Of a DNA stretch of 31,753 bases, positions 1 through 31,753 are shown piece after piece. A program made the translations under genes and the position numbers. The notes beneath the pieces are model-generated. The model ran no database searches and was not told the DNA's origin. It was given only the letters and a program-made list of their open reading frames with translations. The stretch lies in the IMG/VR virus record IMGVR_UViG_3300045921_000322, positions 1 to 31,753 of that record, one strand, 5' to 3'. The stretch is from a virus. The first letter of the stretch is position 1. Each line of letters begins with the position of its first letter.

Positions 1-30
1 CCGACCCCACAGGCCTCGTGTCTGTCGAGT
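1..30. repeat. terminal direct repeat, left copy
   Basis: These 30 bases are identical to the last 30 of the window. An open reading frame runs through the join in phase, so the repeat is best read as the overlap of a circular assembly rather than a biological terminal repeat. The unique circle is then about 31,723 bp. Confidence 0.9.
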
Positions 31-375
31 GACGGCAAAAATCATCCCTTTTTTTACCATGGTGGGAATATACCACAGCTCCGCCAACTATATAGATATG
101 ATTTTCCATATTTTTTTGGAGCGGCAAGTAAAATGTGTGCACTGAAATATGCCGAACTTAACAAGGGGAAAATATATCAATTCCAATGTCATCCGGAGAT
201 TACAATAGATTTTGATGGGATCACGAATAGTGCTGAATATATCAAACTGATCTATGAGATATATGAACATGGCTATAAGTCTGCATTAATAAAGAATTGT
301 ATAGATCACTCGATAAAAACGGACATCATTTTAATTACTGATTTTGATCTCGTGATAAATCTATCTAAAATATGA
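1..375 (+). CDS. C-terminal continuation of the HNH protein, or a separate small ORF (from 133)
   Basis: Frame 1 is open from the window edge to the TGA at 373. If the circle is closed, it continues in phase the HNH gene that starts at 31355, giving a protein of about 247 residues. An ATG at 133, preceded by a GGAG about 12 bases upstream, could alternatively start an 80-residue protein beginning MCALKYAEL. The sequence has no motif I recognise. A run of nine G at 31690-31698 lies between the HNH motif and this segment, so whether the two are really one polypeptide depends on that homopolymer. The stop overlaps the terminase start (ATGA), so this segment is translationally coupled to packaging genes. 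Confidence 0.5.
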   Translation, partial: PTPQASCLSSDGKNHPFFYHGGNIPQLRQLYRYDFPYFFGAASKMCALKYAELNKGKIYQFQCHPEITIDFDGITNSAEYIKLIYEIYEHGYKSALIKNCIDHSIKTDIILITDFDLVINLSKI

Positions 376-854
376 GAGGCAGGCCCAATAAACCCACAAT
401 CATAAAAGAGCTACAGGGCACCTTAAAAAAATCACGAGAAAAAAAACCATCTATTGAATATGGAGCTATCCACCAGGTGCCGGATCCACCGGATTCTTTT
501 GATGAAGTTGCAAAAAATGTGTGGGATACTATTTGCAAAGAAATGATCAATCTGCAAATACTACAAAATCTCGACATCTTCCTATTGCAGATATTGTGTA
601 ATGAAATGTCTGTATACTGGAAGTGTTATTCTCAAATGTCGGGAGAATATATCATACCCACAGGTACTGGATCCTATAAAACAAATCCACTATTTACCGC
701 AGCATCACAGTCCTTAAACAACGCAATGAAAATAGCATCACAGTTTGGACTATCTCCGGCAGCTCGGCAAAGAATCAGATTAGATGTGACGGGGCATAAC
801 AATAAAGAAAACAAAGCTAAACTTTTGATAAGCAAAAAAAAATCATTAAAATGA
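372..854 (+). CDS. terS: terminase small subunit, P27 family
   Basis: A 160-residue protein beginning MRGRPNKPTIIKELQGTLKK, the typical opening of P27-type small terminases (RGRP-KPT...LQG). This subunit recognises packaging-site DNA and recruits the large terminase. Family length is usually 110-170, so it looks complete. The C-terminal part, with FGLSPAARQRI, is also typical of the family. It starts in an ATGA overlap with the upstream frame and ends in an ATGA overlap with the next gene, indicating a tightly coupled operon: HNH, TerS, membrane protein, TerL. HNH proteins next to terminases are common in HK97-like cos phages, where they assist cleavage; that role is inferred here. Confidence 0.9.
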   Translation: MRGRPNKPTIIKELQGTLKKSREKKPSIEYGAIHQVPDPPDSFDEVAKNVWDTICKEMINLQILQNLDIFLLQILCNEMSVYWKCYSQMSGEYIIPTGTGSYKTNPLFTAASQSLNNAMKIASQFGLSPAARQRIRLDVTGHNNKENKAKLLISKKKSLK

Positions 855-1096
855 AATCACTATTTTCAACTTCATTTCTTCAAGTCTTTCTTATATCTAT
901 CAATACAGTTTTTTTATCTAAAGCATTTTACCCTGGCGTGGCAGTCGCAGGTTTTCTCATTACTTACGTTTGGGTGGGTAATGTAAAAAAGGTCAATGTC
1001 GCAACAAAAATGGAGCGCATTGTATATAGTCTTGGTGCTACTATAGGCGGACTTTGCGGACTTGCATTCTCCAGCTATGTCTATAAAATTATATAA
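851..1096 (+). CDS. small membrane protein between the terminase genes
   Basis: An 81-residue hydrophobic protein with about three predicted membrane segments (roughly residues 5-25, 26-43 and 60-79), separated by a short basic stretch around KKVNVATKMER. Its ATG overlaps the TerS stop (ATGA) and its end overlaps the TerL start by 20 bases, so it is co-translated with the packaging genes. I do not recognise a family. Membrane proteins in this position could act in superinfection exclusion or lysis, but nothing in the sequence decides between them. Confidence 0.7.
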   Translation: MKSLFSTSFLQVFLISINTVFLSKAFYPGVAVAGFLITYVWVGNVKKVNVATKMERIVYSLGATIGGLCGLAFSSYVYKII

Positions 1097-2768
1097 AAAG
1101 TACATACAAGATGTTACTACCGGTAAAAGACAGGCATCCGAAAGGGAGCGGCTGTCAGTACTCCGGCATGTCAACGATCTAAAAAATAAATCATTCGACT
1201 ACTATTTTGACGAGAAGGAAGCGGATATCTGGATAGAGCAGATATCTATGTTCAGACTGGTAGAAGGTCCACTGGCAGGAGAGTTATTTCCGATACAACC
1301 ATTTCAAGCATTTATCGTGGCATCCATCTTTGGATGGAAGCACAAGAAAACTAAACTCCGCAGATTCAACGACGCATATATTCAGATCCCAAAAAAAAAC
1401 GCAAAGTCAACTCTTATGGCTGCAATAATCGCAGCCATGTTTTTTCTCGAAGATGAAGGGATGGGTCAATATATTTTTGCCGCTACATCTAGAAAACAGG
1501 CATCGATATGTTTTAAGGTGGCTAAGGCCATGATAAAAAAATACATCTTTGAGTACGACATCAAAGATATGGTATCGATGTCCGCATCCGCCAAGGACAT
1601 GGCTCAGAATATTCTCCATCTTGAAAACTTATCCACTATAGAGACCGCATCCAAGGAAGCAGACTCTGTAGAAGGTCGCCACAGTTCTGCAGCGGTAGCG
1701 GATGAGTATCATTTGCATAAAGATGATGAGATAGTGAACAATCTGAAATCAGGGATGGGTGGTCGGCCACAACCACTAATGCTCCGGATTACTACGCCTG
1801 GCAATAATCTTTTTGCCCCGTGTTTTGGCTACTCGGAGTATTGTGGCAATGTGCTTAAAGGGATGTTCACAGATGAAAGACTATTTGCAATATTCTATGA
1901 AATGGATCCGGGAGATGACATTTATGATCCAAAGATGTGGGTCAAGGCTAATCCCAATATCGGTGAGTCTCCCAGGTGGGACTTCCTACATGCACAAGCA
2001 CTGCAGGCACGTAATCTTGGCGGTGTCAAAGAAGTTGATTTCAAAACTAAACACTGTGGACTATGGGTATCATCATCAGATACCTGGATCCGGGATGAGA
2101 TTGTCAACCGTTGTGTGCAGGAATATGAATATGATGACTACATCGGCGCCGGTGGTATGGCAGGGCTCGACCTTGCTGAGACAAAAGACATACTGGCATT
2201 TGTGATGCATATGGATGATGGCACTGTGATACCCAGGTATTTTATTACAGAAAAAAAACTGTACGAAAAAACAGACGGAGTGGACTATCAGATATGGGCA
2301 GAGCAGGGACATCTCATCATCTCACACGAATACGGCGGAGAAGTCATGGACTATAATCTGGTAGAAGATGTAATCGTCCGGGATGTAGATAAGTATAAGA
2401 TCAGGAAAATATACTATGACAGAAGATTTGCAGCGTCACTGGTCCAGAGACTATCAGACAGGGGTGTGAAGTGTGCAGCATATGGTCAGGGATTTGGATT
2501 TATCAGTCCGGCACTGGCCAAGCTGGAGGACGACATTTTAAAACAGAAGATCCGATTTAAAGACCCGGTAACCAGGTGGATGTTTACCAATGTCCGCATC
2601 GCTCAGAATGATAATGGACAGCGTAGAGTGGTCCGTGACTCACGCACACAGAAGATAGATGGAGTAATAGCACTGATTATGTGCAAAGCCGCAGAGCTGA
2701 TCGAACCGAAGCCAAAAAAACCAAAAATATTTGTATTGAACACCACCGCAAAATCAACAGCAACATGA
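1077..2768 (+). CDS. terL: terminase large subunit, HK97/YmfN type
   Basis: A 563-residue ATP-driven packaging motor and nuclease. The Walker A-like motif PKKNAKST is at 105-112 (the K-rich variant of this family), Walker B AAVADE at 205-210 and the coupling motif ITTPG at 238-242. The C-terminal RNase H-like nuclease shows acidic residues in GLDL (D365), YYDRR (D448) and KIDGV (D528). I chose the ATG at 1077 (MSIKLYKKYI) over one at 1062 because family members begin just before this Y-rich helix. The stop is shared with the next start (ATGA). It would assemble with TerS at the portal, whose gene lies unusually far away at 14003. Confidence 0.95.
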   Translation: MSIKLYKKYIQDVTTGKRQASERERLSVLRHVNDLKNKSFDYYFDEKEADIWIEQISMFRLVEGPLAGELFPIQPFQAFIVASIFGWKHKKTKLRRFNDAYIQIPKKNAKSTLMAAIIAAMFFLEDEGMGQYIFAATSRKQASICFKVAKAMIKKYIFEYDIKDMVSMSASAKDMAQNILHLENLSTIETASKEADSVEGRHSSAAVADEYHLHKDDEIVNNLKSGMGGRPQPLMLRITTPGNNLFAPCFGYSEYCGNVLKGMFTDERLFAIFYEMDPGDDIYDPKMWVKANPNIGESPRWDFLHAQALQARNLGGVKEVDFKTKHCGLWVSSSDTWIRDEIVNRCVQEYEYDDYIGAGGMAGLDLAETKDILAFVMHMDDGTVIPRYFITEKKLYEKTDGVDYQIWAEQGHLIISHEYGGEVMDYNLVEDVIVRDVDKYKIRKIYYDRRFAASLVQRLSDRGVKCAAYGQGFGFISPALAKLEDDILKQKIRFKDPVTRWMFTNVRIAQNDNGQRRVVRDSRTQKIDGVIALIMCKAAELIEPKPKKPKIFVLNTTAKSTAT

Positions 2769-2968
2769 GATATACACCCGCCATGAAAGCACTGCAGCGT
2801 GAATACTTCAATAAATTCTTTGACCTATGCAAAAAACACAGGCCGGAATTGACATACAAACAGATATGGGAGCTCACAGAGCAATATTACGACCATGATA
2901 TGTACACATCATACACATCATTCAGATCTGCCAAGACCCGTCACATCCGCAATCTGCAGCAAGCATGA
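2765..2968 (+). CDS. small hypothetical protein
   Basis: A 67-residue charged protein beginning MRYTPAMKALQREYFNKFFD. The ATGA overlap with the TerL stop fixes the start; the frame extends upstream but would run far into terL. It ends in an ATGA overlap with the RusA gene. It has the look of small helical, possibly DNA-binding, Bacteroidota phage proteins (TYKQIWELTEQYYD), but there is no clear motif, so no function is assigned. Confidence 0.75.
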   Translation: MRYTPAMKALQREYFNKFFDLCKKHRPELTYKQIWELTEQYYDHDMYTSYTSFRSAKTRHIRNLQQA

Positions 2969-3327
2969 CATTCACCATTGATATCAGCCTACCTACGCTG
3001 AATGAATATACAGAAGATACCCGACGATCCCGGTATAAGGGTGCAGCGACAAAAGGACATGCATCACAGATGTGTATGATCCTGATCAGAACTCAGACCT
3101 TAGAGCGACTCACAGGGATGCACGACGTATCCATAGACTGGTACAGATCCGACAAGAAGCATGATCCGGATAATATATATTTTGCTGTAAAGTTCATCCT
3201 GGATGGAGCAGTATCTGCAGGATTACTCCCGGGAGATGGAAGGCGACATATCCGCAATATCCATCACAATATACACGAAAGCGATAAAAATTATTGTGTA
3301 GTAAAATTCACAAAAGTGTGTGAATAA
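2965..3327 (+). CDS. rusA: RusA-family Holliday junction resolvase
   Basis: A 120-residue protein. It carries NEYTEDTRRSRYKGA near the N-terminus and the signature KHDPDNIYFAVKFILDG with the acidic pair DPDN (about residues 72-75), followed by AGLLPGDGRRHI, matching the RusA pattern D-DN...KFILDG...G-L--DD. RusA cuts four-way DNA junctions and would resolve branched replication or recombination intermediates before packaging, which fits its place directly behind the terminase genes. The second conserved aspartate position reads GDGR rather than the usual DD, which is worth noting. The start overlaps the previous stop (ATGA). Confidence 0.85.
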   Translation: MTFTIDISLPTLNEYTEDTRRSRYKGAATKGHASQMCMILIRTQTLERLTGMHDVSIDWYRSDKKHDPDNIYFAVKFILDGAVSAGLLPGDGRRHIRNIHHNIHESDKNYCVVKFTKVCE

Positions 3328-3375
3328 TGATGAATATTCATATAAATATTGTAATTTAGCTGGAAATATTACAAA

Positions 3376-3708
3376 ATGAGATATATTTTATTGCTATCTG
3401 CAGCGTTGCTGTTTTCATGTTCAAAAGAAGACCAATATCCCGAACCATTACACTGTGAGTGGGCAGGTGCTACCTGGTGCCAGAAAATACTTGATACTTA
3501 TGTGAATTGTGTCACATTTGGCAAAGACGGAAGTTATAACGGGCAGTATAGACCTGTTATATGGTATGAGAGTGACAATTGCATAGATGTGTTTATCTAT
3601 AACGCCGGTACTATCACCAAAAGACACAAGATTCGTAATGTGACAAACAAATACATGGAGATGAATGACTGGTATCAGACTCCATACAGGGCATATTACA
3701 AGCAGTAG
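3376..3708 (+). CDS. surface-exposed lipoprotein (moron candidate)
   Basis: A 110-residue protein with a lipoprotein signal peptide: hydrophobic core ILLLSAALLF and Cys15 as the lipidated residue. The mature protein starts C-S-K-E-D, matching the Bacteroidota lipoprotein export signal (lysine plus acidic residues just after the cysteine) that sends lipoproteins to the cell surface. The rest contains aromatic residues and cysteines (HCEWAGATWCQK, YVNCVTF) and resembles small Bacteroidota immunoglobulin-like lipoproteins. It stands alone, with 48 bases upstream, and abuts the convergent XRE gene with no gap. A surface lipoprotein from a prophage suggests lysogenic conversion or superinfection exclusion; that is inference. 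Confidence 0.75.
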   Translation: MRYILLLSAALLFSCSKEDQYPEPLHCEWAGATWCQKILDTYVNCVTFGKDGSYNGQYRPVIWYESDNCIDVFIYNAGTITKRHKIRNVTNKYMEMNDWYQTPYRAYYKQ

Positions 3709-4119
3709 TCAAAGTATCTCCAGCCTTTCAATAAATTTTTTCTGAATATCCAATGCTTCAGCGATACTCTCTGCAAGTAATTTATTGCTATAACTTAAAT
3801 TATTTATTGCAGAAATGAGATTTTTTTTATCAGTATCATTAATTTCATAAATACTATCATCATCTTTTACTACATTTTCATGAATCATATATGATTCAAG
3901 TTCAGGAATCTTATCCAGAAGTAATGCAGTAATATAATCACTCACATGTTTTTTATTTTCATATTTGCTTATAACAGCCTGATCAAGTCCTGTTAATTCA
4001 GATATTTCCGCTTGACTAAGTTTTTTTATTTTTCTAAAACGCTGTAAATCAATCAATTTATAATTGATATAAAAAATATGTAAAAAATTATGACATTTTA
4101 TGTACCATATATCAATCAT
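3709..4119 (-). CDS. XRE-family HTH regulator (repressor candidate)
   Basis: A leftward protein of up to 136 residues with a helix-turn-helix at about residues 31-56 (KKLSQAEISELTGLDQAVISKYENKK minus the ends), typical of XRE/Cro-type regulators, followed by an acidic, helical C-terminal part ending in AEALDIQKKFIERLEIL. ATG at 4119 is the longest start; a TTG at 4056 would begin IDLQRFRKIKKLSQ and match the usual family start better. It is divergent from the early operon at 4172 and is the only repressor-like gene in the window, so it is the best lysogeny-control candidate. A TAnnTTTG box on this strand lies at 4146-4153. Confidence 0.75.
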   Translation of the reverse strand: MIDIWYIKCHNFLHIFYINYKLIDLQRFRKIKKLSQAEISELTGLDQAVISKYENKKHVSDYITALLLDKIPELESYMIHENVVKDDDSIYEINDTDKKNLISAINNLSYSNKLLAESIAEALDIQKKFIERLEIL

Positions 4120-4125
4120 ATTCTA

Positions 4126-4133
4126 TATATTTG
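4126..4133 (+). promoter_or_regulatory. -7 box for early operon
   Basis: TATATTTG matches the Bacteroidota -7 consensus TAnnTTTG exactly, 38 bases before the start of the 4172 gene. No good TTG -33 element is visible at the expected distance. Confidence 0.5.
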
Positions 4134-4145
4134 TATTCAATAACA

Positions 4146-4153
4146 CAAAGGTA
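4146..4153 (-). promoter_or_regulatory. -7 box for the XRE gene
   Basis: On the minus strand this reads TACCTTTG, an exact TAnnTTTG, 27 bases before the ATG at 4119. It faces the rightward box at 4126-4133, so the two promoters overlap. Confidence 0.5.
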
Positions 4154-4171
4154 ATAATATAACACTTAAAT

Positions 4172-4423
4172 ATGATAAATAATTCCATAAAAACCAGTAA
4201 TGGTAAATACCCAAAAAGATACATGGTCGATGCAGGGGATATATTCACAAAGCTGGAGATTGCAGCCATAGAAGATATGGCAATACAAGGCACTGTGATA
4301 TCCATGCCGGAGTATATCCGGCAGATACTCACTGCATTCAATGCTATCAGGGAGTATCAGAGAAATCACGACCTGCCACTACTCACACCGGATCAGATCA
4401 CTTCTAAAATTACTGGAATATGA
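4172..4423 (+). CDS. small early protein, unknown
   Basis: An 83-residue protein beginning MINNSIKTSNGKYPKRYMV. It is the first gene of the rightward early operon, divergent from the XRE regulator. The middle (FTKLEIAAIEDMAIQGTVISMPEYIRQILTAFNAIREYQ) looks helical. No family is recognised. By position it may be a regulator acting early after induction, but no DNA-binding motif is clear. It ends in an ATGA overlap with the next gene. Confidence 0.7.
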   Translation: MINNSIKTSNGKYPKRYMVDAGDIFTKLEIAAIEDMAIQGTVISMPEYIRQILTAFNAIREYQRNHDLPLLTPDQITSKITGI

Positions 4424-4644
4424 TCATCACCGACCCAATACAATATATACCATTTGACCACATTACAAGAAAGCAAGCAGCACAGCTACTACAGACAAGC
4501 ACCGCTGTCATAGACAGATACGTTACCGTAGGGAAGAAGGTTAATGGCACATATATCAGGCTACCCAAGCGACCGGGCGGCACATTCTCGACAATAGACG
4601 TACAAGCATTTATCAACCGCATAAATAACAAATCATGCAAATAG
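4420..4644 (+). CDS. small HTH (MerR/excisionase-like) protein
   Basis: A 74-residue protein. ITRKQAAQLLQTSTAVIDRYV is a MerR-type (HTH_17) helix-turn-helix and is followed by a wing-like segment TYIRLPKRPGGTFSTIDVQAFINRI. Such proteins serve as excisionases or small regulators in Bacteroidota phages. The start overlaps the upstream stop (ATGA). Candidate Xis partner of the integrase, although that gene is far away on the circle. Confidence 0.7.
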   Translation: MIITDPIQYIPFDHITRKQAAQLLQTSTAVIDRYVTVGKKVNGTYIRLPKRPGGTFSTIDVQAFINRINNKSCK

Positions 4645-4928
4645 ATATGTTTTACAATACGACCGGAGAGACCGGTGCAAAACTCAAAGAATATCAGGAT
4701 CACAACGGTACACAGAATGGCCGCATCCTTCATATATTTAAGCTGGTAGGCAAGCCACTCACACCGGAAGATGTAGAAGCCATATACTGCCGGCAGTATC
4801 CGGCAGCATTACTGACCAGCATCCGCCGTGGCATATCCAATCTGACCAGAGAAGGATATCTACGTGAGACCGGCAACAAGAAACCAGGTAAATTTGGTCG
4901 TATGATTAAAACATGGATAGCAATATGA
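4635..4928 (+). CDS. winged-helix DNA-binding phage protein
   Basis: A 97-residue protein beginning MQIDMFYNTTGETGAKLKEYQ. It matches a type common in Bacteroidota phages: an N-terminal tail, then a winged helix (NGRILHIFKLVGKPLTPEDVEAIY...LTSIRRGISNLTREGYLRETG) and a basic end. The pattern SIRRGISNLTREGYL is the recognition helix plus wing seen in transcriptional regulators of the MarR/phage-wHTH type. It overlaps the previous gene by ten bases and the endolysin by four. Confidence 0.7.
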   Translation: MQIDMFYNTTGETGAKLKEYQDHNGTQNGRILHIFKLVGKPLTPEDVEAIYCRQYPAALLTSIRRGISNLTREGYLRETGNKKPGKFGRMIKTWIAI

Positions 4929-5437
4929 GACTTGCCACTGAAAAAGAAAAATTTGCAATCCTGAGCCCACCGAATACACTTTCAGCACTCGGCACCGCTA
5001 AAGTAGCTTACAATCTAAAGCTATCCTGGAAGCCAACATATACCATCAGGTCATTCACCTGTCACCGGATCATCATCCCGCATGTGGAGTCTGTGTTCAA
5101 GACATTACACTACATGCTCACACCTGAAGAAATCGAGGACGCAGGTATGGACATCTGGGCCGGATGTCTCGCAGTGAGAGCGATACGGGGCACAGAGAAG
5201 AAATCCAGTCCGCCTTGGTCCGCTCATGCATTTGCCTGTGCCATCGATATGGATCCTGCACGCAATGGTCTATGGACACGTACATCATCAGCCCACATAG
5301 CTCAGCCAAAATACAGTAAGATAGTCGAGATATGGAATGATCACGGATTCATCAATCTCGGGCAGATGATAGGCCGTGACTGGATGCACTGGGAAGCATC
5401 TTATGAACTCATATCAAATCCAGGGCAATGGATATAG
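4925..5437 (+). CDS. M15-family peptidase, endolysin
   Basis: A 170-residue peptidoglycan peptidase of the D-Ala-D-Ala/L-Ala-D-Glu type. Zinc ligands fit the M15 pattern: H101 and D108 in SAHAFACAIDMDP, and H155 in DWMHWE; R85 precedes them as in relatives. The small glycine usual in the S-H--G-A-D motif is replaced (FAC). I chose the ATG at 4925, which makes an ATGA overlap with the upstream stop; an ATG at 4913 would add four residues. No signal peptide is present, so it would need a holin. It sits in the early region, followed by two tiny membrane-protein genes. Confidence 0.85.
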   Translation: MRLATEKEKFAILSPPNTLSALGTAKVAYNLKLSWKPTYTIRSFTCHRIIIPHVESVFKTLHYMLTPEEIEDAGMDIWAGCLAVRAIRGTEKKSSPPWSAHAFACAIDMDPARNGLWTRTSSAHIAQPKYSKIVEIWNDHGFINLGQMIGRDWMHWEASYELISNPGQWI

Positions 5438-5532
5438 ACAACACACCGGATCCATACCAGCACTGGATAGAGATCATACTTGTCATATGTATAGTAATAT
5501 CACTGTTTTACAATATTTTAAGTCAATTATAA
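5428..5532 (+). CDS. tiny single-pass membrane protein (lysis candidate)
   Basis: A 34-residue ORF, MDIDNTPDPYQHWIEI then a hydrophobic segment IILVICIVISLFYNIL. It overlaps the endolysin gene by ten bases and is followed one base later by another small membrane protein. One membrane segment with a short soluble N-terminus right behind an endolysin is the arrangement of a small holin or spanin-type accessory. This is inferred from position and hydrophobicity only. Confidence 0.5.
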   Translation: MDIDNTPDPYQHWIEIILVICIVISLFYNILSQL

Positions 5533-5652
5533 ATGAAAAACCGAACTGAAGAATTAATCAATATCGTCAATAATATCTGCATCATATTGATAGCTGCATC
5601 TGCATTCCTGTGGCTATGCGGATGGATATTCGGATTGCAGGGTAAGTTTTGA
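5533..5652 (+). CDS. second tiny membrane protein (lysis candidate)
   Basis: A 39-residue ORF, MKNRTEELINIVNN then one hydrophobic segment (about 15-36, ICIILIAASAFLWLCGWIFGL) and a short tail. It is immediately behind the 34-residue membrane ORF and the M15 endolysin, suggesting a three-gene lysis cassette. No family match can be claimed at this length. Confidence 0.5.
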   Translation: MKNRTEELINIVNNICIILIAASAFLWLCGWIFGLQGKF

Positions 5653-5847
5653 CAAAAATAATATACAGATCACCTGCACATTGAGTTGTATGCACGAGAT
5701 CTGCAGCCCCTGAGAGTAGTTTTGGGGGATGATTAAAATAAATTTAGTTTCTTGATTTTTATAATGTGTCTTTAATCATTCCGGGCCGTAAAAGTACGGT
5801 CCGGTATTTTTAAAATCACATTATCACACACATTAAAACACAATATT
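5653..5847 (+). other. intergenic region with terminator
   Basis: No gene seen. It contains a strong terminator hairpin (5781-5811) that ends the early operon before the HNH gene. No perfect promoter box is visible; TAAATTTA near 5739 is one base off the -7 consensus. Confidence 0.6.
5781..5811 (+). terminator. rho-independent terminator
   Basis: CCGGGCCGTA and TACGGTCCGG pair around a four-base loop AAAG (one G-T wobble), followed by a T-rich stretch. It closes the early/lysis operon. Confidence 0.85.
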
Positions 5848-6471
5848 ATGAAATGGTCAGAGACAGAAATCACGCTGCTCAGGGAGATGAATCCGCATTA
5901 TTCCTTAGATTATATATCCAATGAGTTAGATAGGTCTATCGGCTCTGTGCACAACAAAGCCAAAGATCTTCGGCTTAAAAAATCACCACAATACAAGGAG
6001 TGGCTCAAATATACATCCGCATACAATCTGAACACATACGGCGAACCATATCGCTTTAAAAAGGGACAACCTGCCCACAACAAGGGAAAGAAAATGTCCG
6101 AATCGACTAAAAAAAAGATTGAACACACATTCTTTAAAAAAGGGTCAAAACCATATCATGCAGTAGAGAATGGCCATGAGCACGTCAATAAAGAAGGATA
6201 TGTGGTGGTAAGAATCGCTCCGTCAAAAACAAGACTAAAGCACCACATCATATGGGAGCAGCATCACGGCACTATTCCATCCGGAAAAATTATAACATTC
6301 AGAGACGGCAACAAAAAAAACTTTGATATCCACAACCTTGAGATGATTACCCGTCAGGAAGGGATGAATAGGAATACCATCCACAACTATCCGAGACCGA
6401 TCAAAGATTCATTATACGCCATTGCATCATTAACAAGAACCATAAATAAAATTCAAAATGCCAAGAAATAA
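5848..6471 (+). CDS. HNH endonuclease with N-terminal HTH (homing type)
   Basis: A 207-residue protein. The N-terminal 45 residues (WSETEITLLREMNPHYSLDY...SVHNKAKDL) look like a SANT/HTH module for DNA contact. The C-terminal part is an HNH_3 nuclease: a beta strand YVVVRI, LKHHIIWEQHHG (about 130-141), then FRDGNKKNFDIHNLEMIT. This combination is typical of free-standing phage homing endonucleases. It sits alone behind a terminator and contains several lysine-rich stretches. Whether it is active on DNA beside its own insertion site cannot be seen. Confidence 0.8.
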   Translation: MKWSETEITLLREMNPHYSLDYISNELDRSIGSVHNKAKDLRLKKSPQYKEWLKYTSAYNLNTYGEPYRFKKGQPAHNKGKKMSESTKKKIEHTFFKKGSKPYHAVENGHEHVNKEGYVVVRIAPSKTRLKHHIIWEQHHGTIPSGKIITFRDGNKKNFDIHNLEMITRQEGMNRNTIHNYPRPIKDSLYAIASLTRTINKIQNAKK

Positions 6472-6628
6472 AGTACAAGACCTGATCGACCACGTCATGG
6501 AGACCATTGAAGCACTCAAGGATCCGGACGACCCGATGGATATCCAAAGAGCTAAAGCCGTATGTCATGCAGCTCAAACCATCGTCAATATAGCCAAAGT
6601 ACAGGTTGACTTTGCCAGACTGAAATAA
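6458..6628 (+). CDS. small helical phage protein
   Basis: A 56-residue protein, MPRNKVQDLIDHVMETIEAL...QRAKAVCHAAQTIVNIAKVQVDF, overlapping the HNH gene end. It resembles a widespread type of small phage protein in Bacteroidota (RNK-DL--H----E-L...RAK----A--I-N-AKV--DF). The function of that family is not established to my knowledge; a regulatory role is sometimes assumed. Confidence 0.75.
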   Translation: MPRNKVQDLIDHVMETIEALKDPDDPMDIQRAKAVCHAAQTIVNIAKVQVDFARLK

Positions 6629-6773
6629 AAAGAAGGTGACACGTATAATATTCAATTGCTTGAAAACGACCATAAATTAATATCATAACTACCTTATAAA
6701 GACGTTGAGTAATAACGAAATGTTCGTTTAATAAATAGTTATATATTTAAAATATAATTAATATCATAAAACC
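6629..6773 (+). promoter_or_regulatory. AT-rich regulatory gap
   Basis: It contains a perfect palindrome AACGAA-ATG-TTCGTT at 6714-6728 and a 14-base direct repeat AATTAATATCATAA at 6675-6688 and 6756-6769, the second copy ending four bases before the next ATG. This could be an operator region for the replication genes; no perfect -7 box is present. Confidence 0.4.
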
Positions 6774-7145
6774 ATGTGGCGCACACAGATAGCAGGGATG
6801 TATGTCCCATGCGAGTATAACACAGAGATAGACCTTGACGAGATCAATATCAGATATCTTAATGTGGCTGAAGCAGACATCATCAAGCCACAACACCTGC
6901 ATATACATCACATCATGTCCATGGTAGGGTGTACCCTGCCCATCTATCACATACATGACACCACAGGACTGAAGTATCACCTGGGGTGGTACATACTGCG
7001 GTCTGTACGCAAGATAGACCAAGACGTCTCAGAGATCAATCTCAAGCAGGTAAACATACCACCAACAGATCTACATGAGAAAACAGAGACCAAGAAATCG
7101 ATACAAGCCAAAATCATTGATTACATCAAGTATAAATTAAAGTAA
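6774..7145 (+). CDS. hypothetical protein before replication genes
   Basis: A 123-residue protein beginning MWRTQIAGMYVPCEYNTEID. No motif is recognised. It has histidine-rich stretches (QHLHIHHIMS, YHIHDTTGLKYHLGW) and a lysine-rich C-terminus. It is one base from the DUF1376 gene and therefore probably in the replication operon. Confidence 0.65.
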   Translation: MWRTQIAGMYVPCEYNTEIDLDEINIRYLNVAEADIIKPQHLHIHHIMSMVGCTLPIYHIHDTTGLKYHLGWYILRSVRKIDQDVSEINLKQVNIPPTDLHEKTETKKSIQAKIIDYIKYKLK

Positions 7146-7146
7146 C

Positions 7147-7887
7147 ATGCAAGACCCGGCCTTTCTATTCTACTACAAAGACTTCATGCTCAGCACCGCC
7201 AAACTGACCAATGCACAGCGTGGAGCATACATCCAGCTCATGTGTCTGCAAGCGACCAATGGTCACGTCACAGAGAAAGATATGATGAACACATGTGCAG
7301 TCATATGTTTTGACACAATGAAAATCACGATGGACAAAGAAGCGCTCAGTTTTGTAAAATCCAAGTTTGTAGAGACCACACCAGGCAGCGGCCATTATAG
7401 AAACCCCCGCCTCACCACAGAAATAGAAAAACGTACAACTTATTCAGAATCAAGGCGTAACAATCGCATGAAAAAGACATCTAAAACATATGATAATACA
7501 TATGATAATACTGTGAACACACATATGGTAAATGTAAATGCAAATGTAAATGAAAATGAAAATAAAGGAAAGGGGGTGCAGGGGGAAAACGAAAAACCTA
7601 CAACATACGCCAACAGAAGAAAGAACATTCCAGCATCAGCAGCAGAAGTGATCGAATTTTTTAAAAACGACTCGGCCTGTATGCTCAATGGAGAATCCGA
7701 GTATCTCGGAAACAGATTTTACAACAACTATGCATCACAGGGCTGGCTGAAGAAAAATAAGATGCCCGTCACGGACTGGAAAGCAGTTGCCCGGGTATGG
7801 GCACAGGATCACCGCAGCGGCGTCTTCAAAAACACCGGTACAGAAAGGGCCACTCCAAAAACATACAGTTACACAGAAGAAGATTAA
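7147..7887 (+). CDS. DUF1376/YdaU-type replication initiator
   Basis: A 246-residue protein. The N-terminus (DPAFLFYYKDFMLSTAKLTNAQRGAYIQLMC) is the DUF1376/YdaU winged-helix start found in phage replication proteins. A low-complexity linker with N, V and E follows (NVNANVNENENKGKG), then a C-terminal helical domain (FYNNYASQGWLKKNKMPVTDWKAVARVWA) seen in helicase-loading replication proteins. It would bind the phage origin and hand over to the DnaC-like loader, whose gene starts 12 bases after its stop. The linker is encoded by short tandem repeats (7487-7510 and 7528-7565) that could slip. No iterons are visible inside the gene. Confidence 0.8.
   Translation: MQDPAFLFYYKDFMLSTAKLTNAQRGAYIQLMCLQATNGHVTEKDMMNTCAVICFDTMKITMDKEALSFVKSKFVETTPGSGHYRNPRLTTEIEKRTTYSESRRNNRMKKTSKTYDNTYDNTVNTHMVNVNANVNENENKGKGVQGENEKPTTYANRRKNIPASAAEVIEFFKNDSACMLNGESEYLGNRFYNNYASQGWLKKNKMPVTDWKAVARVWAQDHRSGVFKNTGTERATPKTYSYTEED
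7487..7565 (+). repeat. short tandem repeats in DUF1376 gene linker
   Basis: ACATATGATAAT occurs twice in tandem (7487-7510), followed by a stretch of AAATGN-type six-base repeats (about 7528-7565). Both keep the reading frame (multiples of three), so copy changes would alter only linker length. Confidence 0.7.
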
Positions 7888-7898
7888 AGCCTATCAAA

Positions 7899-8663
7899 AT
7901 GAAAGAATTAGAAAAAGAAACACAGACATTTCTCTCCAGACTGCGCAAAAATCGCAACTACAGATCACTGCCTGACGTACCCGAAGGATACCGATTCGGA
8001 AACCATAAGGTACATAGCCAGGATCCTGAGACAACAATCCCGACCCTTAGCTATGAAAATTACATGATCATAACCATCAATCTGATGACCAAAAAACTGG
8101 ATAGCACCGGAAAAAAATTAAATCTTAACAATAAAGCCATGACCATCCTGCAGCATATACATCTCAACATCCTGCAGGATCCAGACTCAGATTACAATCC
8201 ATACAAAGGATTTTACGTCTATGGTCCCAATAGTACCGGAAAGAGCTTTGCACTACGGCACACTTTCCAGAGCTTATCCATTGCCCGTACATCACAGAAG
8301 TGGTCCACACCGGATGCCCCAAAGATGCTATCCTACAAGAATGACATCATGATGAGAGCAAGGGCAGAGAAGACCATCGCATTCCTTGCTGAGTATCGTG
8401 GATCCTACTACATCGATGACCTTGGATACAATGACAGCAGCGATCTCAATCTATACGGAAATAAAGAGAAATTCCTTCCGGAGCTCGTCAATATCCTGTA
8501 CGAGCAGCACCTGAAAGGACACCGGCAGCACTTCACGTCAAATGTACCTATCTCTGAGATCGAGAAGACATACGGCAAAGGCACCGCAGACAGACTCAGA
8601 GAGATGTGCAATCTGGTCCTATGGCAGACTGAAATGAATCACCGGACGGGAAAAAAAATATAA
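7899..8663 (+). CDS. dnaC: DnaC-type AAA+ helicase loader
   Basis: A 254-residue ATPase. Walker A GPNSTGKS is at 109-116, Walker B YIDDLG at 171-176, the sensor TSN at 213-215, and YGKGTADRLREMCN carries the arginine-finger region. The long N-terminal part would contact the replicative helicase. No helicase gene is in the window, so it presumably loads the host DnaB. ATG at 7899 was chosen because upstream in-frame codons overlap the DUF1376 gene. The TAA stop (8661-8663) lies inside the left core of the first attC-like site: the cassette array begins exactly at the end of this gene. Confidence 0.88.
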   Translation: MKELEKETQTFLSRLRKNRNYRSLPDVPEGYRFGNHKVHSQDPETTIPTLSYENYMIITINLMTKKLDSTGKKLNLNNKAMTILQHIHLNILQDPDSDYNPYKGFYVYGPNSTGKSFALRHTFQSLSIARTSQKWSTPDAPKMLSYKNDIMMRARAEKTIAFLAEYRGSYYIDDLGYNDSSDLNLYGNKEKFLPELVNILYEQHLKGHRQHFTSNVPISEIEKTYGKGTADRLREMCNLVLWQTEMNHRTGKKI

Positions 8664-8760
8664 CGTTTTTCGGCTTGGTGTCTGTTATTTTGCCTTGCAG
8701 ACATTTCAAGTTTTAGATAAATTTAATAGGCAAAATAATAGCACCAAACCGCTGTTATAC
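8658..8760 (+). repeat. attC-like site 0 (after dnaC)
   Basis: Left core TATAAC (8659-8664, including the dnaC stop), left arm 8671-8695, spacer of 32 bases, right arm 8728-8751, right core GTTATAC at 8754-8760. The arms pair over about 24 bp with one unpaired T (8681) in the left arm. It belongs to a cassette whose gene is missing or was replaced by dnaC. Confidence 0.75.
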
Positions 8761-8773
8761 GCAGCCTTTTATT

Positions 8774-9013
8774 ATGAGTCAATTATCACAACTAAGACAA
8801 GCTTTAACCGATAAATTAATCGAGTGGGCAAAAGATGAGCATCAAACAGAAATAATTGTTGATAGCTTTCTTGAATTTATGGATGCTGCGGAATGGTCGG
8901 AAGATGACCAATTAACAGTATTAGACCAATGTAGAGATTATTTCGTTGATGGATTTATTCGTGAACGATTAATTTATGAAGCTACTACTATTCGTGTAAA
9001 TGCTGGTTATTAA
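8774..9013 (+). CDS. cassette 1: small acidic protein, unknown
   Basis: A 79-residue acidic protein, MSQLSQLRQALTDKLIEWAKDEHQTEIIVDSFLEFMDAAEWSEDDQL..., apparently all-helical. It is the only gene of the first cassette, 19 bases after its G^TT boundary. No family is recognised. Small acidic proteins in phage accessory regions can be anti-defence DNA mimics; net charge alone does not show this. Confidence 0.7.
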   Translation: MSQLSQLRQALTDKLIEWAKDEHQTEIIVDSFLEFMDAAEWSEDDQLTVLDQCRDYFVDGFIRERLIYEATTIRVNAGY

Positions 9014-9019
9014 GGTTGC

Positions 9020-9153
9020 GTATAACGTGCCGGGTGTTGCCGTCAGGCGGGGATTTAAACAACAAAAGTAAAATAGAAATGGAAAACTTAAATAAACGGA
9101 CAAAAGTTGAAACGGAGCAGGTCGCCCCCGCTTGCGGCAATACCTTGTTAGCG
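9020..9153 (+). repeat. attC-like site 1
   Basis: Left core GTATAAC (9020-9026), left arm 9033-9052, spacer of about 72 bases, right arm 9125-9144, right core GTTAGCG (9147-9153). The arms pair over 19 bp allowing G-T wobbles, with an unpaired T at 9043, the same 17 bases from the left core as in site 0. The left core matches the reverse complement of this cassette's own start (GTTATACGCAGCC). Confidence 0.85.
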
Positions 9154-9331
9154 GTTCGGGCTTGTGGTATCTGCGGTTTCCCAAATGTCAAACCCGCATT
9201 AAAAATAAACAGTGTAGATCTTGGTCATTGTTGTTTGTCATTTATTGGCAACTTGTCAAAATGCAACGGTAATACGCTATGGAAAGAATTGGAAATACAA
9301 ACAAATTATATCAACTCAAAAAACAGAAACA

Positions 9332-9475
9332 ATGATTGAAATTAAAAAAAGAAACGGCAACTGGGAAGCATACGTCAATGGCGGATTGTTACACTATTCT
9401 GAAAGTCTCGAAGGGCTTCTGAACTATTTAGCCCGACACGGTGAAGATTTAGAAGAAGAATTGAATAACGAATAA
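9332..9475 (+). CDS. cassette 2: small protein, unknown
   Basis: A 47-residue protein, MIEIKKRNGNWEAYVNGGLLHYSESLEGLLNYLARHGEDLEEELNNE. The start is about 185 bases into the cassette; that leader has no clear gene. Eleven bases separate it from the winged-helix gene, so the two form a small operon. No known domain. Confidence 0.6.
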   Translation: MIEIKKRNGNWEAYVNGGLLHYSESLEGLLNYLARHGEDLEEELNNE

Positions 9476-9486
9476 ACTATTTAACA

Positions 9487-9738
9487 ATGGCAGAATATTA
9501 TCAAATACCTGATTTATCCAAAGAGGTAATGACGGACGTAATCAATTTTGTTACTTCTAAAGAAACCGTATCGACAGCCGAATTGCAGATAAAATTCAAA
9601 TGGGGCTACAACCGTGCAGGTCGCACTATGGATAGATTAAACCAATTTGGAATAGTAGAAGAGTTTCAAGGCGTTAGAAGTCGTAAGGTATTAATGACAA
9701 ATTCAGATGCTCAAAAAGTCATTGCTGGTCTGTCGTAG
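9487..9738 (+). CDS. cassette 2: FtsK-gamma-like winged-helix protein
   Basis: An 83-residue protein. The core VINFVTSKETVSTAELQIKF then KWGYNRAGRTMDRLNQFGIV resembles the FtsK/SpoIIIE gamma domain (pattern S-S-LQR-F-IGYNRAA-L-D-LE--GIV followed by S--R-VL). In FtsK this domain reads KOPS sequences on DNA and activates XerCD recombination. Here it is a free-standing protein with no ATPase motor. It could compete with host FtsK at KOPS, or be a DNA-binding regulator; both are inference. The stop codon is directly before the next attC-like site. Confidence 0.7.
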   Translation: MAEYYQIPDLSKEVMTDVINFVTSKETVSTAELQIKFKWGYNRAGRTMDRLNQFGIVEEFQGVRSRKVLMTNSDAQKVIAGLS

Positions 9739-9744
9739 CCTGAC

Positions 9745-9889
9745 CGCTAACGGACAGGTATTGCCGATGGTGCGGTATTCCGTGTTCCGTCAGCCCAATA
9801 AAAGTAATGAAGATGAATAGAATTATAACAGTTCAGCACATAGGTAGCACATAGGTTTCAGCCGCACTATTGGCAATACCATGTTACCT
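9745..9889 (+). repeat. attC-like site 2
   Basis: Left core CGCTAAC (9745-9751), left arm 9757-9775 and right arm 9862-9880 (17 of 19 positions identical as inverted repeat), spacer of 86 bases, right core GTTACCT (9883-9889). The left core pairs with the start of its own cassette (GTTAGCGGTTCGG at 9147), not with the right core beside it. Confidence 0.85.
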
Positions 9890-9914
9890 GCTGTTGCGGT
9901 TAAATTAAACGACT

Positions 9915-10274
9915 ATGCCAATTAATTATAAGAACTACCCTAAGAACTGGAAAACAGAAATACGTCCTGCAATATTGGAACGTGCTAAAAACAAATGTGA
10001 GTGGTGCGGATTTGCAAACGGGCAACCTGTTTTCAGAGGCAAGACTAAAAATAAAATAGACTGGTTTCCTTGTTATCAGGATGCAGTAGAAAATAGTCAA
10101 ATAGCTTTTGAAGAACCTGTGAAAGTTGTATTGACTATTGCACATCTTGACCATGATGAGTTGAACCACGAAGTAAAATTAGAACGGCTTGCTGCTCTTT
10201 GTCAACTATGCCATTTACGCTATGATGCAAAAGAAAAGTATCGGCGTGTAATGTCTGGTAGCAATAGCAGGTAA
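9915..10274 (+). CDS. cassette 3: HNH-type nuclease-like protein
   Basis: A 119-residue protein with a zinc-ribbon HNH layout: first pair C-EW-C (KNKCEWCGF, about residue 31), then VVLTIAHLDHDELNHE with the catalytic-type histidine region, and a second pair ALCQLCHLRYDAKEK. This fits a small HNH endonuclease that cuts DNA or acts as the nuclease partner of a modification gene. Its TAA stop is part of the attC left core AGGTAAC. The next cassettes carry methyltransferases, so it could be the cutting half of a restriction-modification pair, but cassettes move independently. Confidence 0.75.
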   Translation: MPINYKNYPKNWKTEIRPAILERAKNKCEWCGFANGQPVFRGKTKNKIDWFPCYQDAVENSQIAFEEPVKVVLTIAHLDHDELNHEVKLERLAALCQLCHLRYDAKEKYRRVMSGSNSR

Positions 10275-10399
10275 CGTATGGTGCTTTGCGAAGGCGGGGC
10301 TTTTAACCGATAAACTTAATTAGAAAGATGAAAGATATATTTAACGATAATGTTCCTTTGAAAACGGAAACCCCCGCTTTTGCAAAGCACGTGTTACCA
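10269..10399 (+). repeat. attC-like site 3
   Basis: Left core AGGTAAC (10269-10275), left arm from 10280 to 10299, spacer of about 71 bases with an in-frame ATG at 10328, right arm 10371-10390, right core GTTACCA (10393-10399). The arms are identical at 17 of 19 positions as inverted repeat; differences are wobble-compatible. Confidence 0.85.
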
Positions 10400-11020
10400 G
10401 CAGTGCCTTCTTCGGAGGTTTATTTAGAAGATTGTGTAAAGGCATTAAAACGCTATAACGATAACCACTTTGACTTGGCAATAGTTGACCCGCCTTATGG
10501 GTTAGAAAGATTTAAAAAAGGTGGAAGCCACGTCAATAAACACGGAAGCGAAAACGGACAATGGAATAACGAAAAACCAACCAAAGAATACTTTGACGAA
10601 TTATTTAGAGTTTCTAAAAATCAAATCATTTGGGGTGCAAATAACTTTGAATTACCAACGAGTGAATATTTTATAATATGGCAAAAATCAAATGCAGAGG
10701 ATTTTAGTTTTGCAATGTGCGAAATGGCTTGGACAAATTGCAAAGTGCCCGCAAAAGTTTATAAAAAGTTGCATATTTCAGTTGATGACAAAAATAAAAT
10801 ACACCCAACTCAAAAGCCAATAGAATTATATAGTTGGTTACTTGATAGATACGCAAAGCCAAATGATTTAATTTTAGACACCCACTTAGGAAGTGGAAGC
10901 AGTAGAATTGCAGCGTATAAAGGCGGGTTCAACTTTGTAGGATTTGAGATAGACCAAGAATATTATGAGAAACAAGAAAAGCGTTTTAATGACTTTAAAT
11001 CACAACTTCGGTTATTTTAG
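10328..11020 (+). CDS. cassette 4: beta-class DNA methyltransferase
   Basis: A 230-residue SAM-dependent DNA methyltransferase. Catalytic motif IV DPPY is at 54-57 and the SAM-binding motif I region DTHLGSGSS at about 184-192 near the C-terminus, preceded by HPTQKP; this order is the beta class (N6-adenine or N4-cytosine). The ATG at 10328 lies in the spacer of the preceding attC, so residues 1-22 would be attC-encoded. A GTG at 10391, whose G is the predicted cut point, or a GTG at 10403, would start nearer the conserved region EVYLEDCVKALKRY. The conserved part is complete either way. No restriction enzyme partner is adjacent, apart from the HNH cassette. Confidence 0.85.
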   Translation: MKDIFNDNVPLKTETPAFAKHVLPAVPSSEVYLEDCVKALKRYNDNHFDLAIVDPPYGLERFKKGGSHVNKHGSENGQWNNEKPTKEYFDELFRVSKNQIIWGANNFELPTSEYFIIWQKSNAEDFSFAMCEMAWTNCKVPAKVYKKLHISVDDKNKIHPTQKPIELYSWLLDRYAKPNDLILDTHLGSGSSRIAAYKGGFNFVGFEIDQEYYEKQEKRFNDFKSQLRLF

Positions 11021-11038
11021 CGGTGTCGGTGGCATTGC

Positions 11039-11169
11039 TGGTAATTTGGCGGCTTGGCGAAGTGGGGGAATTATACCCACAAAAGCCGATTAGAATTACT
11101 AATGTTTAATAAAAGTACAAATGATGAATAAAGAACAAATGCCCCCATTTTGCCAAACCGATGTTACCA
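11039..11169 (+). repeat. attC-like site 4
   Basis: Left core TGGTAAT (11039-11045), with the usual final C changed to T, left arm 11050-11068, spacer of about 73 bases with ATG codons at 11121 and 11124, right arm 11142-11160, right core GTTACCA (11163-11169). The arms match at 16 of 19 positions. Confidence 0.8.
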
Positions 11170-12089
11170 GCAGTGCATCGCTTGACCTTTTTGGTAATAA
11201 AGTTTTAGATAAAAAAAACCTTTCTGATTGGTTTATAGTTCCACCTTTTTCTGTTTTAAATGTATCTACCAATACTTGGCAGGAAAGAAAAAAAATATGG
11301 ATGAAGAGAATTGACGATAAGGCACAGGCAAGAAAAAACAAATTGACAATGAAGGCTAAAAGCGGTATTGGGCTTCAACAAGGAATTGAATTTATGTCAA
11401 TAAAAGGAGATACTACGTCTATTTTAGACCCTGTTTTGTGTGAAGTATTGCTACATTGGTTTACTAACGAAAACCATAAATGTTTCGACCCATTTGCTGG
11501 GGATGCTGTATTTGGATTTTGTTCAGCATATAAAAATAGACCATTTATAGGAATTGAATTAAGGAGTGAACAGGTTGAATTTAATCAAACACTAATTGAT
11601 TTACACGGATTAGATGGCAGATACATATGTGATGATGCCGTTAATGTAACTAAACACATTGAAAGAGAAAGTGTTGATTTTATTTTTTCTTGCCCTCCAT
11701 ATGCCGATTTAGAAATATACAGTGATTTGGAAAACGATTTATCAAATATGGATTATGATGTTTTTTTTAATACAATAGATAAAGTATTTACCGACTGCTA
11801 CAGCAGATTAAAAAATAACCGATTTGCAGCTATTGTAATTGGTGAAGTTCGTCATAAAAATACTGGGGTGTATTTAGGATTAGTTCCTAAAATTACAAAA
11901 ATAATGATGGATGCAGGGTTTAATTATTATAATGAGATGATACTTGCAACTCCAATTGGTAATTTACACATGAGGGCAGGTAATTATATGAGTGGGAGTA
12001 GAAAAATTGGTAAACAACACCAAAACGTTTTAATATTTTACAAAGGGAATACTAAATTTATTAAAAAAGAATTTAAACAGTTAAAATGA
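11121..12089 (+). CDS. cassette 5: DNA methyltransferase, likely N4-cytosine/N6-adenine
   Basis: A 322-residue methyltransferase. A conserved front domain (LDKKNLSDWFIVPPFSVLN...WQERKKIWM, about 29-61) is followed by ILDPVLCEVL, motif I DPFAGDAVFG at 123-132 and catalytic motif SCPPY at 190-194, then GEVRHKNTGVYLG and a C-terminal target-binding part. It is a known layout for phage and mobile-element methyltransferases. The conserved front domain begins before any start codon inside the cassette, so translation probably starts at 11121 or 11124 in the preceding attC spacer; the first 14 residues are then attC-encoded. It overlaps the next gene (ATGA). Confidence 0.85.
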   Translation: MMNKEQMPPFCQTDVTSSASLDLFGNKVLDKKNLSDWFIVPPFSVLNVSTNTWQERKKIWMKRIDDKAQARKNKLTMKAKSGIGLQQGIEFMSIKGDTTSILDPVLCEVLLHWFTNENHKCFDPFAGDAVFGFCSAYKNRPFIGIELRSEQVEFNQTLIDLHGLDGRYICDDAVNVTKHIERESVDFIFSCPPYADLEIYSDLENDLSNMDYDVFFNTIDKVFTDCYSRLKNNRFAAIVIGEVRHKNTGVYLGLVPKITKIMMDAGFNYYNEMILATPIGNLHMRAGNYMSGSRKIGKQHQNVLIFYKGNTKFIKKEFKQLK

Positions 12090-12376
12090 AGGCAGAGATA
12101 TATAATATAAGTGGATGGATTAATTCAGTTGATGAATTAGAAATTAAAAAATATTTTGATGAATTACTTTTAAAAAGTGGATTTACAATTTTAAACTATC
12201 AAAGTCATCAATTTAGTCCAATAGGATACACAGGATTATGGTTGCTTGGAGAAAGTCATTTTGCGGTACATACATTCCCAGAGGAAATTAAAAGTTATAT
12301 TGAATTGTCAAGCTGTAATTATAATTTTTACGAAACATTTAAATCGGAGTGTGGTGCCTTTTGGCATTGCTGGTAA
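12086..12376 (+). CDS. cassette 5: S-adenosylmethionine decarboxylase-like protein
   Basis: A 96-residue protein. GLWLLGESHFAVHTFPE (about 50-66) matches the prokaryotic SpeH/AdoMetDC signature, in which the E-S bond (E56-S57) self-cleaves to make the pyruvoyl group, and LSSCNY supplies the catalytic cysteine region (C77). The family normally makes decarboxylated SAM for spermidine. Here it is translationally coupled (ATGA) to a SAM-dependent methyltransferase, so it may tune or deplete SAM; depletion would blunt SAM-dependent restriction. Its TAA stop lies inside the attC left core. It is slightly shorter than typical SpeH (about 120 residues). Confidence 0.75.
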   Translation: MKAEIYNISGWINSVDELEIKKYFDELLLKSGFTILNYQSHQFSPIGYTGLWLLGESHFAVHTFPEEIKSYIELSSCNYNFYETFKSECGAFWHCW

Positions 12377-12502
12377 CGTGGTTGCGCTTGGCGCAGTGGC
12401 GGATTTCGGAGAACGGAACTGTCAATACACCACAAATGCTGATGCGAGGTAGAATGTTTAATTAACCACTGAACCCGCCATTGAGCCAAACGCATGTTAG
12501 CG
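12371..12502 (+). repeat. attC-like site 5
   Basis: Left core TGGTAAC (12371-12377), left arm 12383-12402, spacer of 72 bases, right arm 12475-12494, right core GTTAGCG (12496-12502). The arms match at 17 of 20 positions as inverted repeat. The left core pairs with the start of its own cassette (GTTACCAGCAGTGC at 11163). Confidence 0.85.
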
Positions 12503-12536
12503 GCTGGGCTTTGTCGGGATCTAAAATTGAAAACGA

Positions 12537-12974
12537 ATGAATACAGAATTGATGTTTAGTAGTAAGACGGAAATGTGGGCTACTCCACAAGACTTCTTTG
12601 ATAAGATGAACGAGCAATACAATTTTTCTTTAGATGTATGTGCAATTTCAGACAACGCAAAGTGCGCCAATTTTTTTACTCCCGAAATGGACGGATTAAA
12701 ACAAGATTGGAAAGGCACTTGTTGGATGAACCCACCATACGGAAGAGAAATTGGCAAATGGGTTGCAAAGGCTTATGATGAAGCAGTAGAAAAGAAAAAT
12801 TGTATTGTGGTGGCATTGTTGCCTGCCCGAACCGATACAAAATGGTTTCACGATTACATTTATATGATGTATGGGGTCGAAGTAGATTTTATTAAGGGCA
12901 GGCTAAAATTTGGTAACGGTAAAAATTCAGCCCCATTTCCGTCTATGGTGGTTGTCTTTAAGCCTTGCCGCTAA
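12537..12974 (+). CDS. dam: cassette 6: phage-type N6-adenine DNA methyltransferase
   Basis: A 145-residue methyltransferase of the phage Dam family: FSSKTEMWATPQDFFDKMNEQYNFSLDVCA at the front (residues 7-36), catalytic NPPY at 65-68, then GKWVAKAYDEAV and FIKGRLKFG. It methylates adenine in a short DNA motif, probably to protect phage DNA from host restriction. It is somewhat shorter than the usual 160-180 residues but has all the main blocks. The stop TAA is part of the core CGCTAAC (12969-12975), after which the attC arm sequence is missing. Confidence 0.88.
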   Translation: MNTELMFSSKTEMWATPQDFFDKMNEQYNFSLDVCAISDNAKCANFFTPEMDGLKQDWKGTCWMNPPYGREIGKWVAKAYDEAVEKKNCIVVALLPARTDTKWFHDYIYMMYGVEVDFIKGRLKFGNGKNSAPFPSMVVVFKPCR

Positions 12975-12975
12975 C
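12969..12975 (+). repeat. attC left half-site at the right edge of the array
   Basis: CGCTAAC pairs with the start of its own cassette (GTTAGCG at 12496), as in the other cassettes. No matching arms or GTTA core follow, so the array is truncated here and phage sequence resumes. Confidence 0.65.
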
Positions 12976-13060
12976 GTTCCTACTTACGCCATAAACATTC
13001 GTATATAACTCCAAACAGCACAAAACACGCCAAATATGTTAATTTTATAATACTACAATC

Positions 13061-13219
13061 ATGAAAATATACAAGATATGGATCGGACCATATCCCGAGC
13101 CCGAGCATTTTAAAAAATACACAGACACCTGGCATATTATATCCGATGCACAGATCGTATCCATCGGCAATGTATATATCAATAAAATACAGGTCAAAGG
13201 AAACGGACCTACATTCTAA
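13061..13219 (+). CDS. small hypothetical protein
   Basis: A 52-residue ORF, MKIYKIWIGPYPEPEHFKKYTDTWHIISDAQIV... Codon use (ATA, CCG, GGA) returns to that of the phage, unlike the cassettes on its left. It overlaps the following HTH gene in another frame by 50 bases. No domain recognised. Confidence 0.55.
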   Translation: MKIYKIWIGPYPEPEHFKKYTDTWHIISDAQIVSIGNVYINKIQVKGNGPTF

Positions 13220-13397
13220 AGAATGGCTTACATCCAAAGAAACGCAAACCATACTGAAAGTTTCATCAGTAACCATCTGGAGCTGGAGCCGGTCCGGTAT
13301 TATTAAAGCCCACAAAATAGGAAACCGCCTTAGATACCGGAAAGATGAGATAATGGAAGCCCTTATAAAAATTGAATCTAAAAAGGTGCGATCATGA
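13170..13397 (+). CDS. excisionase-like HTH protein
   Basis: A protein of about 75 residues with KEWLTSKETQTILKVSSVTIWSWSRSGIIKAHKIGNRLRYRKDEI, a clear HTH_17/excisionase-type winged helix common in Bacteroidota mobile elements. The start is uncertain: ATG codons at 13146 and 13170 are in frame, both inside the preceding 52-residue ORF. It may be the integrase's directionality factor or a regulator of the late operon that follows; the 4420 gene is a competing candidate for Xis. Confidence 0.7.
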   Translation: MYISIKYRSKETDLHSKEWLTSKETQTILKVSSVTIWSWSRSGIIKAHKIGNRLRYRKDEIMEALIKIESKKVRS

Positions 13398-13432
13398 AAA
13401 AAAAAAGCCTATCAGCTAAGCGACTGATAGGC
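13397..13432 (-). terminator. leftward rho-independent terminator
   Basis: GCCTATCAG and CTGATAGGC (13407-13415 and 13424-13432) form a perfect nine-base stem. On the minus strand it is followed by about ten T (plus-strand A run 13397-13406). It would end transcripts of the leftward gene at 13594-13794. Confidence 0.8.
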
Positions 13433-13436
13433 CCAT

Positions 13437-13498
13437 CTTGTGACCCCGCCTGCCAACTACATAGTAAGCGGTCAGGAAGAACGAAAGCAAATCACAAG
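13437..13498 (-). other. possible structured RNA element in 3' region of leftward transcript
   Basis: CTTGTGA (13437-13443) pairs perfectly with TCACAAG (13492-13498). A competing pairing joins TGACC (13441-13445) with GGTCA (13470-13474), extended by GC/GC. The two share bases 13441-13443 and are mutually exclusive. A 35-codon plus-strand ORF (13394-13501) overlaps it but has no recognisable content. Confidence 0.35.
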
Positions 13499-13593
13499 TG
13501 ATAGTGTCGGACTGCAATCCACACCATCTGACCACCGCCACAAAAACCAAGGACGGTGATGTCTTTACCCAGTTGCAGCTGGTTTTTTTTAAA
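13499..13593. other. intergenic stretch with hairpin and T run
   Basis: No gene seen. CCAG-TTGCAG-CTGG (13569-13582) followed by eight T could be a weak rightward terminator for the 13061-13397 genes. Confidence 0.4.
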
Positions 13594-13794
13594 TTACTTA
13601 ACTGTTGTCTGGTAAACTATTTCATAAGTATCATCACTAATGATAGCCACAGTTCCACCTTTGTAGTCTGCAAAATAGCTATGATTACTGCCATTATGCA
13701 TATCAATGTAATTTTTGCAATATTCAAAAGTTTCTCTAAAACCTTTGGAATTGCTGTTCTCAGAGTCGCTGAAAATGATGTCGTATGTTGTCAT
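13594..13794 (-). CDS. leftward small protein, unknown
   Basis: A 66-residue protein, MTTYDIIFSDSENSNSKGFRETFEYCKNYIDMHNGSNHSYFADYKGGTVAIISDDTYEIVYQTTVK. It reads like a genuine small globular protein (alternating strands, YFADYKGGTVAII). It has its own -7 box, leader hairpin and terminator, so it is an independent minus-strand unit between the rightward early and late genes. That position suggests expression in the lysogen. No family recognised. Confidence 0.7.
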   Translation of the reverse strand: MTTYDIIFSDSENSNSKGFRETFEYCKNYIDMHNGSNHSYFADYKGGTVAIISDDTYEIVYQTTVK

Positions 13795-13809
13795 GATTTT
13801 TGTTTTTGT

Positions 13810-13823
13810 GGGGTTGCAGCCCC
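13810..13823 (-). promoter_or_regulatory. hairpin in leader of leftward gene
   Basis: GGGG and CCCC flank six bases, 16 nt upstream of the ATG on the minus strand. It may affect translation or mRNA stability. Confidence 0.3.
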
Positions 13824-13844
13824 GGTTATGAATTAATTACCTTA

Positions 13845-13852
13845 CAAATATA
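13845..13852 (-). promoter_or_regulatory. promoter of the leftward gene
   Basis: The minus strand reads TATATTTG, an exact Bacteroidota -7 box, with a TTG about 20 bases upstream at the -33 position. It is the best promoter match in the window. Confidence 0.65.
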
Positions 13853-13939
13853 CAATGATTTGCAATAATTATCAATACTTAGAGACATATTTTTTATAAC
13901 TTATCGACCAACGCACCATTTTAACCTACGAATACATAA

Positions 13940-13988
13940 ATGTTGCCATAAGCCACAGCTATAACACACTTCACGCCCCATTTTTACA
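13940..13988 (+). promoter_or_regulatory. two-part late element, copy 1 (before portal)
   Basis: ATGTTGCCATAAGCCACAG (13940-13958) and ATTTTTACA (13980-13988) recur with the same spacing before the protease gene. The element ends 15 bases before the portal GTG. Candidate phage-specific promoter or translation-control site. The rest of 13853-14002 shows no gene. Confidence 0.5.
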
Positions 13989-14002
13989 CTAAATATCTAT
14001 AA

Positions 14003-15229
14003 GTGGCAAGCATCTTTGACATCTTCAAGTCCAAAACTAAGCCACCGGATACGATACCCACGACATCCGCTGCAGCGACACCCATCACATACGGATCTGT
14101 CAATATCAGCGACCTGATCAATCAGGGTAGTGTCACCACTGTATCACATCCGGATCAGGCGATGAAGATGGCAGAGTATTACAACTGTGTCAATAAAATC
14201 AGTAATACCGTAGCCACACTGACTCGCAACTTTTACCGCCGTACCGACAATAGCAATGTAAAGCTCACAGAGCAGGATTACTTTCAGGTATTTCTCTGGA
14301 AGAAGATGATGTACCCCGGTATCGTACCCACCAAAGCGATCAAAGCATGGGTGGCAAACTATCTGAAAGGCGGAAATGGATACCTGATCATCAACAGGGA
14401 CAAGTTTATGGTACCGACCAGCTATACCAATAGAAAGTGGAATGAGATGCTCCCATTCATGCACGAAGGCACACCCTGGTATTACGACGCAGTGACCAAG
14501 AGCGTATTTCCATACTATAATGTACTCCATCTGGCAGACATCACAGACGACTGTCTCGTAGGTAAGACCAAGGTCTCCCATCAGGCAGAGACGTTAGGCA
14601 GGAGTAAAGCTGCCAATGATTTTGTCAATAAATACTTCGGCAAGGGGCTCACACTTGGAGCAGTAATAGAGTATCCGGTTGGGTCCGGTATCGATGATGA
14701 TACCGCCAGAGAGCTGGAGAAGACCATGACCACCGTATATGGTGGTGTGGACAAAGCAGGACAGGTAGGAGTCATCACAGAAGGTGGCACACTCAAGCAG
14801 ATTAAGACCGACATCCCGCTCGGAGATGCCAATTATATACAGGGGCAGGAAATGACCAAGAAGGATATCAAAGGCATGTTCAGCATACCGGAGAATATCA
14901 ATGATGAGAACACACTCTCTCAGTATTACAATGACGCCATCATGCCCATCGTCCGCATGATAGAAGAAGAAGTCAATGTAAAGGTTATAGGACCACAGGA
15001 TATTGGGATGATATACATGAAAGTAGAGATGGATTCACTACTGAGAGCAGACGTAAACACACGGGCCAATGTACTTGAAAAATACCTGAGAAACTCAATA
15101 TATACCATCAACGAAGTCAGAGCGATACTCGACAAGGCACCCATCGAAGGCGGAGACCAACCACTCGTGATGGCAAACAATCTGGTGCCGCTGGAGCAGC
15201 TGCAGGAGTTTGTCCAGTCAAAAATATAG
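14003..15229 (+). CDS. portal protein, HK97 family
   Basis: A 408-residue protein of the HK97-type portal family: N-terminal ASIFDIFKSK, MAEYYNCVNKISNTVATLTRNFYRR (a typical early helix), a middle with YLKGGNGYLIINRD and VLHLADITDDCLVGKT, and a C-terminal half with EKTMTTVYGG and KDIKGMFSIPENINDENTLSQYYND (leading to the conserved asparagine-tyrosine helix), then LLRADVNTRANVLEKYLRNSIYTINEVRAIL. Twelve copies form the DNA channel and dock the terminase. The start is GTG. It opens the structural operon, separated from the terminase genes by 11 kb of early genes and the cassette array. Confidence 0.93.
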   Translation: MASIFDIFKSKTKPPDTIPTTSAAATPITYGSVNISDLINQGSVTTVSHPDQAMKMAEYYNCVNKISNTVATLTRNFYRRTDNSNVKLTEQDYFQVFLWKKMMYPGIVPTKAIKAWVANYLKGGNGYLIINRDKFMVPTSYTNRKWNEMLPFMHEGTPWYYDAVTKSVFPYYNVLHLADITDDCLVGKTKVSHQAETLGRSKAANDFVNKYFGKGLTLGAVIEYPVGSGIDDDTARELEKTMTTVYGGVDKAGQVGVITEGGTLKQIKTDIPLGDANYIQGQEMTKKDIKGMFSIPENINDENTLSQYYNDAIMPIVRMIEEEVNVKVIGPQDIGMIYMKVEMDSLLRADVNTRANVLEKYLRNSIYTINEVRAILDKAPIEGGDQPLVMANNLVPLEQLQEFVQSKI

Positions 15230-15241
15230 ACATACGGCAGA

Positions 15242-15289
15242 ATGTTGCCATAAGTCACAGTTTTACACGCATCATATATGATTTTTACA
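15242..15289 (+). promoter_or_regulatory. two-part late element, copy 2 (before protease)
   Basis: ATGTTGCCATAAGTCACAG (15242-15260) and ATTTTTACA (15281-15289), 39 bases start to start against 40 in copy 1. One mismatch in the 19-base box. It ends 22 bases before the protease GTG. Confidence 0.5.
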
Positions 15290-15310
15290 TCATATTAAAA
15301 AGCACCACAG

Positions 15311-15898
15311 GTGATCGAATTAGATATCAAATCGTTACTCACCCGCACTGCAGGCACAGGACTGGCAGATAGACAGCATGAGTTCATCATCAGTGATGCG
15401 ACACCTGACGACTTTGGTACCGTATTCCTTCCGGATGGATGGGATCTTTCTCAAAGAATGGCAGGAAAGAAGAAAGTCACCTATGGACACCCCGCACATA
15501 ATGAGAATGATCCGGATTTTATCATCGGCATAGGCGAAGAAAGAATCGATAACAATGCACTGATGTCTATCCTTACCATTGAGCCGGAAAGTACGCAGAA
15601 CAGAATAGCCAATACCGTGCATGAAAAATTGATCTTCGGATCGCTCACAGATGCATCCATCCGTGCATACATCATAGATGGCAGACAAGGAGACGAGACC
15701 AGAGGAGAAAATCCAAAATTATTCTACTTCACAAGACATATACTGATAGATTGGGGCGTGGTCCCGCAGGGGAGCAATCCTTCTGCTGTAAAGACCCGAT
15801 CCACTATCGCAGACTTTATAAAATCTAAAGTACCGGCATCTAGACAGAGAGACATGGACATCATACGATCGCTCTCGGTCCGGTATTACACCATGTGA
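15311..15898 (+). CDS. prohead protease, HK97 family
   Basis: A 195-residue protein. VTYGHPAHNENDPDFIIGIGEE carries the histidine segment, and KLIFGSLTDASIRAYI corresponds to the G----SIG catalytic serine segment of the S78/U35 prohead proteases. HILIDWGVVPQGSNPSAV matches their usual ending (L-D-S-VP-G-NP-A). It would cleave the capsid delta domain encoded by the next gene during head maturation. The GTG start follows a 70-base gap with the second copy of the late element. Confidence 0.85.
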   Translation: MIELDIKSLLTRTAGTGLADRQHEFIISDATPDDFGTVFLPDGWDLSQRMAGKKKVTYGHPAHNENDPDFIIGIGEERIDNNALMSILTIEPESTQNRIANTVHEKLIFGSLTDASIRAYIIDGRQGDETRGENPKLFYFTRHILIDWGVVPQGSNPSAVKTRSTIADFIKSKVPASRQRDMDIIRSLSVRYYTM

Positions 15899-15915
15899 CG
15901 TTTATTCAAAAAAAA

Positions 15916-15934
15916 AGCTCTGAAAAGCAGGGCT
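15916..15934 (+). promoter_or_regulatory. hairpin between protease and capsid genes
   Basis: AGCTCTG and CAGGGCT pair over seven bases (one wobble) around AAAAG, 17 bases before the capsid ATG. It has no T run on the plus strand, so it may stabilise or process mRNA rather than terminate. Confidence 0.35.
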
Positions 15935-15951
15935 GTAATTATTCTAATAAT

Positions 15952-17283
15952 ATGAAAACACTCCAGGAGCTACTTGCCGAGAAAGCAAGACGAGCAGAAA
16001 GAGCCACCGTCCTGCATAATATACTACAGGGCGATACTGCCAGGAATATACCGGGCAGAGATCTGACAGAAGCAGAGCAAACAGAACTTACAGAACTCAG
16101 GACAGGAGCTGACACTTTAGACACACAGATCCGCAATGCAGAATGGATGGAAGCACAGGCAAGGGATGCAGCACAGTCTGCAGCTCAGCGTATGTTCCAC
16201 GTAGGCACCACAGCAGGAGCGGCAGAAGCGAGAGAGAAGTCAATTATAGAGAAGCAATACTCTATCACCAGAGCAGTACAGTGGGCAGCCGGAAAGACGG
16301 ACAATGCCGGTCTTGAGAAAGAGCAACACGAAGAAGCACTCCGCATGGCGAGAGAGTCCGGACTTCCGGTCACAGGAGCAGGTGTCATGCTACCCGCATT
16401 CACCAACAGAGCGACAGCAGGCACAGCCCTGGATGCAGGTAATCTGATCCCGACCAATCAAATGCCGACCATCGATGGGTATGCCAAGAGATTATTCGTC
16501 GGACAGCTCGGGGCTACAATGCACATGGGACTCACAGGAGACGCCACCCTACCGGTAGCGGATCTACTGGCCACATCTGCATTCGTAGGAGAAGGCGACT
16601 CATTCACTTCCATCACTTCTAATGTCCGAAGACCTTCTCTGGTTGCCAAGGCATTGCTGAGCAAGCTGAATGTATCCTGGTTTCTGAAAGCCAGGGCAGG
16701 CGTAGAAGCAGACAGAGTACTGACCAGGACTTTAGAAACATCCAGCGTCAATGCGCTGAATCTGAATATCATCAAGCGAGCAAACGCAAACAGCTCTCAT
16801 GGTATCTTCGGAGCAGCAGACATAGTAGATGTATCCGGAGCGACCGGATCAGAGCTGACAAGAGAGCTATTAATCACGATGATCAACTCCGCTGCAAAAA
16901 ATGATGCAGACGGCACATCAGCAGGATGGTTACTGTCACCGACAATCAGAGAAGAATTGCAGAACACACTGGTAGATTCAGGATCCGGACAATTCGTATG
17001 GAATGCAGACATTATGGACAGACTCCTGGGATATCAGGCACAAGTCACCACGCTGGTACCTACCAATCTGACCAAATCAACCGGTAGTGATCTGAAGGGA
17101 GTAGCATTCGGGTACTGGTCCAATCTGCATATTGCCAACTGGGCAGTGAGAGAGATGATCATCGACCCGGCATCTTCTGATGTAGGGGTGACATTGAAGT
17201 TAGTGGAATTTTGGGATTGGGTATTTGCAAATCCAAAAGCATTTTCCATTGGCTACTTCTCGCTGGCGAGTGAAGGAAACTGA
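15952..17283 (+). CDS. major capsid protein, HK97 fold
   Basis: A 443-residue protein. The N-terminal 90 residues (LQELLAEKARRAERATVLHNI...LTEAEQTELTEL) are a charged coiled-coil delta domain, expected to be removed by the protease. The capsid domain follows: GNLIPTNQMPTIDGYAK, LPVADLLATSAFVGEGDSFTS, an E-loop region, and a P-domain/A-loop with AGWLLSPTIREELQNTL and a GYWSNLHIANW segment near the end, all typical of the HK97 family. I chose ATG 15952 (MKTLQELL); the frame is open further upstream to 15895 but that part overlaps the hairpin. A terminator follows directly, as often for capsid genes. Confidence 0.93.
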   Translation: MKTLQELLAEKARRAERATVLHNILQGDTARNIPGRDLTEAEQTELTELRTGADTLDTQIRNAEWMEAQARDAAQSAAQRMFHVGTTAGAAEAREKSIIEKQYSITRAVQWAAGKTDNAGLEKEQHEEALRMARESGLPVTGAGVMLPAFTNRATAGTALDAGNLIPTNQMPTIDGYAKRLFVGQLGATMHMGLTGDATLPVADLLATSAFVGEGDSFTSITSNVRRPSLVAKALLSKLNVSWFLKARAGVEADRVLTRTLETSSVNALNLNIIKRANANSSHGIFGAADIVDVSGATGSELTRELLITMINSAAKNDADGTSAGWLLSPTIREELQNTLVDSGSGQFVWNADIMDRLLGYQAQVTTLVPTNLTKSTGSDLKGVAFGYWSNLHIANWAVREMIIDPASSDVGVTLKLVEFWDWVFANPKAFSIGYFSLASEGN

Positions 17284-17313
17284 TTTATCTTACCTTGACT
17301 TTGTAATATTGAG

Positions 17314-17348
17314 GGTGTCATGCCATACCGGATGGCACCTTTTTTTTT
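17314..17348 (+). terminator. terminator after the capsid gene
   Basis: TGCCAT (17321-17326) pairs with ATGGCA (17332-17337), extendable to GGTG/CACC across a bulge, followed by nine T. It probably terminates part of the transcripts and so raises capsid over downstream gene products. Confidence 0.75.
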
Positions 17349-17372
17349 AAAAATTATCACAATACACCAGAC

Positions 17373-17582
17373 ATGCCTACCATCAGAATCATACTTGACG
17401 ACGGAGCAGATGCATACGATCTGCAGGGACGCAATGGTACAGTACTGCATCAGATAGATCCGGATCTCGCTACCCGCATGGTCCGATCCGGACATGCAGT
17501 AATTGTAAGAGACACAACACCTGCTGAGCCAAGTGCATCATCCAAAACATCAGCAAAATCCAATACAACAAACAAAAAGTGA
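17373..17582 (+). CDS. small head protein, unknown
   Basis: A 69-residue protein, MPTIRIILDDGADAYDLQGRNGTVLHQIDPDLATRMVRSGHAVIV, with a serine/threonine/lysine-rich tail. Its place between capsid and connector suggests a head-tail or head decoration role. The ending DLATRMVRSGHAV resembles small proteins found at this point in other HK97-type phages. It overlaps the next start (GTGA). Confidence 0.65.
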   Translation: MPTIRIILDDGADAYDLQGRNGTVLHQIDPDLATRMVRSGHAVIVRDTTPAEPSASSKTSAKSNTTNKK

Positions 17583-18133
17583 TATATCCGGGCACACATA
17601 TCATAGATTCATTCAGCAGAAGTACCATCGTCACGTGGGAGATGGCCAAGGTACATCTCGGACTTACGACAGATGAGTATAAGAATGCCGTATGTGCTAT
17701 GATCAACTCTGCGACGCTGTGGGCGGAGATGTACACCAACAGATGTGCCTGTGAGAGAGATATTACCATTCACTATGTAGCACCATCGAAATACAAGAAT
17801 AATATATCTGTATTCTTAATGAGATTTTACCCGGATCCGGATACTTTAGAAATCACATCTAAAGACTCAGAAGGGGTAGAGACAGAGATAGCCCAGACCG
17901 ATATCAAAGTATTGCCATTATATCGACAGGGCATAGAGATCAATACACCGGATGATTGGGAGATCATCACCATAAAATACACCGCCAGACCATACGAGCA
18001 GGCAGACGCATTCATACCCGCTATATTGATGAAAGTGGGAGAAATGTTTACTTTCAGGCAAGATGGAGAGCGACCCAGGATGAGTGCTGCCGTAGGCATA
18101 CTGAATCCACACCGATTAAAATTCCATCCATGA
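17579..18133 (+). CDS. head-tail connector (gp6-like adaptor)
   Basis: A 184-residue protein starting with GTG in a GTGA overlap. TWEMAKVHLGLTTDEYKNAVCAMINSATLWAEMYTNR is the helical opening of gp6/gp15-type adaptors, and FIPAILMKVGEMFTFRQDGERPRMS the closing helix (A-L---GE-Y--RE pattern). It forms a ring under the portal. It ends in an ATGA overlap with the PAS-like gene. Confidence 0.8.
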   Translation: MIYPGTHIIDSFSRSTIVTWEMAKVHLGLTTDEYKNAVCAMINSATLWAEMYTNRCACERDITIHYVAPSKYKNNISVFLMRFYPDPDTLEITSKDSEGVETEIAQTDIKVLPLYRQGIEINTPDDWEIITIKYTARPYEQADAFIPAILMKVGEMFTFRQDGERPRMSAAVGILNPHRLKFHP

Positions 18134-18738
18134 TCAAAGAGCATATCAACGAGATCATTTTATTTTTCACAGGCGGTGGACTTGCAGCCATGTTTAATTT
18201 TTTGCGGGATAAGCGCAAGGATAACACCGATGAATTTAAAGACCTGCTCAACTATATGAAGGAGATGCTGGCAGAGCGGGACAAGGAGCTGGAGAAATTC
18301 CAACAGGAAAATGATGAGTGCAGGGAAGAAATCAGCAAGCTACGGGAAGAACTCAATGAACTGAAGTCCAAGCTCATCGTACTGGAGTCAGCACACTTTG
18401 ATATACCCTTTCCGATGTGGCTCAAGAGTCTGGACGGAAAGATGATCAGTTTGAATACAGAGTATGAAAATCATTTTTTGTTGCCATTAAAAAAGAAGGC
18501 AAGGGATTACATCGGAAAGACAGACCATGAGTTTTGGGGTCCGGAGATAGGTAAAGAGTACATATTTAATGATAATATGACACTGAAATCAAAGAATGGT
18601 TACTGGTCCGGCACAGAAACGATCCGTATCAATGATGAAGACCATACATCACAGTGGACTATCGTCAAGTATGTACGATACAGTGGCAGGACAGCGATTG
18701 GCATTGGCGGCATTGCAATACCTATATTTATGAGATAA
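18130..18738 (+). CDS. membrane-anchored coiled-coil protein with PAS-like domain
   Basis: A 202-residue protein. Residues about 8-25 (IILFFTGGGLAAMFNFL) are a hydrophobic segment, followed by a long charged coiled coil (about 35-85, KEMLAERDKELEKFQQEN...LREELNELKSKL) and a C-terminal domain (about 97-202) with PMWLKSLDGKMISLN, ARDYIGKTDHEFWGPEIG and IGIGGIAIPI, the opening, middle and closing blocks of a PAS sensory fold. ATG 18130 overlaps the previous stop (ATGA). PAS domains sense small ligands or redox state; finding one inside a head-tail connector operon is unusual. The role is unknown. Confidence 0.7.
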   Translation: MIKEHINEIILFFTGGGLAAMFNFLRDKRKDNTDEFKDLLNYMKEMLAERDKELEKFQQENDECREEISKLREELNELKSKLIVLESAHFDIPFPMWLKSLDGKMISLNTEYENHFLLPLKKKARDYIGKTDHEFWGPEIGKEYIFNDNMTLKSKNGYWSGTETIRINDEDHTSQWTIVKYVRYSGRTAIGIGGIAIPIFMR

Positions 18739-18740
18739 CC

Positions 18741-19103
18741 ATGGCAGTAGATTATAAATCAAAGATGCCGGATATTATAAAAAGTTTAGTAAACGGCACA
18801 GCGGCAGACCTGATCAGACCGGTAGCAGACCGGCTCACCACAGAGATAGTGGCAGCCACACCGGAGAGAGATATCTATCCGGATGATTATGATGAAGTAC
18901 GGACAAAGGACAGCATCGTCAGGGAGCAGCACAATAAGTTTGGGCACACCATACTCACACCACTTTTGAAAGCGGTATATATAGAGTACGGTACAGAAGA
19001 TACACCGAGATTCAGCATGTTCAGGAGCACCTTTGACCGCAACGCCGTCGGTATGGCTAAAGAGATGGAAAATACTTTTAAAAATCATATAGAGAATCTG
19101 TGA
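18741..19103 (+). CDS. HK97 gp10-like tail-connector protein
   Basis: A 120-residue protein (ATG 18741). The C-terminal half ILTPLLKAVYIEYGTEDTPRFSMFRSTFDRNAVGMAKEM matches the HK97 gp10 family pattern (--EYGT---PA-PF-RPA), and its order between the gp6-like connector and the tail completion proteins fits. It acts in head-tail joining. Its end overlaps the next GTG (GTGA). Confidence 0.75.
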   Translation: MAVDYKSKMPDIIKSLVNGTAADLIRPVADRLTTEIVAATPERDIYPDDYDEVRTKDSIVREQHNKFGHTILTPLLKAVYIEYGTEDTPRFSMFRSTFDRNAVGMAKEMENTFKNHIENL

Positions 19104-19435
19104 ACAGTAAGATCAAAATATCAGACCTGAGAGATAAGATCCTGATCAGGCATCAGACAGGAGAGCATGATGCCGATGGGATACCAGTCAGGACATACAC
19201 AGATGGTCCGGAAATATATGCAAAATTACAAATGAGTACAGTTGCACACGCTCCGGATGAGAAGATTCCCGATAAGTACAAGGTAGTGCAGATGTGGGAT
19301 GTATTGATCCGTAAAGAAGGATATCCTATCAAAATCAATGACCGGATAAATTACTTTGATCTCAATCTGAATGTGGAAGCGATAGAAGACGTGGATATAT
19401 GGTATCAGAAATTAAAATGCTCTGATGCAGATTGA
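19100..19435 (+). CDS. head-tail joining protein (gp9/SPP1 gp16-like)
   Basis: A 111-residue protein starting with GTG. LRDKILIRHQTGEHDADGIPVRTYTDGPEIYAKLQ is the usual opening of Phage_H_T_join proteins (L-D-I-I-------D--G-----W----WA), and the end (YPIKINDRINYFDLNLNVEAIED) fits the strand-rich remainder. It acts as the stopper or closure ring below the connector. Confidence 0.75.
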   Translation: MNSKIKISDLRDKILIRHQTGEHDADGIPVRTYTDGPEIYAKLQMSTVAHAPDEKIPDKYKVVQMWDVLIRKEGYPIKINDRINYFDLNLNVEAIEDVDIWYQKLKCSDAD

Positions 19436-19823
19436 TCAGCTCATCATACAGCAGCTCAAATCAGTACACACACAGACGTACTGGTATATCGGTCCGGATA
19501 AAGCTCCGGCACTGTATGTAGTGTTGGATAAGATCAGCGACGTAGCACAGAGTGATAAGGATACCGCCATAGCACCGGACAAAGTGAGCAAGATGCGGCT
19601 GCAGATCAAAATATACGGAAACAGCAATGCAGATGTGCTGGAGCTGAGACAATACATCACTCAGTTTATCCGGACACAGCGCAATATCAGCGACGGAGCA
19701 CAGTGGATCATGGCGTATGACACATCCACAGTATCCGGATATATGAGCAAAGAGAGAAGATTTTACAATACGATTGACGTATCAGTATATTACAAGGACA
19801 GTCTGACAGAAGACGAATCCTGA
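19425..19823 (+). CDS. tail terminator/completion protein (DUF3168-like)
   Basis: A 132-residue protein beginning MQIDQLIIQQLKSVHTQTYWYIGPDKAPALYVVLDKISD. The pattern L----------Y------A-P-Y-V-------- then LRLQIKIYGNSNADVLELRQYI resembles tail terminator proteins of the DUF3168/gpU class, which cap the tail tube. Gene order just before the tail tube gene agrees. Confidence 0.7.
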   Translation: MQIDQLIIQQLKSVHTQTYWYIGPDKAPALYVVLDKISDVAQSDKDTAIAPDKVSKMRLQIKIYGNSNADVLELRQYITQFIRTQRNISDGAQWIMAYDTSTVSGYMSKERRFYNTIDVSVYYKDSLTEDES

Positions 19824-19857
19824 TTTTTATTAAAATCACAAGCATAATTCAATTGAA

Positions 19858-20301
19858 ATGACAGAAGGATATGTATTAGGGCACAATTTCAGAGCCTATA
19901 TAGGAGGAGTAGGAGCGGGACACGCTACGAGCTGCCAGTATAGTCTGGACATTGACTCCAAGGAGCTCTCTGACAAAGACATCGATCCGGGCAGTACATC
20001 ACCGGGAGCCGCAGCACTGACGCTGGGCAAAAAAAGGATTACTATACAGGTCTCCGGATATGTCGTGGAGTCCGAAAATGGATCTTCAGCAGCCACAGGC
20101 GGATATGCTGATATCCTTGCAGACGCACTGGATGGTACACTGATCACATGGTCATTTACCACCAATGTAGCAGGAGACAGCGTACTGAGCGGAGAAGGAT
20201 ACATCACGAAGTTTTCCGCATCCGGCGAAGACGGAAGTGAAGCGACCTACAACTTTGAAATCAAGAGCAGCGGTAGTTTTGAAGTGGATACCGTATCGTA
20301 A
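19858..20301 (+). CDS. major tail tube protein
   Basis: A 147-residue protein, MTEGYVLGHNFRAYIGGVGAGHATSCQYSLDIDSKELSDKD, with later TLGKKRITIQVSGYV and GEGYITKFSASGEDGSEATYNFEIKSSG. This is the TP901-1-type tail tube layout (first strand, K-ISD-D, then GEGYIT-----G--E-ATY---L-G-G). It polymerises into the siphovirus tail tube. A terminator-like hairpin follows. Confidence 0.88.
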   Translation: MTEGYVLGHNFRAYIGGVGAGHATSCQYSLDIDSKELSDKDIDPGSTSPGAAALTLGKKRITIQVSGYVVESENGSSAATGGYADILADALDGTLITWSFTTNVAGDSVLSGEGYITKFSASGEDGSEATYNFEIKSSGSFEVDTVS

Positions 20302-20309
20302 GGCTGATT

Positions 20310-20360
20310 TTGCGGATTTGTGGATTTTACTGATTTGAATTTCCACAGGTCCGCAATTTT
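20310..20360 (+). terminator. terminator-like hairpin after tail tube gene
   Basis: TTGCGGA (20310-20316) pairs with TCCGCAA (20350-20356) and GTGGA with TCCAC inside, then TTTT. It probably lowers expression of the chaperone and tape measure genes relative to tail tube. Confidence 0.65.
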
Positions 20361-20387
20361 AAAAAAGCACCAAACTATTTTTAAAAT

Positions 20388-20681
20388 ATGGAAGACCAGA
20401 CCATTATCATTGACAAATTACCCTATCCGGTACGATTTGGCCACAGATGTATCAGCATCTATGCACAGCGCATCGGCGGGACAGATATCAGCCAGATATC
20501 CGCAGCGCAGATATACGAATACTATTATGCAGCCATCGTCGCAGGATGCCGGCGAAAGAAAATACCGGAGCCTGATTTTGACAGTTTCTTCAATGAGCTG
20601 GATGACAATCCTGAACTGTTCGATCAGATTACAAATATTAGAATGGAGCAGGAAGGCACAAAAAAGGAGACGAGCTTATAG
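20388..20681 (+). CDS. tail assembly chaperone gpG-like
   Basis: A 97-residue protein between tail tube and tape measure genes, the usual place of the gpG chaperone. It includes IYAQRIGGTDISQISAAQIYEYYYAAIVAGCRRKK and FFNELDDNPELFDQI. Near the end the in-phase heptamer A AAA AAG (20660-20666) allows a -1 shift into a longer open frame. Confidence 0.85.
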   Translation: MEDQTIIIDKLPYPVRFGHRCISIYAQRIGGTDISQISAAQIYEYYYAAIVAGCRRKKIPEPDFDSFFNELDDNPELFDQITNIRMEQEGTKKETSL

Positions 20682-21031
20682 CCTTTGCCGGCATTGGTCC
20701 CTTACCGGACGACAGAGATATAAGCATCGGACAGCTCAATGCCTACGTCAAGGCAGAGCAGGACAGAAGGGACCACTATACACACCTGGCACAGTACGTG
20801 GTGTGGTGGATATTGAACGGAAGGCGACACAAAGGTCAGGAGATCATACAAGTGCAGGACATCGATCCTGCTGACTTTATTAAATACCTGAAGGCAGAAA
20901 GTAGTAAAACGTTGAAAGCAAAAGAAGCGTCAAAACACATCAGCAAAGAGAAGCAGGAGCAAATCCGAAAGAAGCAGGACCAGATCATATACAGACGCAT
21001 TCAGACGAGAGCGCAAAAAAATAAAAACTAA
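20388..21031 (+). CDS. tail assembly chaperone gpGT by -1 frameshift
   Basis: Ribosomes slipping back one base at 20666 continue into a frame open to the TAA at 21031, giving about 214 residues (93 from gpG plus about 121). The added T part is charged and helical (AKEASKHISKEKQEQIRKKQDQI). The lambda G/GT system uses the same logic, and gpGT binds the tape measure protein. The downstream frame has no start codon of its own near the overlap; the first ATG-free stretch begins inside gpG. Confidence 0.8.
20660..20666 (+). promoter_or_regulatory. slippery heptamer for -1 frameshift
   Basis: A AAA AAG is in the correct phase (ACA AAA AAG in the zero frame), 13 bases before the zero-frame stop codon at 20679. 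It is the classical X XXY YYZ motif as in dnaX. Confidence 0.85.
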
Positions 21032-21034
21032 ACA

Positions 21035-23074
21035 GTGGCAACAGTAGCATCCTTACAGATCAAGCTCGGAGCAGACGTCAGTGCAGCTATTAATGGGCTC
21101 ACTAAGGCGGAGTTTGCAGCGCGGAAAGTACAGAGAGCCTACACCAAAGCCAATGAAACTTCCATACAGGCAGGATTTGTCATCGCAGGATGGGCAGCCA
21201 ACGTATCACTCGCTGCCAATCAGGTACAGAAATCACTCGACGGTATCAATCTGGAAAATCTCGACGACGACAGCAAAGACAGTGTATCCAGGCTTAAGAA
21301 TATCGTCTCAGAAGTACAAAGACTGAGTGGCACCGTGACCAGTATGGGAGCCGCATTCTCCGGAGCGCAGCAGGTAGCCGGTGCCGCACTCGGCACAATT
21401 GCCAGGATAGCCCCGACCATCGCTCCGTCACTCATCGCTCTGGCTGGTCCGATCGGGCTGGTGGTGGGCGGGATAGCAGCACTGACGGCAGGATATCTGT
21501 CACAGCAAGCTACAGCAAGAACACTCGTCACCGAGAAGGAGAAGCTGCTCCAATCCATCACCGATGAGCAAGCCAAAGCCGGGGCCATGTTTGCCACCCT
21601 AAGGGAAGGCAATCTGACTCAGACACAGCGAGCATCACTCATCAAGCAGATCAACTCAGAGTATGGCACGACGCTCAAGAATCTGAGCGATGAGCAGAAA
21701 TTCATCGCACAGATAGATGCCGGATATCAGGCAGTAGCCAAGAGCATTGAAAATAAAATACTACTTGCAGGATCTCAGAAAGAACTCGAAGACCTGATTC
21801 GCCAGAACATCGAGCTTAAAAAATCAGAGCAGGCCCTGAAGCAAATCGAGCAGGGAGCAAAGAAATACAATACTGAGCTGCTAAAAATCGGCGCCAATGC
21901 ATCACAGGTAGCCGGAGCAGACTTCTTTAAATCCATAGCCGGAGCACAGGAAGATGTCACACAGCAGATTGTAGACAATAATGTACTAATCACGGATAAA
22001 GTAAAAGAAATATCCGAGATTAGCAGAGAAGTACTCACAAGTGCTATCGGATCAGGCGGCAAAGCAGCAGAGACAGAAGGGCAGAAGATACAGAAAGTGC
22101 TGGACAACCTTGCCAATGGTCTGGAGCAAATCAGAATCAAGGCAGCAGAAGGGATCATCGGTGATGCATTCGGAGCACAGGTGGATGAAATCAGCAAAGC
22201 GCTCAATAATATACTCAATATTAATCCCAACTCTGCACAGGTAAAAGAATCATTCAGTGCATTACTTGCAGACTATAAGGCACTTGTTGACAGGTCTCCA
22301 ATTGAAATTTCAATATTACCCACCATATCACCGGTCAGCCTGGACAGTCTCAATGAGATACCGGACAGGGCGGTACAGGTCAGGGAAGAGATCAGGAAAG
22401 TATTTGCAGAAAAGATAAGAGCAGCCGGGCTGCTGGATGATGTTGTGACGGATTTTGAAAAATTAAGCCAAACAGTCAATCAGTTTGCCGGAATCGCATC
22501 ACAGGTCACAAGTGTATTTCAGGCTTTTGAAAGTAACAATGTAGAGAAGCGGTCACAGGAGTTGGATGCATACTATGAGCGTCAGAAGACACTCATCGAG
22601 CAGACGCCACAATTAGAGTCTGTTAAGAATAAAAAACTGGAGCAGCTCGACAAGGAAGTAGCTCAGAAAAGAAAACAGATACAGCGAGATCAGGCAGCTG
22701 CTAATAAACGTAAAGCCATCTTTGAAGCACTCATCAACACGGCCAGAGCTGTTGCAGAAGCATTGCCCAATATACCACTATCCGTCCTTGCCGGAGCATT
22801 AGGAGCAGCACAGGTCGCAGCGATCGCATCACAGCCCCTTCCTGCACTTGCCAAAGGGGGTCTCGTCTCCGGTCCTACTGCCGTACTCGTGGGAGAATAT
22901 CCCGGAGCACAAAGTAATCCTGAATTTATCTCGCCCGTAAAGACCGCACAGAAGTATATCCGTGAAGCCGTAAGAGAAGAAGGTGGCATACAGGAGCTAT
23001 ACAGCTATGTCAGTGGGGATGATCTCGTACTGATCGGCAAACGTGGAGAATATCGCAACCAAAGACTAAGGTAA
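21035..23074 (+). CDS. tape measure protein
   Basis: A 679-residue protein starting with GTG. The N-terminus (VASLQIKLGADVSAAINGL) and helical repeats are typical; a hydrophobic segment (about 105-155, ARIAPTIAPSLIALAGPIGLV) marks the membrane-active part; a coiled coil follows at about 510-570, and the end (ALAKGGLVSGPTAVLVGEYPG...PEFISPVKT) is a common tape-measure ending. At the usual 0.15 nm per residue the tail would be about 100 nm. No lytic domain is seen. Confidence 0.9.
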   Translation: MATVASLQIKLGADVSAAINGLTKAEFAARKVQRAYTKANETSIQAGFVIAGWAANVSLAANQVQKSLDGINLENLDDDSKDSVSRLKNIVSEVQRLSGTVTSMGAAFSGAQQVAGAALGTIARIAPTIAPSLIALAGPIGLVVGGIAALTAGYLSQQATARTLVTEKEKLLQSITDEQAKAGAMFATLREGNLTQTQRASLIKQINSEYGTTLKNLSDEQKFIAQIDAGYQAVAKSIENKILLAGSQKELEDLIRQNIELKKSEQALKQIEQGAKKYNTELLKIGANASQVAGADFFKSIAGAQEDVTQQIVDNNVLITDKVKEISEISREVLTSAIGSGGKAAETEGQKIQKVLDNLANGLEQIRIKAAEGIIGDAFGAQVDEISKALNNILNINPNSAQVKESFSALLADYKALVDRSPIEISILPTISPVSLDSLNEIPDRAVQVREEIRKVFAEKIRAAGLLDDVVTDFEKLSQTVNQFAGIASQVTSVFQAFESNNVEKRSQELDAYYERQKTLIEQTPQLESVKNKKLEQLDKEVAQKRKQIQRDQAAANKRKAIFEALINTARAVAEALPNIPLSVLAGALGAAQVAAIASQPLPALAKGGLVSGPTAVLVGEYPGAQSNPEFISPVKTAQKYIREAVREEGGIQELYSYVSGDDLVLIGKRGEYRNQRLR

Positions 23075-25422
23075 TGGGGATGCTACGACTACAGTGCGGG
23101 TTCCGATCGGAAAATGGGGTAAAATATGAATTGAACATATACGACCGGGAGTATGATGATGAAGTAATCAACTTTGAGATCGCTGCCGAGTCCGTTGTCG
23201 TAAAGCACGAAGGAGACCCGGACGATCCATTCAAGCGGATCGTACCAAGTAATCTGACATTCAATATGCTGCTCAACTGTGACCTGTACACGACGGAGCA
23301 GCATGAAGCCATTGCCCTGTTTTATTATGACGTCAGTGAGAGTTATGAAGGGAGATTTTTTGTACAGATCCGTCAGCTGCCATTCTCAGAGATAGATGTA
23401 TTCAGGGGTAAAATCATCGCAGACGTAGGTGACGTGACCATGAACTACTGGAGAGAGCTCCGTATCACAGCCATCTGTGGACTGACCGATCTGAAAAACA
23501 TAGAGTACCGCCCTACAGAATACAGCGACCTGACCGCAGCAGATGCCATCAAGACCTATTCCTTTCACGACCACTTTCTGGCCATTCTGAAGAAAAACGA
23601 TGTAGTAAAATTCTTTTTTGAAGATCTCGACACGCCACTCACCGGCAATGTCATGAGTACGGCGTTTAACTGGACAAGCATTCTTTCAGGAATAGGCGAC
23701 ATCACCCGCCAGGTGCGGATGAGAAATCACTATTTTGAACAGATCAGCTCCACATACAGAAAGTATGATACATGCTACAATGTACTGCAGGATATGCTTA
23801 ATGGATTTAACGCCAGGATATTCTTCAGCACCAGTGTCTATCAGATAGAGCAATTAGCCTATCAGAATATATCACCCATATACAGATACTATACCCGATA
23901 TGATGGCACAGATAATACCGGCACAAGAAATAAACTGTCCACCACCATAGAGTCATCAGTATCCACAAAAGTATTGGCAGACCCGACGATCAAACTACTA
24001 CCTGCTTTCAAAGCCATAGAGCTGAAGCAGACCAAGGAGTTCATGAACTACATGAATGGCATGGCCATCTCCGTGAATGGAAACAATGGTCCGCATAACT
24101 TTGGCCCCGTCATTGCTACCGGCAATAAGTTATTATTCCAATGGAAAGTAGAGATATTCCTGGGCACAGCATGGAGTACGATTGCATGGACACCGGTGAC
24201 GACGATAGAGTGGGAGCTATCCTTTAAGTGCAGGATCGGAGATAATTACCTTGCCGTGGATCCGGTCAGTTTTCCCAATGGCAAGATGACAATCAGCCCG
24301 GGTGTACTGTATCACGTAAGCATCGGACAGATACCTACACTTCAATGGTCCGTGACAGAAGAAACGGTCACACTGCAATGGTCCAGAGTCATCACAAGTG
24401 CAAATTCTACAGACTTTAATAATCAGGTATCTGTTTTTAGACAATTCATCAAAAACATTGACCTGATCATAGAATCCTTTGAGATACCGGATGAAGGTGA
24501 TCTGGAGATAGAATTTATGGACTTTGTCACACGAAGAAATGGAAGTGTGGTAGCAGGCACACCACCCGGCAGCATACAGATCACAAAACTAAGTCGTATC
24601 ATCGTAGCCAGTGGATATAATGATCTCCTGGAGCCGCCGGATGACTTCATCAGCTATCAGGTCAATGATATAAGAAACACCCTGATATATAAGACAGAGC
24701 TCAAATATTTTGACAGCGAGAAGAATGAGCTGGCACAATTATTCATTGGTCTCGATGAAGCAACCCAAGAGCCCAGCACGGAGTGGGAATGTGATATACT
24801 CGATGAGCAGCTACCCATTCAGCAGCTCATGCTCTTGCAGATGATCAGTATGAGAAAACTTCCTGTAAAGTTGATCAACTGTGTAATGTATCAAAAAAGT
24901 GCACTGGTGGTATTATATTTTGACAGACGATATATATGGGGATCACTTACCTGGATACCACTGAGACAAGAGCACAATCTGACAAATGATACTTATGCAC
25001 TGACATTGTACCATCCATTTACGCATACATTTGAGAACATTAACAGGATAGACACCGGAGAGCCATTCTCATTTACATATCCGATCCAAAGTGGTATAGA
25101 CAGCGCACAGGCTATCAGCAATCAGATACAATCATACTATCAGGAATGGTCCGTACCATCAGACGGAGATACATATGTCACGGTGGATTATGATATGAAT
25201 GTCATACTTGATGATGCCCCGATAGAGCGAATCAGGAAGCAAAATTCCGTATTCAAAAACGGAGTAAAACAGAGATACATCGATTGGGAGTCCCTTAGTT
25301 TTCCGCCTGATGTGGGAGATCTGCAGGAAGGAGAATATACCATACTGCCGGACCTGGATCAGATATGGTTCGGTTATTTATTTCAAAACGATAAAATTGA
25401 ATATTCATGGATAGCAATATAA
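23074..25422 (+). CDS. large tail-tip/baseplate protein
   Basis: A 782-residue protein. MGMLRLQCGFRSENGVKYELNIYDREYDDEVINFEIAAESVVVKHEGD is the opening seen in Bacteroidota siphophages just behind the tape measure. The N-terminal 120 residues are strand-rich, as in distal tail proteins, and the long remainder has LYKTELKYFDSEKNEL and an ending rich in acidic and aromatic residues. It probably forms the tip hub that links tube and fibres. No enzyme motif is recognised. Its stop is shared with the next gene's start region (16-base overlap). Confidence 0.7.
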   Translation: MGMLRLQCGFRSENGVKYELNIYDREYDDEVINFEIAAESVVVKHEGDPDDPFKRIVPSNLTFNMLLNCDLYTTEQHEAIALFYYDVSESYEGRFFVQIRQLPFSEIDVFRGKIIADVGDVTMNYWRELRITAICGLTDLKNIEYRPTEYSDLTAADAIKTYSFHDHFLAILKKNDVVKFFFEDLDTPLTGNVMSTAFNWTSILSGIGDITRQVRMRNHYFEQISSTYRKYDTCYNVLQDMLNGFNARIFFSTSVYQIEQLAYQNISPIYRYYTRYDGTDNTGTRNKLSTTIESSVSTKVLADPTIKLLPAFKAIELKQTKEFMNYMNGMAISVNGNNGPHNFGPVIATGNKLLFQWKVEIFLGTAWSTIAWTPVTTIEWELSFKCRIGDNYLAVDPVSFPNGKMTISPGVLYHVSIGQIPTLQWSVTEETVTLQWSRVITSANSTDFNNQVSVFRQFIKNIDLIIESFEIPDEGDLEIEFMDFVTRRNGSVVAGTPPGSIQITKLSRIIVASGYNDLLEPPDDFISYQVNDIRNTLIYKTELKYFDSEKNELAQLFIGLDEATQEPSTEWECDILDEQLPIQQLMLLQMISMRKLPVKLINCVMYQKSALVVLYFDRRYIWGSLTWIPLRQEHNLTNDTYALTLYHPFTHTFENINRIDTGEPFSFTYPIQSGIDSAQAISNQIQSYYQEWSVPSDGDTYVTVDYDMNVILDDAPIERIRKQNSVFKNGVKQRYIDWESLSFPPDVGDLQEGEYTILPDLDQIWFGYLFQNDKIEYSWIAI

Positions 25423-27692
25423 GATACTACATCCTTTTGACCATTATCCTGATGTCGGGAATATGGGTTCATGCACAGGTAAGGCTGACACAGATAGAGA
25501 AGTCAGACTCTCTGCATTATATCCCGGTGGCCAACAGGCCAATCCCCGGTATGCCAGGTTATGCTCTGAGATATCAGAGCTTAGCACAGCTGCTGGACAG
25601 TCTCGCACTGAGTTATGTCACATCCGTAGGACTTACAACAGGAACGAGCGGTACAGATGTCAATATCACAGGCAGCCCGATCACATCGAGCGGAAACATC
25701 ACCCTGAATATACCCACTGCGAGTGCATCCAATCGGGGAGCTTTGAGTTCAGCAGATTGGACGACATTTAATAATAAAATCGGCTCCCTGAATGGTCTCA
25801 CGGGAGCTACTCAGACCTTTGCAAAGTCTATATCGGGTGTTGATTTTACCATAAGCTCGTCAGGTAGTACACATACATTTAATTTACCATACATAGGTAC
25901 AACCACTTCTATGGTATTAGGAGTGGGAAATACATCACCTGCTATCAATTCAGTTCTGATAGGTCAAGGAACAGGACTGAATTTAACAGGTTCAAATAAT
26001 GTTGGATTGGGGTTTCAGTCAATTCGTGGTGGTTCAGGATCGACAGGAACTAATAACACTGCATTAGGAACGCAGGCAATGTACTCCTTGACATCTGGGA
26101 CTAATAACTTTGCAGCAGGGTCGTATGCTCTCTACAATCTAACTTCTGGAAGTAATAACTTCGGACTTGGAGAGCAAAGTTTATATAATGTAACAACCGG
26201 ATCAGGAAACACCGCAATAGGCGGAAGGTCGGGACAAAGTAATAATCAAACAGAAAATGTCCACATAGGATATTATAGTGCCAGATTAGCTTCCGGCTCA
26301 TATAATACTAATATAGGATCATTGTCAGGCGAACAGTCTTCCGGGAATGAAAATACGAGAATAGGTTACGCAGCGGGAAGGTTTTCAAGCGGCAACAATT
26401 CCGTGATGATTGGTGAATTTGCCGGCAACACAAATACAACTTCCTCGTCGTTATGGATTGAAAACAGCACGACGAGTACACCTTTGATTGGTGGTAGATT
26501 TGATTTGGACAGGGTTGGTATAAATAATTCTGTTACAGATATAACCCGTACTTTTGACGTCAATGGCGAAGTAAGAATCAGAGATTTAGTCACTACAACA
26601 CCCACAAGACTTGTATCAACCGATGCAGATGGAGTATTGAGCAGTCTGGGATTATCAGGGCTTTCAATCTCAGGTGGAAACCTTGTCACAAACAACAATG
26701 GAACAGTGACGAGCATCGCAACTACCAATGGTATCACAGGCGGTACAATCACAGGAAGCGGCACAATTCAACTAACAGGACAGGCATCAGCATTGCACAA
26801 CTTAGCAAGTAACGGACTTATTGCAAGGACAGGAACAGGAACAGTAGCCGCAAGGACGCTCACAGCAGGGTCAGGTATAAGCATCACCAATGGGGATGGA
26901 GTAAGCGGAAACCCTGTCATCACAGCCACAGGCGGACTACCTGCGGGAATAAGCAGTAATATGCTTACATATATTTCTGGATCTTGGCAAAAAACAAACT
27001 TTCTGAAAGTAAACAGCACGACAACAACGGCAGGAACGCTGAAAAGAGTGGACATAAACAACGACAGTAACTCAGAAAACGGTGGTGGCGGCATGACATG
27101 GCCTTCATCGACATATACTGATACAAAACTGTTGGTAAATGGAAAAATCCAAACCAACAGCACATCCACAGAAAACGCTTCAACGCTGATGGGCAGGAGC
27201 GCATCCGATGAAGTGGGATATGTGACTATCGGTCCAAATCTGAGCCTGACATCCAATGTATTGGATTACACCAATCAGATTGCCACATTAGCGGTGAGCA
27301 ATGGCACATTGACGGGAGTATCAACGACATGGACAAAGTTTCCGCTTTTCGTGACAGGTACAGCGCAGAACGGAACGAGCATGACAGCGAACGACCCTAA
27401 CGACAGGATAATATTTAATCAATCAGGCACTTATAAATTCGGGTATAAATGCAATTGTGCAGTCGATACAGCACCGATTACAATTCTTTTTTCGATCGGA
27501 CATAACGGTACAGCAGGATTCCAGACAAACAGGGGATATTACGCATCCACATCCGCATACAATACATTCAGTAACGAATGGGTGCAGCCAAAATCAAATG
27601 GTGATTATATAGAGCTATTCGTCAGGACAATAGCTGGTACAACACAAATAAATCAGTGTGAAATATTTTTTTATTCAGAACGCATAAAATAA
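25407..27692 (+). CDS. tail fibre with signal peptide and YadA-like head repeats
   Basis: A 761-residue protein. Residues 1-24 look like a secretion signal (hydrophobic YYILLTIILMSGIWVHA, cut before Q24). After a T/S/G-rich region, residues about 195-340 hold repeats of the N-T-IG--A/L type (SGTNNFAAGSYALYNLTSGS, NTAIGGRSG, NTNIGSLSGEQSSGNENTRIG), as in trimeric adhesin heads. FDVNGEVRIRDL (about 383) starts a typical fibre shaft. The C-terminal 100 residues (KFGYKCNCAVDTAPITILFSI) look globular. It is the main receptor-binding candidate. A signal peptide on a virion protein is unusual but occurs in Bacteroidota phages. Confidence 0.8.
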   Translation: MDSNIRYYILLTIILMSGIWVHAQVRLTQIEKSDSLHYIPVANRPIPGMPGYALRYQSLAQLLDSLALSYVTSVGLTTGTSGTDVNITGSPITSSGNITLNIPTASASNRGALSSADWTTFNNKIGSLNGLTGATQTFAKSISGVDFTISSSGSTHTFNLPYIGTTTSMVLGVGNTSPAINSVLIGQGTGLNLTGSNNVGLGFQSIRGGSGSTGTNNTALGTQAMYSLTSGTNNFAAGSYALYNLTSGSNNFGLGEQSLYNVTTGSGNTAIGGRSGQSNNQTENVHIGYYSARLASGSYNTNIGSLSGEQSSGNENTRIGYAAGRFSSGNNSVMIGEFAGNTNTTSSSLWIENSTTSTPLIGGRFDLDRVGINNSVTDITRTFDVNGEVRIRDLVTTTPTRLVSTDADGVLSSLGLSGLSISGGNLVTNNNGTVTSIATTNGITGGTITGSGTIQLTGQASALHNLASNGLIARTGTGTVAARTLTAGSGISITNGDGVSGNPVITATGGLPAGISSNMLTYISGSWQKTNFLKVNSTTTTAGTLKRVDINNDSNSENGGGGMTWPSSTYTDTKLLVNGKIQTNSTSTENASTLMGRSASDEVGYVTIGPNLSLTSNVLDYTNQIATLAVSNGTLTGVSTTWTKFPLFVTGTAQNGTSMTANDPNDRIIFNQSGTYKFGYKCNCAVDTAPITILFSIGHNGTAGFQTNRGYYASTSAYNTFSNEWVQPKSNGDYIELFVRTIAGTTQINQCEIFFYSERIK

Positions 27693-27697
27693 AAAAA

Positions 27698-28090
27698 ATG
27701 AAAATCTTAAAAGTATTACTATGCAGCCTATTTGCACTCAACCTGAGCGCACAATGTGATTCTATTGATGTAAGGGTATTAATTACTGTGGATACGATGT
27801 ATTTGGAAAGCTACCCGCCAGACAGCACATACATTGTAATTCAAGAAACATCATACCAATACGACGATCAATTTAACTACATCTCACAGACATCCAGTAC
27901 ACAAAAGACAGCAGTGCTTACGGATAGCTTGTATCCTGAACTTGATTTTGGCATGACAGTAAAATATGAGATATTAGAGCAGGGCGCAAAAAACCTGCAA
28001 GAATACTTCTTTAATCTCTGGAAGTATTGGAGTACAAAACGAAAATACTATCAGGACATTATTACAGGACTTACAACACTACCACGATGA
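27698..28090 (+). CDS. small secreted protein in tail-fibre region
   Basis: A 130-residue protein with a signal peptide (MKILKVLLCSLFALNLSAQ, cleavage before Q19 or C20; Q at -1 makes a lipobox unlikely). The rest contains YVIQETSYQYDDQ-type strands and a helical end (NLQEYFFNLWKYWSTKRKYYQD). It overlaps the next gene (ATGA). Export to the periplasm during tail-gene expression could point to a host-surface role, or to a fibre chaperone. No family recognised. Confidence 0.6.
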   Translation: MKILKVLLCSLFALNLSAQCDSIDVRVLITVDTMYLESYPPDSTYIVIQETSYQYDDQFNYISQTSSTQKTAVLTDSLYPELDFGMTVKYEILEQGAKNLQEYFFNLWKYWSTKRKYYQDIITGLTTLPR

Positions 28091-28449
28091 GCTGCAATAA
28101 TAACATAATCGACCTAAGGGGAGCCAAACAAAATTGGGCACTCAGAACAGACCAAACATGGGGCGCAACACTCACATTCAGCGATAAGGAAACAGGTGAC
28201 CCGATAGACTTATCTATCTATACCGACATCATCCTTCAGATCAGGAAGAAAAGAGATACAGCAGTATTATTTCAGTACGGATTTTCGAGCAACAAAATCA
28301 CGGTAACAGGCGATGATAACAATGTACTGAACATTTTGGATGTAGTCATTCCTGCTACTCCAGGTAATTATGTCTATGATATTGACTTCGTTAAGTCAGG
28401 CGGCGGGATTGATCAATTTATTTATGGTGATCTCTTAATTTCAGCATAA
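28087..28449 (+). CDS. baseplate/receptor-binding N-terminal-domain protein
   Basis: A 120-residue strand-rich protein. It includes WALRTDQTWGATLTFSDKETGDPIDLSIYTDIILQIRKKRDTAVLFQYGFSSNKITV, like the BppU-type N-terminal domain of siphovirus baseplate proteins, which attaches fibres. The ATG at 28087 overlaps the previous stop. The stop TAA shares its last A with the next ATG. Confidence 0.65.
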   Translation: MSCNNNIIDLRGAKQNWALRTDQTWGATLTFSDKETGDPIDLSIYTDIILQIRKKRDTAVLFQYGFSSNKITVTGDDNNVLNILDVVIPATPGNYVYDIDFVKSGGGIDQFIYGDLLISA

Positions 28450-29369
28450 TGGAAATACAGATAGGAAATAGGGTAATAGAGATATTGGTTAACAGACCGG
28501 TTGCTGAAATAGCCATATCAGGTGCAAGAGGCCCGCAAGGTGAACAAGGCCCGCAAGGTGAACAAGGCCCGCAAGGTCTGCCACTTCCTTTATCAGGCAC
28601 TCAATACATCTTTGTTTACGCCAATGGCACACCGTCAGAGAATGGAGCAGAGTTGAAAGCAGCATATTTAACAGCACAAACCATGTCGCCAGCAGTAGAT
28701 AACAGGATTCAAGTAATATTAGGAACAGGCACTTATTATGATGCAGTTGATGATGAGTTTATTTTCGATCAACAATATATTGACATCACAAGTCTGACAA
28801 GTGAGCCTGATGCAGAATTAACATCAAAAGTAGTGATTGCATCTAATCACATAAGAACTACGGGCATTAAGTGTCTTGTGTCAAATGCTTTTGATATTAG
28901 GGTAGATGACAGAGATAATATTTACAAAAACTGTATTGCAGGTGATGAAGGGTTTAATAGCAGTAATGCACAAAGTCTTAAAGGTACTTATATAAATTGT
29001 GTGGGTGGAATTGGTAGTTTTGGACGTAACGGCACATTAGAAGGCACATTTACAAATTGTGTGGGTGGCGATGTAAGTTTTGGAGTAGGTGGAACAATTC
29101 AATCTACCGCAAAACTATTTTATTGCAGACTTACAGATGGTGGTTTTCAAACACCAGAAGATGGTGCAATCGTTAAAAATTGCATCAACGGAGATGGTAG
29201 TCATGCAATATTTATTTATTCTGTTGCAGATTTACCTACATCTCCCGTACTTGGTGATGTAGCTTATGTTAATGATGCAGATGAGCCTGAATACAATCAA
29301 TCAGTTTTAGGCGGTGGTACTGTATTTATAACAGTATTTTTTAACGGCACAAACTGGGTTTGCAGATAA
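28449..29369 (+). CDS. collagen-like tail fibre with beta-helix domain
   Basis: A 306-residue protein. Three collagen-type triplet repeats (GPQGEQ units, about residues 28-45) precede a middle with strand-coil repeats (YINCVGGIGSFGRNGTLEGTFTNCVGGDVSFGVGGT) that look like a right-handed beta helix. The end (VFITVFFNGTNWVCR) is a typical fibre C-terminus. Collagen-like segments form trimeric stalks, so this is a second receptor-binding fibre. Confidence 0.75.
   Translation: MEIQIGNRVIEILVNRPVAEIAISGARGPQGEQGPQGEQGPQGLPLPLSGTQYIFVYANGTPSENGAELKAAYLTAQTMSPAVDNRIQVILGTGTYYDAVDDEFIFDQQYIDITSLTSEPDAELTSKVVIASNHIRTTGIKCLVSNAFDIRVDDRDNIYKNCIAGDEGFNSSNAQSLKGTYINCVGGIGSFGRNGTLEGTFTNCVGGDVSFGVGGTIQSTAKLFYCRLTDGGFQTPEDGAIVKNCINGDGSHAIFIYSVADLPTSPVLGDVAYVNDADEPEYNQSVLGGGTVFITVFFNGTNWVCR
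28530..28577 (+). repeat. 18-bp tandem repeat encoding the collagen segment
   Basis: GGCCCGCAAGGTGAACAA occurs twice, with a third 12-base partial copy. The units are in frame (GPQGEQ), so copy number can change stalk length without breaking the gene. Confidence 0.9.
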
Positions 29370-29380
29370 AATAAATTGAT

Positions 29381-29653
29381 ATGACACAGGAGATATTCAG
29401 ATCAGATATGGCAGCATTACAAAATGCAATAGATGCAGCCGCCACAGCAGAGCGATCAATACAACTCAAAGCCTTTAAGGATATCATAGGGCAGATAAAG
29501 ATGTACGCAGATTTGGCATTGAAAATACTGAACACACTCGCAAAATATTTTTTTGACAATGGAAAATTAAGCCCACCTGCTATATGGAAGGTATGGGTTT
29601 ATTTTAAATTGGTGAAAGAGCTATATTATATATTCAAGACATATAAGAATTGA
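29381..29653 (+). CDS. small helical protein near lysis end
   Basis: A 90-residue helical protein (MTQEIFRSDMAALQNAIDAAATAERSIQLKAFKDIIGQIKMYADLALKILNTLAKYFFDNGKLSPPAIWKVW...). It sits directly before the holin-like gene. No motif recognised. Confidence 0.65.
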   Translation: MTQEIFRSDMAALQNAIDAAATAERSIQLKAFKDIIGQIKMYADLALKILNTLAKYFFDNGKLSPPAIWKVWVYFKLVKELYYIFKTYKN

Positions 29654-29684
29654 CGTTTATTTTTTTATGTAAAAAACCATAATC

Positions 29685-29918
29685 ATGGAATTTATACAAA
29701 CAGTATTAGCTGATCTATTTGACAAGTTTAAGGCCGCCAATCCAAAAATGGCAGCAATCATTATCCTTGTCCTTCTATCCATAGTCTTTTGGTCCGAGAA
29801 TGGACTTGGAGAGATAATAGGATATGATATCTCCAAAGTAGTACAATGGATAAGCATTGTACTTGGCTTTTTGACCGGATCCAGAACCACAAGATTTATA
29901 TCTCATCAAAACAAATAG
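29685..29918 (+). CDS. holin-like membrane protein
   Basis: A 77-residue protein with two hydrophobic segments (about 21-37 AAIIILVLLSIVFWSEN and 48-63 VVQWISIVLGFLTGS) and a basic C-terminus (RTTRFISHQNK). The size, two membrane segments and end-of-operon position fit a class II-type holin. The endolysin at 4925 with its own tiny membrane proteins makes the lysis assignment uncertain. Confidence 0.6.
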   Translation: MEFIQTVLADLFDKFKAANPKMAAIIILVLLSIVFWSENGLGEIIGYDISKVVQWISIVLGFLTGSRTTRFISHQNK

Positions 29919-29933
29919 TCTGGTTCGGATTGT

Positions 29934-29961
29934 AGCCTGGCAGTATTCTGCCGGGCTTTTT
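29934..29961. terminator. bidirectional terminator
   Basis: AGCCTGGCAG and CTGCCGGGCT pair around TATT (one mismatch/wobble), followed by T-rich sequence. It lies between the end of the late operon and the end of the convergent integrase gene. Confidence 0.85.
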
Positions 29962-31096
29962 ATTTTATGCCAAATACTTTATCTATATCTTTAAGTGTAG
30001 ATATAGCAGACTGCACACCATCAATCTTTACATACTTCCGAAACTCCCTCTCAGTCTTATGCCCGGTTATGGCCATGATTTTATGAGTGTCCACACCAGC
30101 GAGCACCATATTAGTAGCAAAAGTCCTACGAGCTGTATGAGAGCTCACACTGGACCAATATTGAATCCCCACTGCCTTACAGCTTTCTTTAATATAATCA
30201 TTAAGCCGCTGCCTGCTTATCTCATGAGTATTAATCTTCATCAGATAATCCAACTTAGAGCTCACAGGGATACTGACAGTATGGTTAGTTTTTAACTGTC
30301 TGATAGATACCATCCGTACACCATTAACTTCATATATCATTTCATTATTCAGTTTTGTATATGTCTGCCACCGCTGACCGGTCAGACATCCCCGCAAGAA
30401 TATAGTAATAGCATTCTGATATCTCGGATCTGCTGACTTTAGGTATTCAAATAATAGTTCAATATCATGGAGAGTTAAATATACATTATCCACATCTTCA
30501 GCACCGGGAAGGAAGTTGCGGGTCATGTGGTATTTATTCTCGTGTATGTTATCAATATAAGCATCCGAGCATAATGCTCTCCATACCTTGAATATCCTGT
30601 GCACATAATTCTTTTTATATCCTTTTCCGAAAAGATAATTTTCAAACTGCTGAGCCTTCAGCTTATTCATGTCAGTAAACTCAAAGGATGGGCACCAGTC
30701 CAGTATCTTCTCGATATATCTCCTATATTGATTAAGTGTGAGCATCTTAACAGAATGCTTCTTAGACTCGACCCAGTAATCAACATATTTTTTGAATGCA
30801 GAATCTTTTTTCCCAAAGATTCTTTCATTAATAGCTTCCTTCAGCTTATTTTTATATACATACTCCCCATTGATCCTGCACTGCCTGATGTAAGAAATCA
30901 CCCAAAGTTCAAGACCATCAAGTAAAGTATTAAGATCAATGTATCCGGAGTATGTACTCTTAGCTCTCTGTTTCTTCTTATCCCAATGCTTCAGATCAAT
31001 AGATTCCTTTAAGGAAATCCTTACCCTTTCCTTCTTTGATATATAATACCAAAGATAGATCACACCCTTGTCTATATAAAACTTAACCTTGCTCAT
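29960..31096 (-). CDS. int: tyrosine integrase, Bacteroidetes phage type
   Basis: A 378-residue integrase with all six catalytic residues: R242 in LTGQRW, K269 in QLKTNH, H320 and R323 in SSHTARRTF, H346 in ITGHKT and Y355 in EFRKYV. The N-terminal arm-binding domain (KFYIDKGVIYLWYYISKKERVRISLKESI) and a SAM-like core-binding domain precede it. I chose ATG 31096 (MSKVKFYID); an ATG 78 bases upstream would add a hydrophobic extension and bury the operator. It would recombine attP (31222-31240) with the 3' end of host ssrA. It is not an IntI-type enzyme, as it lacks a visible IntI-specific insertion. Confidence 0.93.
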   Translation of the reverse strand: MSKVKFYIDKGVIYLWYYISKKERVRISLKESIDLKHWDKKKQRAKSTYSGYIDLNTLLDGLELWVISYIRQCRINGEYVYKNKLKEAINERIFGKKDSAFKKYVDYWVESKKHSVKMLTLNQYRRYIEKILDWCPSFEFTDMNKLKAQQFENYLFGKGYKKNYVHRIFKVWRALCSDAYIDNIHENKYHMTRNFLPGAEDVDNVYLTLHDIELLFEYLKSADPRYQNAITIFLRGCLTGQRWQTYTKLNNEMIYEVNGVRMVSIRQLKTNHTVSIPVSSKLDYLMKINTHEISRQRLNDYIKESCKAVGIQYWSSVSSHTARRTFATNMVLAGVDTHKIMAITGHKTEREFRKYVKIDGVQSAISTLKDIDKVFGIK

Positions 31097-31103
31097 AATA
31101 TTA

Positions 31104-31123
31104 GCGTGCACTATAGCGTACAC
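31104..31123. promoter_or_regulatory. compound operator before integrase
   Basis: Two GCGTRCAC boxes separated by TATA (GCGTGCAC, TATA, GCGTACAC), eight bases before the integrase ATG. The same structure, with the R bases swapped, precedes the HNH gene. It lies just downstream of the minus-strand -7 box. Confidence 0.65.
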
Positions 31124-31134
31124 TTTTACAATAA

Positions 31135-31142
31135 CAAAGATA
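31135..31142 (-). promoter_or_regulatory. -7 box of integrase promoter
   Basis: The minus strand reads TATCTTTG, an exact TAnnTTTG, identical to the HNH promoter box. No clear TTG is visible at -33. Confidence 0.6.
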
Positions 31143-31221
31143 ATTACATTATAAATATATATCATTATAAACACATTAATATTATAATTATCAATAAATT
31201 AAAGATATATATCATTCTTGG

Positions 31222-31240
31222 CGACTCCCTGCAGCTCCAC
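31222..31240. other. attP: attP core matching the 3' end of tmRNA
   Basis: CGACTCCCTGCAGCTCCAC reads like the T-loop end, T-stem and acceptor strand of a tmRNA (3' ends typically read CAGCUCCACCA). The site lies between integrase and HNH genes, in the usual attP place. Integration at the 3' end of ssrA would leave the gene intact. Confidence 0.7.
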
Positions 31241-31249
31241 AACTATAGT

Positions 31250-31280
31250 CTGATATATAAGTAATATATCAGGCTTTTTT
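31250..31280 (+). terminator. terminator downstream of attP
   Basis: CTGATATAT and ATATATCAG pair around five bases, followed by GGC and six T. After integration it would lie right behind the restored ssrA 3' end or block read-through into the HNH operon. Confidence 0.75.
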
Positions 31281-31323
31281 ATTTATATATCAATAAGTTA
31301 TGTTACTTATTGCAACATTTATA

Positions 31324-31331
31324 TATCTTTG
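31324..31331 (+). promoter_or_regulatory. -7 box of HNH/packaging operon
   Basis: TATCTTTG matches TAnnTTTG exactly, 23 bases before the HNH ATG. The predicted transcript start falls within the compound operator that follows. Confidence 0.6.
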
Positions 31332-31333
31332 CA

Positions 31334-31353
31334 GCGTACACTATAGCGTGCAC
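31334..31353. promoter_or_regulatory. compound operator before HNH gene
   Basis: GCGTACAC, TATA, GCGTGCAC, one base before the ATG. It is the second copy of the integrase-side element and would overlap the transcript start, which suits repression. Confidence 0.65.
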
Positions 31354-31354
31354 T

Positions 31355-31753
31355 ATGGAGAATATAAGACCAACATGGCTCGGAAACAATAAAAATAATA
31401 CCAGGAAAAGCACAGCAGATCCCAGGTATAAGACTAATCGGTGGAAGGTATATTCATATCAATATAGACAGAAAAATCCACTTTGCGCTATTTGTGACAA
31501 AGAAAATAAAGTGTCAGCTTCTGAACTCGTTGATCACATCATCAGAGTAAACTTTGGCGGTAGCTTCTATGATAAAAGAAATCATCAGGCATTGTGCCGG
31601 ACTTGCCATGATCTAAAATCTTTCAAAGAGCGTAACGGATTAACCTATCCTTATTCACTCAACGAATCAGGAGAGAAGATCCCATATCAGGGGGGGGGTA
31701 TTTTAACCCAAAGAGTATGCCTTCCGACCCCACAGGCCTCGTGTCTGTCGAGT
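31355..31753 (+). CDS. HNH endonuclease of the packaging module (runs off the window)
   Basis: A zinc-ribbon HNH nuclease: CAIC (44-47), ELVDHII (D60, H61), NHQALCRTCH (N77, H78, C81, C84, H85). Such nucleases next to terminase genes help cut cos sites in HK97-like phages. The frame runs past a nine-G run (31690-31698) to the window edge and, after circularisation, on to the TGA at 373. If one G were gained, the frame would end after GYFNPKSMPSDPTGLVSVE; if one were lost, it would stop shortly after the run. Which C-terminus is used is open. Confidence 0.8.
   Translation, partial: MENIRPTWLGNNKNNTRKSTADPRYKTNRWKVYSYQYRQKNPLCAICDKENKVSASELVDHIIRVNFGGSFYDKRNHQALCRTCHDLKSFKERNGLTYPYSLNESGEKIPYQGGGILTQRVCLPTPQASCLSS
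31690..31698. repeat. nine-G homopolymer inside HNH gene
   Basis: The only long G run in the window. It controls which of three C-terminal frames is read, so it may be a slippage site or an assembly error. Confidence 0.6.
31724..31753. repeat. terminal direct repeat, right copy
   Basis: Exact copy of the first 30 bases. Joining the ends keeps the HNH reading frame open into the left end of the window. Confidence 0.9.

Follow-up and report, generated by a model that had tools for sequence, protein, structure and literature searches.

Hairpin-led gene cassettes in a temperate phage: a probable inverted branch of a Bacteroidota-specific integron system

We found that a temperate phage genome (the window, 31,753 nucleotides analysed at full length) carries an array of six hairpin-plus-gene units that very likely represents an inverted branch, adapted to phages, of a scarcely documented, Bacteroidota-specific integron system swapping anti-restriction genes. 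Comparisons between phage and host sequences fixed the unit boundaries, the inversion of the genes relative to their sites and the pairing of the arms, and further revealed the movement of units in sister isolates and the linkage of the sites to a recombinase, both in host genomes and in four phage-like contigs.

The array and its phage setting

The whole array extends from 8661 to 12976 on the + strand, with six hairpin sites (S1 to S6, all + strand, spanning 8661-12499) that each precede one of the six gene units. Our hairpin detector recovered five of the six, all but S5, and returned 0 sites when the window was dinucleotide-shuffled 30 times, while the covariance model R1 matched 6/6, all on the + strand, scoring S1 (E = 7e-7) and S3 (E = 6e-8) even though both lie outside its training set. 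Upon aligning the sites over 139 columns, 89.7% of cells were paired versus 62% after shuffling. Judged with R1, our own model, the sites are of the attC folded type, with TAAC/GTTA cores and paired arms. The preliminary description had reported a phage-borne, integron-like cassette array with six sites of 103-145 bp that all had a TAAC-type left core; the sites and the surrounding phage genes bear out the array, the measured lengths of 97-139 bp come close, and the left core holds for every site except S5, where it is degenerate (TAAT).

The left flank is a DnaC-like helicase loader (7797-8663; PHROG 3277, E = 3e-8) whose stop codon is the TAA of S1 (8661-8757); like all array features, it lies on the + strand. 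Unit 1 holds a gene of 79 aa (8774-9013, no Pfam match). Site S2 (9023-9150) leads unit 2, where a putative leader ORF (9079-9339), predicted from sequence only, starts in the hairpin loop, crosses the right arm and has a stop that overlaps the start of the next gene (ATGATTGA), a 47-aa gene (9332-9475) to which the Pfam search assigned no family; an 83-aa stand-alone FtsK gamma domain follows (9487-9738; PF09397, E = 2e-16). Site S3 (9748-9886) precedes a 119-aa gene (9915-10274, no Pfam match) with two CxxC motifs that looks HNH-like by eye. Unit 4 combines S4 (10272-10396) with an N6/N4 DNA methyltransferase (10328-11020; PF01555, E = 2e-18) whose first ATG lies within the hairpin loop. A blastn match to Flavobacterium phage hemulen6-1 covers 10271-11044, that is, the hairpin and gene of this unit, the hairpin being ~94% identical to that before the homologous hemulen6-1 gene. 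Unit 5 opens with S5 (11042-11166) and encodes another N6/N4 DNA methyltransferase with its first ATG in the loop (11121-12089; PF01555, E = 6e-13), followed by an S-adenosylmethionine decarboxylase-like gene (12086-12376; PF02675, E = 2e-14) that stops at the TAA of S6. This methyltransferase has four relatives at 69% identity, and those with a detected site begin in their own hairpin. Site S6 (12374-12499) leads a Dam-type DNA adenine methyltransferase (12537-12974; PF05869, E = 5e-30), which brings methyltransferases to half of the six units (4, 5 and 6) and whose stop is supplied by the TAA in the closing TAACG (12972-12976), a bare box without a further hairpin. A candidate seventh site at 12972-13039 was rejected, as there is no hairpin there. 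Each window unit carries ~15-nt outer arms, the start of a unit pairing with the end of the same unit, and composition and skew shift across the array.

The phage genes in the window comprise TerS, TerL, portal, major head protein, tape measure, a repressor-like gene and the DnaC-like loader, and a 30-bp terminal direct repeat at the window ends is consistent with a circular assembly. The phage's own 404-aa tyrosine integrase (29960-31174, - strand; Pfam Arm-DNA-bind_5 and Phage_int_SAM_5) is the sole tyrosine recombinase in the window; it shares at most 22% identity with the array-associated recombinase family and sits on a very long branch. Neither an IntI with the family-specific insertion, which a canonical integron encodes in cis, nor an array-type recombinase was found in the window, in keeping with the preliminary description, so that movement of the array must occur in trans. 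The array-linked family was likewise not found in hemulen6-1, filifjonk9-1 and P12002S. Searching viral contigs via the helicase loader and portal returned no close relatives with an empty site, and hence movement was not seen in this phage itself; the sequence predicted for an unoccupied site is ...AAAAAAAATATAACG joined directly to TTCCTACTTACG.

Unit polarity, gene inversion and movement

The preliminary description took the sites for attC sites at the 3' ends of genes, a polarity that our comparisons reversed. For array pairs sharing only the upstream gene, the median hairpin identity was 0.50 (n = 54), at the background set by unrelated pairs (0.55), versus 0.90 for pairs sharing only the downstream gene (n = 167), in a sample whose loci were gathered with one site pattern and which is biased towards one site subtype. 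Among sites not ascertained by this pattern, 0/25 pairs sharing the upstream gene reached an identity of at least 0.9, versus 7/22 pairs sharing the downstream gene (p = 0.002). Different hairpins were found in 12/22 of the latter, indicating that hairpins are sometimes replaced. Homology between arrays breaks exactly at or after TAACG, to the left of the hairpin. Across the family, arms pair within a unit at 7.8/12 positions versus 4.1 when shuffled, and the outer arms share an obligate mismatch at position 11, alike in phages and hosts. These comparisons point to a mobile unit composed of a 5' hairpin site and the downstream gene or genes.

Gene orientation relative to the site is inverted between phages and hosts: counting sites at the 5' end of the gene against the opposite orientation, with the longest ORF as the reference, we obtained 157:6 in phages and 0:68 in hosts. 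The chromosomal host arrays thus have the canonical layout of an ORF followed by its 3' site, which the phage units lack. Loop-start frames in site-bearing ORFs were distributed as 45 (frame 0), 25 (frame 2) and 2 (frame 1), a bias to which stop codons dictated by the site sequence may contribute, and we therefore only infer translation from the loop.

The related phages with varying arrays that the preliminary description proposed to look for do exist. Flavobacterium phage lillamy9-6 carries a 439-bp unit within its array, and in lillamy9-7 the unit stands, 100% identical, at the array end, adjoining AACTACAATATTACAT; the former junction is sealed there, and the moved unit begins with its hairpin. 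Exact gain or loss of single units distinguishes mumin6-1 from mumin6-3 and snork6-1 from snork6-2. Precise excision or insertion of single cassettes is hence observed in these relatives, and not in the window. Relatives gain units at the attI-like array end (AACTACAATATTACAT), whereas the right end of the window array (TAACGTTCC...) lacks the TAACT...-type attI-like sequence present in several of them.

Site family, recombinase and cargo in Bacteroidota

The R1 site family, with the plan TAAC, 4-6 nt, covarying stems, 2 nt and GTTA, was confined to Bacteroidota and their phages in the genomes sampled: it occurred in 80/148 Bacteroidota genomes and in 0/141 genomes of two other phyla (0/61 and 0/80, the latter 80 being of the Vibrio phylum). 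When one site was queried by blastn against phage and plasmid sequences, it gave no match because the loops diverge. As the preliminary description had proposed a search for such cassettes beside an intI gene in Bacteroidota, it is of note that the same site family adjoins a recombinase in host genomes. The best IntI-like recombinase lay 0.6-4.2 kb from a site in 16/29 site-bearing genomes, with the same layout in 15/16. These host recombinases are XerA/IntI-like, lack the IntI-specific insertion (short of ~40 residues, query 280-301 versus VchIntIA 180-243) and score 167-209 bits, below the TIGR02249 cut-off of 265. A HARP-like N-terminal domain suspected by eye was unsupported by Pfam.

The recombinase is also encoded in 4/49 array-bearing phage records, all phage-like contigs, where it forms one clade (support 99/93), lies at the same array end as in hosts and is co-oriented with the inverted genes; the largest of these arrays has 38 sites. 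Direct scans identified a portal gene in one of the four contigs and TerL in a second, and the phage nature of the remaining two is weakly supported, single-family PHROG terminase searches being too narrow to prove or disprove it for each contig.

Phage cassettes appear to encode mostly DNA methyltransferases, with at least 56 family matches to DNA-methyltransferase families among 133 phage cassette ORFs, a count that includes some near-duplicate cassette proteins; among host cassette ORFs, the C5 methyltransferase family accounted for 2/68. Muminphages that plated less on LMO6 lacked one methyltransferase (PMC7077304). Since orphan DNA methyltransferases, enzymes able to mask phage DNA from the defences of bacteria, make up most of the cargo, the array is most likely an exchangeable anti-restriction set, a role that this array's own genes would share.

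We propose that a XerA/IntI-like tyrosine recombinase, supplied by a host chromosomal integron or by another phage, would act on the folded single strand and cut at TAAC(G), which reads G^TTA in the complementary strand. This would free the unit as a circle whose hairpin is completed by the ~15-nt outer arms, and the circle would then enter a different site or the attI-like array end. The rules of recombination would be those of the integron, with an orientation of gene to site opposite to that in host cassettes and with start codons often within the hairpin loop. Going further, we consider it reasonably likely that Bacteroidota phages possess an integron class of their own, characterised by a separate recombinase clade, by arrays that reach at least 38 cassettes, by a site doubling as translation start region and by a mainly anti-restriction pool kept apart from that of the host by gene orientation. 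The host side would then be a widespread Bacteroidota integron system, missed by current finders because its integrase lacks the IntI signature.

Alternative explanations and known integrons

Ordinary integron cassettes, each a gene followed by its attC, left in the phage as an integrase-less cluster would account for the site plan, the parallel genes and the attC-like cores, and such phage arrays have been published, with one P12002L site recombined by IntI1 (PMC9892861). We nonetheless hold this very unlikely and reject the canonical reading on unit polarity, as the hairpin never travels with the upstream gene (none of the 25 non-ascertained pairs), the array end has no terminal hairpin, the unit moved in lillamy9-7 begins with its hairpin, and gene orientation differs between phage and host. 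It is highly improbable that the array is a methyltransferase mosaic built by homologous or illegitimate recombination, with hairpins serving as terminators or translation-control elements: phage genomes are mosaic, the hairpins lie between genes with ORFs often starting in the loop, and some genes occur with different hairpins, but the stems covary, the arms match within a unit with one fixed mismatch, breakpoints fall at TAACG, an entire unit changed place to an attI-like end and left a cleanly closed junction behind, and the sites are linked to a tyrosine recombinase. Finally, the same cassettes could be moved by an enzyme unrelated to the chromosomal integron recombinase, such as the phage integrase or host XerC/D. 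That most array-bearing phage records lack the recombinase family and that the window has its own integrase would fit this idea; we regard it as very unlikely, given that the array-linked family occupies the same array end in hosts and in the four contigs and that the window integrase is very distant, with an ordinary phage arm-binding domain.

Like chromosomal (Vibrio) and class 1 integrons, the inverted Bacteroidota branch that we favour has a tyrosine recombinase with an IntI-like C-terminus (SPLD/SPFD) next to the array, handles its cassettes as circles, crosses over at G^TTA and, in relatives of this phage, moves units to an attI-like end. It differs in that the linked recombinase lacks the IntI-specific insertion and stays below the TIGR02249 cut-off, that its outer arms measure ~15 nt where those of chromosomal and class 1 integrons measure 7 nt, and that genes are inverted in phages. 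By the CALIN definition (at least two attC sites, no integrase nearby), the six sites qualify, with the caveat of inverted genes. Qi et al. (2023) described 17 integrase-less phage arrays, among them that of Polaribacter phage P12002L, which has methyltransferases (PMC9892861), and the suggestion that the array is a new vehicle for cassettes accordingly fails; the evidence favours the other option raised in the preliminary description, a cassette system related to integrons but distinct from them. The published phage CALINs, especially P12002L, resemble our array in their attC-like hairpins, parallel cassettes, DNA methyltransferase cargo and lack of a phage integrase, and sister phage P12002S carries two sites of the R1 family. 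However, that paper describes neither gene inversion nor the Bacteroidota recombinase nor a split between hosts and phages, and mentions only 'divergent directions' in P12002L. The three complete integrons reported in temperate phages (PMC9892861) likewise join integrase and cassettes in a phage but are of bacterial type, whereas the phage recombinases here form one clade and are co-directional with inverted genes. Our literature search, with subscription journals and preprints mostly outside its coverage, retrieved no inverted-cassette phage integron and no Bacteroidota integron with this recombinase, and we provisionally regard both as new.

IntegronFinder 2.0 found integrons to be nearly absent from Bacteroidetes, with one complete integron, in Salinibacter (PMC9024848), and it is against this near-absence that the R1 matches in more than half of the sampled Bacteroidota genomes should be read. 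The opposite gene orientation on one shared site family was unexpected, and makes gene flow between the phage and host pools directly measurable. The phage arrays suggest how phages may swap methyltransferases and thereby change which hosts restrict them. Such cassette swapping would offer a mechanism for the recorded plating differences of isolated Flavobacterium phages (PMC7077304), for which sister isolates differing by one moved cassette provide a testable laboratory system.

Hairpin sites and the mobile unit

The preliminary description had recognized six sites of the attC plan in the window, and all six held up. They lie on the plus strand at 8661-8757 (S1), 9023-9150 (S2), 9748-9886 (S3), 10272-10396 (S4), 11042-11166 (S5, left core TAAT) and 12374-12499 (S6). 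A detector following the plan TAAC / 4-6 nt / 9-bp stem / inner stem / loop / 2 nt / GTTA found five, missing S5 with its TAAT core, and found no site in 30 dinucleotide shuffles of the window. Our own covariance model of the Bacteroidota site family (R1), trained on 52 diverse sites, recovered all six, including two outside the training set (rough E-values of 7e-7 and 6e-8). Stems covaried, with both-sided changes in 308 cells versus 112 in shuffles, and the site alignment was 90% paired versus at most 51% when slid.

The reading as an integron-cassette array stood as regards attC-like sites and cassette units, but not as regards polarity, as the hairpin belongs to the downstream gene. Array pairs with only the downstream gene in common had a median hairpin identity of 0.90 (n=167). 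With only the upstream gene in common, it was 0.50 (n=54), as low as between unrelated pairs; in these upstream-only pairs, homology ended directly after TAACG. Upon leaving out search-pattern sites, the hairpin was common to 0/25 upstream-gene versus 7/22 downstream-gene pairs (p=0.002), being replaced in some cases (12 of 22 non-ascertained pairs). Because the hairpin goes with the downstream gene and homology ends after TAACG, the mobile unit is, judging from sequence comparison, the hairpin plus the gene 3' of it, the opposite of an integron cassette. With such a hairpin-first unit, the window array resolves into exactly six complete units, ending at a bare TAACG (12972-12976). The match of Flavobacterium phage hemulen6-1 to window unit 4 covers 10271-11044, i.e., hairpin plus gene. 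Furthermore, ~15 nt from GTTA at the unit start are complementary to ~15 nt up to TAAC at the unit end; beyond the core, 7.8 of 12 positions match, compared with 4.1 for shuffled partners. Arm position 11 almost never matches (0.00-0.06), whether in phages or in hosts. These arms can come together only in a circular unit, in which they would extend the hairpin.

Movement and the array recombinase

Terminase, portal, head, tape measure and integrase genes make the window a complete-looking temperate phage, and its 30-bp direct terminal repeat CCGACCCCACAGGCCTCGTGTCTGTCGAGT (1-30 and 31724-31753) fits the overlap of a circular assembly. The one tyrosine recombinase that it encodes is a phage integrase of the usual arm-domain type, confirming the reported absence of IntI. 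A search of viral contigs found no close relatives. Phages with varying arrays, sought as the preliminary description had proposed, were found among Baltic Flavobacterium isolates, whose differences are whole units; movement is shown in these lillamy, mumin and snork phages and not in the window's own array. A 439-bp unit, 100% identical, occupies different places in lillamy9-6 and lillamy9-7, a two-genome comparison that does not give direction: in lillamy9-7 it lies at the array end before AACTACAATATTACAT and its former internal place is sealed, and in lillamy9-6 that array end is empty. One unit was precisely gained or lost in each of the pairs mumin6-1/6-3 and snork6-1/6-2. As hemulen6-1 and filifjonk9-1, the group members tested, had no array-type recombinase, an enzyme acting in trans on these arrays is implied.

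In Bacteroidota, where the preliminary description had proposed to look for the cassettes beside intI, the linkage was borne out but the enzyme lacks the IntI insertion. Of 29 site-bearing genomes, 16 have their best IntI-like tyrosine recombinase at a distance of 0.6-4.2 kb from a site, and 15 of the 16 shared one layout, recombinase then array in the same direction. The host enzyme has an IntI-like C-terminus (SPLD/SPFD), 21 residues between matched blocks versus 63 in VchIntIA, and a score of 167-209 bits against an integron-integrase cut-off of 265; most copies are extended at the N-terminus by a stretch that matches no Pfam family. At the integron-like loci L281-L301 of Bacteroidota genomes, the recombinase reads towards the array, and its N-terminal 80-100 aa carry a recurring W-S-x-T...W pattern.

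Genes between sites were inverted between chromosomes (0 plus, 68 minus) and phages (157 plus, 6 minus). The recombinase family occurred in 4 of 49 array-bearing viral records, forming one clade (99/93), at the same array end as in hosts but reading in the direction of the inverted genes; two of the four contigs carried clear hallmark genes (portal; large terminase). One 169,658-bp viral contig (L315-L317, 77777-116503) has what we term a phage super-integron: a single array of 38 sites, many of whose cassette ORFs are methyltransferase-like, and after it an intact recombinase gene. A TAACT-type sequence, in many cases with TATA after it, recurs at the array ends of host loci L284, L285, L286, L291 and L293 and likewise of phage loci L049, L080, L320 and L248, and is a candidate attI shared by hosts and phages.

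Distribution and class

Loci were gathered with one 16-base pattern and lean towards one site subtype; the pattern matched >119 stretches each in viral contigs and bacterial genomes. Among the matches listed, 91 of 123 in viral contigs also had the right half of the site, and arrays of ≥3 sites occurred at 43/119 viral and 17/119 genome loci. Scoring the best candidates per genome, R1 matched 80 of 148 Bacteroidota genomes at E≤1e-4, and none of 61 genomes of the Streptomyces phylum, 80 of the Vibrio phylum or 9 mixed non-Bacteroidota genomes. Integrons were earlier reported as almost absent in Bacteroidetes (PMC9024848).

Phages are not a new vehicle for cassettes, as had been proposed, since phage attC arrays with methyltransferases are already published (PMC9892861); P12002S, Polaribacter sister of the published array phage P12002L, carries two sites of the Bacteroidota family. 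Neither the inverted phage branch nor the linkage of recombinase and array in Bacteroidota turned up in our literature search, which took in published papers outside most subscription journals. The phage array system is of the integron kind and appears to function like an integron, with two departures from the canonical form: the Bacteroidota/phage system has no IntI with its insertion, and phage units place the hairpin first instead of ORF then attC.

Cargo

DNA methyltransferase families accounted for at least 56 of the family hits among the 133 phage cassette ORFs, some of which are near-duplicates; the Thoeris inhibitor Tad3 and Rad52 were matched by single ORFs. Host cassettes were diverse, with restriction and defence-like genes among them. 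The main ORF's first ATG lay inside the hairpin in 72 of 162 phage units. At 11121-11190 of the window, and at many phage loci (e.g., L051:3813-4583), the site's right arm is in frame with a methyltransferase and, if translated, would form an N-terminal tag (PFCQTDV..., ITEQPFCQTRV...). The window also encodes a stand-alone FtsK gamma domain (9487-9738, 83 aa) as cargo, a domain that normally activates XerCD recombination and is a curious presence beside a Xer-type cassette system. One unit pairs a DNA methyltransferase with an S-adenosylmethionine decarboxylase-like gene (12086-12376), which might influence how much SAM is available. Muminphages with reduced plating on the Flavobacterium host LMO6 all lack one methyltransferase, and plating of the two tested was restored after growth on LMO6 (PMC7077304), a pattern that fits anti-restriction. 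Three methyltransferases are found among the window's six units, and we infer that its cassette genes protect the window phage.
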